DNA from: Novosphingobium sp. SG919
GTDB taxonomy: Bacteria > Pseudomonadota > Alphaproteobacteria > Sphingomonadales > Sphingomonadaceae
NCBI RefSeq assembly: GCF_012932495.1
Contig: NZ_JABCNG010000006.1
Coordinates: forward strand, 124,001-188,000
DNA length: 64,000 nt
Direction: 5' to 3'
Below, piece by piece: positions 1-64,000 of the stretch. Numbering within the stretch: position 1 is the stretch's first letter; each line of letters begins with the position of its first letter. The position numbers and the translations under genes are program-made. The notes under the pieces are model-generated. The model made no database searches. It saw nothing but the letters and a program-made list of their open reading frames with translations, and was not told the DNA's origin.

Positions 1-1072
1 AGGGGTCGATCCAGAAGCCCTGCTCCTTGGCATAGGCTTCGACCAGGGCGATCTGGTCTTCTTCGCGCCCGGTCAGGCGCATGTAGTCCAGCGTCTTTTC
101 GTCGATGCCGAAGAAGCCGCAGGTGGCGCCATATTCCGGCGCCATGTTGGCCAGCGTGGCGCGGTCGGCCAGGGTCAGGCCGGCGAGGCCGGGGCCGAAA
201 TATTCCACGAAGCGGCCGACCACGCCATGCTTGCGCAGCATGTTGGTGGCGGTCAGCACGAGATCGGTGGCGGTCACGCCTTCCTGAAGCTGGCCGGTGA
301 ACTTGAAGCCCACCACTTCGGGGATGAGCATCGAGACCGGCTGACCGAGCATGGCCGCTTCGGCTTCGATGCCGCCCACGCCCCAGCCCAGCACGCCCAG
401 GCCGTTGACCATGGTGGTGTGGCTGTCGGTGCCGACGCAAGTGTCAGGGTAAGCCACCAGGTTGCCGTCCTGGTCTTCCGCGGTCCACACCGTCTGAGCG
501 ATGTGTTCCAGGTTCACCTGGTGGCAGATGCCGGTGCCCGGGGGCACGGCGTGGAAGTTCGACAGCGACTTGGAGCCCCACTTGAGGAAGTCGTAGCGTT
601 CGCCGTTGCGATAATATTCGATCTCGACGTTCTGTTCGAACGCCTTGGGGTGGCCGAATTCATCGACCATGACCGAGTGGTCGATCACCAGGTGCACGGG
701 CACCAGCGGGTTGATCTTGCTGGTATCGCCGCCGAGCTTGGCAATGGCGTCGCGCATCGCGGCAAGGTCGACCACGCAGGGCACGCCGGTGAAATCCTGC
801 AGCAGCACGCGCGCGGGGCGGTACTGGATTTCGGCGCTGCTCGACGGGTTCTTCTGCCAATCGACTAGGGCCTTGACGTCGTCGGTCGAGACCGTGAAGC
901 CGCCGTCTTCGAAACGGAGAAGGTTTTCCAGCAGCACCTTCATCGAGAAGGGCAACCGCGAGACATCGCCGAACTTTTCGGCGGCCTTCTTGAGGGAGTA
1001 ATAGGCGACGTTCTTGCCGCCTACGGTAAGCGTGCTGCGCGTGCCGAGCGAGTCCTGTCCGACCTGGGTCAT
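1..1072 (-). CDS. acnA: Aconitate hydratase A, N-terminal part (cut by window edge)
   Basis: This is the first 357 residues of the roughly 890-residue TCA-cycle aconitase, which interconverts citrate and isocitrate in the cytoplasm. The N-terminus ([15 protein letters not shown]) and the block [20 protein letters not shown] are typical of the bacterial AcnA/IRP1 family rather than AcnB. The three Fe-S cluster cysteines lie in the missing C-terminal part, so integrity cannot be judged. The ATG at 1072 is preceded by AGGAGG about 13 bases upstream, slightly far but the best site. A 700-base non-coding stretch lies upstream. Confidence 0.96.
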
Positions 1073-1259
1073 GGCTAAGCGAAATCCTCCTGCCGTTGGC
1101 GAGGGACCGCAGGGGCAAAGAACCGGTGCCTTTGCCGGGGGCCACGCCCATGTCCGGGGGCACCGATGGCCGAGCGGGCCTCTCGTGAACGGCGCCGCGA
1201 TGCGCTGTTCGGGCCACCTCGTCAAGGGCGGGAAATCGCTAAATTTGCGCGATTTCGCT

Positions 1260-1274
1260 TATTGCGACGCAATA
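1260..1274. promoter_or_regulatory. Dyad TATTGCG-A-CGCAATA, possible operator upstream of acnA
   Basis: Two perfect 7-base arms are separated by one base, about 190 bases upstream of the acnA start. The symmetry and position suit a dimeric regulator binding site. I do not recognise the regulator; alphaproteobacterial aconitase genes are often under iron control, but this is not the standard Irr or RirA box as I know them. Confidence 0.4.
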
Positions 1275-1523
1275 GCAGAAGTATTGTCTCATGCTGGGTG
1301 CAGTTGGTCGATTTGGGGTAGGTGTGGGTAAAACAGGCATCCGATCGGACAGACCCCGGCGCTGGACTGGCAGAGGGAAAGCCCGAGCGGTTGATCAGCA
1401 TTGTGGATGACTTATCCTGACAGGAGCAGGACCAGCCTGTCCCTACGCGCAGATGGGGGCGCGCGGGCAAATGCAAGCGGGATGCGGGTGTGGTTCCAAG
1501 GCAATTAGGGTTTTTTTGCACCT

Positions 1524-1587
1524 GGCACAGTAAATGTCACAGTGAATCCACCTGTCACATTAAATCAGTAAATTGGGCACAGTAAAT
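1524..1587. repeat. Array of CACAGTAAAT-type direct repeats (transposon-end-like)
   Basis: GGCACAGTAAAT occurs at 1524-1535 and again exactly at 1576-1587. Variants lie between: GTCACAGTGAAT at 1536-1547, GTCACATTAAAT at 1553-1564, and the short CAGTAAAT at 1566-1573. Clustered, irregularly spaced transposase-binding repeats are typical of the ends of IS21-, Tn7- and Tn552-like elements. No transposase is present nearby, so this would be a solo end or remnant. A regulator-binding array is the alternative. Confidence 0.45.
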
Positions 1588-1776
1588 CGGAACGATGCCT
1601 TGCGGTGCTGCCAGATCGGTTTGCGGATCGTCTTTTGCGAGGCCGCCCGTTGATGTGGCGGCACGCACGTGGCCTTGGCCAGTCAACTGCATGTGAGACC
1701 GTGCATTTTTCCGAATATGCGATACCCGAGCTTAGAAAAAGGACTAATACCGAGTCAGCTAATAGGTTGCTCCCGA

Positions 1777-2595
1777 CTATACCCGGGTGATTGAGCCCCA
1801 GTCAGCGATGAAGCGATCCCCTTCGCGTGTTTTCACGATTCGTCCTGTGACAGTGTATCGCCTATGTTGCCGGAGCTGTTTTGCCTGCTTTTCATCCATG
1901 TTGCGTATGATGATCGACCGTATTTTCGGCTTCTTCCCGTCGATTACGAACCATCTCGCGTCGCGATAGACGAGGGGGAAGCGGGTCGGCGGGCCGTCTC
2001 CCGTCCCGATCCCCATCTCGCGATCTTCTTCCTGCTCGAAATACTGTTCTGGCGTAAGGCCTTGCGGAAAGACTGGCTCGTCAGGCGGGGCGGTAGGTCG
2101 GTGTATCACAACCTCTCTCGCGATAGCCGCAATCTGTTCGGCGCTGAGCTTGCCCGTGATTTCAAGGAACGCTCCGTTCGCGCCCTTAACCTTGGCGGTG
2201 ACGACGTTGGCCTCCCCCATTTTTATGGGGTCCGCAAGACGCCCGAGCGCTCGCCAAAGTTGCGTTCGGCCAGGCAGGGGTTGGCCACTAAGTGCTGATT
2301 GCGCCGAGGCAGCTAGCTGTTGGCAGAACAGCGTGAGATGGTGCCGGTGGGAAAGCGCCGTCTCGGCGAGCTCGTACGCCGCGCCAATTTTGTCGATGAT
2401 ATCGAACCAGAAGCTTATGCTTCCAGACGAAATTTGCCTAACAACGAGTTCGCGATCGGGATATCCGATTTCCTTGCTGAATTCATTGAAGCTATTAGAA
2501 AATGACTGCAGAAGTAGCGTCAGTTCACTGGCTTTCGGCGGCAAGTTATAGCCAATGTACAGGCGCAAAAGGCCGTCATCATCGATCAATTGCAC
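1777..2595 (-). CDS. Hypothetical protein, 272 aa
   Basis: I do not recognise this family. The protein starts MQLIDDDGLLRLYIGYNLPP, has no signal peptide or membrane segment, and looks cytosolic. Residues about 75-110 are helical with SHRHHLTLFCQQLAASAQSA. The C-terminal 70 residues alternate charged and hydrophobic residues (IRSIIIRNMDEKQAKQL, then YTVTGRIVKTREGDRF), suggesting a small beta domain. Base composition is less GC-rich than the core genes. It sits between a transposon-end-like repeat array and a damaged toxin-antitoxin locus, so it is probably accessory cargo. The reading frame is intact. Confidence 0.75.
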   Translation of the reverse strand: MQLIDDDGLLRLYIGYNLPPKASELTLLLQSFSNSFNEFSKEIGYPDRELVVRQISSGSISFWFDIIDKIGAAYELAETALSHRHHLTLFCQQLAASAQSALSGQPLPGRTQLWRALGRLADPIKMGEANVVTAKVKGANGAFLEITGKLSAEQIAAIAREVVIHRPTAPPDEPVFPQGLTPEQYFEQEEDREMGIGTGDGPPTRFPLVYRDARWFVIDGKKPKIRSIIIRNMDEKQAKQLRQHRRYTVTGRIVKTREGDRFIADWGSITRV

Positions 2596-2947
2596 TGAGA
2601 CCCCTCGATTCGGCCCAACCCCTTTCTCCAGAGCGTAACGCAGCTAGGCCGGCCAATGAAAGGGCCGTTAGATCCATCCGAGCTGTGCATGTGCAAAGAG
2701 AGCTCAGGTTTTGACACACGGCATGTCGGACGCTGATCGGATCACTATGGGGAGTTACGGAAACATCGCGACCAAACACGGTGGAGCCAATTAGGCATAC
2801 ACGTGGGAAAACTACAAAATCCCTTTAATCGTCACGCCGTGATCAAATCCATCATCCATACATCAACCTGACGGAAATTCCGGGAGCAGTATATTGAATT
2901 GCCGCCATGGATCGAAACCCTTGGCATGGGCGAGAGCAAATTGCCGA
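2596..2947. other. Intergenic stretch, no gene seen
   Basis: These 352 bases separate the orphan gene from the broken vapC. They are AT-richer than average and contain no open frame with a plausible ribosome site, no tRNA-like fold and no strong hairpin that I can see. They may be decayed mobile DNA, or hold the promoter of the minus-strand gene that ends at 1777. Confidence 0.5.
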
Positions 2948-3231
2948 CTACCAGAGGCCCTTCACGGCAAAGTTATCGAAAAGCGCTTCGTTCGAAACCA
3001 GCGTCATGTCCTCGGCCTGGGCCTGGGCGATCAGCAGGCGGTCGAAGGGGTCTTTGTGGGGGATGTTCATGTCCCCGGCGAGCCGGGCGTGGCGCACGCT
3101 GATTGCCAGTTCGGAAAACCCTGCCCGGCGATGATCGCCTCGTCGGCAATGGCCTCGCGGGCGCGGTGGCTCAGTGCCTCGTCCCCTGCCAGCCACCAGA
3201 TCAGCGCATGGGTATCGAGCAGCAGCCTCAA
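2948..3231 (-). pseudogene. vapC: VapC PIN-domain toxin, internally deleted and frameshifted
   Basis: Reading from a TTG at 3231 that overlaps the antitoxin stop gives MRLLLDTHALIWWLAGDEAL, the classic VapC start with the first catalytic Asp. That frame runs through REAIADEA and then hits nonsense. A second frame carries a perfect VapC C-terminus (DMNIPHKDPFDRLLIAQAQA, then LVSNEALFDNF). The two parts join near 3115-3135. About 40 residues are missing, including the ASAWEI-type block with the catalytic Glu. The 284-base length is not a multiple of three. The gene cannot make a working ribonuclease. Confidence 0.85.
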
Positions 3232-3461
3232 GCCAGGTTCCACCCGCCCAGTTCATCCTCGGGCAGTGGCTCGTCAAACCGCGCGTCCATGGCGATCTTG
3301 CCCTTGAGCGCGCCAAAGACACGGCGACCGCGCGGTTCGACCGGCACCAGACGCACCACCGGCACATTGCCGCGCGCGATCACCACGTCACCACCCGCCA
3401 GCGCTTCGGCGATCAGGCGAGAGAGATTGGTCTTGGCATCGTGAACCGAGAACTGCGCCAT
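3228..3461 (-). CDS. vapB: VapB/Phd-type antitoxin
   Basis: This 77-residue protein begins MAQFSVHDAKTNLSRLIAEA, the standard Phd/YefM/VapB DNA-binding domain, and ends in an acidic toxin-binding tail (EPLPEDELGGW). It would neutralise VapC and repress its own operon. The ATG at 3461 has a strong AAGGAGATGG ribosome site. The stop overlaps the TTG start of the toxin remnant by two bases, showing the original translational coupling. The antitoxin is intact although the toxin is broken. Confidence 0.9.
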   Translation of the reverse strand: MAQFSVHDAKTNLSRLIAEALAGGDVVIARGNVPVVRLVPVEPRGRRVFGALKGKIAMDARFDEPLPEDELGGWNLA

Positions 3462-3471
3462 CGACCATCTC

Positions 3472-3493
3472 CTTAGCCAGAAATATAGCTAAG
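3472..3493 (-). promoter_or_regulatory. Inverted repeat in the vapB promoter, probable autoregulatory operator
   Basis: CTTAGC and GCTAAG are separated by ten bases that include TATATTT on the minus strand, a good -10 candidate. The repeat ends about ten bases before the vapB start, where a VapB-family repressor would be expected to bind. Confidence 0.5.
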
Positions 3494-3622
3494 CGCGCCG
3501 GGCCAGACAAGGGATGCTCTTTCGCGGTGACGGTGTGGAAGATGCCCGGTAGTTTTTGCCCTGTAAATCCTTGCGCGAAAATGCGAAAGCAACCGCAGTA
3601 TTACGCAACAAGGAAGTGGTCT

Positions 3623-5341
3623 ATGCGGGGGCTCAAGTTCGCGGCACGGGCATCGGGGCTGGCGTCGGCCCTGGCTTTGGCCGGATGCGGCGGCGCGGGA
3701 GACGGGATTTCCAGCACGCCAACGCCCGCCAACGCTTCGCTCGATGCGCTCAAGGTGCCCCAGTCGTTCACCAATGATGCCGCCACGCAGACCGCGCGGT
3801 TCGATCTTGGTACGTCCAACACCGTTTCCGGCAGTTCTGCCAGCGCGCCGCTGACCATCACCTACAATCCGTCGGGTGGTACCTACACGATCACCACCGC
3901 CGGGCGCAGCCAGAGCTTTGCGAAAAGCGATATCACGTCAAGCGGACAGGGGATGGCGGCCTTTTCCAAAGCCGCGAACGGGGGCCATGATTACCTGACG
4001 CTCTGGGCACCAAGCTACGGCGGCAACGGCCCGCGCTATGTCGGCCGGGCCATGTGGCAGCACAACGCGGTCAGTGGGAATATTCAGGATACCACGCTGG
4101 ATATGGTCACCTATGGCATCCCAAGCCCCGCTTCGGCCGTGCCGCATACCGGAACGGCAGTGTTCGACACTGATGTCTTCGGCATAACCACCAAGCCCGG
4201 GGCGCAGCCGCGCTCGTTCTCTGGGGCCGGGTCGCTGAATGTCGATTTCCTGACCGGAGGCTTTACCTCCGTCACCCCAGTGAGCGATACGGAGCTGGTT
4301 TCCGGCGCGGGCGTTTCAGGCGGCGGCATCGACGTGAGGCTGGCCGGAAAGCTTTCGGCCAGCGACGGCACGTTTTCCGGCTATGCCGCCTATGGCGGGG
4401 GCAACAGCGGGTCGCAGGGCAAGGTCACCGGGCGTTTCTACGGGCCCGGTGCCGGCGAACTGGGCGCCGTATTTTCCACCAGCGGGGCTGACGGTAGCTC
4501 TGCCACCGGGGCACTTCTGGGAACCAAGGCTGGCGACAAGGAAGAATACAACATTGCGCTTAGCAACTTCGTCGTCGATCAGTTGTTCTCCACGTCCAAC
4601 GCCTGGATTGAACTGGTCAACAGTGGCCTGAATTCTTCCACGTCGACGGGTAATGGCCAGTTGACCAGGAATGTCGATGGCTCGTTCTCCTTCCCCGGGC
4701 CCAGCTCTGCCATGGCCTATGGCACGATCGCTACCTCCGACCAGATCGCAGCCAGCGCGCCCAACTTCACCACCTATCGCAAGACGCTTGGCCCGTTCGA
4801 CGTGACGGCGGATTTCTATACCGCGGGCAGCACCAACACCGAACTGGCGCTGACTTATACCAGCTTTGCCCATTTCACCGAGCGCACCGGCTCTTTCGAA
4901 TCTTATAATCTATACTCGGTCTATGGCATCGACACGATCCCCGGCATCATTGCGGCGCGCACCGGCACGGCCCACTATGCCGGCGTGGCCTATGGCACGG
5001 GCATAGATGCGGCGGCCAATGCCCGCTATGCAATCACCGGAACCTCCAGCTTCGATGCCGACTTCTCGGCCGCGACGCTGAGCGGCGTGCTCACCCTGGC
5101 GGGCCAGTCGGCATCGGGCAGCCAGAACTACGGTGCGCTCAGTTTCGCCACCAGCTTCGCCTACGGCTCTCCCGCCACGGCCGGGCTGGGCAAGGGCGGA
5201 ACCGACTGGGGCACAATTTCACCGCGCTTCTACGGGCCAACGGGGCAGGAAATCGGCGCGACATTCCAGTTCACCGTGCCAGCCGGCCAAGCCGGCGCCG
5301 GCACGTCCGTCGCCGGTGCAGCGGTTGCCAAAGGGGGCTAA
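3623..5341 (+). CDS. TbpB-like outer-membrane lipoprotein
   Basis: This 572-residue protein starts with a lipoprotein signal (lipobox LAGC, Cys22) and is Gly/Ser/Thr-rich beta structure throughout. Two copies of the motif RFYGP...E.GA.F, one mid-protein (RFYGPGAGELGAVF) and one at the C-terminus (RFYGPTGQEIGATF), match the beta-barrel lobes of transferrin-binding-protein-B-like proteins. In environmental bacteria such proteins are surface lipoproteins of unknown ligand. The ATG at 3623 follows AAGGAAGTGG; an upstream in-frame start would spoil the signal peptide. Its stop overlaps that of the convergent transporter gene by four bases. Confidence 0.8.
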   Translation: MRGLKFAARASGLASALALAGCGGAGDGISSTPTPANASLDALKVPQSFTNDAATQTARFDLGTSNTVSGSSASAPLTITYNPSGGTYTITTAGRSQSFAKSDITSSGQGMAAFSKAANGGHDYLTLWAPSYGGNGPRYVGRAMWQHNAVSGNIQDTTLDMVTYGIPSPASAVPHTGTAVFDTDVFGITTKPGAQPRSFSGAGSLNVDFLTGGFTSVTPVSDTELVSGAGVSGGGIDVRLAGKLSASDGTFSGYAAYGGGNSGSQGKVTGRFYGPGAGELGAVFSTSGADGSSATGALLGTKAGDKEEYNIALSNFVVDQLFSTSNAWIELVNSGLNSSTSTGNGQLTRNVDGSFSFPGPSSAMAYGTIATSDQIAASAPNFTTYRKTLGPFDVTADFYTAGSTNTELALTYTSFAHFTERTGSFESYNLYSVYGIDTIPGIIAARTGTAHYAGVAYGTGIDAAANARYAITGTSSFDADFSAATLSGVLTLAGQSASGSQNYGALSFATSFAYGSPATAGLGKGGTDWGTISPRFYGPTGQEIGATFQFTVPAGQAGAGTSVAGAAVAKGG

Positions 5342-6249
5342 ATCACCTCCGGTGGCGGATCGTCGCGCCGCGTCGCCAGCGCGCAGCCGGCCACGATCAG
5401 CGTGACACCCGCGATCGTGCCGCGTGTGACCGGTTCGGCAAAGGCCAGCCAGCCAACGATGGCGGCCCAGATGAAGGCGGTGTATTCCAGCGGGACCAGC
5501 ACTTGCGCCTGGGCGCGGGCATAGGCCCAGGCGAGCAGCATCATGGCCATGGCCGCCAGTACGGCGCCGGCGAGGACCAGGCCCCACTCCTCCGGCGTGG
5601 GCCAGGGCGCCCAGACCGTGGCCAGGGGCGCGAGCAGCAGGGCGATGACGATGCTTTGGTAGAATGCCACTTCCACCGGCGTGGCCAGTTGCGCCTGGCG
5701 TCGTTGCAACACCAGGGTGACGGCATACAGCACCGAGGAAGTGAGGATTTCCACCAGCCCGCGCCAGGCATCGGGGCCGGGGGCGGCGCCCAGCTGGTCG
5801 GCCGCAATCACGGCCACGCCGACCAGTGCGAGCAGCGAGCCGGTCACCGCGCGGCGGCTGAGCGTTTCGCCCAGCGTCACTGCCGCCAGGTAAAGCGCGA
5901 TGAGCGGCGCCACGAACGACAGGGCCATGCCTTGCGCCAGTGGCATGCGCACGACGCCATCGAAGAACAGGATGGCCATGCCGGCCGACACCACCCCGCG
6001 CAGCACGTGCACTTTCAGGCTGGCGGCGGGCGGCAGGCGTCCGCCACGCAGCACCATCGTTTCGCGCAACCACAAGGGCGCCATGACCAGCGCGCCCGCG
6101 GTGCTGCGCCAGAAGATCGCCGCAAAGGCGCCCAGCGCGAGCGAGGCGGCTTTCATCACCCCGTCCATCATGCTGAAACTGGCAAGGCCTGCCAGGGCGA
6201 CAAGGATGGGCAGCAGCGGGCGCGGGGCAGGCACGTCTGAACCAGGCAT
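5338..6249 (-). CDS. EamA/DMT-superfamily transporter
   Basis: This 303-residue inner-membrane protein has about ten hydrophobic segments arranged as two EamA repeats. FSMMDGVMKAAS and FWRSTAGALV mark the first repeat, YTAFIWAAIVGWLAFAE the second. Family members export amino acids, purines or other small metabolites; the substrate cannot be told from sequence. The ATG at 6249 (MPGSDVPAPRP) keeps the short cytoplasmic N-terminus usual for the family. An upstream ATG at 6300 is possible but adds an unusual basic tail. Confidence 0.88.
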   Translation of the reverse strand: MPGSDVPAPRPLLPILVALAGLASFSMMDGVMKAASLALGAFAAIFWRSTAGALVMAPLWLRETMVLRGGRLPPAASLKVHVLRGVVSAGMAILFFDGVVRMPLAQGMALSFVAPLIALYLAAVTLGETLSRRAVTGSLLALVGVAVIAADQLGAAPGPDAWRGLVEILTSSVLYAVTLVLQRRQAQLATPVEVAFYQSIVIALLLAPLATVWAPWPTPEEWGLVLAGAVLAAMAMMLLAWAYARAQAQVLVPLEYTAFIWAAIVGWLAFAEPVTRGTIAGVTLIVAGCALATRRDDPPPEVI

Positions 6250-6472
6250 GGCTGGGCCATAGCGCCGCCCTGCCGCACTGGCCATTGCAGATCGGGGCAA
6301 AATGCCGGAAACGATGCGGCGCCCCTTTCGTTTTCAATGAAAAGCGCCTTTGCCCATGTGCGGATTCAGCTTGGCGAAAGCCTCGCTGCTTGATTGGCAG
6401 GTAGGCATGGGGCAGTAGATGAACCGTGCACCACGTGCGTGCAACCGAATGGCAACAGGGAATTTCGAACCG

Positions 6473-7981
6473 ATGACCCCCCGCAAGACCTGGCCGCAGC
6501 GCGGTTTCCGTGCGCGCCTTTCCGGCGCGACGACGCTGGCCATGGCTTCCATCGTTTCTGGCCTTGTTGCCGGATCAACGCTTGCCACCCCGGCCCTGGC
6601 GCGCACGCAGGACAGCAAGGGACCGGTGGACCTGACCGCCCAGGCCCAGCCCGCCACGCCGCAGACACCGCAGGCGCGCGCCAACTCCGGTCGGCCGGCA
6701 ACGCCCGCCCAGGTGCCCCCTGCCCCCGCCGCCAGCCCCGCCGTGCCCCCCGCACCAGGCGCTGCTGTCGCCGTGCCAACTCCGCCCCCGGCCCTGCCCG
6801 AAGTGGAAGCGCCGCCGCCCGTGGCGGTGTGGACGCTGCAGGATGCCAAGGACCTGCTTTCGGCCATTCGCGGCATCGGCACCGAAGGGCTGTTCGCCCG
6901 CGATTACCAGCCCGCCGCCCTGGCAGCCGCGATTGCCAAGGGCGAAGGCGACGATCTGAACCAGTTGGCCAGCCGGCTGTTCGTGTGGCTGGCCGAAGAC
7001 TTGCGCGACGGGCGCACGCCGATGACCGCGCGCGAGCAGTGGTTCGCGGTGGACCCGGACCAGGACTTGCACCCCAATTCCGCGCTGCTGGCCCAGGCCA
7101 CCGAAAGCCACGACGTGAAAGGCACGCTGCGCGGCCTCTTGCCCACGCACCCCGATTACGCGCTGCTGCGCCAGTTGCTGCAGACCACCAAGGACCCGGC
7201 CAAGCTTGCCCTGGTGCGCGCCAACATGGACCGCTGGCGCTGGCTGGCGCGCGACCTTGGCCTGCAATATCTGATGATCAACGTGCCAGAGCAGATGCTG
7301 CGGCTGACGGTGAACAACCAGATCATCACCACCTATCGTGCCATCGTGGGCAAGCCGGGCAAGACCGCCACGCCGCAGCTGGCCGAAATGGTGGAGAACG
7401 TGGTGTTCAACCCCACGTGGACGGTGCCACAGTCGATCGTGAAGGGTGAAGGCCTGGGCGCGGACCTCTTGGCCCACCCGGCGAAAGCCAAGCGCATGAA
7501 CTATGCCGTCAAGCAGTTGTCCGACGGCACGATCCAGGTGGTGCAGCAGCCGGGCGAGAACAATTCGCTGGGCCGCGTGAAGCTCGACATGCCCAACGAG
7601 TTTGCCATCTATATCCACGACACGCCCAACCGGAACCTGTTCGCGCAGGAAAACCGCGCGCTGTCGCACGGCTGCATCCGCGCCGAACGCGCCACCGAAC
7701 TGGCGATGACCATGGCCATCCTGGGCGCCGACCTGCCCAAGGAAACGGCGGTGGAATACAACCTTTCCGGCAAGTACACCAAGGTGCCGATGACCAAGCC
7801 GTTTCCGGTCTACATCACCTATTTCACCGTGGCGCGTGACGTGAACGGCACCATGCGCAGCTTTACCGATATCTATGGCCGCGATCCCAAGGTGCTCGCC
7901 AGCTTTGCCCAGCCGCGCCAGCTGCACACCACGCAGCGCAAGAGCAACGAAGCGGTGATCAAGCTGGATAACCCGCTGTAA
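6473..7981 (+). CDS. L,D-transpeptidase of the YcbB type
   Basis: This 502-residue envelope protein has a signal peptide (basic start, hydrophobic stretch, ending near TPALA), then a long Pro/Ala-rich linker (about residues 55-125). A scaffold region follows, and then a C-terminal YkuD domain with the catalytic motif SHGCIRAERA. Enzymes of this family make 3-3 peptidoglycan cross-links or attach proteins to peptidoglycan. The order scaffold then YkuD and the total length fit YcbB/LdtD. The ATG at 6473 has AGGGA upstream; earlier in-frame ATGs at 6419 and 6449 are possible. Confidence 0.9.
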   Translation: MTPRKTWPQRGFRARLSGATTLAMASIVSGLVAGSTLATPALARTQDSKGPVDLTAQAQPATPQTPQARANSGRPATPAQVPPAPAASPAVPPAPGAAVAVPTPPPALPEVEAPPPVAVWTLQDAKDLLSAIRGIGTEGLFARDYQPAALAAAIAKGEGDDLNQLASRLFVWLAEDLRDGRTPMTAREQWFAVDPDQDLHPNSALLAQATESHDVKGTLRGLLPTHPDYALLRQLLQTTKDPAKLALVRANMDRWRWLARDLGLQYLMINVPEQMLRLTVNNQIITTYRAIVGKPGKTATPQLAEMVENVVFNPTWTVPQSIVKGEGLGADLLAHPAKAKRMNYAVKQLSDGTIQVVQQPGENNSLGRVKLDMPNEFAIYIHDTPNRNLFAQENRALSHGCIRAERATELAMTMAILGADLPKETAVEYNLSGKYTKVPMTKPFPVYITYFTVARDVNGTMRSFTDIYGRDPKVLASFAQPRQLHTTQRKSNEAVIKLDNPL

Positions 7982-8007
7982 GCCGCGAGCACGAAGACAG
8001 GGATTTC

Positions 8008-8028
8008 GAAGGGGGCATAGCCCCCTTC
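8008..8028. terminator. Hairpin after the L,D-transpeptidase gene
   Basis: GAAGGGGGC and GCCCCCTTC form a perfect nine-base-pair stem with a three-base loop, 27 bases after the stop. There is no long T-run, so termination strength is uncertain. It lies between two convergent genes. Confidence 0.5.
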
Positions 8029-8070
8029 ACCGCATGATTCCGGCTGGGCACGCAGGTTCGCGTGTGGCGA

Positions 8071-8397
8071 TCAGGCGCGATCGTTTTTCGCAACGACCGC
8101 CAGCCTCACGGCAATCCGGTCGCCCAAGTCGATCCCCGTCGCCTTGCGCACTGCAACCTTGAGCGGCAGCAGATAACCTCCCTCCCGCGGGAACAGCGAG
8201 GTGGTGAAGGCAACATCCCGCACCCACACGGCGACCGGGACGACGCCCCAACCATAGCTCGCCTCCCGCGCCGCGACGCGCACCGGCATGACCGTCTCGT
8301 CCGGCAAGGCAACGAACACATAAGGCGCTGGCCCGCGCCAGGCGATCACTTCGCCGGTGAAGGTGATTTCGGCAAGCGGAGGGGATGATCGTCGCAT
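8071..8397 (-). CDS. DUF1905 domain protein
   Basis: This 108-residue cytosolic protein matches the DUF1905 pattern throughout: an opening strand ITFTGEVIAWRGPAPYVFV, a central GWGVVPVAVWV, and a closing segment GGYLLPLKVAVRKA followed by GDRIAVRLAV. The family forms a small beta barrel of unknown function. The ATG at 8397 (MRRSSPPLAE) is preferred because the longer upstream frame adds a non-conserved N-terminus. The gene is monocistronic. Confidence 0.8.
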   Translation of the reverse strand: MRRSSPPLAEITFTGEVIAWRGPAPYVFVALPDETVMPVRVAAREASYGWGVVPVAVWVRDVAFTTSLFPREGGYLLPLKVAVRKATGIDLGDRIAVRLAVVAKNDRA

Positions 8398-8739
8398 GGC
8401 GGCATTGACGCATGGGAAGGGCGGTTTGGCAACGGGGTTCCCGCTCCTGCCGCCGTGCGCCGCCACCCACGACAGGCGGTTCGCGGAACTTTGGTGTGAA
8501 GGACCGAGATTGGGACTGAGCTGGTTTTATTATTTGACGCGTCGAACGGCAGAGATTTGCAGTAGCAGACGTCCAGTGCTTTCCCAACCGGCAATCCGAG
8601 TGCGACTGCCGATGGGCCGAAGCCGGTCTGGCAGCTTCTGAAAGGCTGTGCCGTTAAAGCAGGCGTTCACTTAGCAGGTTACGCAGGATCCGATTCTGAC
8701 CTAGCAGAGTGGCAATTCTCGAACAGAGCGCCTCAAATT
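8398..8739. other. Intergenic stretch; left edge of the ImmA island
   Basis: No gene is seen in these 342 bases. TGGCAGCTTCTG at 8629-8640 recurs exactly at 10707-10718, the other side of the XRE-ImmA gene pair. The stretch also contains the promoter of the DUF1905 gene. Confidence 0.5.
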
Positions 8740-9843
8740 TCAGCACCGCGTGATCGAGACCACATTAGTTGAATCCGATCCTGGCCCTTCCGGCAAACCA
8801 AGACCCGCAACGCTTTCGAACATGTCGTCCTCAAAGCCGGCGTCGGCAGCGATCCGACGCACGGCGCCGGGATAGGCGTGCTCCAGCGCCGCTATCGCGG
8901 ACGATAGCAGCTCGGGCTCCTCTGCCACGATAACATCGTCATACCGTTCGAACTTGCGCTGGCCAGTCTTGCTCAGGTGAATATAGCCGGTCCGATACTG
9001 ATCCGCGGTCAACATCTTCAGATCATAAGCACGCCGAAGGATCGCTGATGCCGACACTTTCCAGCGAAGTTTCATTTCGAAGATAGCGGTCCAGTTCAGC
9101 ATGCGGCTGTGGGGGAATTCGTGGATGAACGCCGAACGGGGCAGGAGAAAAGCGCTGGCAAAGCGATTGGCTTGATCTTCGGTGACCTTGTCACCAGTCA
9201 CTATACCCTTGTGCATCACCAAGTGCCCGCATTCGTGGGCCAGATCGAAGCGCAGTCGGCAAGCGGCTGGCTTGGCCTCGCTCCGAATGATCATGGGCCG
9301 CGGCCGATCAATGGATAGTGCGTCAACACGCTCCGACACTCCGCCGAAGAAGCTCACCACGGCCCCGGCATTTTCGACAACGCGCATCATATTAGATATC
9401 GGGCCAGTACCCAGCATCCACTGCTCGCGCGCTTGTTCAGCTGCGTCTTCGATATCGGCCGTGGACTTCACCGGAATGTCGGGGAATGACACTTTAGGCA
9501 GTTCCAACGCCCGGTCCAGACGGTCGACGAATCCATCGAGGAGCGTCCCACGCGCCAGTACCTGACTGACAACAGATATCGGCGTCGTTCTTTGCTTTCG
9601 GAAATGACACTGCTCGGCAGAGACCCCGCCCCGCGCCGACAACGTGAAGAAACGGACCGTCACTCCCAAGGCGGCCGCAAGCGCCTCCACCATCTCCTCG
9701 GTCGGCAGTTTTATACCCTGCTCAAGCTGGTTGAGATATTGCCGCGTCGCGCTGACACGGTTGCCCAGCTCGTCGAGCGTGAACCCCTTTGCCAAGCGCG
9801 CGAGTCGCAGGCGCTCGCCATCGAAGACTTGCGTTCCGACCAT
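8740..9843 (-). CDS. XRE helix-turn-helix plus ImmA/IrrE metallopeptidase (COG2856 type)
   Basis: This 367-residue protein has an N-terminal XRE DNA-binding domain (about residues 8-62, GFTLDELGNRVSATRQYLNQ). A COG2856/M78 zinc peptidase domain follows, with HECGH at 203-207 and the downstream Asn/Ala-rich helix EDQANRFASAFLLP. Such proteins act as protease-antirepressors in mobile elements (ImmA) or as antitoxins in Xre-COG2856 modules. The ATG at 9843 gives the normal N-terminus. The gene lies 28 bases downstream of an unknown gene in the same direction, implying a two-gene operon. The last 100 residues are less typical. Confidence 0.88.
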   Translation of the reverse strand: MVGTQVFDGERLRLARLAKGFTLDELGNRVSATRQYLNQLEQGIKLPTEEMVEALAAALGVTVRFFTLSARGGVSAEQCHFRKQRTTPISVVSQVLARGTLLDGFVDRLDRALELPKVSFPDIPVKSTADIEDAAEQAREQWMLGTGPISNMMRVVENAGAVVSFFGGVSERVDALSIDRPRPMIIRSEAKPAACRLRFDLAHECGHLVMHKGIVTGDKVTEDQANRFASAFLLPRSAFIHEFPHSRMLNWTAIFEMKLRWKVSASAILRRAYDLKMLTADQYRTGYIHLSKTGQRKFERYDDVIVAEEPELLSSAIAALEHAYPGAVRRIAADAGFEDDMFESVAGLGLPEGPGSDSTNVVSITRC

Positions 9844-9871
9844 GGATCTCTTCCGATCAACCGTTCCGGCG

Positions 9872-10567
9872 TCAGATGCCCGCGGTGTCTTCCGCGATGT
9901 CGTCGTCGGTACGCAGACCAACGCTCGGGGGCGCGAGCTCGACACTCTCCGTCGCCGCACGACCGACCGATCCGGCGAAGCCAGACAAGCCATCTAGCGG
10001 CACATCCCAAATCAGCACGGCAGACTCGCCACGCAGGCCGACAAACTTCACCGCGAGCACGCTACCGTCTATGTCGGTCTCAACCGCAAAACGGTAGGCC
10101 AAGTCGCGGCCCTCATCATGCTCGTGGAACAGGATTTCAAGTTGGCGCCGTTCGCCGAAACTCTGCTTCAGCGTCCGATCAGTCGGCTCCTCGGCGTCGC
10201 CCCTATAAATCCGCACGGGCACGTCGCCGATCTTGAAGATTAGTTGGAGCGTCCGATCAATCGCTGTCAGCCAGACAAGCTCGCCGCTGTCGATCGCCTG
10301 GAGCACACGATGCCGACAAAACTGGAAGGCACGGCATCCATGAGTCCAGCCATTGTCCCCGGCCTCTTCATCGTACCGCTCGAGCGCGGCGTGACGACCA
10401 TCGACCAGCATCGCAGCAACAATCTTAAGCCGCTCCTCGGTGAGGTCCGGGTGATACTCCCACGGATAAAACTTTGCCACTACGTACCCCAATCCTGCTC
10501 GCGCTGTCGGCACAATGGGCTTTTTTATATTTTTGTCAACCGCTGGGTTTTTTGTAAACCAAGTCAT
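9872..10567 (-). CDS. Hypothetical partner of the XRE-ImmA protein, 231 aa
   Basis: I do not recognise this family. The protein is soluble and mixed alpha/beta, with an aromatic N-terminal part (GLGYVVAKFYPWEYHPDL), a central TAIDRTLQLIFKIGDVPVRI strand pair and an acidic C-terminal tail (LRTDDDIAEDTAGI). It lies directly upstream of the XRE-ImmA gene. In toxin-antitoxin-like modules that position is often held by the effector, so a toxin or ImmA substrate role is plausible but unproven. The start is uncertain: 10567 gives a compact protein, while a longer frame opens at 10651. Confidence 0.65.
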   Translation of the reverse strand: MTWFTKNPAVDKNIKKPIVPTARAGLGYVVAKFYPWEYHPDLTEERLKIVAAMLVDGRHAALERYDEEAGDNGWTHGCRAFQFCRHRVLQAIDSGELVWLTAIDRTLQLIFKIGDVPVRIYRGDAEEPTDRTLKQSFGERRQLEILFHEHDEGRDLAYRFAVETDIDGSVLAVKFVGLRGESAVLIWDVPLDGLSGFAGSVGRAATESVELAPPSVGLRTDDDIAEDTAGI

Positions 10568-10655
10568 AGTCACGGTTACGGCCGTCACATCATGAGGGTC
10601 ATGTGCTTCATCTGCATAGCGATGACCGCGTTTGTTGTCGCGCGAGATCACGCTG

Positions 10656-10702
10656 AATGCCCTGTAGCGGGGCGTCTTTCTGACGACCCGCTACAGGGCA
10701 TT
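10656..10702. repeat. Near-perfect 47-base hairpin at the island edge
   Basis: AATGCCCTGTAGCGGG (10656-10671) and its exact reverse complement (10687-10702) give 16 base pairs. After one mismatched pair, an inner CGTC/GACG stem continues around a TTTCT loop. This is far stronger than a normal terminator and has no T-run. It lies about 90 bases upstream of the ImmA-partner gene and four bases from the right copy of TGGCAGCTTCTG. It could be a recombination site, a REP/MITE-like unit or a leader structure. Confidence 0.75.
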
Positions 10703-10943
10703 CCATTGGCAGCTTCTGTCAGGAGCTGACGTTTGAGTTGGCTGATTTGAACGATCGGCTCTGGTCGGTAGCCTCCATCACCATCGCCAGTATGGGATGA
10801 CTGCCACCTAAAGGCGGATGCCCTGAGGCCGCAAGTCCGTTTGCTGCGAAGTCACGGCACAACAGCGCGCCGCCGTCTAGCGCAGCTCCCTATCTCGCAC
10901 CACCCCCAACCCCTCGCTTTGAAGAGAAGGGGGCCTTTTGCTT
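10703..10943. other. Non-coding stretch right of the island
   Basis: It begins with the right copy of TGGCAGCTTCTG (10707-10718), which also starts a small dyad with GACGTTTG-like flanks. The rest shows no open frame with coding character and ends at the stop of the minus-strand winged-helix gene. Confidence 0.5.
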
Positions 10944-11993
10944 TTACACCAGGGCGTTGGCGCTGGAGCCCAGTTCGGCGAAGTAGCGGGCCATGGCGTC
11001 GGCGGCTTTGTCAGTGAGGGTGATGAAAGCGCGGCGGCGGTCGGTTTCGTCGTCCACGCGCTGGAGCAGGCCGGCGTCGGTCATCTGGCCGATCCAGCGC
11101 AGGGCCGTTGTGGGGGGTACGCCCGAGGCGATGCACAGCGAGGTGACCGAGACGCGCACGTGTTCGACGCGGGCGGCGGTGAGATCGAGCAGCATGTCCC
11201 ACGCCGGATCGGCGAACAGATCGCCTTCAAAGAAGCGGGCGCGCAACTGGCGCTGGCGGATGATCTTGCGCACCAGGCGGGGATCGGGCAGCGGCGGGCG
11301 CGCGGTGCGCACCAGGCGATCGGTGCCTTCGTCGAGCTTGGCCGGGCCGGCTTCGCCACTTTCACCGTTGAAGCGGAACGCCGAGGCGCTTTCCGCATCG
11401 ACATTGTTGCCCGAAGACAGCTGTTCCAGCCGGGCGGCGATGTTGGTCACCTGCTCGGTCAGGCGCAGCAGGGTGAGGCGGTCTTCCTCCCCCAGTTCGC
11501 GCACGCGGTTGCCGGTGCGGGCCAGCACGCGGCCCATGGCGATCACCCGTTCGGCCCGGCTGGGCGTGACGAGAATCTGCGCTTCGGACTGGTCGAGGCA
11601 GCCATAGACATCGTCGAGCGAGCCGATGCTGGTGGATACCACCAGTTGCGAGCCGCTTTGCGCGGCGCGGCTGTCCAGGCGCGAAAGCGCCGCCAGTTCC
11701 AGACCGTCGATCACCGGGCAATCGACCAGCACGACATCGCCCAGCGCAGGCGAGGCGGCATCGGCCACCAGCCGTTCCAGATCGCTGGTCTGTGCGACCC
11801 GCAGGCCGGCGGCGGCGGCATCCTCTGCCATTTCGGCGCGCAGATAGCCGCGATCGGCGAAGATCGAAACCGCCAAGGGATTGATCCCGCGCCCTTCCTG
11901 GCCCCAACCGAGCGGGCGTTCCTGCACCCGGTCGTTTGCTGCCCCGCCATCGCCAGGAAGCCCATAATCGAAACGCGCTGCCGATTGCCCCAT
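10944..11993 (-). CDS. Winged-helix (MarR-like) regulator with an N-terminal Rossmann-like half
   Basis: The 349-residue protein has two parts. Residues about 30-180 look like an alpha/beta receiver or P-loop-derived fold (VSIFADRGYLRAEM, DVVLVDCPVIDGLELAAL, ILVTPSRAERVIAMG) without a clear Walker A motif. Residues about 235-345 form a MarR-type winged helix (SVTSLCIASGVPPTTALRWI, then VDDETDRRRAFITLT). It is probably a cytosolic transcription factor; no ligand can be inferred. The ATG at 11993 (MGQSAARFDYG) is chosen because the upstream extension is basic and unlike the rest. Confidence 0.75.
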   Translation of the reverse strand: MGQSAARFDYGLPGDGGAANDRVQERPLGWGQEGRGINPLAVSIFADRGYLRAEMAEDAAAAGLRVAQTSDLERLVADAASPALGDVVLVDCPVIDGLELAALSRLDSRAAQSGSQLVVSTSIGSLDDVYGCLDQSEAQILVTPSRAERVIAMGRVLARTGNRVRELGEEDRLTLLRLTEQVTNIAARLEQLSSGNNVDAESASAFRFNGESGEAGPAKLDEGTDRLVRTARPPLPDPRLVRKIIRQRQLRARFFEGDLFADPAWDMLLDLTAARVEHVRVSVTSLCIASGVPPTTALRWIGQMTDAGLLQRVDDETDRRRAFITLTDKAADAMARYFAELGSSANALV

Positions 11994-12093
11994 GTTTGCC
12001 CCCACTCCGTAAAACCGCGTATACGAACATCTGCGGAACAAAGCGGGATCAGGTCAACGCCAGATACCTCGGTTTTGGATCAAGCTGCGCGCC

Positions 12094-12618
12094 TCACGGC
12101 ATCAGGTCGATCGGCGTTCCGTCGCCCACGCGCTGCCAGATTTCCTCGATTTCGGAGTTGGTGAGCGCGATGCAGCCTTCGGTCCAGTCCCCCGGTGCCC
12201 GCGCCGGCCCCATGAAATTGGGCTGGCCATGGAGGAAAATGTCGCCGCCCGGCGGCTTTCCCGCCGCCTGGGCAAAGGCCCGATCCGCCGCGTCGGGATA
12301 GGAGATGTGCAGCGAGAGGTGATAGGCGCTGCGTGGATTGCCGCGATCGATGGTGTAATGGCCTTCGGGCGTGCGGCCATCGCCCTGGAAATGCTTGGGG
12401 CCGATCGGGTTGGGGCCAAGCTGGATGCCGGTGAACACGCGCAAGGGCTGGTCGTTTTCATCGAGCAGGACCAGGCGCCGGGCCGCCTTTTCCACGCGCA
12501 CCCGCGCCACCTCCCCCGCATCCTGGGCACGGGCTGGCGCGCGAAACAACAGCGGCGGCAAGGCCCACAGGCCTGCCGCCGCCAACAATCCGATCAGCAG
12601 GACAAGAGGGCGACGCAT
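12094..12618 (-). CDS. Small L,D-transpeptidase (YkuD domain), membrane-anchored
   Basis: This 174-residue protein has an N-terminal hydrophobic segment (LVLLIGLLAAAGLWALPPLL) followed directly by a YkuD catalytic domain. The motifs are GRTPEGHYTIDRGNP, then HGQPNFMG, then the active-site segment TEGCIALTN with the catalytic Cys. It would act on peptidoglycan peptides in the periplasm. The ATG at 12618 has AGGATGG at good spacing; the in-frame ATG at 12627 overlaps that site. It follows purA on the same strand after a 31-base gap. Confidence 0.85.
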   Translation of the reverse strand: MRRPLVLLIGLLAAAGLWALPPLLFRAPARAQDAGEVARVRVEKAARRLVLLDENDQPLRVFTGIQLGPNPIGPKHFQGDGRTPEGHYTIDRGNPRSAYHLSLHISYPDAADRAFAQAAGKPPGGDIFLHGQPNFMGPARAPGDWTEGCIALTNSEIEEIWQRVGDGTPIDLMP

Positions 12619-12649
12619 GGGCGCCATCCTATCGCCGCGTTTCGGGCGA

Positions 12650-13939
12650 TCAATCCACGAAGGGATCGCGCACGAGGATGGTGTCTTCACGCTCGGGCGA
12701 GGTGCTGACCAGCGCCACGGGCGTTTCGATCAGTTCCTGCACGCGCTGGATGTACTTGATCGCCTGGGCGGGCAGATCGGCCCACGAGCGCGCACCGGCG
12801 GTGGTGCCGTGCCAGCCGTCCATTTCCTCGTAGATCGGTTCGACATTGGCCTGGTCGGCAGCATGGCTGGGGAAATAGTCCAGCACTTTGCCGTTGAGAC
12901 GATAGCCGATGCAGATTTTCACCTTGTCGAAGCCATCGAGCACGTCGAGCTTGGTCAGCGCGATGCCGGTAACGCCGGAAATGGCGCAGGACTGGCGGGT
13001 GAGCACGGCGTCGAACCAGCCACAGCGGCGCTTGCGGCCAGTGACGGTGCCGAATTCATGGCCGCGTTCGCCCAGGCGCTGGCCCACGTCATCGGCCAGT
13101 TCGGTGGGGAACGGGCCGGAGCCGACGCGGGTGGTATAGGCCTTGACGATGCCCAGCACGAAGCCGGTGGCCGCCGGGCCCAGGCCCGAACCCGAAGCCG
13201 CCGTGCCCGACACGGTGTTGGACGAAGTGACGAACGGATAAGTGCCGTGGTCCACATCGAGCAGCACGCCCTGCGCGCCTTCGAACAGGATGCGCGCGCC
13301 GGCCTTGCGCACGGCATTCAGGCGCTTCCACACCGGCTGGGCAAATTGCAGCACATAGGGTGCGATCGCCTTGAGCTCTTCGAGCAGGGCGGCGCGATCG
13401 ACCGGCGGCTGGCCAAAGCCGGCGCGCAGGGCATCGTGATGGGCACAGAGGCGATCGAGCTGCGCATCGAGCGCGCCGAGGTGCGCCAGGTCGCACACGC
13501 GGATGGCGCGGCGGCCGACCTTGTCTTCATAGGCCGGGCCGATGCCGCGCCCGGTGGTGCCGATCTTGCCGGCGCCCGCCGCCGCCTCGCGCAGGCCATC
13601 GAGATCGCGGTGCAGCGGCAGGATCAGTGGGCAATTGTCGGCAATGGCGAAATTGTCGGCGTTGATTTCCACGCCCTGCGCGGTCAGCTTTTCAATCTCG
13701 GCCTTGAGCGCCCAGGGATCGAGCACCACACCATTGCCGATGATCGACAGCGTGCCGGTGACGATGCCCGAGGGCAGCAGCGAAAGCTTGTAGACCTGTT
13801 CACCCACCACCAGCGTGTGGCCGGCGTTGTGCCCGCCCTGGAAGCGCACGACGGCGTCAGCCCGGCTGGCCAGCCAATCGACGATCTTGCCTTTGCCTTC
13901 ATCGCCCCATTGGGCGCCGATCACGGTTACATTTGCCAC
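12650..13939 (-). CDS. purA: Adenylosuccinate synthetase
   Basis: The 429-residue enzyme makes adenylosuccinate from IMP, aspartate and GTP, the first committed step to AMP. The P-loop-like GDEGKGK (residues 11-17), the GGHNAGHT block and [12 protein letters not shown] are all intact, and length is normal. Translation starts at GTG 13939 ([12 protein letters not shown]), with GGAGGAG eight bases upstream; earlier in-frame ATGs would add a non-conserved tail. The gene follows hisZ on the same strand, an arrangement I recall from other alphaproteobacteria. Confidence 0.97.
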
Positions 13940-14092
13940 AGATACACTCCTCCACCTGCCAGGTGGACCCGAACAGCGCCCTTCGACAGGACTCGGCGCA
14001 GCGGGTGGGTTGGGCGCGTAGACGCGCAAGGATGTGTGCGGGTGGCGCCCTAGTGGCACCGCCCCGCGCGAGTCAAGAGCAGGGCAGCCGCT

Positions 14093-15217
14093 TTACAGCG
14101 CCTGGGGCCCTTGCGAGCCAAGCACATGGGTACAGCCAAGCGACACGGCCTCGTCCGCCTCGCTGAGCGCCGCCACCGTGCGCCAGCCGATGGCGCGCAG
14201 CCGGTCGGCGGCAGCGCGATCGTGGCCTAGCGGCAGGAACAGCTTGTCGGCCGGGGGTTCGGCACTGGCGATCAGGTCGATCAGGGCATCGGGATAGAGC
14301 GAGAAGCCGGTGGCCACTTCCCCTTCCCCCCCATCCGGCGCGGCGATGCGATAGGTGCCGCCCCGGCCCAACGCGCCGCGCACGCCATCGGCATAGAGCA
14401 CGAAACCGAACCACGACTGATATTCGAAGCCATGCCGTTCCGAGGGATCGAGCGTGAGGCGCGCGCGACCATCCAGGCGCAGGGCAATTTCGCGCAGGGC
14501 GGCGATGCGCCCGGCCAGCGCCCCACCGGCATCGATGGCAGCCAGTTTCTCGATCGCAGTATCGAAATCGCCGGTTGCGTAGAGTAGCGGCACATAGGCC
14601 TCGCCACCCGCCTCCACCAGGCCGCCGGCATCCTTGGTATCGAGTTCACGGCGCACGGCGTCGATCTGACCGGGCCCGAGCGGCAGGGCCTTTTCCGCCA
14701 GGGTATCGACCAGGTCGGGCAGGGTGAAATCGACGCTGACACCCTTGGCCCCGGCCGCCTGGAGCGCCTCGATCGCCACGGCAACCACTTCGGCGGCGGC
14801 GGCGACATTGTCGGCCCCGATCAGTTCGGCGCCGCACTGCAGCTTTTCGCGCGCGGGATCGAGCCCGGCGCCCTTGATCGTCACCACCTGCCCGGCATAG
14901 CACAGGCGCAACGGACGCGGCGCGGCGGCCAGGCGCGTGCCGGCGATGCGGCCGATCTGGGGCGTGATGTCGCTGCGCAGGGCCATCATCCGCAAGCTTT
15001 GCGGATCGACGAAACGGAACATGCGGCGCGAACTGATCCCGGCCATGCGGCTGGCCAGCGAGCGCTCGAACTCGATCATCGGGGGAAGCACACGGTCATA
15101 GCCGTGGCCTTCCATCACGCCGTGGATGGTGCGCATCACGCGCGTGGCGGCCGCCGCGCCACGCGGCAGGCGGTCTTCGAGGCCTTCTGGCAGGAGATCG
15201 GGATCGCTGGTGTCCAT
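14093..15217 (-). CDS. hisZ: ATP phosphoribosyltransferase regulatory subunit
   Basis: The 374-residue protein is a class II aminoacyl-tRNA-synthetase-like fold without synthetase activity. It pairs with the short form of HisG in the first step of histidine synthesis. Diagnostic blocks are YDRVLPPMIEFERSL, MMALRSDITPQIGRIA and LRLCYAGQVV, with a C-terminal GRGGTYRIA. HisZ rather than HisS is supported by the short length and missing anticodon domain. The ATG at 15217 (MDTSDPDLLPEGL) matches family starts; an upstream ATG at 15238 is possible. Genomes with HisZ carry the short HisG, not in this window. Confidence 0.93.
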   Translation of the reverse strand: MDTSDPDLLPEGLEDRLPRGAAAATRVMRTIHGVMEGHGYDRVLPPMIEFERSLASRMAGISSRRMFRFVDPQSLRMMALRSDITPQIGRIAGTRLAAAPRPLRLCYAGQVVTIKGAGLDPAREKLQCGAELIGADNVAAAAEVVAVAIEALQAAGAKGVSVDFTLPDLVDTLAEKALPLGPGQIDAVRRELDTKDAGGLVEAGGEAYVPLLYATGDFDTAIEKLAAIDAGGALAGRIAALREIALRLDGRARLTLDPSERHGFEYQSWFGFVLYADGVRGALGRGGTYRIAAPDGGEGEVATGFSLYPDALIDLIASAEPPADKLFLPLGHDRAAADRLRAIGWRTVAALSEADEAVSLGCTHVLGSQGPQAL

Positions 15218-15448
15218 GGCCCGCGCCTTTAGCGGCATTGGCCCTTGGCGGGTAGGGAAAAAGCCACGCGCAAATCCACGGCGATGCCGGCCGCCGTTGC
15301 CCCGGCGCCACATGACATTCGAAATACCGGCACATGACAAATTTCAAATTGTCGTTGCCCCGATGGCGACCCTAGAGCGCCATTGACGCTGACCAAGGCC
15401 GCCAAAGAACGGAAAGATCAGCGCAAATTGTTCGTCACGGGGTTTTGC

Positions 15449-17842
15449 ATGACTATTACCAATCGTTACGTCTTCCTGGCTGGTGCCGCGCTGGCCCTGC
15501 CGCTTGCCGCGGTACAGCCGGCCTTTGCCGCCGATGAAGGCCCAGCCGCAGAACAGGCCGCCGAGCAACCCGACACGCAGATCGTGGTGACCGGCACCCG
15601 CGCGCAGAACCGCACCAAGCTGGACACCGTCGCCCCGGTCGACGTGCTGACCGCCGAAGCCTTGACTCGCCAGGGCACCACCGAACTGGGCGCCGCGATT
15701 GCCAATATCGCCCCCTCGATCGATTTCCCCCGCTCCTCGGCGGTTGACGGTACCGACTCGATCCGTCCCGCGACGCTGCGTGGTCTTTCGCCCGACCAGA
15801 CCCTGGTGCTGATCAACGGCGTGCGCGCCCATGCCTCGGCGCTGGTCAACCTGGGCGGCTCGATCGGCCGTGGCTCGGCCGCGGTCGATCTCAACACCAT
15901 TCCCACGCTCGCGCTGGGCTCGGTCGAAGTGCTGCGCGATGGCGCATCGGCGCAATATGGGTCCGACGCGATTGCCGGCGTGGTCAACATGCGCCTGCGC
16001 GAAGCCGATCACGGCGGCGGCGCGGTGGTCAGCTATGGCCTTTATGATACGCAGTTCAACGGCGCGCGTTCCTCGCGCCACATCACCGATGGCGATACGC
16101 TGAACGTCAGCGCATGGCAGGGCCTGAAGCTGGGCAACAACGGCGGTTTCCTGACCGTGACGGGCGAATACCTCAACCGCCTGGCCACCAACCGTTCCGA
16201 CCTCGACACCCGCGACACGCCCAACAAGGTGCGCTCGCGCCTGGGCGATCCCAAGGTGCAGCAGGGCACCGGCTATATCAACTCCTCGCTGCCGCTGGGC
16301 GACAGCGGGTGGAGCGCGTTCCTGTTCGGCGGCTACCAGTTCCGCGACAGCACCAGCGCCGCCTTTGCCCGCAACCCGTCGAACGTGAACAACGTGACCT
16401 CGGTCTATCCCGATGGGTTCCTGCCGCTGATCAACGTGCGGTCCAAGGACCTGACCGCGACCACCGGCCTCAAGGGCAAGTGGGGCGAATGGGATGCCAC
16501 GATCAAGCTGTCCTATGGCCGCAACCGCCTGGACTTCCGCACGCTCAATTCGATCAATTCCACGCTGGGCGCCGCCTCGCCGACCAATTTCTATGACGGC
16601 GCGCTGATCTATGACCAGTGGGTGGGCGGCATCGATGCGAGCCGCGCCTATGACCTGGGTGGCACCAGCCTGAACGTGGCGTGGGGCGTGGAAGGCCGCC
16701 GCGAAGGCTATCGCATCAATGCCGGCGAGGAAGCCTCCTACATCCGCGCCGATGGCGCCTCGACCGCGCTGACCGGTGGCGCGCAGGGCTTCCCCGGCTT
16801 CCAGCCGGGCAATGCGCTGCGGGTGAGCCGGGTAAGCAATGCCGCCTACCTGGACCTTGAAGCCAAGCTGCCCAAGGTGCTGACCCTCGGCGCGGCGGTG
16901 CGCGGCGAACACTATTCCGACTTTGGCGACATCGCCACGGGCAAGGTTTCGGCCCGCGCCGATTTCACCCGTTGGTTCGCGCTGCGCGGCGCGGTGTCCA
17001 CCGGGTTCCGCGCGCCTTCGCTGCAACAGCAGTATTTCACCTCCACCTCGTCGGTGCTGGTGGGCAGCAACATCGTCGAAACCGGCACCTTCCCGTCGAC
17101 CAGCGCGGTGGCCAAGTCGCTGGGCGGCCAGGCGCTGCGCCCGGAAAAGTCGGTCAACTTCTCGGCCGGCGCGGTGGTGCGCGTGGGCGGGTTCGACCTG
17201 ACGGTGGACGGCTACCTGATCAAGGTGCGCGATGGGCTGGGCCTTTCGGAAAACCTCAACCTGAGCGCGGCCGACCAGTTGCAGTATGACGTTTCCGCCG
17301 CGCGCTTCTTCGTCAATGGCATCCATACCACCGCGCAGGGGATCGACGCCGTGGCGCACTATCGCCATCGCACGGCTGCCATCGGCACGTTCGATTTCAC
17401 CGTGGCCGGGAACATCAACAAGGTGACGGTGGACAGCGTGCCCGCCAACACGGTGGGCACTACGGCGCTGTTCGCACGCCAGCGCATCATCACCATCACC
17501 AACGGCACGCCGGGTGAAAAGGTGGTGGGCACGCTGGACTGGACGCTGGGCAAGCTGGGCGCCACCGCGCGCGTCAGCTATTACGGCAACATCATCGAAC
17601 CGGCGAGCACGGCCGCGAGCGACCTGTTCACCGGCCAGCGCGCGATTGCCGACCTGGAACTGCGCTACAAGCTGCTGGACAAGGCGACGATCAGCCTGGG
17701 CGCCAACAACCTGTTCGACATCTACCCCGACAAGGTGCCTGCCAGCATCCTGGCCACCAATGGCGGGGTGGCGTTCCCGTTCTTCTCCCCGTTCGGGTTC
17801 GGCGGGCGCTATCTTTACGCGCGCCTGGGCGTGAACTGGTAA
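15449..17842 (+). CDS. TonB-dependent outer-membrane receptor
   Basis: The 797-residue protein has a signal peptide ending near QPAFA and a TonB-box-like segment (DTQIVVTGTRA). A plug domain follows (about residues 50-170: LRGLSPDQTLVLINGVR, then VEVLRDGASAQYGSDAIAG), and then a 22-strand-type barrel. The barrel ends in RLGVNW, with a terminal aromatic Trp instead of the commoner Phe. It would import a siderophore, sugar or other large ligand using TonB energy; no ligand can be assigned. The ATG at 15449 gives the clean signal peptide. A strong terminator follows. Confidence 0.93.
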   Translation: MTITNRYVFLAGAALALPLAAVQPAFAADEGPAAEQAAEQPDTQIVVTGTRAQNRTKLDTVAPVDVLTAEALTRQGTTELGAAIANIAPSIDFPRSSAVDGTDSIRPATLRGLSPDQTLVLINGVRAHASALVNLGGSIGRGSAAVDLNTIPTLALGSVEVLRDGASAQYGSDAIAGVVNMRLREADHGGGAVVSYGLYDTQFNGARSSRHITDGDTLNVSAWQGLKLGNNGGFLTVTGEYLNRLATNRSDLDTRDTPNKVRSRLGDPKVQQGTGYINSSLPLGDSGWSAFLFGGYQFRDSTSAAFARNPSNVNNVTSVYPDGFLPLINVRSKDLTATTGLKGKWGEWDATIKLSYGRNRLDFRTLNSINSTLGAASPTNFYDGALIYDQWVGGIDASRAYDLGGTSLNVAWGVEGRREGYRINAGEEASYIRADGASTALTGGAQGFPGFQPGNALRVSRVSNAAYLDLEAKLPKVLTLGAAVRGEHYSDFGDIATGKVSARADFTRWFALRGAVSTGFRAPSLQQQYFTSTSSVLVGSNIVETGTFPSTSAVAKSLGGQALRPEKSVNFSAGAVVRVGGFDLTVDGYLIKVRDGLGLSENLNLSAADQLQYDVSAARFFVNGIHTTAQGIDAVAHYRHRTAAIGTFDFTVAGNINKVTVDSVPANTVGTTALFARQRIITITNGTPGEKVVGTLDWTLGKLGATARVSYYGNIIEPASTAASDLFTGQRAIADLELRYKLLDKATISLGANNLFDIYPDKVPASILATNGGVAFPFFSPFGFGGRYLYARLGVNW

Positions 17843-17869
17843 GCCGTCAATCATCGGCAAATCCAACGA

Positions 17870-17897
17870 GGGCGGCCCGGCCAGGGCCGCCCTTTTT
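17870..17897 (+). terminator. Rho-independent terminator of the TonB receptor gene
   Basis: GGGCGGCCC pairs perfectly with GGGCCGCCC around a five-base loop and is followed by TTTTT, 27 bases after the stop codon. Confidence 0.9.
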
Positions 17898-17994
17898 CGT
17901 GGCCGCCATGCCCCAAAGACAGTGGGCCACGCAAACGCGGCTTTAACGCGAATCGTGCCACCAATCTGGCGACAACGATCAACGGGGGCCGCCC

Positions 17995-19362
17995 ATGCGC
18001 CATGCTTTCGCGCAGGAATTCGATTTTGCCAGGCCCACGGTGGCCACAACTTCGCTCAGCGAAATCCTGGGGGCATTCTCCTATGCCCTCGACCTGACCG
18101 AAGGCCAGCCGGCGGGCCATTCGCTACGCGCCTGCTGGATCGCCAGCCAGGTAGCAATCGCCTTGGGCCTCGCCCCGGCGGAGCGGCGCACGATCTATTA
18201 TGCCACCTTGCTCAAGGACCTGGGCTGTTCCAGCAATGCCGCGCGCATTGCCGAACTCTACCTGGCCGACGATCGCACGTTCAAACAGGAATTCAAGCTG
18301 ATCGGCCAGGGGCTTGGCCCCACGCTCGGGTTTGTCTTCCGGCGCACGGGCGCCGGTGAGCCCCTATCGGCCCGGATGCGCGCGATCGCCACGATCCTGC
18401 GCGACGGCAGCCGCATCGCCACCGACCTGATCCAGACCCGCTGCACGCGTGGCGCGACGATCGCCCGGCAATTGCGCTTTCCCGAAAGCGTCGCCGCCGC
18501 CATCGCCGCTCTCGATGAACACTGGGACGGCGGCGGCAAGCCGCTGGGCGTGGCCGGGCAGGCCATTCCCCTGGCGGCCCGCCTGGCCTTGCTTGGCCAG
18601 ATTGCCGACGTGTTCCAGAAGGCTGCCGGGCCCGAGGCGGCCGAGGCCGAAGTGCGCGCGCGGCGGGGCACCTGGCTCGATCCCGAACTGGTCGACGCGT
18701 TCCTGAAAGTGAGCACGCGGCCTGGCTTCTGGAGCCATTGCAACGACCCGGCACTGGAATTGCACGTCCGCGCGCTGGAACCCGAAGAGGCCCGCGTGGC
18801 GGTGGACGAGGACTACCTCGACGATATTGCCGATGCCTTTGGCGCCGTGATCGATGCCAAGAGCCCATATACCGGCGGGCATTCCTGCCGCGTGGGCCGC
18901 TATGCCACGGCGCTGGGCCGGGCGATGGGCGTGCGCGAGACGGACCTGCGGGCGCTGCGCCGGGCAGCCGTGCTGCACGACGTGGGAAAGCTCGCCGTGT
19001 CCAGCCGCGTGCTGGAAAAACCGGGCAAGCTCGACGATACCGAATGGGTGGAAATGCGCAGCCATGCCAGCCACACCACGGAAATCCTCTCGCGCATAGG
19101 CCCCTTGCGCGACATGGCGGCCGTGGCAGGCGCGCACCACGAACGGCTCGACGGCAAGGGCTATCCGCTCGGGCTGGACCAAAGCCTCATCGCCACCGAA
19201 GCGCGGATCATCAGTGTGGCCGATTTCTATGACGCGCTGACCGCCGATCGGCCCTATCGCGCCGCCATGCCAGTGGAACGCGCGCTCGACATCATGTCCG
19301 GTGAAGTGGGCAAGGCGATCGATGGCCCGTGCTTCGAAGCCTTGCGCGCGATGGTCAGCTGA
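17995..19362 (+). CDS. HD-GYP-type phosphohydrolase with a degenerate N-terminal HD half
   Basis: The 455-residue cytosolic protein has a C-terminal HD-GYP domain: GGHSCRVGRYA, HDVGK (His328-Asp329) and HHERLDGKGYP (381-391). This family hydrolyses cyclic di-GMP. The N-terminal half (about residues 20-110) resembles another HD domain (GHSLRACWIASQVAIALGL), but its HD pair reads KD in LLKDLGC, so it is probably a non-catalytic sensor half. No receiver or membrane segment is present. The ATG at 17995 follows a GGGG-rich site. Confidence 0.88.
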   Translation: MRHAFAQEFDFARPTVATTSLSEILGAFSYALDLTEGQPAGHSLRACWIASQVAIALGLAPAERRTIYYATLLKDLGCSSNAARIAELYLADDRTFKQEFKLIGQGLGPTLGFVFRRTGAGEPLSARMRAIATILRDGSRIATDLIQTRCTRGATIARQLRFPESVAAAIAALDEHWDGGGKPLGVAGQAIPLAARLALLGQIADVFQKAAGPEAAEAEVRARRGTWLDPELVDAFLKVSTRPGFWSHCNDPALELHVRALEPEEARVAVDEDYLDDIADAFGAVIDAKSPYTGGHSCRVGRYATALGRAMGVRETDLRALRRAAVLHDVGKLAVSSRVLEKPGKLDDTEWVEMRSHASHTTEILSRIGPLRDMAAVAGAHHERLDGKGYPLGLDQSLIATEARIISVADFYDALTADRPYRAAMPVERALDIMSGEVGKAIDGPCFEALRAMVS

Positions 19363-19399
19363 CACTTTCGGCTCAGCGGCGGTTCATCGCTGCGGGGGC

Positions 19400-19588
19400 A
19401 TGGCACCGGCCATGGTTGCGATCGGTTGTCTTGCCCTGCTGCTGTTTCCCATCCTGGGCCTGATCGCGGGCGGCCTGCTTGGCGGGCGCGCGGGTGCGGA
19501 ATGGGGGGCAGCCACCGGCCTTGCCCTCGCGCTCGCGTTGAGCGGCGCGATGGGGTGGGCCTTGGTCAAAGTGGCGCGAAAGCCTTAG
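19400..19588 (+). CDS. Small hydrophobic membrane protein, 62 aa
   Basis: The frame encodes two hydrophobic helices (VAIGCLALLLFPILGLIAGG and ATGLALALALSGAMGWALV) separated by a Gly/Arg turn GGRAGAEWG. It lies 38 bases after the HD-GYP gene and has GC-rich coding bias. Its TAG stop is the first three bases of the mosaic repeat that follows. The ribosome site is only a run of G. It is probably a real small membrane protein, but no function can be given. Confidence 0.55.
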   Translation: MAPAMVAIGCLALLLFPILGLIAGGLLGGRAGAEWGAATGLALALALSGAMGWALVKVARKP

Positions 19589-19690
19589 AGTATGATGCCG
19601 TTTCGTTGAAACGCCTTCATACTCTAGATATTTGTTGTAGCGCGATTTTTTGACAAAAACCGGTGCCCGCTTTTTGTCATCGCGCTCTAA
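19586..19690. repeat. Mosaic intergenic element made of two palindromes (RIME-like)
   Basis: Palindrome 1 spans 19586-19626: arms TAGAGTATGA/TCATACTCTA, inner GTTTC/GAAAC. Palindrome 2 spans 19639-19686: arms AGCGCGAT/ATCGCGCT, inner GACAAAAA/TTTTTGTC. This AT-rich two-palindrome design is like the dispersed intergenic mosaic elements of rhizobia and sphingomonads. Both ends read TAG outward and provide the stop codons of the two flanking convergent genes. Confidence 0.8.
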
Positions 19691-20025
19691 ACCGGGCCCA
19701 GCCGCCGCAAGTTGGCGCGCACCTTGCGGCGATAGGTCTGTACCGCCCGACGCGCCTCGCCATGCGCGGTTGGCATCGCCTTGCCGCCTAGCAGCGCGCG
19801 CGACGGGGCCAAGGCCATGTCCCACCAGACTTTCGCCAGGGTTTCCACCTTTTCGGCCACCATTCGCTGGCTTTCGGCCGCGGCGCGCGGATCGGCGAGC
19901 GCCACCAGCCACATCCGCCGGGTAATGACCATGGCGGCCTCGCTGCCCAGCAGCATCTGCTGGTTCCACAGCGGGATCATCGGGGCCAGCCAGCCAGCGG
20001 GCGAAGTGGGGACATTGGTGGTCAT
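19687..20025 (-). CDS. Phasin-like hypothetical protein, 112 aa
   Basis: The protein is amphipathic helix throughout, with SEAAMVITRRMWLVALADPR, then SQRMVAEKVETLAKVWWDMA and a basic tail TYRRKVRANLRRLG. The pattern resembles short phasins that coat polyhydroxyalkanoate granules, but I see no diagnostic motif, so this is only a suggestion. The ATG at 20025 begins MTTNVPTSPAGWLAP. The stop codon is provided by the mosaic repeat. Confidence 0.65.
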   Translation of the reverse strand: MTTNVPTSPAGWLAPMIPLWNQQMLLGSEAAMVITRRMWLVALADPRAAAESQRMVAEKVETLAKVWWDMALAPSRALLGGKAMPTAHGEARRAVQTYRRKVRANLRRLGPV

Positions 20026-20083
20026 GCGGTTTCCTTGATCGGGGTGTGGCGTCAACGGACCACGGGGCATAAAGGTCCGGCCA

Positions 20084-20431
20084 TCACAGGCTGTCCAGAT
20101 AGGCGCGAACCGCCGTCTGCACATGGCGAAAGCGATCGCCGCCCAGATGCTTGCCACCGTACCATCGCGTGACGATGACGAGATGGTCTTGCAATCCCGC
20201 GCGTTCCAGCATGCGTACGATCACCATGCCTGCGCCGTTTTCGCCGTCGTCGTGCTTGATCGGCCCCTGGGCGCAGAGCAGGCCCCAGGTGTTGTGCGTG
20301 GCCTTGGCAAACTTCTTGATCGTCTTGAGCTGGTCGAGCAGCGTGCGCGCTTCTTCGGCAGAGTGGCACGGCGCGCCCGACACCGCGTATTTCGAGCCGC
20401 GATCGGAAAGGATGTTGTCCAGCGTGCGCAT
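20084..20431 (-). CDS. YigZ/IMPACT (UPF0029) N-terminal domain protein
   Basis: This 115-residue protein consists of the IMPACT N-terminal domain alone. It opens with DRGSKYAVSGAPCHSAEEAR, contains ATHNTWGLL and ends with VIVTRWYGGKHLGGDRFRHV, the family signature around the conserved RY/WFGG turn. The second domain of longer YigZ proteins is absent. Members are implicated in translation control, but the bacterial role is unclear. It lies 41 bases downstream of a thioredoxin-like gene on the same strand. Confidence 0.85.
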   Translation of the reverse strand: MRTLDNILSDRGSKYAVSGAPCHSAEEARTLLDQLKTIKKFAKATHNTWGLLCAQGPIKHDDGENGAGMVIVRMLERAGLQDHLVIVTRWYGGKHLGGDRFRHVQTAVRAYLDSL

Positions 20432-20472
20432 GGCCGCAACGCGTGGCGCGGAAGGACGGGCAATGCAAGCGG

Positions 20473-20931
20473 TCAACGCGGCTGGCCCGCGCACGCCGCC
20501 CGCCACGCCGGCAGGTCGGCCGGGCGCAGCGGGCCGCGCCATGGCTGGCAGGCGCTTCCCGATGCCACCGCAGCTGGCAGGCCGAAACCCACGCCCAGCC
20601 GGCGCTCGGCGAGTTCGCGCGCGGCGGCCGGCGGCATCGTGTCCACCTGGCCTTGCAGGCCCGGTGGCGCCGCGATCGGGCGATCGATCCAGGCCAGCAC
20701 GATGCGATCGGGCGCGGCTGCCCGCACCAGCGCAGGCAGGTTGGCATATTCGGCCATGCACGGCGCACACCATCGCGCCCCCAAAAGCACGATGCGGTTG
20801 GGCGCCTGCTCTGCAGGAGCCGGCGCCGCGCCCGCCCCGGGCGCAGACAGGCACCCGCCGGCAAGCAAGGCAAAGACAAGCCGCCCACAGGACACCCCGA
20901 AGCGGGCAATGGACGTGGACAGGTGTGTCAT
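20473..20931 (-). CDS. Thioredoxin-fold lipoprotein or periplasmic protein
   Basis: The 152-residue protein has an N-terminal signal with a possible lipobox (LLAGGC), then a short thioredoxin-like domain with the redox motif WCAPC in LLGARWCAPCMAEYANLPAL. The C-terminal part is shorter than a full thioredoxin and lacks an obvious cis-Pro strand. It is probably a periplasmic thiol protein. Either ATG 20931 or ATG 20961 could be used; 20931 leaves more room for the divergent TPR gene promoter. Confidence 0.7.
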   Translation of the reverse strand: MTHLSTSIARFGVSCGRLVFALLAGGCLSAPGAGAAPAPAEQAPNRIVLLGARWCAPCMAEYANLPALVRAAAPDRIVLAWIDRPIAAPPGLQGQVDTMPPAAARELAERRLGVGFGLPAAVASGSACQPWRGPLRPADLPAWRAACAGQPR

Positions 20932-20981
20932 CAGTTCATAGTATTTGACGGCAATATTCATGTAAATGCCACGGGAGAACT

Positions 20982-23012
20982 GTGTTGCGCCATCGATCGA
21001 CGTGGCTGTTGAGTGCCTTTGCCCCCGCCGCTGCGGCGCTTGCGCAACCGGCGCCGCAAAACACGCTGCAGCAGCGCTTTGACGCGGCAACCGCCGCCTA
21101 TGACAAGGACGACTGCGCAACGGCACTGCCCCTGCTCGACGCGCTGGCCGCCGATCCGCACGTGAAGCCGGGCAGCCTGCCAGCCGTGGTGATTGCCGCA
21201 CGGCGCGGCGCCTGCCAGGTCCGCACCGGCCACGCCGAACAGGGCGAGTCCCTGCTCCTGGCCGCGCTTGCCGCGATGCGCCCGCATGCCGACCAGCTGC
21301 CGATCGATATTGCCCAGGCAGAAATCATGCTGGGCACTCTGGCAGCCAGCCGCTGGGACCATGATGGGGCGCTCGCGCATTTTGATGCCGCGCTTGCCTT
21401 GCAACAGGACGGCGCGCGCAGCGTCGCGCTGCAGCGCATTGCCCTGCTGACGGCATTCGACAGCGACAACCGATCGATCGACGCGGCCAACGAAGGGCTG
21501 CGGCTGGAGACGGCCAAGCCGGCGCCCGACAAGATCATGCTGGCGCAATGGCACCTCCTGCTCGGCCGCACCTGGCTCAATCGCGGCCAGGTCAAGACGG
21601 GCAAGGCCGAACTTGAAACCGCGCTGAAGCTGGCCGGCGGCCTGCACGACCATATCAGCGCGTTCGACGCCGGCCTGCGCCAGGACTTGGCCCAGGCCGC
21701 CTTGCTCGACAACCAGATCGAAGACGCACGCCGCTACATGGCCTACTCCGGCGCCGGGCACGCCGGCAGTGCGAGCTTTGGCAGCGCGGCGGATATGGAT
21801 TCGCCCGATTGCGGGCCGGAAACCGGCCTCGAGCCCGACGACATGGCCATCGTGCAATTGATGATCAGCGAGAGCGGCGACGTCCTGGGCAGCCAGACTC
21901 TCTACAGCACGGGCAGCTATGCCAAGGCCCAGGCCTTTGCCCGCGCCGCAGCCAGTTGGCGCTGGAAGCCCGAAGATGCGGCCAAGATGCCCGCGTTCTT
22001 TCGTTCCACGGCACGCGTGGAATTGCGTTGCAGCCGGGGTGGTGGCGGCCTTTCGCCAGCGGCACCGCTGAACGAGGCGATCACCGCATGGGCGCGCCAG
22101 GCTGCCCTGGCGCTGCCGATGAACCGCCAGACTTGGCCCGCATGGCTGGCCGCAACCGATGCCGCGCGGCAAAGCGGCGACAAGGCCAGCGAACTGGTGG
22201 CCCGGGTGGCCATGGCCGATATGGACCTGCGCACCGATGCCGACAGGCTCGCCTCGATCGATCGCGGCCTGGTGCTGGCCCAAGACGCGGCATTGCCGCA
22301 GGCCTTGCGCAACCAGGCGCGGGTGCTGTTGACGTGGCAGCGCGAGAGGATCGTGCGTTCGGACAAACCCGAAAACCGGGTGATCACGCGAAGCGGGCGG
22401 GGCTATCCCGCGCTGCAGACGCTGGCGGAGGAACCGGCCATCGCCGCCGATCCCTTGGCACGAAACGCCAGCCTGCTCCTTGCCTTGCCGGTGCGCCCGG
22501 TGGCCGCCGACCGAGCCAACGCCACGGCCGTGCTGCAACGCGTGGCCAGCGATACCGGCCTGCCCCCACGCCATCCGTTGCGGCAGTTCGCGCTGTTGCG
22601 TCTGGCCAATGACGCCGCCAGCAAAGGTCGCTTGGACGAGGCGCAGCGCCTGTTTGCCGACACCGGCCTGAGCGAGGAACAATGCGCATTGATCGGACCC
22701 AAGCCTGCGCTGACGGCCATCAACACCAGCGCCGGCGCTTTTCCCGCCGATGCGGCACGCTGGGGCTTTGAAGGCTGGGTGCGCAGTGAATACGATATCC
22801 AGGCCGATGGCCGCACGGCGGCCCTGCGGGCGGTGGCGTCTTATCCGCCATTCGTATTCGACAAAGCCGCGCAAACGATCCTGGGCAGGGCCCGCTATCA
22901 GGCGAGCTATCGTCCGGAAAACGGCGCGGCGTGCAGCGCCAACCGCGAAACGATCCGCTTCAACATTCCTGGCAACCTGATGGTCGCCAAGGAAATCAAG
23001 AAGAAGTCGTGA
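20982..23012 (+). CDS. TPR-repeat envelope protein with a C-terminal TonB-C-like segment
   Basis: The 676-residue protein begins with a signal peptide (STWLLSAFAPAAAALAQ), then TPR-like helical repeats through residues about 30-240 and again about 380-580. Two segments have the TonB-C-like pattern: VQLMISESGDVLGSQTLYST and RSEYDIQADGRTAALRAVAS. It is likely a periplasmic scaffold protein; similar proteins occur in sphingomonads. Translation starts at GTG 20982 with GGGAG nine bases upstream. Confidence 0.75.
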   Translation: MLRHRSTWLLSAFAPAAAALAQPAPQNTLQQRFDAATAAYDKDDCATALPLLDALAADPHVKPGSLPAVVIAARRGACQVRTGHAEQGESLLLAALAAMRPHADQLPIDIAQAEIMLGTLAASRWDHDGALAHFDAALALQQDGARSVALQRIALLTAFDSDNRSIDAANEGLRLETAKPAPDKIMLAQWHLLLGRTWLNRGQVKTGKAELETALKLAGGLHDHISAFDAGLRQDLAQAALLDNQIEDARRYMAYSGAGHAGSASFGSAADMDSPDCGPETGLEPDDMAIVQLMISESGDVLGSQTLYSTGSYAKAQAFARAAASWRWKPEDAAKMPAFFRSTARVELRCSRGGGGLSPAAPLNEAITAWARQAALALPMNRQTWPAWLAATDAARQSGDKASELVARVAMADMDLRTDADRLASIDRGLVLAQDAALPQALRNQARVLLTWQRERIVRSDKPENRVITRSGRGYPALQTLAEEPAIAADPLARNASLLLALPVRPVAADRANATAVLQRVASDTGLPPRHPLRQFALLRLANDAASKGRLDEAQRLFADTGLSEEQCALIGPKPALTAINTSAGAFPADAARWGFEGWVRSEYDIQADGRTAALRAVASYPPFVFDKAAQTILGRARYQASYRPENGAACSANRETIRFNIPGNLMVAKEIKKKS

Positions 23013-23052
23013 TATTCCAGAAAGACCGCCGCACCACCATGGCGCGCAACAA

Positions 23053-23082
23053 AAAGGGCGGCGCCGCAAGGCACCGCCCTTT
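23053..23082. terminator. Bidirectional terminator between the TPR gene and serA
   Basis: AAAGGGCGG and CCGCCCTTT form a nine-pair stem around a 12-base loop that can pair further (GCC/GGC). A-runs on the left and T-runs on the right let it serve both convergent genes. Confidence 0.75.
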
Positions 23083-23128
23083 CCTGCCTTTCAGGCCAGG
23101 CCTGAAGTGATGTGAACGGCCGAGCCGA

Positions 23129-24712
23129 TCAGAACTTGAGCGCCTTGATCACCCGCACGCCCTGGATTTCGCGCGCGGCGGCGAGCACGGCTTCGTTCAC
23201 CGGACTGTCCACCGAAAGCAGCAGCACCGCTTCACCACCGGCTTCGCGGCGGCCCAGGTGGAACGTGCCGATGTTGATCCCAGACTGGCCCAGCAGCGTA
23301 CCGATCGAACCGATGAAGCCCGGCGCGTCGGTGTTGACGATATAGAGCATGTCGCCATCGAGATCGGCTTCGATGCCGATGCCGAAGATTTCGACGAGGC
23401 GCGGCTGGCCGTTGCCGAACAGCGTGCCGGCCACCGAACGGTCGCCCTGGCTGGTCGAGACGGTGACGCGCACCAGCGTGCGGTATTCGCCTTCGCGATC
23501 GTGGCGCACTTCGCGCACGTCGAGCCCGCGCTCCTTGGCCAGGAACGGCGCGTTGACCATGTTCACGGTGTCGGAATACTGCTTCATCACGCCGGTCAGC
23601 ACCGCCGCCGTGATCGGCTTCTGGTTGAGCTGGGCTGCGGCGCCTTCCACTTCGATGGCGATCTTGGCCAGGTTGTCGTGCGCCAGCTGGCCCACCAGCG
23701 TGCCGAGCTTTTCGGCCAGCGCCATGTAAGGCTTGAGCTTGGGCGCTTCTTCGGCCGAGAGCGAGGGCATGTTGAGCGCGTTGGTCACGCCGCCGGTCAC
23801 CAGGAAATCGGCCATCTGTTCGGCCACCTGCAGCGCCACGTTGACCTGGGCTTCGGTGGTCGAAGCGCCCAGGTGCGGGGTGCAGATGAAGTTGGGGGTG
23901 CCGAACAGCGGGCTGTCCTTGGCCGGTTCGGTTTCGAACACGTCGAGCGCGGCGCCGGCGATGTGGCCGGAATCGAGCAGGTCCTTGAGCGCCTTTTCAT
24001 CGACCAGGCCACCACGCGCGCAGTTGACGATGCGCACGCCCTTCTTGGTCTTGGCCAGATTTTCGGCCGAGAGGATGTTGCGCGTCTGGTCGGTCAGCGG
24101 GGTGTGCAGGGTGATGAAGTCCGCCTTGGCCAGCAGGGTTTCCAGGTCAGCCTTCTCCACGCCCATTTCCACCGCGCGCTCGGGGGTGAGGAACGGGTCG
24201 AACGCCACGACTTTCATCTTGAGGCCCAGTGCGCGGCTGGCAACGATCGAGCCGATGTTGCCCGCGCCGATCAGGCCGAGCGTCTTGCCGGTCACTTCCA
24301 CGCCCATGAAGCGGTTCTTTTCCCACTTGCCGGCCTGCGTCGAAAGGTCGGCCTCGGGCAGCTGGCGGGCGAGCGCGAAGATCAGGGCGATGGCGTGTTC
24401 GGCGGTGGTGATCGAGTTGCCGAACGGGGTGTTCATCACCACCACGCCCTTGGCCGATGCGGCCGGAATGTCGACGTTGTCCACGCCGATGCCGGCGCGG
24501 CCGACAACCTTGAGGTTGGTGGCGGCTTCGAGGATTTCCTTGGTCACCTTGGTGGACGAGCGGATCGCCAGGCCATCGTACTGGCCGATGATTGCCTTCA
24601 ATTCTTCCGGCGTCTTGCCGGTGATCACGTCCACGTCGCAGCCACGCTCCTGGAAAATGCGGGCGGCGTTGGGGTCCATCTTGTCGGAAATGAGAACCTT
24701 GGGCTTGGTCAT
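23129..24712 (-). CDS. serA: D-3-phosphoglycerate dehydrogenase
   Basis: The 527-residue enzyme oxidises 3-phosphoglycerate to 3-phosphohydroxypyruvate with NAD, the first step of serine synthesis. The NAD-binding GAGNIGS is at 149-155, the VGRAGIGVDNVD and CARGGLVDEKAL blocks are present, and the catalytic His is in TPHLGAST. After about residue 320 come the allosteric substrate-binding domain and a C-terminal ACT domain (YIVNTDAPGFIGSIGTLL), the long type-1 form. The ATG at 24712 (MTKPKVLISDKM) is the family start. It follows serC on the same strand. Confidence 0.97.
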   Translation of the reverse strand: MTKPKVLISDKMDPNAARIFQERGCDVDVITGKTPEELKAIIGQYDGLAIRSSTKVTKEILEAATNLKVVGRAGIGVDNVDIPAASAKGVVVMNTPFGNSITTAEHAIALIFALARQLPEADLSTQAGKWEKNRFMGVEVTGKTLGLIGAGNIGSIVASRALGLKMKVVAFDPFLTPERAVEMGVEKADLETLLAKADFITLHTPLTDQTRNILSAENLAKTKKGVRIVNCARGGLVDEKALKDLLDSGHIAGAALDVFETEPAKDSPLFGTPNFICTPHLGASTTEAQVNVALQVAEQMADFLVTGGVTNALNMPSLSAEEAPKLKPYMALAEKLGTLVGQLAHDNLAKIAIEVEGAAAQLNQKPITAAVLTGVMKQYSDTVNMVNAPFLAKERGLDVREVRHDREGEYRTLVRVTVSTSQGDRSVAGTLFGNGQPRLVEIFGIGIEADLDGDMLYIVNTDAPGFIGSIGTLLGQSGINIGTFHLGRREAGGEAVLLLSVDSPVNEAVLAAAREIQGVRVIKALKF

Positions 24713-24850
24713 GGTCTTTGCTCCATGGGTGCACGGCACGATAGCCGCGCGGCCGGTGTGCCGGCTGGAAATGGGGAGTGTGCGCCCCCTGCCCCGTCAC
24801 CCCGGATTTGACCGGACGCGACGGGTGGTGGGAATGGCGCTAAATGCGGA

Positions 24851-25987
24851 TCAGGCTTCGGCGGGCGTGGTCAGCTGGGCATAGGCCCAGTCGAGCCAGG
24901 GGCCGAGCGCCGCGATATCGGCCGTATCGACCGTGGCGCCACACCAGATGCGCAGGCCCGCCGGGGCATCGCGATAACCCGCGATGTCAAAGGCGGCGCC
25001 TTCCTTTTCGAGCAGGCCGGCAAACTTCTTGATGAAGTCGGCGTCCGCCCCTTCGACGGTGAGGCACACCGAGGTGCGCGAGCGGATGCCGCTGTCGACC
25101 GCCAGGTGGCCCAGCCACGAACGCTCGGCCACGATCTTGTCGAGCGCGTGGGCATTGGCGGTGCAACGCGCCTTGAGCCCTTCGAGCCCGCCGACCGACT
25201 TGGCCCATTCGAGCGCGAAGATCGCGTCTTCCACGGCCAGCATCGAGGGGGTGTTGATGGTTTCGCCCTTGAACACGCCTTCGGCCAGCTTGCCCTTGGA
25301 CACCAGGCGGAACACCTTGGGCAGCGGCCAGGCCGGGGTGTAGGTTTCCAGGCGCTCGACCGCGCGGGGGCCAAGGATCAGCACGCCATGCGCGCCTTCG
25401 CCGCCCAGCACCTTCTGCCACGAGAAGGTGGCAACGTCGATCTTGTCCCACGGAATGTCATAGGCAAACACGGCGCTGGTCGCGTCGGCAAAGGTCAGGC
25501 CTTCACGGGTCTCGGGGATCCATTCGCCATCGGGCACGCGCACGCCGCTGGTGGTGCCGTTCCAGGTGAACAGCACGTCGTCGGCAAAATCCACCTTGGA
25601 AAGGTCGGGCAGCTGGCCGTAATCGGCGCGGAGCACGGTGGGCTCCAGCTTGAGCTGCTTGACCGCGTCGGTCACCCAGCCTTCGCCAAAGCTTTCCCAG
25701 GCCAGCGTGGTCACGCCGCGGGCGCCCAGCATCGTCCACATCGCCATCTCGAACGCGCCGGTATCCGAACCGGGCACGATGCCGATGCGGTGCGTGGCGG
25801 GCAGCTGCAGCACGTCGCGCATCAGGTCGATGGCGAGTTGCAGGCGCACCTTGCCGATCTTGGCACGGTGCGAACGGCCCAGCGATTCGGTTTGCAGCTT
25901 GTCGAGAGAATACCCCGGCGGCTTGGCGCACGGACCCGAGGAAAAGAAAGGACGCGCCGGCTTTGCGGCGGGAATACCAACAGTCAT
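24851..25987 (-). CDS. serC: Phosphoserine aminotransferase
   Basis: The 378-residue PLP enzyme converts phosphohydroxypyruvate and glutamate to phosphoserine. It is the alphaproteobacterial form, recognisable from [16 protein letters not shown] near the start, [20 protein letters not shown], and the PLP lysine K192 in [14 protein letters not shown]. The ATG at 25987 has GAGGAGAG upstream, which is also part of a hairpin in the leader. serC and serA are 138 bases apart in the same direction and make successive steps of one pathway. Confidence 0.96.
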
Positions 25988-26045
25988 GTAGACTCTCCTC
26001 ACAGAGAGCACGCGCGGCGTTGGGACCGCGTGGCCCGGAGCCGCT
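25988..26045 (-). ncRNA. serC leader RNA (two hairpins, the second masking the ribosome site)
   Basis: Just upstream of the serC ATG the minus-strand RNA can form two adjacent hairpins. Hairpin 1 pairs CCGCGCGTG (26009-26017) with CACGCGG (26026-26032). Hairpin 2 pairs CTCTC with GAGAG (25993-26008), and its 3' arm contains the serC ribosome-binding GAGGAGAG. This matches, in position and layout, the serC RNA motif described from alphaproteobacteria (Corbino and co-workers), a presumed cis-regulator of unknown ligand. The match is by layout, not by a covariance model. Confidence 0.7.
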
Positions 26046-26195
26046 CATAAGGGCGTGGGCGGGCGTGTCAATCGACCTTCCGGCCAGGATGGCAAAAAAT
26101 GCTGCGCAGCGGTTCGTCGCAAAAACACCCCCCAAGTGCATCTGCGGGCTTTCCATTTACCCTGGAGTAACCAAGACTGCGCCAGGCTTAAGTTT

Positions 26196-26876
26196 ATGGC
26201 ACGACGCATTCTTCTTGCCTGGGCCATGCTGCCGGTGATTGCCCTTGCCGGCTGTGTCGATGCTCCACGCGGCCCGCGCCGCCCGGCGCGCATGGTGTCG
26301 CGCCCGGTGGTGCAGCCCGTGCCCAATTCGGCGGCGACGCGCGCCTGCATGGTTTCGCTGCGCCAGAATGCCATCGGCTATGTGCCGGTGCCCGATCAGT
26401 ATTACGGCGCGGGGTGCAGCACGATCGGCAGCGTGCGCCTGGCCTATCTGCGCAGCGACAGCGCGCAACTGGGCCTGGCCAATGCCGGCCCGGTGACCTG
26501 CCAACTGGCCAATGCCCTGCAAGGCTGGGCACGGTTCGGCGTGGACCGCGCCGCGCAGCAGATCCTGGGCAGCCCGCTGGTCAAGCTGGAGACGATGGGC
26601 AGCTACAACTGCCGCAACGTGGCCGGCACCGCGCGCCGCTCCGCCCACGCCACGGCCAATGCCATCGACATTTCCGGCTTCCTCCTGGCCGACGGCCGCC
26701 GCGTGACCGTGCTGCGCGACTGGAACGACCAGGACCCACAAATCCGCGCCTTCCTTCGGGCGGTGCACACCAGCGCCTGCAAGCGCTTTGGCACCGTGCT
26801 GAGCCCGGATTACAACGCCGCGCACCGCGATCACTTGCACCTCGAAGTGGGGAGCGGGCGACCGCTGTGCGGGTGA
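26196..26876 (+). CDS. Extensin-like C-terminal domain lipoprotein
   Basis: The 226-residue protein has a lipoprotein signal with lipobox ALAGC (Cys20). The extensin-like C domain follows: cysteine-containing blocks (RACMVSLRQ, YYGAGCSTI, GSYNCRNVAG) and the metal-site-like segments SAHATANAIDISGF and YNAAHRDHLHLEVG. The fold is related to D-Ala-D-Ala peptidases, so a cell-wall role in the periplasm is likely but unproven. The ATG at 26196 gives the signal; the longer open frame upstream is not conserved in character. Confidence 0.87.
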   Translation: MARRILLAWAMLPVIALAGCVDAPRGPRRPARMVSRPVVQPVPNSAATRACMVSLRQNAIGYVPVPDQYYGAGCSTIGSVRLAYLRSDSAQLGLANAGPVTCQLANALQGWARFGVDRAAQQILGSPLVKLETMGSYNCRNVAGTARRSAHATANAIDISGFLLADGRRVTVLRDWNDQDPQIRAFLRAVHTSACKRFGTVLSPDYNAAHRDHLHLEVGSGRPLCG

Positions 26877-26989
26877 GATTGGTACGTGGCGTCATAGCGG
26901 GAGGATTAAAAGTGCCGCATTTGCCGCAGCCTCCACCATGCTGAAAATTGACGTTGCAATCGTGGAGATGAACAAATAATTTCAAATAT

Positions 26990-27646
26990 ATGGATTGCGT
27001 TTTTCTGCTTCATCATACACGCTCTGATGACGAATATGCCGATGATGCGAAATTAATTGGCGCCTATCGGTCCAGAGAGGCCGCTGCTGCCGCTATCGAG
27101 CGCTTGCACGATCAACCCGGATTCAGGGATCATCCCGAGGGTTGGGACATTCAGATGTCTAAATTGGACGAGGATAACTGGCGCGAGGGCTTTACGAGCT
27201 TACCGTGCTCAAATCTCGTTTTATTTCAATTCGAGCCCGACGAAGACGGTTGCGGCAAGCTTTTGGTCTCAATCGAAGTCAACGGCTTTAACGGTCACGG
27301 AGAAGCGTGGTTCTCAACGAAAGCGCTCTTCGAATTTGCAAAAGCATGCTCAGACTACCCCATAACGACTGAATCCGCCCCCAGTCTGCGGGGTGGTTTT
27401 TGGGATGATAATGCAACATCAATCAAGCAAGTTCATGTTTTTATTTCCGTTCAGCCCTATGATCTGAGGGGAACACTACAAGCGACGATTCATTTAGCCA
27501 CCGAATTTTATAATAATGATGATCAGCCTTGTTCGGTTAAGGCGAAATTTTTGCTGACGTATGAGGATTTGAAGGCCTTTGCAGACCGCTTCCCTTTGCT
27601 CTTGTCTGGCAATGAAACGAAGGTTGCTCTGCGGTCTTCGCTCTGA
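26990..27646 (+). CDS. DUF7336-like protein with an immunity-type C-terminal half, AT-rich
   Basis: The 218-residue soluble protein begins with a DUF7336-like domain (residues 1-68: VFLLHHTRSDDEYADDAKLI, then RSREAAAAAIERL and GFRDHPEGWDI). The C-terminal 150 residues contain beta strands with WFSTKALFEFAKACSDYPI and HLATEFYNNDDQPCSVKAKF, resembling small immunity or polymorphic-toxin-associated proteins. Base composition is clearly more AT-rich than all neighbours, and codon choice differs, indicating recent acquisition. The ribosome site is weak (GGAGATG some way upstream). Function is unknown. Confidence 0.75.
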   Translation: MDCVFLLHHTRSDDEYADDAKLIGAYRSREAAAAAIERLHDQPGFRDHPEGWDIQMSKLDEDNWREGFTSLPCSNLVLFQFEPDEDGCGKLLVSIEVNGFNGHGEAWFSTKALFEFAKACSDYPITTESAPSLRGGFWDDNATSIKQVHVFISVQPYDLRGTLQATIHLATEFYNNDDQPCSVKAKFLLTYEDLKAFADRFPLLLSGNETKVALRSSL

Positions 27647-27666
27647 CCGATAGGCTTTCCCGCGCA

Positions 27667-27719
27667 CACCCCCTCCGCCAGCCCTGCGGGCTGCCACCTC
27701 CCCCACGGTGTGGGGGAGG
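27667..27719. repeat. Dispersed GC-rich palindromic repeat, copy 1
   Basis: A 38-base core (27667-27704) contains CCGCCAGCCCTGCGGGCTG and runs into a perfect hairpin CCTCCCCCAC/GTGGGGGAGG with a three-base loop. The same core appears in reverse orientation at 38974-39010 after uvrB. It is an intergenic repeat family of the genome rather than a gene-specific terminator. Confidence 0.7.
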
Positions 27720-27746
27720 ATCTTGGCGGGTCTGCCGGAATGCAGA

Positions 27747-27774
27747 AAGGCGGGAGGATCCCGCCTCCCGCCTT
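27747..27774. terminator. Strong hairpin between convergent genes
   Basis: AAGGCGGGAGG and CCTCCCGCCTT form an 11-pair perfect stem with a six-base loop. A/T pairs at the base give it a bidirectional terminator shape between the DUF7336-like gene and the LuxR-type gene. Confidence 0.7.
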
Positions 27775-27821
27775 CCTGAAGGCCTCCCCCTAATGGCCGA
27801 TGTCGTGTGTCGGTGATGGCG

Positions 27822-28439
27822 TCAGGCCACTTCGCCCAGGCCCGTTGCCTCGATGCGCAGGCGCACGGCTTCGGCGGCGTGGCGGGCGCCCAGCTTGCCC
27901 ATCATTTTCATGCGGTGGATTTCCACGGTGCGCGGGCTGATATCGAGGTCACGGGCGATTGCCTTGTTGCTGCACCCTTCGGCCAGGCGATCGAGCACTT
28001 CGCGTTCGCGCAGCGAGAGGCGGGCGATGCGCTGGCGTGCTTCGGCGGCGCGGGCGCGTTGCACGCGGTGGGTTTCGGCCTCGTGCGCGGCGCGGGCGAT
28101 GGCTTCGTTGAGCGGGGCGATCTGGCTGGGAATGGCCAGGTAATCCAGCGCCCCCGCCTTGATCGTGCGCACCACCGCCCAGGTATCGGGCGCATCGCCG
28201 ATGGCGATCACCGGCAGCCAGTGCCCAGCCCGCATCATCGCGCCGATCAGCGCGGGCACCGCCTCTCCCGGCGGATCGTCATGTGCGAGCAGCAGACCCG
28301 TGCTGGGCGCGTGGGCCAACAGCTCGTCGGTGCTGCCGTATATCTCGGCATGATGCCCGGCGGCAAAAGCGAGGCGAGCGAGCTGTGCCCTGCGGGCAGA
28401 GTCGCTATCGAGGATGTGGAGTGTGACACGTTCGACCAT
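27822..28439 (-). CDS. LuxR/FixJ-family regulator with a degenerate receiver domain
   Basis: The 205-residue protein has an N-terminal receiver-like domain and a clear C-terminal LuxR helix-turn-helix (about 139-195: LSLREREVLDRLAEGCSNKA, then SPRTVEIHRMKMM). In the receiver the acidic pair reads LDSDS. The phosphoacceptor strand reads GLLLAHDDPPGE, with His53 at the expected Asp and Asp54 next to it. The conserved Lys before Pro is Ile (LAIPSQ). It probably works without normal phosphorylation. The ATG at 28439 (MVERVTLHIL) matches FixJ-type starts. It lies just downstream of the Anbu cluster, same strand. Confidence 0.85.
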   Translation of the reverse strand: MVERVTLHILDSDSARRAQLARLAFAAGHHAEIYGSTDELLAHAPSTGLLLAHDDPPGEAVPALIGAMMRAGHWLPVIAIGDAPDTWAVVRTIKAGALDYLAIPSQIAPLNEAIARAAHEAETHRVQRARAAEARQRIARLSLREREVLDRLAEGCSNKAIARDLDISPRTVEIHRMKMMGKLGARHAAEAVRLRIEATGLGEVA

Positions 28440-28548
28440 GGGGCCGAAGTAACCACCCTCGGGCGTGTTCGCGCCATGCGCGAATGCTTCGTTCTGAACG
28501 CTTCCCTTAGGACTGGGGAGGATTACCGTCCCATATTCCTTAGGGATT

Positions 28549-28569
28549 TCGGCTCCGAAGCGGAGCCGA
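28549..28569. other. Nine-pair hairpin in the LuxR-type gene leader
   Basis: TCGGCTCCG and CGGAGCCGA flank a three-base loop about 110 bases upstream of the LuxR-type gene start. No T-run follows, so it is either leader structure or a weak terminator of the Anbu operon. Confidence 0.45.
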
Positions 28570-28692
28570 TTATTCAGTCGAAGTTCATCAATATGTGTCG
28601 ATTCCTGTCCCATGCCGACAATTTGCCGCAAGCACATGAGTCAAGTCTTGCGAAGCATGCCTGCCGGCCTTTGATCGACACATACGCGATCT

Positions 28693-28727
28693 CTCATAGT
28701 AAATCTGCTACGTATATTTACTATGAG
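28693..28727. promoter_or_regulatory. AT-rich 12-base-pair dyad downstream of the Anbu gene
   Basis: CTCATAGTAAAT and ATTTACTATGAG are exact reverse complements separated by 11 bases. The dyad begins 14 bases beyond the Anbu stop and about 250 bases upstream of the LuxR-type gene. Length, spacing and AT content suit an operator as well as a terminator stem; there is no T-run on the minus strand. Confidence 0.5.
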
Positions 28728-28740
28728 CGCGATTTTGCCC

Positions 28741-29478
28741 TCAATCGAAACGATAATCGGGCAACTGGTGAAACGCGTTGCGCAGCGCCTCGCTCCAGCT
28801 TGAGGAGATCGCGTTGAAATAAGGATCGTCGGCGCGGATGCGGCGCTGGTGCAGCGGCTCGAAGCGATCGCGCTCGATCACGGTCAGGTCGAACGGCAGG
28901 CCCACCGACAGGTTGGCCGCGATCGTGGAATCGAACGAAACCATCAGCAGCTTGACCGCCTGTTCGAAATCCATGCCCTTGTCATAGCCGCGCAGCAGGA
29001 TCGGCCGGCCATACTTGGTTTCACCGATCTGGAAAAACGGCGTGTCGAAATTGGCCTCGATGAAATTGCCTTCGGGGTAGACCATGAACAGGCGTGGTTC
29101 CATGTCCTTGATCTGGCCCGCCACGATCATCGTGGCGGTGAACCGCGCGCCCTCGCCCTGCACCGGGCCGGACTGGCGCCCTTCGATCACCTTGCGCAGC
29201 AGATTGCCAACGTGGGTGGCAACCTGGAACATCGTCGGTTCTTCCAGGATGGAAGGACGGCGCTCGCTGGGCGCCTTGTTGCGCTCTTCCAACTGGCTGA
29301 TCACCGACTGGGTGGTCGCCAGGTTTCCCGCGGTCATGATCGTGATGACCCGTTCGCCCGGCACCGACCAGGTGAAGCTCTTGCGGAACACCGAAATGTT
29401 GTCCACGCCCGAGTTGGTGCGGGTGTCGCTCATCAGGACAAGCCCCTTGTCGAGCATCATCCCCACGCAATAGGTCAT
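28741..29478 (-). CDS. Anbu-type proteasome-like peptidase
   Basis: The 245-residue protein is the ancestral beta-subunit (Anbu) member of the Ntn-hydrolase proteasome superfamily. It starts MTYCVGMMLDKGLVLMSDTR, so Met removal exposes Thr2 as the N-terminal nucleophile; Asp18 and Lys33 fit the catalytic trio. GRPILLRGYDKGMDFEQAVK and the ISSSWSEALRNAFHQLPDY tail are typical. Anbu assembles as open helical rings or spirals; its substrate is not known. It is the last gene of a four-gene set with transglutaminase, alpha-E and ATP-grasp proteins. The ATG at 29478 is essential for the nucleophile position. Confidence 0.93.
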   Translation of the reverse strand: MTYCVGMMLDKGLVLMSDTRTNSGVDNISVFRKSFTWSVPGERVITIMTAGNLATTQSVISQLEERNKAPSERRPSILEEPTMFQVATHVGNLLRKVIEGRQSGPVQGEGARFTATMIVAGQIKDMEPRLFMVYPEGNFIEANFDTPFFQIGETKYGRPILLRGYDKGMDFEQAVKLLMVSFDSTIAANLSVGLPFDLTVIERDRFEPLHQRRIRADDPYFNAISSSWSEALRNAFHQLPDYRFD

Positions 29479-29587
29479 TGTCCGTCCCCGTCCGGCCGGG
29501 CATGTGCCAGGCCGGTTCCCCTTTGCCATACGCCAACGATCCTTGCCGCCGGCCCAACACGGGGCCTGCGGCGAATCCGGGCGCTTC

Positions 29588-30403
29588 TTATTGTTCCATA
29601 CGCTGCTGTTCAACGGCAAGGCTGACGTGCATCGCCTCGTCGCGCGCGCCATAGCGAATGCCGGTGATCGGCGCGCATGCGGTATAATCGGCCCCGGTGG
29701 CCAGATGCACATAGCGCGCATCGGGGCAGATCGCATTGGCCACGTCAAAGCCCACCCAGCCCAGCCCCGGCACATGGGCCTGCGCCCAGGCATGGCCGGC
29801 ATCCTGCTCCACCCGATCGTCCATCATCAGATAGCCGCTGGCATAGCGGGCCGGAATACCCAGCAGCCGCGCCGCACCAATGAAGACGTGGGCCTGATCC
29901 TGGCACACGCCGCGCCCGGCGGCGAGCACTTGTTCGGCGGTGGTGGCAACGTCCGTATGGCCCGGTTCATAGGCCACTGCCTCGCGCACCAGAGCGCAGA
30001 GCGCGTGGAGACGGGCCAATGTATCTTCCGATTCCACCGGCAAGGCATCGACCAGCGCTTGAAGCCGCGCGCCACCGCGGGTCAGCGCGGTCTGTTCGGT
30101 AAAGTGCCACAATGGCAGATAGCCCGGCTGCTTGCCCAGGACGCCCGCCGTGTCAGACGTCTGGACCACGCCCTGGCTGCGGATGACCACTTCGCGCGCG
30201 CCCGGCACGAACGAGATCAGGGTAACGCGGTTGCCGTTCTCGTCGTCATAGCTGACTTCGGGCTGCGCGCCCTCGAGCTCGATCTCCCAGAATTCGGTGG
30301 TTTGCCCCCGGCAGGCCAGCGGGGTGAGGCGCAGGCGCTGCAGCCCGTGGGCGACCGGCGTGGAAAAGGTGTAGCGCGTGGTGTGGCTGATCGCGAGGCG
30401 CAT
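29588..30403 (-). CDS. Transglutaminase-like cysteine peptidase of the Anbu cluster
   Basis: The 271-residue protein has a beta-rich N-terminal domain (RLAISHTTRYTFSTPVAHG) followed by a transglutaminase-core domain. The catalytic triad is complete: Cys167 in GRGVCQDQAH, His204 in DAGHAWAQ and Asp220 in GFDVANA. Such bacterial proteins usually hydrolyse peptide bonds or isopeptides. It sits between the Anbu and alpha-E genes (21-base gap to the latter), supporting a shared peptide-processing role. No signal peptide is seen, so it is cytosolic. Confidence 0.93.
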   Translation of the reverse strand: MRLAISHTTRYTFSTPVAHGLQRLRLTPLACRGQTTEFWEIELEGAQPEVSYDDENGNRVTLISFVPGAREVVIRSQGVVQTSDTAGVLGKQPGYLPLWHFTEQTALTRGGARLQALVDALPVESEDTLARLHALCALVREAVAYEPGHTDVATTAEQVLAAGRGVCQDQAHVFIGAARLLGIPARYASGYLMMDDRVEQDAGHAWAQAHVPGLGWVGFDVANAICPDARYVHLATGADYTACAPITGIRYGARDEAMHVSLAVEQQRMEQ

Positions 30404-30424
30404 GGGCTGGCCTTTCCCCTTTCC

Positions 30425-31372
30425 TTATTCGGTGAAGCGGTAATCGCGCTGGATCTGCTGCGCGAGGTGGTTGTTGGCGGCGATGAACTGGCCGATCACC
30501 TGGTGCAGGCCCTGTTCGAACACCGCGTCGATGGTCTGGTGCTTGAGCTGCTGGTGGGTGCGCGCGACGATCTCGTGCGTTTCCAGCCGATCGCCATATT
30601 CATCGGAGAGCCGATCGAGATAGTCGCGCAACTGGGCATAGCAGAACGCCAGGCTGCGCGGGAAACGCCCGTCGAGCATCAGGAATTCGGCAATGCCCCG
30701 TGCCTCCATCCGCCCGGCATTCAGCCAGCGATAGGCACGATCCCCGGCCACGGCGCGCAGCACGTTGTCCCACTGCACGTTGTCCAGGCTGGACCCCACA
30801 TAGGAAACCGAGGGCAGCAGCACGTAATACTTCACATCGAGCAGGCGGGCGGTGTTATCGGCCCGTTCGATGAAACTGCCGGCGCGGGCGAAGTAATAGA
30901 TGTCGTTGCGCAACATCGTGCCTTCCATCGCCCCGCGCACCAGGGTGGACTGGCGGCGGACCAGGTCGAGCACGCCGCCCAGCCGGGTTTCGGTCACGGT
31001 GCGGGCCAGTTCCTCTTTCAGGACCATCCAGCTTTCGTTGACCGCTTCCCACACCTCGCGGGTGATGCCGGTGCGGACCATGCGCGCATTATGGCGCGCC
31101 TGTTCCACCATGCTCAGCACATTGCCGGGATTATCGCGATCGCGCAGGATGAAGTTGAACACGTTGCTGCCGGCATAGTCGCTGCCGAACTTGGCCTGGT
31201 AGGCGCCCTGCAGCCCCAGCGTGACGACGACCGAGCGCCATTCGTCGCTGGCATCGGCGGCATCGCGGGTGAGCGCCATGCGAAAGCCGGCCTCCACCAG
31301 CCGCGCGGTGTTTTCCGCGCGTTCGAGATAGCGGAACAGCCAGAAGATACCATTGGCGGAACGTCCAAGCAT
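30425..31372 (-). CDS. Alpha-E domain protein
   Basis: The 315-residue all-helical protein begins MLGRSANGIFWLFRYLERAE, the hallmark of the alpha-E family, followed by NTARLVEAGFRM and later FIERADNTARLLDVKYYVL. Its biochemical role is unknown. It almost always neighbours a circularly permuted ATP-grasp enzyme and a transglutaminase, as here, and has been proposed to act with the ligase. It is separated from the ATP-grasp gene by 21 bases on the same strand. Confidence 0.93.
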   Translation of the reverse strand: MLGRSANGIFWLFRYLERAENTARLVEAGFRMALTRDAADASDEWRSVVVTLGLQGAYQAKFGSDYAGSNVFNFILRDRDNPGNVLSMVEQARHNARMVRTGITREVWEAVNESWMVLKEELARTVTETRLGGVLDLVRRQSTLVRGAMEGTMLRNDIYYFARAGSFIERADNTARLLDVKYYVLLPSVSYVGSSLDNVQWDNVLRAVAGDRAYRWLNAGRMEARGIAEFLMLDGRFPRSLAFCYAQLRDYLDRLSDEYGDRLETHEIVARTHQQLKHQTIDAVFEQGLHQVIGQFIAANNHLAQQIQRDYRFTE

Positions 31373-31393
31373 TTTATCGTTTTCCCTTCCGCC

Positions 31394-32827
31394 TCAATCG
31401 TCCAGCACCCAGCTGTCCTTGGTGCCGCCCCCTTGCGACGAATTGACCACCAGCGATCCCTTCTTGAGCGCCACGCGGGTGAGCCCGCCGGGCGTGATGT
31501 CGATCCCCTGGGGCGAAACCAGCACGAAGGGGCGCAAGTCCACATGGCGCGGGGCCAGCCCCGCCTTGGTGAAGATCGGCACGGTGGAGAGCGAAAGCGT
31601 GGGCTGCGCGATGTAATTTTCGGGGTTGGCGCGCAGCTTTTCTGCGAACATCGCGATTTCCCGCCGCGACGAGGTGGGCCCAATCAGCATGCCGTAGCCG
31701 CCCGAGCCATGGACTTCCTTGACCACCAGATCGGCCAGGTTGTCCATCACATAGGCCAGCGAATCGCTTTCGGCGCAGCGCCAGGTCGGCACGTTGGCCA
31801 GGATCGGCTTTTCACCGGTGTAGAATTCGACGATCTCGGGCATGAAGCTGTAGATCGCCTTGTCATCGGCAATGCCGGTGCCCGGCGCGTTGGCGATGGT
31901 GATGCCGCCGGCGCGATAGACGTCCATGATGCCCGAAACGCCCAGCACGCTTTCCGGCTTGAAGGTCAGCGGATCGAGGTAATCGTCGTCTACCCGGCGA
32001 TAGAGCACGTCGATCGCTTCCCAGCCGCGCGTGGTGCGCATGGCGACGCGGCCGTTTTCCACTTTCAGGTCGCTGCCTTCGACCAGTTCGGCGCCCATCT
32101 GGTCGGCCAGGAATGCGTGCTCGTAATAGGCGCTGTTGAACGTGCCGGGGGTGAGCACCGCCACCACCGGCTTGTGCCCGTTGGCGGCCGGCGGGGCGCA
32201 GGCGGCCAGGCTGCGCGCCAGGCGGCGAGGATAGTCCGAAACCTCGCGCACCCGCACCTTGGTGAACAGTTCGGGGAACATGGCCATCATGGTTTCGCGG
32301 TTTTCGAGCATGTACGATACGCCCGATGGCGTGCGTGCATTGTCTTCGAGCACCATGAAATCCTCTTCGCCCGTGCGGACGAGGTCGATGCCGACGATGT
32401 GGGTGTAAACGCCGCCAGGCGGCGTGAACCCGGCCATCTGCGGCAGGAAGGCCTTGTTGGCCTTGAGCACGCGTTCGGGCAGGCGGCCAGCCCGAACGAT
32501 TTCCTGGCGGTGATAGAGATCGTGAAGGAAAGCGTTGAGTGCGCGCACCCGCTGCTCGATCCCGCGCGACAGGCGCCGCCATTGCGCGGCGTTGATGATG
32601 CGGGGAACCATGTCGAAAGGGATGAGGCGCTCTTCGGCGTCCTCGTTGCCATATACGTTGAAAGTGATCCCGGTCTTGCGGAAAAAGGCTTCGGCTTCGC
32701 CCGATTTCCGCCGCAGCAATTCTGGTGGCTGTTGTTTCAGCCACTCGCAGTACCCGGCATAGGCAGGGCGCGTGAAGCCGTCGGCGTCAAGCATCTCGTC
32801 ATAGGACGAGAGCGAGGAATTGGTCAT
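31394..32827 (-). CDS. Circularly permuted ATP-grasp ligase
   Basis: The 477-residue cytosolic enzyme is the CP-ATPgrasp type 2 family. Diagnostic segments are RKTGITFNVYGNEDAEERLI near the start, VLEDNARTPSGVSYMLENR, DVLYRRVDDDYLDPL, and IANAPGTGIADDKAIYSFMP. Comparative-genomics work (Iyer, Aravind and colleagues) predicts that it makes amide or peptide bonds using ATP. It is the first gene of the cluster and has a clean ribosome site (GGGAGG) before the ATG at 32827. The neighbouring proteases may trim or recycle its product. Confidence 0.94.
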   Translation of the reverse strand: MTNSSLSSYDEMLDADGFTRPAYAGYCEWLKQQPPELLRRKSGEAEAFFRKTGITFNVYGNEDAEERLIPFDMVPRIINAAQWRRLSRGIEQRVRALNAFLHDLYHRQEIVRAGRLPERVLKANKAFLPQMAGFTPPGGVYTHIVGIDLVRTGEEDFMVLEDNARTPSGVSYMLENRETMMAMFPELFTKVRVREVSDYPRRLARSLAACAPPAANGHKPVVAVLTPGTFNSAYYEHAFLADQMGAELVEGSDLKVENGRVAMRTTRGWEAIDVLYRRVDDDYLDPLTFKPESVLGVSGIMDVYRAGGITIANAPGTGIADDKAIYSFMPEIVEFYTGEKPILANVPTWRCAESDSLAYVMDNLADLVVKEVHGSGGYGMLIGPTSSRREIAMFAEKLRANPENYIAQPTLSLSTVPIFTKAGLAPRHVDLRPFVLVSPQGIDITPGGLTRVALKKGSLVVNSSQGGGTKDSWVLDD

Positions 32828-33022
32828 GCAGAACCTCCCGTCTGACACATTGCTTGCACACGATTCGCACCGCCGCAAGCGCCGATGCTGCGCGTGCGAA
32901 ACAATTGGTTCGATCGTGGCGCAGGGCCTTGCACCGGGCGATTTGGCGTGGCAGCATCCGCGCCGCGCTGGTTCGCGTCAGTTTTCGTCCGTTTACTGGC
33001 AGGAAAACCCCGCGCCACCCGG

Positions 33023-33820
33023 TCAGTGGCGCGCGACGAGGTCGACGAGCGTGCGTGCGACTTGCGGATGGGCGGCAAAACCCAGGTGGGTGACTCGCAG
33101 CGGCACGGCCAGGTCACGCTCGCCCGGCCACCCGGCCGCACTGCGCGGTGCCACGATGCCATCGCGCGGGCTCCACAACGCGATCGTGGGCACTGGGGGC
33201 TTGGTCGCCAGGTCTTGCGCCATCGGCGCTTCATCCACACTGTGCCCAGCCACGACCTGATATGCGCGCCAGGCATTGTTGGCACGCCGATCCCCCGAAA
33301 AGGGCGTACCCATCGTGATCACCAGGGCAACGTCATCCGGGCAGGTCTTGGCCAGCTGACGGGCAAACAGCCCGCCCAGGCTCCATCCCACCAGAACGAG
33401 GGGCTCGCCTTCGCGGCGGGCCATGGTTTCCACGCGCTCTGCCAAGCGGGCAAACCGATCCTCGCTGGATCCGAAATTGAACCCCAGGCCCCAGTCGCTT
33501 ACCCGGTGCCCGGCACTTTCCAGCGCGGCGGCCAAAGGCTTCATCCGCACCGGATGGGTGCCGAAGCCGGGCAACAGCATGACCGGGCGCGAATGCGGCG
33601 CGGGCGGCGGCGGCGCAGCCAAATCGGCGCGGGCGGCCTGCCAGTGATCGATCGGCGTTGCCAGTTCACCCAGCAGGCGCGGCCAGGCCGGTCCGCGCAC
33701 CCCTTGCGGCCGCGGCGCAAAGGCCAGCGCGCGCCGACGCGCCAGGGCAGCCCCGAGCGTCTCGAGCGTTTCCCAGGCAGTGCGGGGCGTGGAAGAAGGA
33801 TGCGAAGCCATATGTGTCAC
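33023..33820 (-). CDS. Alpha/beta hydrolase, lipase- or acyltransferase-like
   Basis: The 265-residue protein has an alpha/beta-hydrolase core with oxyanion region LLPGFGTHPVRMKPL and nucleophile elbow LVGWSLGGLFARQLA. The acid is in LWSPRDGIV and a late His in VTHLGFAAHP. The first 60 residues are Ala/Arg/Pro-rich and poorly structured. No signal peptide is seen. The substrate is unknown, but the GWSLGG elbow and GTPFSGDRRA segment recall PGAP1/lipase-type esterases. The ATG at 33820 or the one at 33811 may be used. The ATP-grasp operon follows downstream but is separated by 195 bases. Confidence 0.85.
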   Translation of the reverse strand: MTHMASHPSSTPRTAWETLETLGAALARRRALAFAPRPQGVRGPAWPRLLGELATPIDHWQAARADLAAPPPPAPHSRPVMLLPGFGTHPVRMKPLAAALESAGHRVSDWGLGFNFGSSEDRFARLAERVETMARREGEPLVLVGWSLGGLFARQLAKTCPDDVALVITMGTPFSGDRRANNAWRAYQVVAGHSVDEAPMAQDLATKPPVPTIALWSPRDGIVAPRSAAGWPGERDLAVPLRVTHLGFAAHPQVARTLVDLVARH

Positions 33821-33934
33821 CGGCCAAGAGCTATCTCATGCCGGAGATGAACGCCACAAAGACGGGATTGTTTCAAATTCATGTCACAAACCGCACTCTG
33901 CCGCATTCATCGGCCGATGCGGCGAGGCCGATCG

Positions 33935-34471
33935 TCAGCCGGCCGCCAGGCCGTGCATCACCACGGCAAGGGCCTGGCGCAGATCTTGGCGCGAGAGGGC
34001 CCCGCCGCGATCGAGTTGCAGCGTGGCCAGCCCGTGGACCAGCGCCCAACAGGCAAGCGCCGCACCAGGCGCCGGCCGGGGCAGCAGCGCGGTGATCCGC
34101 GCGGTCAGCACGCCATAGGCGTGGTCGCGCGATGCCGCGCCACCATCACGCCCGGCCAGCCCGAACATCAGGCGGAACAGGCCCGGCTGGGCCATGGCGA
34201 AATCCACGTAGGCCAGACCCTGGGCCATCAGCGCCTCGGCACCCGGCGCGGATTGGTCCGCCGCGCGCAACGCGGTCTCCAGCCGGGCAAAGCCTTCTGC
34301 CACCACGGCGCCAAGCAGGGCGGCCTTGCTGGGGAAATGGCGATAGGAGGCCATGGCCGAAACGCCGAGTTGGCGTGCCAGCGCGCGCAGGCTGGGTTCG
34401 CCTGCGCCATGGTCGAGCGCGGCGATCGCTTCGTCCAGCAGCCGTTGGCGCAGTCCCTGGGGTTCATTCAC
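33935..34471 (-). CDS. TetR-family repressor
   Basis: The 178-residue protein has an N-terminal TetR helix-turn-helix (about 24-58: PSLRALARQLGVSAMASYRH) and a TetR_C-type ligand-binding domain (FAMAQPGLFRLMFG, then CWALVHGLATLQLD). Translation starts at GTG 34471; the nearby ATG at 34467 is out of frame. It is divergent from a glutathione transferase gene with a perfect GTTTACA dyad between, so it most likely represses that gene and itself and responds to a toxic hydrophobic compound. Confidence 0.92.
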   Translation of the reverse strand: MNEPQGLRQRLLDEAIAALDHGAGEPSLRALARQLGVSAMASYRHFPSKAALLGAVVAEGFARLETALRAADQSAPGAEALMAQGLAYVDFAMAQPGLFRLMFGLAGRDGGAASRDHAYGVLTARITALLPRPAPGAALACWALVHGLATLQLDRGGALSRQDLRQALAVVMHGLAAG

Positions 34472-34474
34472 GCT

Positions 34475-34517
34475 TGTTTACACCGCCTTGCCGCCTCGCT
34501 ATGTTTACAGTGTAAAC
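34475..34517. promoter_or_regulatory. TetR operator between tetR and the GST gene
   Basis: GTTTACA-G-TGTAAAC (34503-34517) is a perfect dyad with seven-base arms. A second copy of one arm (TTGTTTACAC) begins at 34475, just outside the tetR start. The arrangement fits a repressor controlling both divergent promoters. Confidence 0.8.
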
Positions 34518-34580
34518 TGCATGGATACGGCAGGCAAGGGGCGGCCGACAGCCGTCCCGCCAATTGCCCAAGGAGGCGTC

Positions 34581-35204
34581 ATGATCATCGTCCACCATCT
34601 CAACAATTCCCGCTCGCAACGCGTGCTATGGCTGCTGGAAGAGCTGGGCCTGCCCTATGCGCTGCGTCGCTACGAGCGTGACGCCAAGACCATGTTCGCC
34701 CCGCCCGAGCTGCGCGCGGTGCATCCGCTGGGCAAATCGCCGGTGATCGAGGACGAGGGCCGCGTGCTGGCCGAAAGCGGCGCCATCGTGGAATACCTGG
34801 TGGCCAAGGCCGGCGGCTGGCTCGGTGCACCTGAAGACGAGGACGACGCGCTGCGTTACACCATGTTCCTGCACTATGCCGAGGGGTCGATGATGCCGCC
34901 GCTGCTGCTCAAGCTGGTGCTGTCGCGCGTGCCGATCATGGGCAAGATCGCGCTCAAGAAAATCCAGCCGCTGATCGACGTGCATCTCGATTTCGTGGAA
35001 CGCGAACTCGCCAGCCGGCCGTGGTTCGCGGGCGAGCGCATGACCGCGGCCGACGTGATGATGAGCTTCCCCCTGGAAGCCGCCCGCGCCCGCGCCGGCC
35101 TGGACCAGACCCGCCCCCACACCATCGCCTGGCTGGACAAGATCCAGGCCCTACCCGCCTATCGCCGCGCGATCGAGGTGGGCGGGCCTTATGCTTATGA
35201 TTGA
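34581..35204 (+). CDS. Glutathione S-transferase family protein
   Basis: The 207-residue cytosolic enzyme has an N-terminal thioredoxin-fold half (MIIVHHLNNSRSQRVLWLLE, with Ser10/Ser12 as candidate catalytic residues, and the glutathione-binding ESGAIVEYL). An all-helical C-terminal half ends in the typical ADVMMSFPLEAAR block. It would conjugate or reduce electrophiles with glutathione. The ribosome site AAGGAGG before ATG 34581 is strong. Control by the adjacent TetR protein is very likely. Confidence 0.93.
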   Translation: MIIVHHLNNSRSQRVLWLLEELGLPYALRRYERDAKTMFAPPELRAVHPLGKSPVIEDEGRVLAESGAIVEYLVAKAGGWLGAPEDEDDALRYTMFLHYAEGSMMPPLLLKLVLSRVPIMGKIALKKIQPLIDVHLDFVERELASRPWFAGERMTAADVMMSFPLEAARARAGLDQTRPHTIAWLDKIQALPAYRRAIEVGGPYAYD

Positions 35205-35761
35205 GTGCCCGGCGCAGCGAGGCGAACCTGGCTCCGGTCGAGCGCCAGGGTGAACAGGCCACTGGCGGCAGCCGTCACACCCGCGGGTACGATTTCCAGC
35301 ACCATGGCTTCGGGCGTGTCACCGGCGCTGGGGTGTTCGTCGATCACCTTGTAGCGGCGCTGGGCCGACAGCATGTAGCAGCGCGGGCCATCCCCATCGA
35401 CGGTATCGAGATAGGACCGCATCTTGGTGGTGCGTCCGCTCTGGCGCAACGCGACGACCGCGTGCAGGTCCTCCTGCTCGCGACAGGCGATCCCCGCCTG
35501 GGGAAACGTCACCACGTTTTCCACGTCCACCCAGGGCTTCGCACGCTCCAGCCGCAACGGCATCGGACGGCGATCCTCGGGCGAGGCCACGGCGGCCGGA
35601 ATCAGCCCAAGCACGGTGGCACAGCCAGCCATGAGCAACAATTCAGGACGCTTGCGCCCCGAACGCCTGCGCCTGTGCGGCAATGCGGCAGCTTTGCATA
35701 TCAAAATCAGCAGGCACACCGCCAGCACCGCATCAACCACGGCAAGAACTTCGCCGATCAT
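35195..35761 (-). CDS. Hypothetical membrane-anchored protein, 188 aa
   Basis: The protein starts with a hydrophobic helix (VLAVVDAVLAVCLLILIC), a very basic turn (PHRRRRSGRKRP) and a second hydrophobic stretch (LLLMAGCATVLGLIPAAVA), then a soluble domain of about 120 residues. The soluble part includes VDVENVVTFPQAGIACREQE and GDGPRCYMLSAQRRYKVIDE with two cysteines. I do not recognise the family. The ATG at 35761 and a GTG at 35779 are both possible. Its end overlaps the convergent GST gene by ten bases. Confidence 0.7.
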   Translation of the reverse strand: MIGEVLAVVDAVLAVCLLILICKAAALPHRRRRSGRKRPELLLMAGCATVLGLIPAAVASPEDRRPMPLRLERAKPWVDVENVVTFPQAGIACREQEDLHAVVALRQSGRTTKMRSYLDTVDGDGPRCYMLSAQRRYKVIDEHPSAGDTPEAMVLEIVPAGVTAAASGLFTLALDRSQVRLAAPGTQS

Positions 35762-35860
35762 GAAGACCCCCGTATTCACAACCCCGGGGCATCATCCCAT
35801 AAAATACAAGTCATGATCAATGGCATTGTGCCGTTTAAATGGCGCTTGCAGTACAAGTTC

Positions 35861-35882
35861 AGAAGTAAAGATTTTTACTTCT
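35861..35882. other. AT-rich hairpin in the 35.76-36.0 kb gap
   Basis: AGAAGTAAA and TTTACTTCT pair perfectly around GATT. The surrounding 100 bases are strikingly AT-rich (TTTAAATGG, CTATTTAACTATAAATAGATAG). The gap has no credible gene; a 29-codon open frame through the hairpin has no ribosome site. Confidence 0.5.
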
Positions 35883-36004
35883 ATTTAACTATAAATAGAT
35901 AGGATGGCTGTGCCGCCACTGCCTTGCCACGGGCTTCGGGGACGGCGGCGCCCCTGGCAGGCACCGCCGGATTTAAAACCCACCGCCGTTGACCGCAAAC
36001 ACGC

Positions 36005-36598
36005 CTAGATCGCCGCCGCCTTCTCGTCGGCTTCGGCCTGGGCCTTTTCCTGCGGGGTGCATTCGCCCGCGTGGGTGGACTGCGTGGCCACGTGCATGCG
36101 CATCTGCTTGCCGGCCGGGCCGGTGCCGGTCATGTCCATGTCCATGGCGAAGTGCTGGGCATCGTACGTGCCCTTGAGGGTGATGGTCTGCGTCGCGCCG
36201 CCGCGCCCACAATTGAGCACGCCGTCGATCTTGCCGTCGGCCATGGCAAAGGTCTTGTACCGACAGGTCTTGTCTGCCTGCCCAAAGAAATCGCCATCCG
36301 GGCGCGCCGCCTTTTCCTTGGTCAGGCAGGATCGCTCGGCGCGGGCGCGGCCCAGGGCTTCCTTCATCTTGCCGACCATTTCGGGGGGCATGCCGGGCAT
36401 GTCGATGTCGATCGCCTTGACCTGCGTAGTCCAGGCGCCGGGCTGAAACTTCACGCCGGCCTCGGCCACCTTGGCCGCCACTTCGCCCGCGTCGGCATCC
36501 TTGGCCACCACGGTGGGCTCTTTCTTGCAGCCTGGCAGCAACAGCGCCACAACCAGCAGGGCGGGCCCAAGCAAGGCGGATGGGGTCTTGGCAATCAT
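36005..36598 (-). CDS. DUF3617 domain lipoprotein
   Basis: The 197-residue protein has a lipobox LPGC (Cys24) and the DUF3617 pattern. FQPGAWTTQVKAIDIDMPGM is followed by a Cys in RSCLTKEKAARP, the paired Cys in TCRYKTFAMADGKIDGVLNC, and the closing MDMDMTGTGPAGKQMRMHV. The family is exported and of unknown function, common in sphingomonads. GGGAG before the ATG at 36598 supports the start. It is divergent from uvrB. Confidence 0.85.
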   Translation of the reverse strand: MIAKTPSALLGPALLVVALLLPGCKKEPTVVAKDADAGEVAAKVAEAGVKFQPGAWTTQVKAIDIDMPGMPPEMVGKMKEALGRARAERSCLTKEKAARPDGDFFGQADKTCRYKTFAMADGKIDGVLNCGRGGATQTITLKGTYDAQHFAMDMDMTGTGPAGKQMRMHVATQSTHAGECTPQEKAQAEADEKAAAI

Positions 36599-36714
36599 CG
36601 TCACTCTCCCGATTGGGCGGGAGACGCTATCACGCCATGTCGGCCAAGGCCATGGCATGATCGGGCGCTTTGCCGCCGATTGCATCTGGCGACCATGTTC
36701 CCCATATGTTGCCC

Positions 36715-38901
36715 ATGGCCGAAATCATCATCCGCAGGGGGCTGGAAGAGCCCGACACATCCGGCAACTTCGTGCCGCACAAGCCCCAGCGACCGGAAAA
36801 GCTGGAGCCGGGCCGCCCGTTCAAGGTGGTGTCGGACTATAGCCCGGCCGGCGACCAGCCCACTGCGATCGCCGATCTCGTGGCCAGCGCGCGCGAGGGG
36901 GAGCGCACGCAAGTGCTGCTCGGCGTCACCGGCTCGGGCAAGACCTTCACCATGGCCAAGGTGATCGAGGAATTGCAGCGCCCCGCCCTGATCCTGGCGC
37001 CCAACAAGATCCTGGCGGCGCAGCTCTATGGCGAAATGAAGAGCTTCTTCCCCGAAAACGCGGTGGAATATTTCGTCTCGTACTACGATTATTACCAGCC
37101 CGAAGCCTATGTGCCGCGGTCGGACACATACATCGAGAAGGAAAGCTCGGTGAACGAGGCGATCGACCGCATGCGCCACTCGGCCACGCGCGCGCTGCTC
37201 GAACGCGATGACGTGATCATCGTCGCTTCGGTCTCGTGCCTCTATGGCATTGGCTCGGTCGAAACCTATTCGGCCATGGTGTTCGACCTGAAGAAAGGCG
37301 AAAGCGTCGACCAGGGCGAGATCGTGCGCAAGCTGGTGGCCTTGCAGTACAAGCGCAACGACCATGCGTTCCAGCGCGGCACGTTCCGCGTGCGGGGCGA
37401 CAACCTCGAGATCTTCCCCTCGCACTACGAGGACACCGCCTGGCGCATCAGCTTTTTCGGCGACGAAATCGAAGACATTGCCGAATTCGATCCACTGACC
37501 GGCAAGGCCGACACGCGGTTGTCACAAGTGCGCGTTTACGCCAACTCGCACCACGTCACGCCCGGTCCCACGCTGATGCAGGCGCGCGAGGCGATCAAGT
37601 TCGAACTGGCAGAGCGGCTCAAGGAGCTTCAGGCCGAGGGCAAGCTGCTGGAAGCGCAGCGGCTGGAGCAGCGCACCCATTTCGACCTGGAAATGATGGC
37701 CGCCACCGGATCGTGCGCGGGGATCGAAAACTATTCGCGCTTCCTCACCGGCCGCCTGCCGGGAGAACCGCCGCCGACCCTGTTCGAATACCTGCCCGAC
37801 AATGCCCTGCTGTTCGTCGACGAAAGCCACCAGACCGTGCCGCAGATCGGCGCGATGGCGCGCGGGGACCACCGCCGCAAGATGACGCTGGCCGAATATG
37901 GCTTCCGCCTGCCCAGTTGCATCGACAACCGCCCACTGCGCTTCAACGAATGGGACGCGATGCGCCCGCAGACGTTTGCCGTTTCGGCAACGCCAGGCAA
38001 TTGGGAGATGGAGCAATCGGGTGGCGTCTTTGCCGAGCAGGTGATCCGCCCCACCGGCCTGATCGATCCGCCGGTGCTGATCCGCCCGGTCGAAGACCAG
38101 GTACAGGACTGCATCAACGAATGCCGCCTCACCGCACAGAACGGCTATCGCACCCTGGTTACCACGCTGACCAAGCGCATGGCCGAGGACCTGACCGAGT
38201 TCATGCACGAAGCGGGCCTGCGCGTGCGCTACATGCACTCCGACGTGGAGACGCTGGAGCGCATCGAACTGATCCGCGACTTGCGCCTGGGCGTCTATGA
38301 CGTGCTGGTGGGGATCAACCTGCTGCGCGAGGGGCTCGACATTCCCGAATGCGGGCTGGTCTGCATTCTCGACGCGGACAAGGAAGGTTTCCTGCGTTCG
38401 GAAACCTCACTGATCCAGACCATCGGCCGCGCCGCGCGCAACGTGGACGGGCGCGTGATCCTCTATGCCGACCGGATGACCGGCTCCATGGAACGCGCAA
38501 TTGCCGAAACCGATCGCCGCCGTGAAAAGCAGAATGCCTACAACGAGTTACATGGCATCACCCCGGCCACGATCAAGCGCCAGATTGCCGACATCATCGC
38601 CGATACGGCCAGCCGCGACGGCGTGCTGGTGGATCTGGACGACGACACCACCAACAATCTCGTCGGCCACAACCTGCGCAGCCACATCGAAGACCTGGAA
38701 AAGCGCATGCGCAATGCCGCCGCCGATTTGGAATTCGAAGAAGCGGGCCGCCTGCGCGACGAGATCCGCCGCCTGGAAGCGACCGAACTCGGCCTGCCCG
38801 AAGGCGAGCACAAGGCGCCCATCGTGGGCCGCAGCAACGAAGGCAAGCCCGGCACCCGCAAGACCCGCTACGGCAAGTCTCAAAAGAAGTGGGGGAAGTA
38901 A
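36715..38901 (+). CDS. uvrB: Excinuclease ABC subunit B
   Basis: The 728-residue UvrB is the damage-verification helicase of nucleotide excision repair, acting with UvrA and UvrC. Walker A is GVTGSGKT (70-77), and the damage-probing beta-hairpin is [12 protein letters not shown]. The DEAD-type box is DESH, helicase motifs [15 protein letters not shown] and [13 protein letters not shown] are intact, and a UVR motif lies near the C-terminus ([20 protein letters not shown]). The ATG at 36715 ([14 protein letters not shown]) fits family starts although no good ribosome site precedes it; ATG 36706 is an alternative. Confidence 0.97.
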
Positions 38902-38927
38902 GGAGAGGGTGACATGCCCTCCCCCAA

Positions 38928-38955
38928 CCCCTCTCGCACGCGGGAGGGGCTTTGA
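38928..38955 (+). terminator. Terminator-like hairpin after uvrB
   Basis: CCCCTC and GAGGGG pair, with an inner CGC/GCG after one mismatch, followed by CTTTG. It is 26 bases after the uvrB stop and runs into a dispersed repeat. Confidence 0.5.
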
Positions 38956-38973
38956 TCCTCCCTCCGCAACGCA

Positions 38974-39010
38974 GGGGGAGGTGGCGGCCGCAGGGCGTCG
39001 GACGGGGGAC
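38974..39010. repeat. Dispersed GC-rich repeat, copy 2 (reverse orientation)
   Basis: The reverse complement of this stretch lines up with 27667-27704: both contain CCCTGCGG followed by GCCACCTCCCCC. A second hairpin (CCTCCC/GGGAGG) lies just before it. Confidence 0.65.
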
Positions 39011-39054
39011 TCACATGGTTGCTTGCCGCGCCGGTCCGCGATAGCACCGAGGCC

Positions 39055-39621
39055 ATGATCTTGCGCCGTCCGGTTTCGCTGCTCGCCCTGCTTGTCCTTG
39101 CCGCCTGTTCGCAAAAGGCGCCCGCGCCGCTCGATAGCGGAGCCCCGCTCAATGCCGTGCGCGTGCCGCTGCCCGAAAGCCAACCTTTGCCCGCAGCGCC
39201 GGCCGGCAACGAGAAGCCGATCTGGGCCGGTGCACCTGGCGGCGACAGCGTGCGCTATGGCGCGCCGGGCGCTGGGCCGGACCTGTCGCTTGCCTGCCGG
39301 CAGGGCGTGCTGGTGGTGACGCGACATGTGCCGGCCGAAGTGGGCGCGCAGGCGCTGTTCGCCCTGCAGGGGCGCAAGCGCATCGTGCGGCTGGCGGTGG
39401 ATGCCACCGCCGTGCCGGGATCGCAGGGCTATCTTTGGCAGGGCAGCTTGCCTGCGGGCAATCCGGCAGCGGACGTGTTCGAAGGACCGTTCGTGGGCAC
39501 GCTGCCCGATGCGGGCAAGATCAGCGTGCCTGGCAGCGATCTCGTGCGCGCGCTGATCCGCCGTTGCGGCGCGCGGCCTGCCACGGGGGCGGCGCCGGCC
39601 GCACCCCAGGCACAGGAATAG
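39055..39621 (+). CDS. Hypothetical lipoprotein, 188 aa
   Basis: The protein has a lipoprotein signal with lipobox LAAC (Cys18), a Pro/Ala-rich linker (residues 20-60) and a compact beta domain. That domain includes SLACRQGVLVVTRHVPAEVG and RKRIVRLAVDATAV, with cysteines at its start and near the end (LIRRCGARP) that could form a disulfide. I do not recognise the family. Its stop lies two bases from that of a convergent gene. Confidence 0.75.
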   Translation: MILRRPVSLLALLVLAACSQKAPAPLDSGAPLNAVRVPLPESQPLPAAPAGNEKPIWAGAPGGDSVRYGAPGAGPDLSLACRQGVLVVTRHVPAEVGAQALFALQGRKRIVRLAVDATAVPGSQGYLWQGSLPAGNPAADVFEGPFVGTLPDAGKISVPGSDLVRALIRRCGARPATGAAPAAPQAQE

Positions 39622-39623
39622 CG

Positions 39624-40100
39624 TTACAGCTTCCCGAACTTGTCTTCATAGGCGGCGGTGTCACCACTGCTCAGCAGCTTGGCCTGTTCCACCCAATTGT
39701 CCCGCGTGGGGCGGCCGGCAAAGGCGCCTAATTGCGCGTCGATCCGCGCCACGTCTTCGTCGCTCCATGCCGCGATCTGCTCGAACCGCGTCACGCCCAG
39801 GCCGGCCAGCAGCGTCTTGAGTTTGGGGCCAAGGCCCTTGATGCGGGTGAGGTCGTCACCCTCTGCAACTGGTGCGGGCTCCACCGGTGGCGGCGCAGGC
39901 GTGACGATCGCGGCCGCAGGCGGCGCATCGATCAGCGCGGTGTTGCGCTGCGCAGGCGCGGCCCCTTCAGACAGCACATCGTTGAATTCGCGGCGCTCGG
40001 GCGCCTTGCCGGCGCGGCGCAGCAGCAGGATTGCCACCACCAGCAGCAGCGCCACGGCGCCAGCCACCAACGGCCAATTGGCCTCGATCAGTTGCAGCAT
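39624..40100 (-). CDS. Membrane-anchored helix-hairpin-helix protein
   Basis: The 158-residue protein begins with a single membrane helix (WPLVAGAVALLLVVAILLL), then a Pro/Ala-rich linker and a C-terminal helix-hairpin-helix domain. That domain contains DDLTRIKGLGPKLKTLLAGL and RFEQIAAWSDEDVARIDAQL, like the tail of NADH-dehydrogenase-associated and ribosomal-L21-like HhH proteins. Non-specific DNA or protein binding near the membrane is possible. The ATG at 40100 has GGAA nine bases upstream; ATG 40118 is an alternative. Confidence 0.8.
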   Translation of the reverse strand: MLQLIEANWPLVAGAVALLLVVAILLLRRAGKAPERREFNDVLSEGAAPAQRNTALIDAPPAAAIVTPAPPPVEPAPVAEGDDLTRIKGLGPKLKTLLAGLGVTRFEQIAAWSDEDVARIDAQLGAFAGRPTRDNWVEQAKLLSSGDTAAYEDKFGKL

Positions 40101-40211
40101 TGTCTTTCCAGGTTCCATGTCATCGGAAAAAGCGACTGGAACCGCCATGGCAACAAGCGCGCTGCGGGGCAAGCGGGGCGGCGCGCCAGAACACCCCGCC
40201 CCGCCGATCGT

Positions 40212-42371
40212 TCAGGCAGGTTCTGCCACCAAGGCCGCCGCCTTCTTGCGCCGGCGCCAGGCGTGGAGCAGCGGCTCGGTATAGCCGCTGGGCTGACTCA
40301 CACCCTGGAACACCAGGTCGCAAGCGGCGCGGAACGCAAAGCTGGTTTCCCAGTTGTCGGCCATCGGTTCATAGGCCGGATCGCCGGCATTCTGCGCATC
40401 CACCTTGGCGGCCATGCGCTGCAACGCATCCATCACCTGCGCGCGCGTGCACACCCCATGCAGCAGCCAGTTGGCCAGATGTTGGCTGGAAATGCGCAAG
40501 GTGGCGCGGTCTTCCATCAGGCCCACGTCATCCAGATCGGGCACCTTGGAACAGCCCACGCCCTGGTCGATCCAACGCACGACGTAGCCCAGCAGGCCTT
40601 GCGCATTGTTGTCCAGCTCGGCGCGGATATCCGCTTCCGACCAGTTCGTCCCTTCGGCCAGCGGAATGGCCAGCAGAGCATCGAGCGATGGCACCGGCCG
40701 CGCGGCGATCTCGGGCCTCAGGCCGAACACGTCCACCTGGTGGTAATGGGTGGCGTGAAGCGTGGCCGCGGTGGGCGACGGGACCCAGGCGGTGTTGGCA
40801 CCGGTTTGCGGATGGGCGATCTTTTCGGCCACCATCGCACGCATGCGATCGGGCGCGGCCCACATGCCCTTGCCGATCTGCGCCTTGCCCGAAAGCCCGC
40901 ACGCCAGACCGATCCCCACGTTGCGCGCTTCATAGGCGGCGATCCAGCCCGATTGCTTCATCGCACCCTTGCGGATCATCGGTCCGGCCTGCATCGAGGT
41001 GTGGATTTCATCGCCCGTGCGATCGAGGAAGCCGGTGTTGATGAACACCACGCGGTCCTTCACCGCCGCGATGCAGGCGGCCAGGTTGGCGCTGGTGCGA
41101 CGCTCCTCGTCCATCACGCCCACCTTGATGGTATGGCGCGGCAGGCACAGCAGGTCTTCCACCGCATCGAACAAGTCGTTGGTAAAGGCCACTTCCTCGG
41201 GCCCATGCATCTTGGGCTTGACGATGTAGATCGATCCCTCGCGGCTGTTGCGATAGCGGCCCTTCTGCATCACGTCGTGCATGGCGATGGCCGAGGTGAT
41301 CACCGCGTCCATGATGCCTTCGGGAATCTCGGCACCATCGGCCAACAGGATCGCCGGGTTGGTCATCAGGTGGCCGACATTGCGCACGAACAGCAGGCTG
41401 CGCCCGGGCAACGTGAAGGCGGAGCCATCGGGCGCGGTCCAGGCGCGGTCGGGCTCGAGCGAGCGGCTCAGCGTCTTGCCGCCCTTGGCGAAATGGGCCG
41501 TCAGGTCCCCGCGCATCAGGCCCAGCCAGTGGCGATAGGCCACCAGCTTGTCTTCCGCATCCACCGCCGCGATCGAATCCTCCAGATCGACGATCGTGGT
41601 CAGCGCCGCTTCCAGCACGATGTCGGCGAGGCCGGCCTGGTCGGTGGCGCCCACGGGGTGTGCGCGATCGATCACCAGTTCGATGTGCAACCCGTTATGC
41701 ACGAACAGCAGTCCGCCCGGCTTGTGGCCGACCCACTGCGCCGGATCGGCCAGCGCGGGCACGCCCTGCCCATCCCAATCGCCCCACGATCCGCCCGCCA
41801 AGGGCAGCGCGGCATCAAGGAACGCGCGCCCGGCCGCAATCACCGCCGCGCCGCGCGCCGGGTCATAGCCGCCGGGCAGCGCCGGCGCGGCATCGAGCGC
41901 ATCGGTGCCGTACCACGCATCGTAAAGGCTGCCCCAGCGCGCATTGGCGGCATTGAGCAGGAAGCGATCGTTGAGCACGGGCACGACCAGTTGGGGGCCG
42001 GCCATCGTGGCAATCTCGGCATCGACGCCTTGCGTGCCCACGGCAAAGGGCGCCGGCTCGGCCACGATATAGCCGATTTCTTCCAGCAAGGCGCGATAGG
42101 CGGCCGGATCATGCGGCTGGCCGGCCCGGGCCAGATGCCAGGCATCAATCGCGGCCTGGATCGTGTCACGCGTGTCGAGCAGCGCGCGATTGACCGGGGC
42201 AAACCGGGCCACCAGCGCGGCAAAGCCCGTCCAGAACGCGCCCACGTCAAGCGCCAGGGGCGCCAGCACGTCGCTTTCCAGGAAGGCCGCCAGCGCGGCA
42301 TCCACATGCAACCCGGCGCGCGTGGTGCGGGGGCGCAAGTCGGCAATTTCGGTAAACTCACCCATGGTCAT
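40212..42371 (-). CDS. glcB: Malate synthase G
   Basis: The 719-residue enzyme condenses glyoxylate with acetyl-CoA to malate in the glyoxylate bypass or glycolate use. Length and the blocks [52 protein letters not shown] and [20 protein letters not shown] are those of isoform G rather than A. It is cytosolic. ATGs at 42371 and 42365 are both usable. No isocitrate lyase gene is in the window. It is divergent from the arginine-succinyltransferase genes. Confidence 0.96.
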
Positions 42372-42579
42372 CTGCCTTTGTCGTCAAAACGGGCACGGCA
42401 AGACCGGCTCGTGGCTCCGTATCGTGTCGATACCGAAACCCTGCCGACCTGCCTATTGAACCTGGGGAGGAACGCCCTTGTTTTGCCCGATTCGCTTCGG
42501 CTTGGCAACCGGGTTCCATTCGCTGCGGCTTAGGCAGGGGGTTCACCCCGGCCGCGGGAACCGCTAGGCGTGGTTTCCG

Positions 42580-43800
42580 ATGCAACAGTTTTCCGCCCGC
42601 GAACTTTCAGGCTCCGAACAGGCCCTGCTTGCCCCGATCGAGGGCGCCGCCCTGCTGTCCCAGGTCCTGGCGTGGAGCGCGATCAACACGGGCACCCGCA
42701 ACTTGTCCGGGCTGGCCGCGCAGGCCGGCCTCCTGGCCGATGCCTTTTCGGTTCTACCCGGCACGGTGCAGCTGGAACCGCCGGCCCCGGTGGAAACCGT
42801 GGGGCCGGATGGCACCTTGGGCCTTCTGGACCATGGCGCGCATCTGGTGGTGCGCGTGCGGCCAGATGCGCCGCGGCGCTATCTGCTGACGGGGCATATG
42901 GACACGGTGTTCCCAGCCAGCGATCCGTTCCAGACGGCCACCTGGCTTGACGAAGTGACGCTCAATGGGCCCGGCGTGGCCGACATGAAAGGTGGCATTG
43001 CCGTCATGCTGGCCGCCCTCCTCGCCTTCGAGCGCAGCCCGGCTGCGGCGCAAGTCGGCTACGACGTGATGATCAATGCCGACGAGGAAACCGGCAGCCT
43101 GTCCTCCGCCCCGCTGATCGCACGGCTGGCAGCGGGCAAGGCGGCGGCGCTGACTTATGAACCTTCGGCCCTGCCCGATGGCACCCTGGCCGGCGCGCGC
43201 GCGGGCAGCGGCAACTATTCCGCCGTGATCACCGGCCGATCCGCCCACGCCGGGCGCAACCCGGACGATGGCCGCAACGCCATCGTGGCCGCGGCAGACC
43301 TTGCCCTTCGCCTCAAGGCACTGCACCGCGCCGGTCTTTCGGTGAACCCCGCGCGGATCGACGGGGGCAGCGCCAACAACGTGGTGCCCGACAAGGCCGT
43401 GCTGCGCTGGAACATCCGCCCCGCCAGTACCGAGGATGCGCAAGGCTTTGCCGTGGCCCTGGGCCAGGCCGTGACCGAAGTGGAGCGCCTGCACGGGGTG
43501 GCCATCCACGTCCATGGCGGGATCAGCCGCCCGCCCAAGCCGCTCACCCCGCCAGCCCAGGCCCTGTTCCATCTGGTGCGGACGTGCGGCGCCGCGCTGG
43601 GCCAGACCATCGGCTGGAAAGACACCGGCGGCGTGTGCGATGGCAACAACATCGCCGCTTTGGGCGTACCGGTGGTCGATACCATGGGCGTGCGTGGCGG
43701 ATCGATCCATTCGCCGCAGGAGTTCCTGATCGTGCCCTCGCTGGCCGAGCGCGCGGCGCTCTCGGCGCTGGTGCTCCATCGTCTCTCGGGCGGGGAATGA
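42580..43800 (+). CDS. M20 metallohydrolase of the arginine-succinyltransferase cluster
   Basis: The 406-residue enzyme is an M20/ArgE/CPG2-type di-zinc hydrolase: His106 and Asp108 in TGHMDTVFP, Asp135 in GVADMKGG, the Glu pair 169-170 in ADEETGS, and a dimerisation domain starting at about residue 205 (SGNYSAVITGRSAHAGRNPD). It is directly upstream of astA (four-base gap) and may replace AstE, which splits succinylglutamate at the end of this pathway. The substrate is inferred from context only. Confidence 0.88.
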   Translation: MQQFSARELSGSEQALLAPIEGAALLSQVLAWSAINTGTRNLSGLAAQAGLLADAFSVLPGTVQLEPPAPVETVGPDGTLGLLDHGAHLVVRVRPDAPRRYLLTGHMDTVFPASDPFQTATWLDEVTLNGPGVADMKGGIAVMLAALLAFERSPAAAQVGYDVMINADEETGSLSSAPLIARLAAGKAAALTYEPSALPDGTLAGARAGSGNYSAVITGRSAHAGRNPDDGRNAIVAAADLALRLKALHRAGLSVNPARIDGGSANNVVPDKAVLRWNIRPASTEDAQGFAVALGQAVTEVERLHGVAIHVHGGISRPPKPLTPPAQALFHLVRTCGAALGQTIGWKDTGGVCDGNNIAALGVPVVDTMGVRGGSIHSPQEFLIVPSLAERAALSALVLHRLSGGE

Positions 43801-43804
43801 AACG

Positions 43805-44842
43805 ATGACGTTCCGTATTCGCGCCGCGCGGCCCACCGACCTTGAAGCCATGTATGAAATGGCCAAGCTAGGCGGCAGCGGCTTTACCAACTTGCCGGCC
43901 GACCGCGCCTCGCTGCGCGCCAAGCTGGAACGCGCCGCCGCCGCCTTTGCCGAGCCGCGCGAGCGCCTGCCCGATGGGCCGGGCGACGAACTGTTCGTCA
44001 TGGTGCTGGAAAACGTGGCCACCGGCGATCTGCGCGGCACGGCGCAGATCTTTGCCTGCGTCGGGCGCAGCGGGCCGTTCTATTCCTATCGCCTCACCAC
44101 GCTGACCCAGCATTCCAAGGAACTGGACCGCACGTTCCGCGCCGAGATGCTCCATCTGGTCACCGACCTGGAAGGATCGAGCGAAGTGGGCGGCCTGTTC
44201 CTGCACCCAGGCGAGCGCGCGGGCGGGCTGGGGTTGCTGCTGGCGCGCAGCCGTTATCTGTTCATCGCCATGCACCGCGCCCGATTCGGCCCGCGCATCC
44301 TCGCCGAACTGCGCGGCGTGATCGACGAGCGCGGCGGATCGGCGTTCTGGGACGCGGTGGGCGGCAAATTCTTCGGCATGGGCTTTCAGGATGCCGACCA
44401 TTTCAATGCCTTGAACGGCAACCAGTTCATTGCCGACCTGATGCCCAAGCATCCCGTCTACGTGGCGATGCTGCCGGAAAGCGCGCGCAGCGTGATCGGC
44501 ATGCCCCACCCCAACGGCCGCCCCGCCATGCGCATGCTGGAGGCCGAAGGCTTTGCCTATGAAGGCTATGTCGACATTTTCGATGGTGGCCCCACGCTGA
44601 GCGCGCGGACCGACCAGGTGCACTCCATCGCCGGGGTGCGCGCTGCCACGCTCGCGCAGGTGGCCGCGCCCGAAGGGCATGGCCCCGCCCGCCAGGCATT
44701 GGTCGCCACCGGGCGCCTCGCCGAATTTCGCTGCACCCTGGGGGAAGTGACCGATGGGCCAGAAGGCCTGATCCTCGATCCGGTTGCCGCTGCTGCGCTC
44801 GATGTGCGGCCCGGCGACACGGTGTGGCATGTGGACCGCTGA
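43805..44842 (+). CDS. astA: Arginine N-succinyltransferase
   Basis: The 345-residue enzyme transfers succinyl from succinyl-CoA to arginine, the first step of the AST catabolic pathway. It starts with IRAARPTDLEAMYEMAKLGG and carries FYSYRLTTLTQHSKEL, GGLFLHPGERAGGLG and DAVGGKFFGMGFQDADHFN, all diagnostic of AstA. It is cytosolic. Downstream astB follows after 17 bases, so the three genes form one operon. Confidence 0.96.
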   Translation: MTFRIRAARPTDLEAMYEMAKLGGSGFTNLPADRASLRAKLERAAAAFAEPRERLPDGPGDELFVMVLENVATGDLRGTAQIFACVGRSGPFYSYRLTTLTQHSKELDRTFRAEMLHLVTDLEGSSEVGGLFLHPGERAGGLGLLLARSRYLFIAMHRARFGPRILAELRGVIDERGGSAFWDAVGGKFFGMGFQDADHFNALNGNQFIADLMPKHPVYVAMLPESARSVIGMPHPNGRPAMRMLEAEGFAYEGYVDIFDGGPTLSARTDQVHSIAGVRAATLAQVAAPEGHGPARQALVATGRLAEFRCTLGEVTDGPEGLILDPVAAAALDVRPGDTVWHVDR

Positions 44843-44859
44843 AGGACGGAAACAAGCAG

Positions 44860-46125
44860 ATGGCAACGGTGGAAATCAACTTCGACGGCCTGGTCGGCCC
44901 CAGCCACAACTATGCCGGGCTGAGCTTGGGCAACCTCGCTTCGGCCAGTCACGCGGGTCAAGTGTCCTACCCGCGCGCGGCGGCACTGCAGGGCCTGGGC
45001 AAGATGCGGCACAACCTGGGCCTGGGACTGGCGCAGGGCCTGTTTGTACCCCTGCCCCGCCCCAACCCGGCGTTTCTGGCCCAATTGGGCCTGACGGACC
45101 GCGAGCCTGCCGACGAGGCCGAGCGCCGGCTGCGCGCCGCCGCCTGGTCGGCCAGCGCGATGTGGACGGCCAATGCCGCCACGGTCAGCCCCGCAGCCGA
45201 TACCGCCGACGGGCGCTGCCATCTCTCGGCCGCCAACCTCGTCACCATGCCCCACCGCGCGCAGGAATGGCCCGACACCGTGCGCCAGTTGCGCCTGGCC
45301 TTTGCCAGCAGCGCGCACTTTGCCGTGCACGATGCCGTGCCGCCCTGTTTTGGCGACGAAGGCGCGGCCAACCACATGCGCATGGCCACCAGCCATGATG
45401 CGCCGGGCCTGGAAATCTTCGTCTATGGCCGCCCCGGTGGCGCCTTTCCCGCGCGCCAGCACGAACAGGCCAGCCGCGCCGTCGCGCGCGTCCACGGGCT
45501 CGATCCGGCCCGTTGCCTGTTTGTGGAACAGGCCCCCGAAGCCATCGCGGCCGGCGCGTTTCACAACGACGTTGTGGCCGTGGCGAACGAGCGCGTGCTG
45601 TTCACCCACGAACAGGCCTTTGCCGATCCCGAAGGCACTTATGCCGCGATTCGCGCGCGCCTGCCCGAGGCCGAGATCGTGGTCGTTCCTGCCAGCGCGG
45701 TCAGCCTGGCCGACGCGATTCGCTCTTACTTGTTCAACGCCCAGTTGCTCACCCTGCCCAGCGGGGAAATGGCGCTGGTGATTCCGCTGGAAGCCTGGGA
45801 AACGCCCTCGGTCCGCGGCTGGCTGGATACCATGCTCGCCGGCAATGGACCGATTCGCCAGGTCCTGCCGGTGGACGTGCGCCAATCCATGGCCAATGGC
45901 GGCGGGCCGGCCTGCCTGCGCCTGCGCGTGGTGGCCGATCCGGCCACGGTCGATCCACGCTTCCTGCTCGATACCGCGCGAATCGAACGGCTGGAGCATG
46001 TCGTCGCCACGCACTGGCCCGAGCAGATCGACGCGGCCGATCTGGGCCAGCCGGCGCTGGCGGCAACGGTCGTGGCGGCCCGCAACGCGTTGCTCGATGC
46101 GCTGGACCTGGGCGAACTGGCCTGA
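44860..46125 (+). CDS. astB: N-succinylarginine dihydrolase
   Basis: The 421-residue enzyme converts succinylarginine to succinylornithine, ammonia and CO2. The N-terminus FDGLVGPSHNYAGLSLGNLA is nearly invariant in AstB, His235 lies in AFHNDVVAVAN, and the catalytic Cys352 in GGGPACLRLRV. The ATG at 44860 follows GAAGGACGG. The next pathway genes (astC, astD) are not in the window, so they must be elsewhere. Confidence 0.96.
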   Translation: MATVEINFDGLVGPSHNYAGLSLGNLASASHAGQVSYPRAAALQGLGKMRHNLGLGLAQGLFVPLPRPNPAFLAQLGLTDREPADEAERRLRAAAWSASAMWTANAATVSPAADTADGRCHLSAANLVTMPHRAQEWPDTVRQLRLAFASSAHFAVHDAVPPCFGDEGAANHMRMATSHDAPGLEIFVYGRPGGAFPARQHEQASRAVARVHGLDPARCLFVEQAPEAIAAGAFHNDVVAVANERVLFTHEQAFADPEGTYAAIRARLPEAEIVVVPASAVSLADAIRSYLFNAQLLTLPSGEMALVIPLEAWETPSVRGWLDTMLAGNGPIRQVLPVDVRQSMANGGGPACLRLRVVADPATVDPRFLLDTARIERLEHVVATHWPEQIDAADLGQPALAATVVAARNALLDALDLGELA

Positions 46126-46212
46126 AGGCCGAACTTTCCCGACCAAGGAACTGGCCTGAGGCCACGCGCGTTGCTGTCCTGTCCCTGGATTGTCGCCCCC
46201 CTTTACAATGAA

Positions 46213-46237
46213 GGGCGCATTAAGGTTTAATGCGCCC
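46213..46237. terminator. Hairpin between astB and the sigma-54 promoter
   Basis: GGGCGCATTAA and TTAATGCGCCC pair perfectly (11 pairs) around GGT. It lies 88 bases after astB. No T-run follows on the plus strand, so it may terminate weakly or insulate the next promoter. Confidence 0.55.
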
Positions 46238-46249
46238 GGAAACATTGGA

Positions 46250-46267
46250 TTGGCACGAAGGTTGCGA
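46250..46267 (+). promoter_or_regulatory. Sigma-54 (RpoN) promoter of the small membrane protein gene
   Basis: The 18 bases TTGGCACGAAGGTTGCGA match the -24/-12 consensus TGGCACG-N4-TTGC with exact spacing. The expected start site is about 70 bases before the ATG at 46350. The leader contains a CCCCGGGG inverted pair (46291-46314 region). An enhancer-binding activator would be required; its site and gene were not seen. Confidence 0.75.
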
Positions 46268-46349
46268 CAGCCTGTAGGGATCGCAAGCCGCCCCGGGGAT
46301 GCCAGCCCCGGGGGTGGAGACCACCCGCGAAAGGGGACAAGGACAGGAC

Positions 46350-46604
46350 ATGCTCCGCAAGATCGGCCGCCTCTTCATGATCAAGAACCGCTTCGAGGCG
46401 TTTGCGGTGATCTATGCCCTGGCGCTGGGCGCCGTGGAGCGCGGACAGGCCTATCTCACGCGGTTTCCCGGCTTTGGTGGCAAGCTGCTGTTCCTGGCGA
46501 CGACCTGCGCGGTGTTCATGGCAGGGGCCAAGATCCTGGATTGCTTGCGTTTCGAGCAGGAACGCGCCGCGCGCAACGCGGTGGAGGCAGAACCGCCGGC
46601 CTGA
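46350..46604 (+). CDS. Small inner-membrane protein, 84 aa
   Basis: The protein has a basic start (MLRKIGRLFMIKNRFE), a first hydrophobic stretch (AFAVIYALALGAVERG), a turn with Pro/Gly, a second helix (KLLFLATTCAVFMAGAKIL) and an acidic soluble tail. It resembles small stress-type membrane proteins, but I do not recognise the family. AAGGGGACAAGGACAGG gives a good ribosome site. Control by sigma-54 suggests a response to nitrogen state or membrane stress. Confidence 0.8.
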   Translation: MLRKIGRLFMIKNRFEAFAVIYALALGAVERGQAYLTRFPGFGGKLLFLATTCAVFMAGAKILDCLRFEQERAARNAVEAEPPA

Positions 46605-46640
46605 CCGGCACTGCTGCCCCCGCGCGCGTTGCCGCGGGCC

Positions 46641-47219
46641 TCAAGCGGCGCGGGGCACGGGCACCATCGAACGGCAATCCCCGTCGCAATTGCCCGGCGG
46701 ATCAAGATCGAGCGCGTAGCCGAGCGTGGGCGCCACGCCTTCACGCGCGGGGCTGGCACCCGGGCGGATTTCCCCGGTGGACCGAAAGCCGAGCTTGGCC
46801 AGGACGCGACCCGATGCCGGATTGTCGAGGAAATGGCGCGCGGCCACGCGACGATGGCCGAGCGTGGCGGCAAGGGCCAACACGGCGCGCGCCGCTTCGG
46901 TTGCAAACCCCCGCCCCCAATGCGCCCGCGCGATCCAATAGCCCAGCCGGGGTGGCCCGTTGGGGTCATGATCGTCGGGCATCAGGCCGACGCAGCCGAT
47001 CAGCTGTGCACCTTCCGCACCGGGCAAAGTGACGAAGAAATGCGGGTACAGCCCGCTCTGCGCCCGTGCGGCATAGGCACGGGCATCATCGGGATGATAG
47101 GGCCAAGGCACGCGCACCAGATGGCGCACGACGGCTTCATCGTCGATCAGGCCAAACAGTTCGGCCCAGTCTTCCGGCCAGCCGGGCCGCAGGAACAGCC
47201 GCTCGCTGCGAATGAACAT
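46641..47219 (-). CDS. GNAT-family N-acetyltransferase (RimJ/RimL type)
   Basis: The 192-residue protein starts MFIRSERLFLRPGWPEDWAE, the usual strand-helix start of RimJ/RimL-type enzymes. The acetyl-CoA-binding motif is in YWIARAHWGRGFATEAARAV, and a C-terminal strand pair NPASGRVLAKLGFRSTGEI follows. Substrates for this subfamily are protein N-termini or small amines. It is cytosolic. The ATG at 47219 is chosen from the family start; the longer upstream frame is not conserved in character. Confidence 0.88.
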   Translation of the reverse strand: MFIRSERLFLRPGWPEDWAELFGLIDDEAVVRHLVRVPWPYHPDDARAYAARAQSGLYPHFFVTLPGAEGAQLIGCVGLMPDDHDPNGPPRLGYWIARAHWGRGFATEAARAVLALAATLGHRRVAARHFLDNPASGRVLAKLGFRSTGEIRPGASPAREGVAPTLGYALDLDPPGNCDGDCRSMVPVPRAA

Positions 47220-47350
47220 CGGTAGTCTCCAGTCAACCGCTCCCTTTCGCCGGATGCTTATGCACTTTCCGGTGACAAGGATATTGCGTGGTGCGCCAAG
47301 TGCTTCGGTTTTCGAGGCAAATGGCGCGGTTGCGGATGAGGGAGACAAAG

Positions 47351-47380
47351 AAAAAGGGAGATGGGGCAGGCCCCTCTCCC
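47351..47380 (-). terminator. Rho-independent terminator of rplU-rpmA
   Basis: On the minus strand GGGAGA-GGGG pairs with CCCC-TCTCCC around a four-base loop, with one bulge, followed by TTTTTCTTT. Two further hairpins (GCCGG/CCGGC and GGGGCCATCC/GGATGGCCC) lie between it and rpmA. Confidence 0.85.
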
Positions 47381-47445
47381 TCGTTCAGCCGGCGCGAAAC
47401 CGGCGGGGCCATCCCAACAGGATGGCCCTTGGCATGACCATCCGA

Positions 47446-47715
47446 TTACTCGGCAGCTTGCGCCATCAGGTCCACCGACACGTACTTGCGGCCAAGCTTG
47501 CCGGCGTGGAAACGCACGCGGCCGTTAGCAAGCGCAAACAGGGTGTGGTCCTTGCCCAGGCCAACGTTGGCGCCGGGGTACACGCGGGTGCCGCGCTGGC
47601 GGATGATGATGTTGCCGCCGACCACTTCCTGGCCGCCGAACTTCTTCACGCCAAGGCGCTTGGACTGCGAGTCGCGACCGTTGCGCGACGAACCGCCTGC
47701 TTTCTTATGTGCCAT
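47446..47715 (-). CDS. rpmA: 50S ribosomal protein L27
   Basis: The 89-residue protein starts [20 protein letters not shown], the conserved basic tail that reaches the peptidyl-transferase centre, followed by [19 protein letters not shown]. No Firmicute-style N-terminal cleavage extension is present. It follows rplU after 23 bases, the standard order. Confidence 0.98.
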
Positions 47716-47738
47716 CTCTGCTTACTCCGAACTGGCGC

Positions 47739-48035
47739 TCAGGCGACCGACACGATGCGCAGCAGGGTCATCTGCTGGCGGTGGCCGTTCTTGCGGCGAT
47801 AGTTGTGACGGCGGCGCTTCTTGAACACCACGACCTTTTCCGACTTGGCCTGGGCGATGATTTCCGCCGAGACGGTAATGGCCGAAGCATCGGCCAGTTC
47901 GCCATCCTTGCCAGCCAGCAGGACGTCACCGAGGGTGATGGTTTCACCGGCTTCACCAGCCAGCTTTTCCACCGCGATCTTGTCTCCGGCGGCCACCCGA
48001 TACTGCTTGCCGCCCGTGCGCACAATTGCGAACAT
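47739..48035 (-). CDS. rplU: 50S ribosomal protein L21
   Basis: The 98-residue protein starts [20 protein letters not shown] and ends with [20 protein letters not shown] and LRIVSVA, all diagnostic. It binds 23S rRNA in the large subunit. The ATG at 48035 is the family start; an upstream in-frame ATG at 48071 would add twelve unlike residues. About 220 bases of leader separate it from the divergent lipoprotein gene. Confidence 0.97.
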
Positions 48036-48262
48036 GGTTCTGCTATCCGTTTCAAATGCCTGGCCCACCAAGCACCCCGATCGGCCAATTCCGAATCGCG
48101 GACAGCGGGCAATGTGCCGGTTCCCCGCAATGATGCGAAGCCCCGGAAAGAGCGGCGCGGATAGTCCAACCGTGCCAGCATGTCAACGCCACAGCGCCGG
48201 GAAATCCGCAATGGCGCCCTGCCGGCACTGGCGAATACCGGTAACCATGCTATGGCACCGCC

Positions 48263-48817
48263 ATGGCCTGCCTGTCCAATCGCTTCACCACCCTGCAACG
48301 GCTTTGCATGTTCGGGGCGATCGCTGCCCCGGCGCTGTTGCTGGGCGCCTGCTCACCCGATCGGGGGCGCTTTCCCTCGCTGGCGATTCGCCCGGCGGAA
48401 CGGGCCTTTGGCCAGGCCCAGGCCGCCCCTGCCAATCCGGCCCCGGCCAACCCGGCACCGCTTCCCACCGATGCCAGCCTGCCCCAGCGCCTGGCGGCCA
48501 TCGAAGGGCGCGCACGCGAGGCCGACAGCCGCTTTGCCGCCCTGGTGCCCGAGGCCACGCGCGCCGTTGCCCGCGCGCAGGGCACGGCAAGTGGCGGCGA
48601 AACCTGGAACCTGGCGCAGGTGGCGCTGGCGCGGCTCGAATCGGCGCGCAGTGAAACCGCCATCGCGCTGGCCGATCTGGACCAGATGGCCACCAAGGCC
48701 GAAATCACCGCGGTGGACCAGCCCGGCCCCGATGCCGAGACGATTGTCGCCGCGCGCGATGCGGTGGCGGCACGGGTGGCGCAGCAGGATGCCGTGCTGG
48801 CCCGCATCAAGGGTTGA
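48263..48817 (+). CDS. Hypothetical lipoprotein, 184 aa
   Basis: The protein has a lipoprotein signal with lipobox LGAC (Cys30), a Pro/Asn/Ala linker (AQAAPANPAPANPAP), and then about 115 residues of continuous amphipathic helix likely to form a coiled coil. ASLPQRLAAIEGRAREADSR is followed by ARLESARSETAIALADLDQM. It resembles small envelope coiled-coil lipoproteins. Its stop lies one base from that of convergent moaE. Confidence 0.72.
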   Translation: MACLSNRFTTLQRLCMFGAIAAPALLLGACSPDRGRFPSLAIRPAERAFGQAQAAPANPAPANPAPLPTDASLPQRLAAIEGRAREADSRFAALVPEATRAVARAQGTASGGETWNLAQVALARLESARSETAIALADLDQMATKAEITAVDQPGPDAETIVAARDAVAARVAQQDAVLARIKG

Positions 48818-48818
48818 A

Positions 48819-49262
48819 TCACCAGCGCGCGCGGTCGGCAAAGTCCTCGTCGCGCGGTTCGATCCAGCGCCAGCCGGCTGCGGTCTTTTCCCGCTTCCAG
48901 AACCAGCTGTCGCTTTTGAGGTGATCCATCACGAAATCGGTGGCGGCAAAGGCATCACGGCGATGCCGTGCGGCGGCGGCGACCATCACGATCGGATCAC
49001 TGGGTGCCATCACCCCGTGGCGGTGGATCACCAGCAGCCCTTCAAGATGCCATCGGGCCAGCGCGGTTTCGGCCAGCGCTTCCATGCCGGGCAAGGTCAG
49101 CGGCGCATAATGGCGCAGTTCCAGCGCTTCCACGCCTTCACCGCCGCGTACCTGGCCCAGAAAGCTGACGACCCCGCCCGCGCTGCCAAACCGCCCGGTA
49201 AAGGCGGAAAGCAGCGCGGCGGGGTCGAATGCCGCATCGGTCAGACGAACGTCTGCCGTCAT
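48819..49262 (-). CDS. moaE: Molybdopterin synthase catalytic subunit
   Basis: The 147-residue MoaE transfers sulfur from MoaD thiocarboxylate to precursor Z, forming molybdopterin. Family blocks are GGVVSFLGQVRGGEGVEALE, IHRHGVMAPSDPIVMVAAAA, and FVMDHLKSDSWFWKREKTAA with the active-site lysines. The ATG at 49262 is five bases from the stop of fpr, so the two are co-transcribed. MoaD lies about 1.1 kb upstream on the same strand. Confidence 0.94.
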   Translation of the reverse strand: MTADVRLTDAAFDPAALLSAFTGRFGSAGGVVSFLGQVRGGEGVEALELRHYAPLTLPGMEALAETALARWHLEGLLVIHRHGVMAPSDPIVMVAAAARHRRDAFAATDFVMDHLKSDSWFWKREKTAAGWRWIEPRDEDFADRARW

Positions 49263-49266
49263 GCCA

Positions 49267-50082
49267 TCAGCCGACGAACGCGCGTTCGATAACGAAGTCG
49301 CCAGGCTTGGCATTGGAGCCTTCGACAAAGCCCAGGCCTTCGAGCAGGGCGGCGAAATCCTTGATCATTTCCATCGAGCCGCACAGCATGACGCGGTCGG
49401 TGGCCGGATCGAGCCTGGCCTCGCCCGGAATGCCCTCGAACAGCGCGCCGCTTTCGATCAGCTTGTCGATGCGCACGTTGTTCTTGAATGGCTCACGCGT
49501 GACGGTGGGCACATAGTGCAACTGCTGCGCAGCCTGCTCGCCCACCAGCGGATCCTCGGCAAAGCCGCTCGACAGTTCCTCGTGGAACGCCAGTTCGCTG
49601 ACCTTGCGCACCGAATGCACCACGATCACCTGCTCGTAGTATTCATAGACATCGGGATCGCGCGCCAGCGACAGGAACGGCGCAAGGCCGGTGCCGGTGG
49701 ACAGCATGAACAGCCGCTTGCCCGGCAGCAGCGCATCGGTGACGAGCGTGCCGGTGGGCTTCTTGCCGAGGTAGATCTGGTCGCCGGGCTGGATCTTCTG
49801 GAGGCGCGAGGTCAGCGGGCCATCGGGCACCTTGATCGAGAGGAATTCCAGTTCCTCGGCCCAGGCCGGGCTCGCCACCGAATAGGCGCGCAGCAGCGGG
49901 CGGCCATTGTCACCCTGCAGGCCGATCATCACGAATTCGCCCGAGCGGAAGCGGAACGAAGCCGGGCGGGTGATGGTGAAGCTGAACAGGCGCTCGTCCC
50001 AGTGCCGGACGGTGAGCACGGTTTCCACCGTGGCTGCGGCCGTGGGTTCAAGCGTGGCGACTTCCACCTGGGGCTGAGACAT
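49267..50082 (-). CDS. fpr: Ferredoxin/flavodoxin-NADP reductase
   Basis: The 271-residue flavoenzyme has the FAD-binding motif RAYSVAS, the NADP-binding LSTGTGLAPFLSLARDPDVY and the C-terminal LCGSMEMIKDFAALLEGLGF ending FVIERAFVG. It is the bacterial subclass of Azotobacter/Rhodobacter Fpr. It exchanges electrons between NADPH and ferredoxin or flavodoxin in the cytoplasm. The ATG at 50082 (MSQPQVEVATLE) has GGAAAG upstream. It precedes moaE on the same strand. Confidence 0.94.
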   Translation of the reverse strand: MSQPQVEVATLEPTAAATVETVLTVRHWDERLFSFTITRPASFRFRSGEFVMIGLQGDNGRPLLRAYSVASPAWAEELEFLSIKVPDGPLTSRLQKIQPGDQIYLGKKPTGTLVTDALLPGKRLFMLSTGTGLAPFLSLARDPDVYEYYEQVIVVHSVRKVSELAFHEELSSGFAEDPLVGEQAAQQLHYVPTVTREPFKNNVRIDKLIESGALFEGIPGEARLDPATDRVMLCGSMEMIKDFAALLEGLGFVEGSNAKPGDFVIERAFVG

Positions 50083-50256
50083 CGAAAGGGCTTTCCTTGG
50101 CATGCGGCCGGCAATCCGTCGCGGATCGTGGGCTTAAGGGGCCGGGCAAGCTGGCCCGGCAAGCGCCGCCCCCATACGGATTGGGGCGGCCGCTGTCAAA
50201 AACTGCCCCTGCGAAAATAGCTTTCAGGGCCTAAAGCCTTGGGCTTGTCGCTTACT

Positions 50257-50332
50257 GCCCGTCGACACGCTCAGGGCGAACGAAGGTGGGGGTAATCCTA
50301 AAAACCCGTTCGGGCCGGGCTTGTCGAAGCCC
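50257..50332. repeat. Pair of inverted intergenic repeats of the TTCGACA..CAGGGCGAACG family
   Basis: GCCCGTCGACACGCTCAGGG-CGAACG (50257-50282) and the opposite-strand CGTTCGGGCCGGGCTTGTCG-AAGCCC (50307-50332) are imperfect inverted copies of one 26-base unit (18 of 26 match). A third half copy (GGGCTTGTCG) is at 50241. Such units are scattered in sphingomonad intergenic regions. Between moaD and fpr there are also two GC-rich hairpins at 50141-50190. Confidence 0.7.
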
Positions 50333-50352
50333 CTGCACCCAAACCGGCCGCC

Positions 50353-50589
50353 CTACCCCCCGCTCACCGGCGGCAGGAATGCCAGTTCGTCGCCCTCGCC
50401 CAGGACCATGGCTTCGCTTTCGCCCACCAGCCTGCCGTTGAGCGCCCAGCGCACGCGCTCGCCCAGCAAATCCAGCGCCAGGGCCGAATCGAGCCTGGCG
50501 AGAATGTCCGCCAGGGGCCCGGCGGGCACAGCCATTTCGGCGCAGCCCGCGCGATCTTCCAGGCGGCCGAGGAATACCAGCTTGGCCAT
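50353..50589 (-). CDS. moaD: Molybdopterin synthase sulfur carrier subunit
   Basis: The 78-residue ubiquitin-like protein starts MAKLVFLGRLEDRAGCAEM and ends LAFLPPVSGG, with the C-terminal GG that is adenylated and thiocarboxylated. It donates sulfur to MoaE. Its ATG is five bases after the moaA stop on the same strand, so it closes the folB-moaA-moaD run. Confidence 0.93.
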   Translation of the reverse strand: MAKLVFLGRLEDRAGCAEMAVPAGPLADILARLDSALALDLLGERVRWALNGRLVGESEAMVLGEGDELAFLPPVSGG

Positions 50590-50594
50590 CGCGC

Positions 50595-51602
50595 TCAGCC
50601 GCCGGTCATCGACATATGGCGCGATACCGCCGGCGCTGCCCCGGCACGGTCGATGACGAAGCTGTGGGCTTCCTGCTTTTCCCCCATGGCGCGGGCAAAG
50701 GCATCGGCCAGCGCGGCATCGGGATCTTGCGAACGCAAGGCCGCACGCAGATCGACGCGCCCTTCCCCGCCCAGGCACATGTAAAGCTGGCCCGTGGCAG
50801 TAACGCGCACGCGGTTGCACGTGGCGCAGAAATTGCCGGTCAGCGGGGTGATGAAGCCCAGCCGACCGCCGGTTTCGGCAATGTCGACATAGCGCGCCGG
50901 GCCGCCGCTGCTGTGCCCGTTGGGCACCAGCGTCCAGCGCTGCTCGAGATCGCGGCGCACGGCGTCGAGCGGCAGGTAATGATCGATGCGATCCTCGCCC
51001 ACATCGCCCAGCGGCATGACCTCGATCAGCGTGACATCGTGCCCCTGCCCGTGGGCCCAGGCGACCAGGTCGGGCAGTTCATCCTCGTTCACGCCCTTGA
51101 GCGCGACGGCATTGAGCTTGACTTTGAGGCCCGCTGCACGCGCAGCCGCCAGCCCTTCGAGCACCTGGGGCAGGCTGTCGCGCCGGGCCAGCGCGGCAAA
51201 GCGCGCGCGGTCGAGCGTATCGAGCGAGACGTTGATGCGCCGCACGCCCGCCGCCGCCAGATCGTCGGCGAATTCGGCAAGGCGCGTGCCGTTGGTGGTA
51301 AGCGTGAGTTCCTGAAGGCCGCCCTCGCCCAGGTGCCGGCCGAGCGCGCGGACCAGGTCCACCATGTCGCGCCGCACCAGGGGCTCCCCACCGGTCAGCC
51401 GCAACTTGGTCACTCCGCGCGCGATGAAGTGCAGGCTGAGCCGATAGAGTTCCTCCAGGCTCAGCACTTCCGCCCGTGGCAGGAACGTCATGCGCTCAGG
51501 CATGCAATAGGTGCAGCGCAAGTCGCAACGGTCGGTCACCGACAGGCGAAGGTAGGTTATGGCCCGCGCGAAGCGGTCAACCAGGGGCGCGGGCGCGTTC
51601 AT
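50595..51602 (-). CDS. moaA: GTP 3',8-cyclase (molybdenum cofactor synthesis)
   Basis: The 335-residue radical SAM enzyme starts cyclic pyranopterin synthesis from GTP. It has the N-terminal cluster motif [22 protein letters not shown], the C-terminal cluster cysteines in [20 protein letters not shown] plus a third downstream, and the obligatory GG tail (MSMTGG). Its ATG overlaps the stop of the upstream reductase gene (ATGA). Confidence 0.97.
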
Positions 51603-52390
51603 CTTTCCAGATATACGAAGTCACGGGGGTAGGATTCAAGGCTCGCGCCGGCATCCACGAAAAGAGTTTGTCCCGTGACGGCGCGGGCTGTCGCCAGATA
51701 GTGCACCGCATCGGCAATTTCGTCGGCGCCGGGCAGCCTTTTCAGGGGCATGATCTCTTCCAGCCGCTGCCACTGCGCCGCGTCATAGTCCTGCGTCGGC
51801 AGGATCAGGCCAGGCGCCACGCCGTTGACCCGGATGCCCGGCGCCAGAGCGCGCGCCAGCGTGCGCACCGCCGCATGCAGGGCCTGTTTCGACAGGGTGT
51901 AGCTCAACTGGTCGGGCACCGGGTTCTGCACCCGCTGGTCGAGAATGTTGACGACCGCGCCCTCGCGCGGCGCCCCAGGTCCGTCCCCGAGCGCCTGGGC
52001 AAAGGCGCGGGTCAGCAGCAACGGGGCAAACAGATTGACGCCAAAGTGCTGGTCGAGCGCTTCGGGCACGAGCGACGCGATCGTGTCGTCCTGAAACAGC
52101 GACGCGCAATTGACCAGCAGGCAAGGCGCGCGCCCGGCCCGCGCGATCACGTCAGCCAGCATCACGGCCGGAAAGGCACTGTCGCCCAGGTCTCCGGCCA
52201 CCGGATAGACCGCGGCGCCCAGCCACTGCAATTGCGCGGTGAATTCGGGATCGAACGTGGCAACGTGGTGCGCGTGCAGCGCCAGGTCCCAGCCTTCGCT
52301 GGCCAGCTTGCGGGCGATCGCGGCCCCGATTCGGCGCCACCCCCCGGTGACGAGAGCGAGCGGGCGCGCCTCGCTCGTGTCCCCGCTCAT
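51599..52390 (-). CDS. Short-chain dehydrogenase of the pteridine-reductase (FolM/PTR1) type
   Basis: The 263-residue enzyme has an NADPH-binding [15 protein letters not shown] (PTR1-like arginine-rich turn), the NCASLFQ block, and the active-site YTLSK in [16 protein letters not shown]. FolM/PTR1 enzymes reduce dihydropteridines such as dihydromonapterin. Overlaps of four bases with folB upstream and moaA downstream tie it to pterin metabolism, which supports this assignment over a generic SDR. It is cytosolic. Confidence 0.82.
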
Positions 52391-52761
52391 CCGCGCCGTG
52401 CGCGGGTGAGCGTCATGCCGATGTCTTCACCAGCCTGGCTGATCGCCAGCTTCACGATCTTCACTTCCACTTGCTTCACGCGCGCATCCTGAACGAACAA
52501 GGTTTCACAGATATGGTCTGCAACCGATTCGATCAGTTGGAAATGCACATCTTTGGGCAAACCGTCGCTGGCGGCGTGCTTGAGGTCCATGTAGTTCTTG
52601 CTGGCGTTGAGTGGACAATCGGCCGTGTAGCGATCCTGCGGGTTGAGCCACGCCCGGATGGAAATCCGCAAGGGCTGCGGACGGCCGGTCTCCTCCGAAT
52701 AGATCCCGGTCAGGACATCGGTTTCGACATTGGCGACTTCGAGGATCAGGCTGTCAGACAC
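52387..52761 (-). CDS. folB: Dihydroneopterin aldolase (FolB-like)
   Basis: The 124-residue protein has the FolB fold pattern: LEVANVETDVLTGIYSEETG near the start, a central block FQLIESVADHICETLFVQ and a closing strand KQVEVKIVKLAI. It is longer and more divergent than E. coli FolB, so the exact pterin substrate is less certain. It starts at GTG 52761 and overlaps the PTR1-like reductase gene by four bases. Confidence 0.8.
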   Translation of the reverse strand: MSDSLILEVANVETDVLTGIYSEETGRPQPLRISIRAWLNPQDRYTADCPLNASKNYMDLKHAASDGLPKDVHFQLIESVADHICETLFVQDARVKQVEVKIVKLAISQAGEDIGMTLTRARRG

Positions 52762-52810
52762 GCGCGCGCCCTTGGCACTTGGCGGCGCGAATGTCCAGCA
52801 TCAGCCGCGC

Positions 52811-53713
52811 TTATGGGGTATTCCGCCAGCGCGCGAAGATCGCCGTGGGCAGCACGCGCCCGCCCGGCCCTTCCTCGGCCCCCTCTTCGGCAATGCCCAG
52901 GTCACCATGCTCGATCGTGCCGGGCAGGTGCGCCAGCGCCTCGGCGAGCAGGCCGCCGATCGCCAGGCTCGACATGCGCACGGCATAGACCGTGAGGAAC
53001 AGGAAGCGGCTGTTTTCATCCAGCAGCTTGGCGCAATCGGCGATCAGGCCGGGCAGGCTTTCTTCCAGCCGCCACACTTCCCCTTCCGGGCCGCGCCCGA
53101 ACTTGGGGGGATCGAGAATGATCCCGTCGTAGCGCCTGCCGCGACGCACTTCACGCGCAGTGAACTTGGCCGCATCATCGACGATCCAGCGTACGGGCCG
53201 CGCGTCCATGCCCGAAAGCGCCGCGTTGGCCCGTGCCTGCGCCACCGATTTCTTGGATGCGTCGACATGGGTCACCGGGCCGAAGCGCGACAGCGCCAGG
53301 GTGCCCACGCCCGTATAGCCGAACAGGTTGAGCGTGGCGGCATCATCGCGGCCATCAAGCTGCGAGCCCATCCAGTCCCACACCGGGGCCATGTCGGGAA
53401 AAAAACCGAGATGGCGAAACGGCGTGCACGAGGCGGTGAAGCGCACGTCATTCCACGCCAGCGGCCAGCCTTCGCGCGGGACAGGCCGATCGAATAGCCA
53501 GCGGCCGCCGCCGTCCTCGTCGGAACCGGGCACGAATTCGCCATCGGCCTGCCAGTCGGCCAGCGCGGGCGCCCACATGGCCTGCGGCTCCGGACGAATG
53601 AAGCGATGTGGGCCATAGCGCTCCAGCTTGCGCCCATGGCCCGAATCGATGAGGGCGAAATCCCCCCAGGGCGATCCCACCATCAGTTGCGGCTGGAGCG
53701 TGAGAGCCGCCAT
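52811..53713 (-). CDS. Class I SAM-dependent rRNA methyltransferase (RlmI-like)
   Basis: The 300-residue enzyme has a C-terminal Rossmann methyltransferase domain: SAM motif LNLFGYTGVGTLALSRFG, acidic HVDASKKSVAQARANA, and the catalytic-strand motif IILDPPKFGRGPEGEV. This is the RlmI/RlmK-like COG1092 type that modifies cytosine or guanine in 23S rRNA. The N-terminal PUA domain of RlmI is replaced by a shorter beta region. It starts within the thrC stop (one-base overlap), so it is co-translated with thrC. Confidence 0.87.
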   Translation of the reverse strand: MAALTLQPQLMVGSPWGDFALIDSGHGRKLERYGPHRFIRPEPQAMWAPALADWQADGEFVPGSDEDGGGRWLFDRPVPREGWPLAWNDVRFTASCTPFRHLGFFPDMAPVWDWMGSQLDGRDDAATLNLFGYTGVGTLALSRFGPVTHVDASKKSVAQARANAALSGMDARPVRWIVDDAAKFTAREVRRGRRYDGIILDPPKFGRGPEGEVWRLEESLPGLIADCAKLLDENSRFLFLTVYAVRMSSLAIGGLLAEALAHLPGTIEHGDLGIAEEGAEEGPGGRVLPTAIFARWRNTP

Positions 53714-55143
53714 CAGCCGTTCTTCTGGCCGGTCTTGAGCCCCGTCTTGGGCGTCGCGCGCGCAGCGACATAGGCGGAAACCGCCTCATAAGTGCCGGGC
53801 AGGTGGTCGCAACGCTCCTCGCGGTCGAACAGGTCGCCCACCCGCGCGGGCAACGGCGGGCGCACACCGGTGGCGCGTTCCACCGCATCGACGAACTTGG
53901 CCGGATGGGCCGTGGCCAGCGTCACCACGGGTACGTCGGCGGGCAGATCGTCGGCCACGCGCGCGGCATGCAGGCCGATCGCGGTGTGCGGATCGAGCAC
54001 TTCGCCGGCCGCTTCATAAGCCCAGCGCATCGTCTGGGCCATTTGCGCCGGATCGCAACGCGCGCTGGAAAACAGCGAACCGATCGCCTCGCGCTGGGCA
54101 TTGGTGAGTTGCAGCGCCTTGGTCGCATCGAACTGTTGCATCTGCGCGGCGAGCACGCCGGCATCGCGGCCGCAGGCGTCGAACAGCAGGCGCTCGAAGT
54201 TGGAAGAGACCTGGATGTCCATCGACGGCGCGGCCGTGGGCGTCACGGTGCTGGCCGAATAGTCCCCTGCCGAGAGCGCGCGGTGCAAAATGTCGTTGAT
54301 GTTGGTGGCCACGATCAGCCGCTCTACCGGCAGGCCCATGCGGGCGGCGACATAGCCGGCGAACACGTCGCCGAAATTGCCGGTGGGCACCGAAAACGCC
54401 ACCTTGCGGTGCGGGGCGCCCAGTTGCAGCGCGGCGGCAAAGTAATAGACCACCTGCGACATGAGCCGCGCCCAGTTGATCGAATTGACCGCGGCAATGC
54501 CGAACGTGCCGGTCATCGCGGCATCGTTGAACATGCGCTTCACCATCGCCTGCGCGTCGTCGAAACTGCCGTCGATGGCGATGTTGTAGACGTTGGGCGC
54601 GATCACCGTGGTCATCTGGCGGCGCTGCACGTCGGACACGCGGCCTTCGGGATGGAGCATGAAGATATCCACCTTGGCGCGGCCGGCCACGGCATCGATC
54701 GCGGCAGAGCCGGTATCGCCCGAGGTGGCGCCCACGATGGTCAGGTGATCCTCGCGCCGGGCCAGGAATTCCTCGAACAGCAGGCCCAGCATCTGCAGCG
54801 CCACGTCCTTGAACGCCAGGGTGGGGCCATGGAACAGTTCGAGCACCCAGTGGCGTTCGTCCAGCTGCTTGAGCGGGGTGACGCCGGCATGGGCAAAGCG
54901 GCCATAGGCGGTGGCCGTCAATTCACGCAGCCGCTCGGGCGAAAGGCTGTCACCCACGAAAGGCGCCATGATCCGCGCGGCCAGCTCGGCATAGGGCAAC
55001 CCGGCCATGGCGGCGATTTCTTCGTGGCTGAACTGCGGCCAGGCTTCGGGAACGTAGAGGCCACCGTCGGACGCAAGGCCCGCCAGCGTGACGCCTTCGA
55101 AATCGAGCGAGGCGGCCTGCCCCCGCGTGCTGACATACTTCAT
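53713..55143 (-). CDS. thrC: Threonine synthase
   Basis: The 476-residue PLP enzyme converts O-phosphohomoserine to threonine. It has the start MKYVSTRGQAASLDFEGVTL, the PLP lysine Lys112 in HGPTLAFKDVALQ, the phosphate-binding GATSGDTGSAA and FSVPTGNFGDVFAGY. The length is that of the bacterial class with an N-terminal domain. The ATG at 55143 is chosen from the family start; the upstream open frame is not conserved. It follows surf1 after 55 bases. Confidence 0.97.
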   Translation of the reverse strand: MKYVSTRGQAASLDFEGVTLAGLASDGGLYVPEAWPQFSHEEIAAMAGLPYAELAARIMAPFVGDSLSPERLRELTATAYGRFAHAGVTPLKQLDERHWVLELFHGPTLAFKDVALQMLGLLFEEFLARREDHLTIVGATSGDTGSAAIDAVAGRAKVDIFMLHPEGRVSDVQRRQMTTVIAPNVYNIAIDGSFDDAQAMVKRMFNDAAMTGTFGIAAVNSINWARLMSQVVYYFAAALQLGAPHRKVAFSVPTGNFGDVFAGYVAARMGLPVERLIVATNINDILHRALSAGDYSASTVTPTAAPSMDIQVSSNFERLLFDACGRDAGVLAAQMQQFDATKALQLTNAQREAIGSLFSSARCDPAQMAQTMRWAYEAAGEVLDPHTAIGLHAARVADDLPADVPVVTLATAHPAKFVDAVERATGVRPPLPARVGDLFDREERCDHLPGTYEAVSAYVAARATPKTGLKTGQKNG

Positions 55144-55198
55144 CGCCAATCCCCGTGTGCCGCGCGCTGCGTGCCCGCCGCCAGTGTTGGTGGGGCGC

Positions 55199-55837
55199 CT
55201 AGCCTTCCGGGGCGGATGTGACAACCACTCGCGAAGCTTTCACCGGTCCGTCTTTCGCGCGCCGGCGCAGGGCGAGCGGATAGATCACCAGGGCCACGGC
55301 GGCGAACAGGAACCATTGCACAGCATAGGCCAGGTGGTTGTTGGGAATGTCAGACGGGTCGGGCTGGGCGTTGGCATCGAGCCCGGCCAGCGGCGGATCG
55401 GCGATCAGGCGGGTGATCTTGTGGAACGGCGCGATTCGGCCCGTCACGCGGCCGCCGCCCCATTCCGGCGGGTGCGGATCGCGCGACCAGCCAAGCTGGA
55501 CCAGCGCCGGCGTGCCATCGGCCGTTTCACAATGCGCGATATGGACATAGCCGCTGTCCCCGCCCGCGTTGCGGCCGGCCACCGAATCCCACAAGCCCGG
55601 CTGCACCCGGCAATCGAACCTGGCCCGGCGATAGAGCACCGCGCTGCCATCCCCTGACACCGGAAACGCCACCTGCGCGGGATTCACGAGCGCGGCGGCA
55701 TAGCGAGCCAGCAGGTGTTCCTTCTGCGCCTTGCGCTGCAATTGCCAGAAACCCAGGCCGATCATCGTGGCAACCGCCAGCAGCACGACGATCGTGGGTA
55801 GTACGGGAAGCCGGAACGGCGCGGGCCGGTGGGGCAT
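55199..55837 (-). CDS. SURF1-family cytochrome oxidase assembly protein
   Basis: The 212-residue inner-membrane protein has a first membrane helix (TIVVLLAVATMIGLGFWQLQ) with the family motif GFWQLQRKAQKE, a periplasmic domain, and a second helix (LAYAVQWFLFAAVALVIYPL) with the conserved NHLAYAVQWF. SURF1 helps insert haem a into aa3-type oxidase. It overlaps the DUF983 gene by one base. Oxidase subunit genes normally precede this pair but are not in the window. Confidence 0.92.
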   Translation of the reverse strand: MPHRPAPFRLPVLPTIVVLLAVATMIGLGFWQLQRKAQKEHLLARYAAALVNPAQVAFPVSGDGSAVLYRRARFDCRVQPGLWDSVAGRNAGGDSGYVHIAHCETADGTPALVQLGWSRDPHPPEWGGGRVTGRIAPFHKITRLIADPPLAGLDANAQPDPSDIPNNHLAYAVQWFLFAAVALVIYPLALRRRAKDGPVKASRVVVTSAPEG

Positions 55838-56223
55838 CAGCGCTGCCCGCGCGGGGCCACGCGCGCCGCCAGCACGGCCGCCCGCGTGGCACGCACGGCA
55901 AGGCCCACCAGCAAGGCGCTGGCCGGCCCCCACACCACGGGATAGACCCACAGCGGCAAGCGCCAGATATCGTCCACGCGCAGTGCGGAAAAAACCAGCA
56001 GCGCCAAAAGCGGAATGACCACCGGATAGAGCGCGCGGCCGCTGGCCTCGTGCACGGCCAGGGCCTCGCCGCAGGTGCGGCAATGATCGGCGAGCTTGGG
56101 GGGCTCCCACACGCGGCCGGCCCAGACCATGCCTGGCGTGCCGCAAGCCGGGCATGTCCCAGCGCGCGCCACCTGCCACCAGCCGGGCCCGTTTGCCGGC
56201 CCGCTACCGCTGCTATCGTTCAT
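55837..56223 (-). CDS. DUF983 membrane protein
   Basis: The 128-residue protein has an N-terminal zinc-ribbon-like pair of CxxC motifs (CPACG and CRTCG in residues 24-55), followed by two membrane helices (YPVVIPLLALLVFSALR and VYPVVWGPASALLVGL). DUF983 proteins usually sit in cytochrome-oxidase loci beside surf1, as here, and may help oxidase assembly. An oxidase link is inferred only from this neighbourhood. Confidence 0.88.
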   Translation of the reverse strand: MNDSSGSGPANGPGWWQVARAGTCPACGTPGMVWAGRVWEPPKLADHCRTCGEALAVHEASGRALYPVVIPLLALLVFSALRVDDIWRLPLWVYPVVWGPASALLVGLAVRATRAAVLAARVAPRGQR

Positions 56224-56271
56224 GGCCGCCGGGATAGCGCCGTGGCGCGGCGGGGTCCAGCGGGCAAAGGC

Positions 56272-57711
56272 TCAGGCCGCCAGCGGCAGGCACAGCGTCG
56301 CGGTAAGGCCGGTGATGCGGCCAGCCTCCCAGCGATTGGCAAGAACCAGCGAGCCGCCGTGCTGGTCGGCAATCGCGCGCGCCAGGGTCAGGCCCAGGCC
56401 GGTGCCGCCCGTGGCCGTGTTGCGCGAGGCTTCCAGCCGGGTGAACGGCTCCATCATGCGCAGGATATCGCCTTCGGGAATACCAGGGCCATCATCCTCG
56501 ATGCGCAGCACCGCCTCGGCCCCTTCGCGCGCCAGCGAGACGCGCGCGCGCTGGCCATAGCGCAGGGCGTTGGACACCAGGTTGCGCATCGCACGGCGCA
56601 GCCAGGTGGCGCGCAGCGGCAAGACGATGCGCACGGTGTCTTCCAGCGTCACGTCCTCGCCCATGTCCTCGTATTCGCCCATCACATCGGCGACGAGCGC
56701 GGAAAGCTCGGTGGTTTCAAGCGGGTCGGACGGGCGCCCGACGCGAGCGAGCGAGAGAATGTCGTCGAGCGAACGATTGATGTCCTCGATCGTGGCGGCC
56801 ATGCGCGCCCGTTCGGTATCATCCTCCACCGCCTCGATCCGCACGCGCAGCGCGGCGAGCGGGGTCTTGAGATCGTGGCCGATCGCGCCCAGCATCACGT
56901 CCTTTTCATCGAGCAGGGCAATGATGCGCCCTTCCATGGCGTTGTGCGCCACGATCAGGCGGCGGATGTCATCCGGTCCCTCGGGTTCCAGCTGGCCATC
57001 GGCACTGCGTTCGCGGGCAAAGGCTTCTACCCGGCCGGTCAAGGCCTTCAGGGGACGGGCGATGCGCCGCAGGATCAGCGCGACCGCCCCTACCAGCACG
57101 AGATAGAGCAGCACCGTCTGCATCAGCAACGACAGGATCACCTGGCGTTCGTTGGCCGGGGCCAGGATGCGCGCGGTCAACCACGTGCCGTCGGGCCGCT
57201 GGATCGAGGCGATGATCAGGCGCGCATCGGGGTGATGGTCGCCATAGCTTTCCAGCCGCTTGCTGACATTGCCGAACCACGGCCCGACGATGGCATCGGT
57301 GCGGGGATCGCGCTCCACCACCAGCACCTGGCGATGGACAAGCCCCTGGGTGTCGAGCACGTCGTGCAGCGCACCGGCCACGTCGTCGCGCTGCCGGTCC
57401 CCAGCCTGTGCGGGAGACTGCGCATCCACCCGCACGCGCAGGGGGCGCGGCAGGCGCCAGATGTCATCGGGCGGTGGCGGCCCATGCGGCCGGCCGTCCG
57501 GGCCATGGCTGTCGCGCGGGGGCTGGCCGATCAGGCGGAAAGCCGCCTCGTTGACCGTCAACTGCACGCGCCGCTCGTTCTGCTCGCGCCAGATCAGCCC
57601 GGCCGAAAGCCCCTGCGCCACCAGCAGCGCCAGGGCGATGGCCAGCAGCATCTGCCCTTGCAGGCTGCGTGGGGTGCGCGAAAGCGTCCAGGCGGGAAAG
57701 CGCCACATCAA
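56272..57711 (-). CDS. EnvZ-type sensor histidine kinase
   Basis: The 479-residue kinase has membrane helices at about 20-40 and 192-215 and a periplasmic domain of about 150 residues. That domain starts with a His/Pro/Asp-rich segment (SHGPDGRPHGPPPPDD) and includes VVERDPRTDAIVGPWFG. HAMP and HisKA follow, with the phosphorylated His279 in GHDLKTPLAALRV, N box NLVSNALRYG and G boxes DDGPGIPE and GTGLGLTLARAI. It phosphorylates the response regulator whose gene overlaps its start by four bases. The Asp/His-rich sensor suggests metal or calcium sensing. Confidence 0.92.
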   Translation of the reverse strand: MMWRFPAWTLSRTPRSLQGQMLLAIALALLVAQGLSAGLIWREQNERRVQLTVNEAAFRLIGQPPRDSHGPDGRPHGPPPPDDIWRLPRPLRVRVDAQSPAQAGDRQRDDVAGALHDVLDTQGLVHRQVLVVERDPRTDAIVGPWFGNVSKRLESYGDHHPDARLIIASIQRPDGTWLTARILAPANERQVILSLLMQTVLLYLVLVGAVALILRRIARPLKALTGRVEAFARERSADGQLEPEGPDDIRRLIVAHNAMEGRIIALLDEKDVMLGAIGHDLKTPLAALRVRIEAVEDDTERARMAATIEDINRSLDDILSLARVGRPSDPLETTELSALVADVMGEYEDMGEDVTLEDTVRIVLPLRATWLRRAMRNLVSNALRYGQRARVSLAREGAEAVLRIEDDGPGIPEGDILRMMEPFTRLEASRNTATGGTGLGLTLARAIADQHGGSLVLANRWEAGRITGLTATLCLPLAA

Positions 57712-58439
57712 TCGCGGCCCGCCACCTTGCGCACTTCGGCCGCAAGCATGTAGCCACCCCCCCAGACCGTCTGGATCAGTTGCGGATTGCGGCTGTCTTC
57801 CTCGATCTTGCGACGCAGGCGGCTGATCTGGTTGTCCACCGCGCGATCGAACAAGTGCGCTTCGCGGCCCTGGACCATATCGAGCAGGCGATCGCGATCG
57901 AGTACCTGGCGCGGATGATCGAGAAAGGCCATGAGCAGGCGGAACTCGGCCGAGGAAATCGCCACGACCGCGCCCTCGCGGTCGGTCAGCCGGCGTTTGA
58001 GCGGATCGAGCGTCCAGCCTTCGAATTCATAGACTAGGGCTTCGGGCGCCTCGGTCGCCACGCGCGCGCTGCGCCGCAGGACCGACCGGATGCGCGCCAC
58101 CAGTTCGCGCGGGTCGAACGGCTTGACCACGTAATCGTCGCCGCCAATTTCCAGGCCGACGATGCGATCGGTGGATTCGCCCTTGGCAGTGATGAAGATC
58201 ACCGGCAGCGCGCGGCTTTCCGCCAGATGGCGGCACAGCGACAGGCCATCTTCGCCCGGCATCATGATGTCGAGCAGAACGAGGTCGAACGTATCGGCTG
58301 CGATGCGCGCGCGCGCTTCCACCGCATTGCCGGCCTGGGTCACGGCAAAGCCCTGGCGGACCAGATAGTCCGCCAGCACTTCGCGCAAGGCCGCTTCGTC
58401 ATCGACCAGCAGGATGCTGGTTGCCGCTGCTTCACTCAT
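57708..58439 (-). CDS. OmpR-type response regulator
   Basis: The 243-residue regulator has a complete receiver (acidic pair LVDDEA, phosphoacceptor Asp57 in LVLLDIMMPGEDG, Lys106 in VVKPFDP) and an OmpR winged helix (residues about 140-235: ISSAEFRLLMAFLDHPRQVL, then VDNQISRLRRKIEEDSRNP). It lies 18 bases downstream of an exported EF-hand protein gene and overlaps its kinase gene. Confidence 0.93.
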   Translation of the reverse strand: MSEAAATSILLVDDEAALREVLADYLVRQGFAVTQAGNAVEARARIAADTFDLVLLDIMMPGEDGLSLCRHLAESRALPVIFITAKGESTDRIVGLEIGGDDYVVKPFDPRELVARIRSVLRRSARVATEAPEALVYEFEGWTLDPLKRRLTDREGAVVAISSAEFRLLMAFLDHPRQVLDRDRLLDMVQGREAHLFDRAVDNQISRLRRKIEEDSRNPQLIQTVWGGGYMLAAEVRKVAGRD

Positions 58440-58457
58440 GCCCGAATGGCCCGATGG

Positions 58458-59186
58458 TCAGTTGCCAGCCGGTGGCGGGGGCGGCGGCATGTCGTCGCCG
58501 TCACCCGGAGGGGGCGGCGGGCCATCCATGCGTTCGCCATCGCGGCCGCGCGGGCCGCCCTTGTGGGGCCCGTGCGGTCCGCCGTTGCGGCCGAACGCGG
58601 CGCGGATTTCATCGCGGGTAAGCTTGCCATCATGGTTGGTGTCGGCCTTGTCGAATTGAGACTTGACCGCCGCATCATACGCAGCGCGGGTGACGGCGCC
58701 ATCCTTGTCGCGCAACGCATCGTGCAAAACCGGCCCCAGCAAGCCCATTCCTGCGGGCCGCGGCGGCATGCCAGGGCGGCCATCGCGCGAGCCCGGCCCG
58801 TCGCTGCCGGGCGGCGGCGGGGGCGGCATGGCGCCATCAGGCCCCGGATGCGGGCCGTGGCCCGGCTTCATGGCGCGATGGTGGGCGAGGAATTCGTCGC
58901 GGCTGATCACGCCATCATGGTTGGCATCGATGGCATCGAACCGCTCGATCAGGCGCGCATCGCGATCTGCCTGGTCGATCTTGCCATCCTTGTTCACGTC
59001 CATCCGCTGCCACAGGGCGTCTGCCTGGGCCTTGGCATCAGCCCAGGTGATCGTGCCATCGCCATTGGGACCGCCGGCAAAGCGGGCCGGATCGGCACCA
59101 GGGCCGGCCGGGGCAGCGGCGCAAAGCACACCGGCACCCGCCACGGCGACAACCGCCGTAGACAGACCGAGCACGAGTTTCTTCAT
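58458..59186 (-). CDS. Exported EF-hand calcium-binding protein
   Basis: The 242-residue protein has a signal peptide (LVLGLSTAVVAVAGAGVLCA) and several EF-hand loops. Three are complete: DVNKDGKIDQAD (63-74), DANHDGVISRDE (87-98) and DTNHDGKLTRDE (182-193). Two are partial: NGDGTITWAD near residue 41 and DKDGAVTRAA near 160. Between and after are Gly/Pro/His-rich low-complexity stretches (GHGPHPGPDG, PPPPPPG). It is the first gene of an operon with a two-component system, so it may sense, buffer or be regulated by calcium in the periplasm. Confidence 0.9.
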   Translation of the reverse strand: MKKLVLGLSTAVVAVAGAGVLCAAAPAGPGADPARFAGGPNGDGTITWADAKAQADALWQRMDVNKDGKIDQADRDARLIERFDAIDANHDGVISRDEFLAHHRAMKPGHGPHPGPDGAMPPPPPPGSDGPGSRDGRPGMPPRPAGMGLLGPVLHDALRDKDGAVTRAAYDAAVKSQFDKADTNHDGKLTRDEIRAAFGRNGGPHGPHKGGPRGRDGERMDGPPPPPGDGDDMPPPPPPAGN

Positions 59187-59643
59187 TTCGGCAAGCTCCC
59201 GAAGAATTCAGGCCGTTCGCCATCGAGGGCGCGACGGCAGGCGTAAGGGGGATGAGGAAGCTGCGGCGCCGCCTTGCCGAAAGAGGCTAGGGACTAAGGG
59301 GGGAGGGACACCCCTTCCGGCCGTGGGGACTGAGGTGGCGGGCACCGCAGCTTCCATGTCCCAATATATAGTCGGCGGATGTCGCGCGATTATGTCGGCG
59401 CAGGGGGTATTTTGTCGCCAATTGTCGCATGGTGTTGCTGGCGCCCCAGGCAGCGGAACAGCTGCATCATTTTATATATAAATCAAATCTTTAAAATTAT
59501 AAAAGCGGCGATATCCGGCCGGTGATGCGGGGTTGCCGGCCGCATTTCCCAGGCTTGGGTGCAATTCGGCTGAAACATGGCCGATACATTCGCGACAGGC
59601 CGGGATCGGCCCGGCCTGCGCCCGAACGCTTCGTATGCCGCGC
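59187..59643. other. Promoter region of the EF-hand/two-component operon
   Basis: These 457 bases contain no gene. They include the WTGTCGC repeat array at 59371-59428, an AT-rich tract at 59470-59505, and a hairpin CAGGCCGGG/CCCGGCCTG at 59596-59618 near the end of the VOC gene. Confidence 0.6.
59371..59428. promoter_or_regulatory. Array of GTCGC/GTCGG direct repeats, candidate response-regulator sites
   Basis: On the plus strand GTCGG is at 59371, ATGTCGC at 59379-59385, ATGTCGG at 59392-59398, and TTGTCGC at 59412-59418 and 59422-59428. The last two are exactly ten bases apart. OmpR-family regulators bind such helical-phase direct repeats. The array is about 185-245 bases upstream of the EF-hand gene start. 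Confidence 0.45.
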
Positions 59644-60021
59644 TTATTCCGTGCCCATCACGAAGGCGTTGAGCTTGTTGCCATCGGGATCGCGGAAATA
59701 GGCGGCATAGAAACCGCCTTCGCCGCGTGGCCCGGGTGCGCCTTCGCACACGCCACCATTGGCCAAGGCCAAGGCATGCAACCGATCGACCTGCCCGGGG
59801 TCCTTGGCCTCGAACGCGACCATCACGCCATTGCCCACGGTGGCAGGCTGGCCATCGAACGGCGTCATCAGCGCCACGCCAGCCGCGCCGCCTGCCGTCC
59901 CCCAGGCGATCGCCCCCGGCCATTCGTACATGCGCCCCGTGCCCAGTTCGGCCGACAGCGCATCATAGAACGGCGCGGCGCGCGCCAGGTCGTTGGTGCC
60001 CAGAGTCACATAACCGATCAT
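59644..60021 (-). CDS. VOC-superfamily (glyoxalase-like) protein
   Basis: The 125-residue single-domain protein has the paired beta-alpha-beta units of the vicinal-oxygen-chelate fold: MIGYVTLGTNDLARAAPFYD at the start and YAAYFRDPDGNKLNAFVMG at the end, with the C-terminal Glu-type metal position not obvious. Proteins like this include dioxygenases, isomerases and resistance proteins; nothing specific can be said. The ATG at 60021 is the family start. Confidence 0.87.
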   Translation of the reverse strand: MIGYVTLGTNDLARAAPFYDALSAELGTGRMYEWPGAIAWGTAGGAAGVALMTPFDGQPATVGNGVMVAFEAKDPGQVDRLHALALANGGVCEGAPGPRGEGGFYAAYFRDPDGNKLNAFVMGTE

Positions 60022-60085
60022 CGTCGTTCTCCCTGCCGCGAATCGCGACAAAGAGAACGTACCATGAACGATGCGCCCATCAAAC

Positions 60086-61906
60086 TCAGATCGCGGCGCA
60101 GGCCCCATCCAGCCATGCCAGGTCTGCCCCATCGAGCAGCGGCGCCAGCAAGGCGTGGGTGCGGGCGTGGTAATCGTTCCACCAGGCGCGTTCGGCCGGC
60201 GTCAACAGCGCCACATCGACCAGCGCCCGGTCGATCGGTACGAACGTCAGCGTTTCGAACCCGCAGAACGCGCCTTCGGCCCCGGCGATGTCGCGCGTTT
60301 CCACCAGCACGAGATTCTCGATGCGGATGCCGTACTCGCCGGCCTTGTAATAGCCCGGCTCGTTGGACAGGATCATGCCCGGCAGCAGCCCCTGCCCGGT
60401 GCCGGCCTGCGCGCCGGTGGCCTTGGCAATGCGCTGCGGCCCTTCGTGCACCGCCAGGAAGCTGCCCACGCCATGGCCGGTGCCGTGGGCATAATCCAGG
60501 CCGGCCGCCCACAGGAACTGGCGCGCAAAGCTGTCGAGCGCGCCGCCCGGCGTGCCCAGCGGAAACACCGCCTGGTCGATGGCGATATGGCCCTTGAGCA
60601 CGCGGGTGAAGCGATCCTTCACTTCGGCCGGCGCCTCGCCCGGGCCGATCCACACCGTGCGGGTGATGTCGGTGGTGCCATCCAGGTATTGCCCACCCGA
60701 ATCGACCAGATAGACGCTGCCGGGTGCGATGGCGCGGTTGGACTGCTCATCGACATGGTAATGCGGGATCGCCGCGTTCGGCCCGGCGCCGGAAATGGTG
60801 TCGAACGACAGGTCCTTGAGCAGGCCAGTCTTCTCGCGCTCGGCCAACAGGCGCGCGGCGGCGGAAAGCTCGGTCTCGCCCCCCTGGGGCGCGGCCTGCG
60901 ACAGCCAGTGGAGGAACCGGCTGACGGCGGCGCCGTCGCGGGCCTGGGCGGCGCGGTGGCCAGCCTGCTCCACCGGGTTCTTGCACGCCTTGGGCAGCAC
61001 GGTGGGATCGGTCAGCGTCAGCACGCGCGCGCCTGCCCCTTCGAGCGCGTGGAACACGGCCGCCACCGCGCGTTCGGGATCGACCGCCACGGTCTTGCCG
61101 GCCAATGCCTGAAGCGCGGGCACGAACGCGGCGCGATCCTGCACGCGCACGGCATTTCCCAGGTGCGCGACCAGATCGGCATTGACCTTGTCCGGGGCTA
61201 TGAACAGGTCGACCGTGCCATCGGCGTGGGCCACCACGAACGAGAGCGCCACCGGCGTGCGATCGACATCGGCGCCGCGCATGTTGAGCAGCCAGGCCAC
61301 CCCATCGAGCGCGGTTACCACCGCCGCATCGGCGCCTTGGTCCGCCAGCCATTGTGCCAGGACAGCCCGCTTTTCCGCCACGCTTTGTCCGGCATATTGG
61401 TCGGCATGCGGCACTGCCAGGGCGGGCGAAGGCGCCGGCTGGTCTTCCCACACGGCGTCGATGGGATTGCTCTCCACCGCCACCAGCGTGGCGCCCTTGG
61501 CGGCCAGCGCCTTGGCCACGCCATCGGCCCAGGGCTTGGCATGCAGCCAGGCATCATAGCCGATCCTGGCGCCCGCGGGCGCATTCTGCCCCAGCCAAGC
61601 GGCTGGGCTGGTCTGCGGCACGGACTGGTATTCATAGAGCCGCCCATCGACCTGCTCGCGCACCTGGATGGTATAGCGCCCGTCGACGAAGATCGCGGCC
61701 CCAGGCCCGTTCACAGCGTCCTTGAGCACCACCGCCGTGCCGGCCGATCCGCCAAAGCCGGTCAGCCAGGCCAGCCGCTGCGCATAGCCACCGACATATT
61801 CGCTCATGTGCTCGTCGGAGATCGGGATGACAAAGCCATCCAGCCCCCGGCGCCCCAGTTCGGCGCGCAGCGCTTCCAGGCGGGCTTCGTGGGTTTGCAT
61901 CAACAT
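60086..61906 (-). CDS. M24 aminopeptidase P family protein
   Basis: The 606-residue enzyme is the long, eukaryote-like aminopeptidase P type that removes N-terminal residues before proline. Two creatinase-N-like domains (about residues 1-300) precede the pita-bread catalytic domain. Metal ligands are in LVDSGGQYLDGTTDITR, AHGTGHGVGSFLAVHEGP, SNEPGYYKAGEYGIRIEN and CGFETLTFVP. It is cytosolic. GGACG sits upstream of the ATG at 61906. It is divergent from the S9 peptidase gene. Confidence 0.94.
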   Translation of the reverse strand: MLMQTHEARLEALRAELGRRGLDGFVIPISDEHMSEYVGGYAQRLAWLTGFGGSAGTAVVLKDAVNGPGAAIFVDGRYTIQVREQVDGRLYEYQSVPQTSPAAWLGQNAPAGARIGYDAWLHAKPWADGVAKALAAKGATLVAVESNPIDAVWEDQPAPSPALAVPHADQYAGQSVAEKRAVLAQWLADQGADAAVVTALDGVAWLLNMRGADVDRTPVALSFVVAHADGTVDLFIAPDKVNADLVAHLGNAVRVQDRAAFVPALQALAGKTVAVDPERAVAAVFHALEGAGARVLTLTDPTVLPKACKNPVEQAGHRAAQARDGAAVSRFLHWLSQAAPQGGETELSAAARLLAEREKTGLLKDLSFDTISGAGPNAAIPHYHVDEQSNRAIAPGSVYLVDSGGQYLDGTTDITRTVWIGPGEAPAEVKDRFTRVLKGHIAIDQAVFPLGTPGGALDSFARQFLWAAGLDYAHGTGHGVGSFLAVHEGPQRIAKATGAQAGTGQGLLPGMILSNEPGYYKAGEYGIRIENLVLVETRDIAGAEGAFCGFETLTFVPIDRALVDVALLTPAERAWWNDYHARTHALLAPLLDGADLAWLDGACAAI

Positions 61907-62013
61907 GGCAGAACGTCCTTGAGCGGTGATGGCAGGTAACTGGTTCACGTTGTAACCAACCGGGGCGGTGGACGCCAGAGGCGCGCCTTGCAGGCCGGGC
62001 ACAGGCACCATAG

Positions 62014-64000
62014 ATGGCGGTGATGAACACTGCCGCCAAGCCCCCCGTCGCCGCGAAAAAGCCCCAGAGCTTCACCCACCACGGCGTGACTGTCACCGAT
62101 GATTACGCCTGGCTGCGCGATCCCGGCTATCCCGAGGTCAAGGACCCGGAAATCCTCGCCCACCTGGAAGCGGAAAACGCCTGGTTCCAGGCACATATGG
62201 CGCCGCGCCAGCCGCTGATCGACACGCTGTTTGCCGAAATGCGCGGGCGCATCAAGGAAGCGGACAAGTCCGTGCCGCAAAAGGACGGGGACTGGCTCTA
62301 CTGGATCGAATACGAGGAAGGCGCCGAATACAAGAAGTGGTGGCGCCGCCCGGTCGATGCCGCCGCCGATGGCAGTGCGGACGAGCTGATTCTCGATGAA
62401 GTGGCGCTGGCGCAGGGCCACGACTATTTCCGCCTGGGGGCGATTTCGGTGTCGAACGACGGGCGCCTGCTCGCCTGGTCGGTGGACGACAACGGCTCGG
62501 AACGCTTTACCGCGCGGATCAAGGTGATCGCCAGCGGCGAAGTGCTGCCCGACGAAATCCCCGGCACCAATTCCGGCCTGATCTGGGTGAAGGGCGACAC
62601 TGGCCTGGTCTATAGCCTGGCCAACGAGAACTGGCGGACGGACAACGTGCGGCTGCACTGGCTGGGCCAGCCGCTGGATGCCGACGTTGAACTCTATCAC
62701 GAGGACGACGAAGGCTTCCGCGCCGGCGCGGCGCTTTCGGCCAACGAGAAATGGCTGCTGCTTTCCACCGGCGACCATGAAACCAGCGAAGTGCGCCTCG
62801 TTCCGGCCGATGATCCGCTGGCCGCACCGATCCTGGTGCGACCGCGCGAAAAGGGCGTGGAATACGATGTGGACGTGCGCGACGACACGCTGTTCATCCA
62901 CGCCAACGACACCCACGAGAATTTCCGCCTGGTCACTGCGCCGCTCGCCGATCCCGCGCAGTGGACCACGCTGATTGCCGGCAGCGACGAATTCTACCTC
63001 ACCGGCTTCGAGCTGTTCCGCGATTTCTATGTGGTCGAAGGCCGCGTGCGCGGGCTCGATCGCATCGAGGTACGCTATTACGACGATCCGGCGCGGATCG
63101 AGCCGATCGCCTTTCCCGAGGCGAGCTATGAAGCGAGCCTGGGCGACAATCCCGAATGGGCGACGCAGACTCTGCGGGTCGGCTACGAATCGATGGTCAG
63201 CCCTTCGTCGGTCTATGACTATGATGTGCCCACCCGCACGCTCACGCGGCTGAAAGTCCAGGAAATCCCCTCGGGCTATGACGCCAGCCTCTATGAAACC
63301 GCGCGGCTCGACATTCCGGCCCGCGATGGCACGCTGGTGCCGGTCTCGGTGGTGTGGCGCAAGGATCGCGCGGCCGGTGGCCCGCTCCATCTCTATGGCT
63401 ATGGCGCCTATGGCATTGCCATCGGGCCGGGCTTTTCCACCACGCGGCTTTCTCTGCTCGATCGCGGCATGGCCTATGCCATTGCCCATATCCGCGGCGG
63501 GGACGATCTCGGGCGCGGCTGGTACAAGGCCGGCAAGCTGGAGGCACGCACCAACACGTTCAACGACTTCGTGGATGTGGCGCGCGGGCTGATCGGCCAC
63601 GGTTTCACCACGGCGGGCAAGATTTCCGCTTCGGGCGGCTCGGCCGGGGGCGAACTGATGGGCGCGGTGATCAACCAAGCACCCGAACTGTTCGGCGCCG
63701 TGGTGGCCGATGTGCCGTTCGTCGACGTGCTGGCCACCATGCTCGACGAGAGCCTGCCGCTCACGCCGGGCGAATGGCCCGAATGGGGCAACCCGCTGGA
63801 AGACGAAGCCGCCTTCCACCTGATCCGCTCCTATTCGCCTTATGATCAGGTCAAGGCCCAGCCCTACCCGCCGCTGATGGTTACCGCCGGCCTCAATGAC
63901 CCACGCGTAACCTATTGGGAGCCGGCCAAGTGGGTGGCGCGCCTGCGCGAACGGAAGACCGACACCAATCCGTTGATCTTCAAGACCAACATGGGCGCGG
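62014..64000 (+). CDS. S9 prolyl oligopeptidase family protein (oligopeptidase B type), cut by window edge
   Basis: The first 662 residues of an enzyme of about 690-710 are present. An N-terminal beta-propeller (DDYAWLRDPGYPEVKDPEIL, then GDWLYWIEYEEGAEYKKWW) is followed by an alpha/beta-hydrolase domain. The nucleophile Ser543 lies in SGGSAGGELMG and Asp629 in AGLNDPRVTYWEP; the catalytic His is beyond the edge. Arg/Lys-specific oligopeptidase B is the nearest match. ATG 62014 or 62023 could be the start; no strong ribosome site is seen. Confidence 0.93.
   Translation, partial: MAVMNTAAKPPVAAKKPQSFTHHGVTVTDDYAWLRDPGYPEVKDPEILAHLEAENAWFQAHMAPRQPLIDTLFAEMRGRIKEADKSVPQKDGDWLYWIEYEEGAEYKKWWRRPVDAAADGSADELILDEVALAQGHDYFRLGAISVSNDGRLLAWSVDDNGSERFTARIKVIASGEVLPDEIPGTNSGLIWVKGDTGLVYSLANENWRTDNVRLHWLGQPLDADVELYHEDDEGFRAGAALSANEKWLLLSTGDHETSEVRLVPADDPLAAPILVRPREKGVEYDVDVRDDTLFIHANDTHENFRLVTAPLADPAQWTTLIAGSDEFYLTGFELFRDFYVVEGRVRGLDRIEVRYYDDPARIEPIAFPEASYEASLGDNPEWATQTLRVGYESMVSPSSVYDYDVPTRTLTRLKVQEIPSGYDASLYETARLDIPARDGTLVPVSVVWRKDRAAGGPLHLYGYGAYGIAIGPGFSTTRLSLLDRGMAYAIAHIRGGDDLGRGWYKAGKLEARTNTFNDFVDVARGLIGHGFTTAGKISASGGSAGGELMGAVINQAPELFGAVVADVPFVDVLATMLDESLPLTPGEWPEWGNPLEDEAAFHLIRSYSPYDQVKAQPYPPLMVTAGLNDPRVTYWEPAKWVARLRERKTDTNPLIFKTNMGA

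Follow-up and report, generated by a model that had tools for sequence, protein, structure and literature searches.

CpxP and ZraP are periplasmic accessory proteins controlled by the kinase-regulator pairs that they modulate (CpxRA and ZraSR, respectively), with neither being an EF-hand protein and ZraR not being of the OmpR type. In Pseudomonas aeruginosa, the EF-hand protein EfhP is a Ca2+ sensor, and the transcription of efhP depends on the CarSR/BqsSR two-component system, according to the part of the account drawn on here (PMC11559002). The CaBP-sigV system of Caulobacter vibrioides, as excerpted from its description, contains a periplasmic EF-hand protein of 133 aa with three hands and a Sec signal (PMC13171946). 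The Novosphingobium sp. SG919 locus analysed here resembles EfhP/CarSR in that an EF-hand protein is tied to a two-component system, but in the consulted portion of that source EfhP and CarSR are presented as separately found parts, with no mention of a shared operon (PMC11559002), whereas the Novosphingobium EF, regulator and kinase genes form one conserved unit. It also resembles CaBP-sigV, likewise alphaproteobacterial, in the genetic tie of an EF-hand protein to a transcription regulator, and differs in that the partner of CaBP is, in the excerpt, a sigma factor, while that of the Novosphingobium protein is an OmpR-type two-component system (PMC13171946).

The genes lie in the window, i.e. 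the whole stretch of 64,000 nucleotides that was analysed:
58458..59186, minus strand: gene for a predicted exported EF-hand protein, 242 aa (ORF, Pfam, loops, orthologues)
57708..58439, minus strand: OmpR-type response regulator, 243 aa (Pfam, NCBIfam)
56272..57708, minus strand: EnvZ-like sensor histidine kinase (Pfam, NCBIfam, AlphaFold model)

The stop codon of the EF-hand gene is followed after 18 bases by the ATG of the regulator, and the kinase ATG (57706-57708, with an alternative TTG start at 57709-57711) overlaps the regulator stop, so that the spacing and the overlap given in the first-pass annotation are borne out by the ORF coordinates. Its proposal of a single operon also holds, as the order EF-regulator-kinase is kept at 36/36 Novosphingobium loci examined (one of the 37 genus genomes, G026, gave no match to the kinase at E<=1e-60) and at 92 of 96 Sphingomonadaceae loci, which include the 36. 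On these counts the neighbourhood is evidently not a matter of chance, and Novosphingobium and its relatives appear nearly always to encode a calcium-binding-type protein, predicted to be exported, together with its own sensor-kinase pair. A kinase match (E<=1e-50) was found in 200/298 family genomes and in 64 of 91 genera. Four of the 96 loci (L171, L174, L184 and L185) have no EF gene upstream of the regulator, so presence of the kinase does not require the EF gene.

The preferred reading, to which a probability of roughly 0.55 is given, is that this is a Sphingomonadaceae-wide, self-regulated envelope-signalling operon, in which an exported metal-binding EF-hand protein would act as co-sensor or feedback partner and to which a layer of RNA control would be added. 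In the EF-hand protein itself, Pfam finds EF-hand_5 in three stretches (2.3e-18; 65.1 bits against a cut-off of 25.9) and EF-hand_1 (63.7 bits against 25.4). With these curated cut-offs passed and three 12-residue loops present, the product of 58458-59186 is, judged by its sequence, a member of the EF-hand superfamily. The three complete and two partial EF-hands of the first-pass annotation correspond to three canonical and two degenerate loops:
58965..59000, minus strand: canonical EF loop 1, DVNKDGKIDQAD, which ends in D (position 12) and not E
58893..58928, minus strand: canonical EF loop 2, DANHDGVISRDE
58608..58643, minus strand: canonical EF loop 3, DTNHDGKLTRDE
59037..59072, minus strand: degenerate EF loop, GPNGDGTITWAD (from sequence), intact in many orthologues
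58680..58715, minus strand: degenerate EF loop, LRDKDGAVTRAA (from sequence), intact in many orthologues, e.g. DANKDGxVTRAE

Each of the 88 EF orthologues for which a start was called has retained between 2 and 6 canonical loops. The N-terminus MKKLVLGLSTAVVAVAGAGVLCAA resembles a signal peptide by eye, in agreement with the exported protein of the first-pass annotation. In the preferred reading the protein would be exported and bind a divalent ion, most likely Ca2+.

Lanmodulin (LanM) loops carry Pro at position 2, and its adjacent loops are spaced 12 residues apart. The alternative in which the metal is a lanthanide and the EF-hand protein a lanmodulin relative draws on the same spacing between two neighbouring loops of the EF-hand protein, on a match to the NCBIfam lanmodulin model (9.4e-16, 58.1 bits) and on structural comparison, where lanmodulin is the third solved match by sequence (6mi5, 2.6e-11) and the top match by fold (8fns, probability 0.99, yet E 0.07). 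The score, however, falls far under the equivalog cut-off of 135 bits; position 2 of the window's canonical loops is occupied by V, A and T, Pro at this position occurs in 0/394 canonical loops of the 88 orthologues, and D at position 9 occurs in only 61 of them. Membership in the lanmodulin family was rejected on the score and on the missing Pro, and the protein differs further from lanmodulin in its long Gly/Met/His/Pro linkers and its linkage to a two-component system, which leaves the lanthanide alternative hardly credible.

The regulator contains a receiver domain (Response_reg, 1e-29) and a winged-helix domain (Trans_reg_C, 1.6e-22), which by sequence makes it an OmpR/PhoB-type regulator; against the OmpR equivalog PRK09468 (NCBIfam) it scores 245.1 bits and does not reach the cut-off of 331. 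The kinase matches HATPase_c (1.1e-22) and HisKA (2.2e-6), with a HAMP match (7.3e-5, 23.5 bits) slightly below the cut-off of 25, and its 153 bits against the EnvZ equivalog PRK09467 (NCBIfam) do not reach 415. Two parts of its sensor region have to be distinguished:
57160..57435, minus strand: residues 92-183 of the kinase, modelled as a compact alpha/beta periplasmic domain (AlphaFold model)
57463..57507, minus strand: His/Asp/Pro stretch of the kinase, HGPDGRPHGPPPPDD, low confidence and unconserved

In the AlphaFold model, the block-mean pLDDT is 82-97 over residues 92-183, except for 74 at residues 151-160, and 55-59 over residues 61-90. The whole-kinase matches listed cover the kinase core, except for 9a5d, a whole-protein integrative model, and a sequence search with the sensor domain alone gave a best E of 0.4. 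The first-pass annotation had pointed to the His/Asp/Pro stretch as a sign of calcium sensing, with the kinase itself sensing Ca2+ and the EF-hand protein buffering it in the periplasm. The stretch does exist, and intact EF-hand loops occur both in the window and in its relatives, but HGPDGRPHGPPPPDD is replaced or missing in kinase orthologues and lies in a low-confidence part of the model. As a metal sensor it was rejected for its lack of conservation, and the reading built on it is very improbable. The promoter array and leader hairpin described below, both absent from that annotation, weigh more than the stretch.

PhoQ has an acidic metal patch. Among the invariant or nearly invariant periplasmic residues of the kinase (54 sequences), D138 is the single acidic one, and therefore the sensor part has no PhoQ-like conserved acidic metal patch. 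This absence is consistent with an alternative in which the kinase-regulator pair senses a different envelope stress and has the EF-hand protein as its main output, a periplasmic Ca2+ buffer or envelope stabiliser without contact to the kinase. The position of the EF gene, first in the operon behind a conserved promoter, and the four loci at which the kinase is present without it, point the same way, but for an output gene a linkage as tight as 92/96 would not be necessary. This alternative is quite possible, though it is held to be somewhat short of even odds. In the preferred reading, the kinase, with two membrane helices and the small alpha/beta periplasmic domain, would phosphorylate the OmpR-type regulator, and the EF-hand protein would act on the kinase, either sensing together with it or giving negative feedback, in the manner of CpxP or ZraP, with calcium as a possible signal.

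Upstream of the EF gene lies a conserved promoter array, made of four phased half-sites followed by a CTAGAA/CTATAT -10-like element:
59408..59429, minus strand: half-sites 1 and 2 of a regulator-type box, 10 bp apart, TGCGACAATTGGCGACAAAATA
59379..59397, minus strand: half-sites 3 and 4 of the regulator-type box, CGACATAATCGCGCGACAT
59366..59371, minus strand: putative -10-like element with the sequence CTATAT; most relatives have a CTAGAA-like form

A GACA-N6-GACA core is present in 32/34 genus promoters (34 of the 36 loci; L099 and L102, with no start called, were left out), 33/54 family promoters and 67/72 named promoters, as against 1/88 and 0/87 control stretches of the same loci, and 18 of the 21 family promoters lacking it have a one-half-site variant (by eye). 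Successive half-sites are about 10, 21-22 and 11 bp apart, a spacing that fits an OmpR/PhoB-type protein, whose binding is predicted. The operon's regulator would bind the four helically phased half-sites directly upstream of the -10 element and activate transcription of EF, regulator and kinase, so that autoregulation of the operon is likely. With a conserved OmpR-type half-site array at the operon promoter, the EF gene is a candidate for control by the regulator, as would be expected of an accessory gene in a system of the CpxP/CpxA type. The start site is likewise putative. A promoter scan gave one sigma-70-like match, GCGACA-18-CATAAT, under which half-sites 2 and 3 would be the -35 and -10 elements.

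In the SG919 genome, the proximal half (<=3 mismatches) occurs at 20 places, compared with 2 in the reversed control, and only the EF promoter adds the core and the -10-like element. An exact GACAWWNNGCGACAA occurs at two places (reversed control, 1), one being the EF operon and the other (L192/L245) having neither proximal half-sites nor a -10-like element downstream. A wide regulon in this genome was rejected, since among these places the full combination stands at the EF operon alone. Across eight genomes, the distal box (<=2 mismatches) was found at 35 places versus 6 in reversed controls, the recurrent target besides the EF operon being an unrelated small-RNA gene before an exonuclease-type gene. 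At four of its loci this gene has no Rfam family match at gathering score, and at two, searched up to E 5, weak unrelated matches only. Its identification as 6S RNA was rejected; the best 6S model matches in G015 and G024 are just below gathering score and away from the gene.

Another regulator might bind the distal box: the array could be the site of a protein with a broader range that drives the small-RNA gene as well, while the operon's own regulator has other targets. The two promoters share the distal box at about the same distance from a -10-like element, and the core occurs in 11/18 small-RNA gene promoters, but the proximal half-sites differ between them and the box at the SG919 copy of the small-RNA gene is degenerate, which makes this alternative rather unlikely.

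The operon mRNA would open with a long hairpin:
59256..59355, minus strand: hairpin in the leader RNA with a longest stem of 18 pairs; 59341-59355 and 59256-59270 belong to its arms
59296..59308, minus strand: C-rich stretch within the hairpin, UCCCUCCCCCCUU
59196..59200, minus strand: Shine-Dalgarno-like GGGAG before the EF start

Of 86 leaders found, 71 passed the stem criterion (L088, a close relative, did not), and 51 of these made up hairpin set A2 and model R1, leaving out six of more than 85 bases, including the leader of the window itself, and 14 others that were long-loop, outlying or mis-anchored (L158). The hairpin covaries: in A2 (25 genera), 13/14 pairs have two-sided compensatory changes, with a covariation of 0.548 against 0.272 for shuffled and <=0.159 for slid alignments. 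A set chosen by length (A1: 51 leaders, taken from 54 that measured 85-135 bases and whose kinase identity exceeded 47%; L162, L163 and L175 were dropped by eye) has both-side changes in 10 of 11 pairs. In a genome-wide model search of 38 family genomes, 11/11 matches with E<0.001 lay at the EF operon, and the 15 genomes that lack a kinase match gave no hairpin match of any strength; at the operon, the model found no hairpin in 9/23 kinase-bearing family genomes and in 8/25 same-genus genomes. The sequence comparison therefore gives good support for a structured RNA that is tied to a particular gene context. The SG919 leader, the only one scanned, matches no Rfam 15 family up to E 5, and no description of a leader hairpin in this gene context was found in the literature searched.

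The rhizobial sRNAs SmelA075 and SmelA099, as far as the excerpted source describes them, are trans-encoded and have three or four hairpins with CCUCCUCCC loops (PMC3927594). The leader shares with them the variable stem and the anti-Shine-Dalgarno C-rich loop and differs, on the same partial account, as a single hairpin within an mRNA leader (PMC3927594). The hairpin could exert post-transcriptional control through stability of the 5'-end, or through loop pairing or protein binding. Pairing in cis between the C-rich loop and the Shine-Dalgarno sequence was rejected, being no better than permuted (70 leaders, p=0.33). It is conceivable, if doubtful, that the hairpin represents a new, Sphingomonadaceae-wide class of RNA regulator that is made with the operon and, through its anti-Shine-Dalgarno-like loop, acts either in cis, by switching decay or translation for the EF gene, or, once released, as a 5'-leader-derived small RNA pairing with ribosome-binding sites elsewhere. 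If so, a single promoter would pass a metal signal from the envelope into both a transcription arm and an RNA arm.

To our knowledge, few receptors have been defined for calcium signalling in bacteria. An operon found across the family that joins a predicted exported EF-hand protein to its own kinase-regulator pair would offer a direct experimental entry into calcium signalling in environmentally important bacteria, and the promoter array makes the model of its regulation testable immediately.

The window belongs to a contig of 453 kb, the whole genome measuring 5.45 Mb. In it, the EF-hand gene, the OmpR-type regulator and the EnvZ-like kinase follow one another on the minus strand, at the gene positions given by the first-pass annotation, and are preceded by a set of promoter and leader elements:

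59408-59429, upstream of the EF-hand gene: distal box of the EF promoter (half-sites 1 and 2)
59379-59397: proximal box (half-sites 3 and 4)
59366-59371: -10-like element
59256-59355, minus strand: leader hairpin
58458-59186, minus strand: EF-hand gene
57708-58439, minus strand: OmpR-type regulator
56272-57708, minus strand: EnvZ-like kinase

The kinase, which is 91% identical to those of Novosphingobium capsulatum and N. pokkalii and thereby places the organism in or close to that genus, is found at E<=1e-60 in 36 of 37 sampled genomes of the genus, and in all 36 the EF gene lies immediately before the regulator. Across the Sphingomonadaceae, a kinase match (E<=1e-50) is present in 200 of 298 genomes, representing 64 of 91 genera; with the loci fetched from 60 of these 200 genomes (four of them Novosphingobium) added to the 36 same-genus loci, the EF gene is present at 92 of 96. 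The other loci, L171, L174, L184 and L185, carry orthologues of the regulator and the kinase with no EF-hand ORF before the regulator, and are useful natural controls for the role of the EF protein. In a titled-record set of 80 loci, which overlaps the same-genus set, the EF gene was called in 73, in 70 of which it ends 5-118 bases ahead of the regulator match; of the rest, four are cut short, two have no called start, and one, L362, has space for the gene and gave no EF match. The association of the EF-hand gene with the two-component system is real and goes beyond chance pairing. The limits of the conserved unit are set by the flanking genes of the titled-record loci: downstream of the kinase, where at least 2500 bases are covered in 77 of the 80, DUF983 and SURF1 each occur in two and thrC, likewise rare in relatives, in one, while the upstream glyoxalase gene is found in 59 and the M24 peptidase gene in 67. 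In the window itself, DUF983, SURF1 and threonine-synthase-like genes (53713-56223) lie close behind the operon on the same strand.

Toward the start, the EF promoter consists of TGCGACAATTGGCGACAA, a GGCATAATCGCGCGACAA-like stretch (CGACATAATCGCGCGACAT in the window), 7-8 bases, and CTAGAA or CTATAT. The core GACA-N6-GACA is present in 32/34 genus, 33/54 family and 67/72 titled-record promoters (the last overlapping the genus set), compared with averages of 0.14-0.27 in dinucleotide shuffles and with 1/88 and 0/87 in two same-locus control stretches. The distance from GACA 2 to GACA 4, in the 132 promoters with the core, is 32 bases in 84 and 33 in 43. Inspection by eye of the 21 family promoters lacking the strict core revealed one altered half-site (GATACA or GTTACA) in 18, and no half-site variant in the stretch shown for locus L167; two have both half-sites altered. 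With steps of approximately 10, 21-22 and 11 bases, every half-site faces the same side of the DNA helix, an arrangement that OmpR/PhoB-type regulators need. We infer that the array is bound by the operon's own regulator.

The distal box is common to a second promoter, that of a conserved small-RNA gene outside the window (G000:C6:256502-256625, plus strand, in the same genome; also at loci L234, L235, L241, L252, L254, L255 and L262), which has the core in 11 of 18 cases and a CTAGAA element spaced about as in the EF promoter. The gene, found in 23 of 38 searched genomes, all in the genus, contains both a stretch of GUUUCCCCCCUGUUGCCC and a hairpin resembling a terminator, and had no Rfam match at the gathering score in four loci. 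An exonuclease III-like gene, presumably xthA, lies downstream in four of the listed loci; in L241 it matches Exo_endo_phos.

A hairpin downstream of the -10-like element is predicted for 71 of the 86 leaders, but not for that of a close relative, L088; in 58 of the 71 it begins 14 or 15 bases past the T of the TAGA-like motif. RNAalifold, applied to 51 leaders picked by length and kinase identity, gave a stem of 11 pairs, 10 of which show changes on both sides. In the 51 relatives' leaders of model R1, which cover 25 genera, both-side changes affect 13/14 pairs (shuffled mean 10.1, equalled in 4/500) and 120 cells (47.3 shuffled; 0/500), the covariation score is 0.548 (0.272 shuffled, <=0.159 slid), and 88.5% of cells pair (73.8 shuffled, 37-49 slid), it having to be noted that this set was picked by folding, which biases it toward paired cells, and that related sequences can beat such shuffles, as the tool warns. 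The outer 11 pairs include 68 G-U among 537 standard cells, and this tolerance of G-U on the leader strand argues for an RNA structure rather than a DNA palindrome. CCUCC occurs in 55/71 loops (shuffled mean 23, maximum 34, 500 shuffles), and the longest pyrimidine run in the C-rich loop has a median of 14 vs 7. The window's leader had no Rfam family match up to E 5.

Searched across 41 genomes, model R1 placed 17 of 21 matches at the EF leader, with no such match in 8 of 25 same-genus genomes. Across 38 family genomes, six of which had supplied training sequences, 14 of 19 matches were at the operon. Among these are the whole group of 11 below E 0.001 and, from non-training genomes, those of G062, G064, G066, G067, G072, G073, G079 and G088 plus the window's; the five off-operon matches had E 0.001-0.04. 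No operon match was found in 9/23 family genomes with a kinase match, and no match at all in 15/15 without one. This distribution marks the hairpin as a locus-specific element and not a dispersed repeat. A match at G041:C1:1183268-1183318 (E 0.0011) falls outside the Sphingomonadaceae, in a different family of the same order, and its genome lacks the kinase at E<=1e-60.

As to function, pairing of the C-rich loop with its own gene's Shine-Dalgarno is unsupported. Pairing in trans is conceivable by analogy with rhizobial sRNAs that carry CCUCCUCCC loops (PMC3927594), and the simplest alternative is stabilisation of the 5' end by the hairpin.

The EF protein of the window has three canonical and two degenerate loops, as originally described, and its orthologues usually exceed that canonical number (88 with a called start: two loops in 1, three in 10, four in 40, five in 20, six in 17). 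The hands form two closely spaced blocks, to which the confidence of the AlphaFold model is mainly confined, joined by a variable linker that in this protein (coding bases 58461-59186) and its orthologues across the family is Gly/Met/His/Pro-rich and might coordinate softer metals. The kinase model shows a long helix (16-60), a compact alpha/beta domain (92-183), a second long helix (187-232) and the kinase core, with membrane spans assigned by eye. The His/Asp/Pro stretch of its sensor part (residues 68-82), earlier likened to the EF linkers, lies in a low-confidence region, and most orthologues shown (22 rows including the window's; conservation counted over 64) have a shorter or unrelated sequence in its place, a similar Pro-rich stretch occurring in near relatives only. 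D138 is the sole acidic residue among the invariant or nearly invariant periplasmic positions, and a sequence search with the periplasmic domain and a fold search with the whole kinase gave no assignable fold for that domain. One of the two supports for the proposed calcium circuit fails, and that reading stands as a plausible hypothesis. More weight attaches to the conserved promoter array and to the hairpin of the leader.

The nearest known systems are EfhP with CarSR and Caulobacter CaBP-sigV. Control by the general stress response is described for the Sphingopyxis granuli EF-hand gene SGRAN_2273 (PMC7083833), which may or may not belong to this family. Among the open-access matches listed, neither the operon (sphingomonad EF-hand and two-component systems) nor the leader (Sphingomonadales RNA motifs) is described by title or abstract. 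The favoured model is one in which the regulator would activate its own operon (positive autoregulation), the ion-binding EF protein would act as a co-sensor or feedback partner, and EF synthesis would be tuned at the RNA level.
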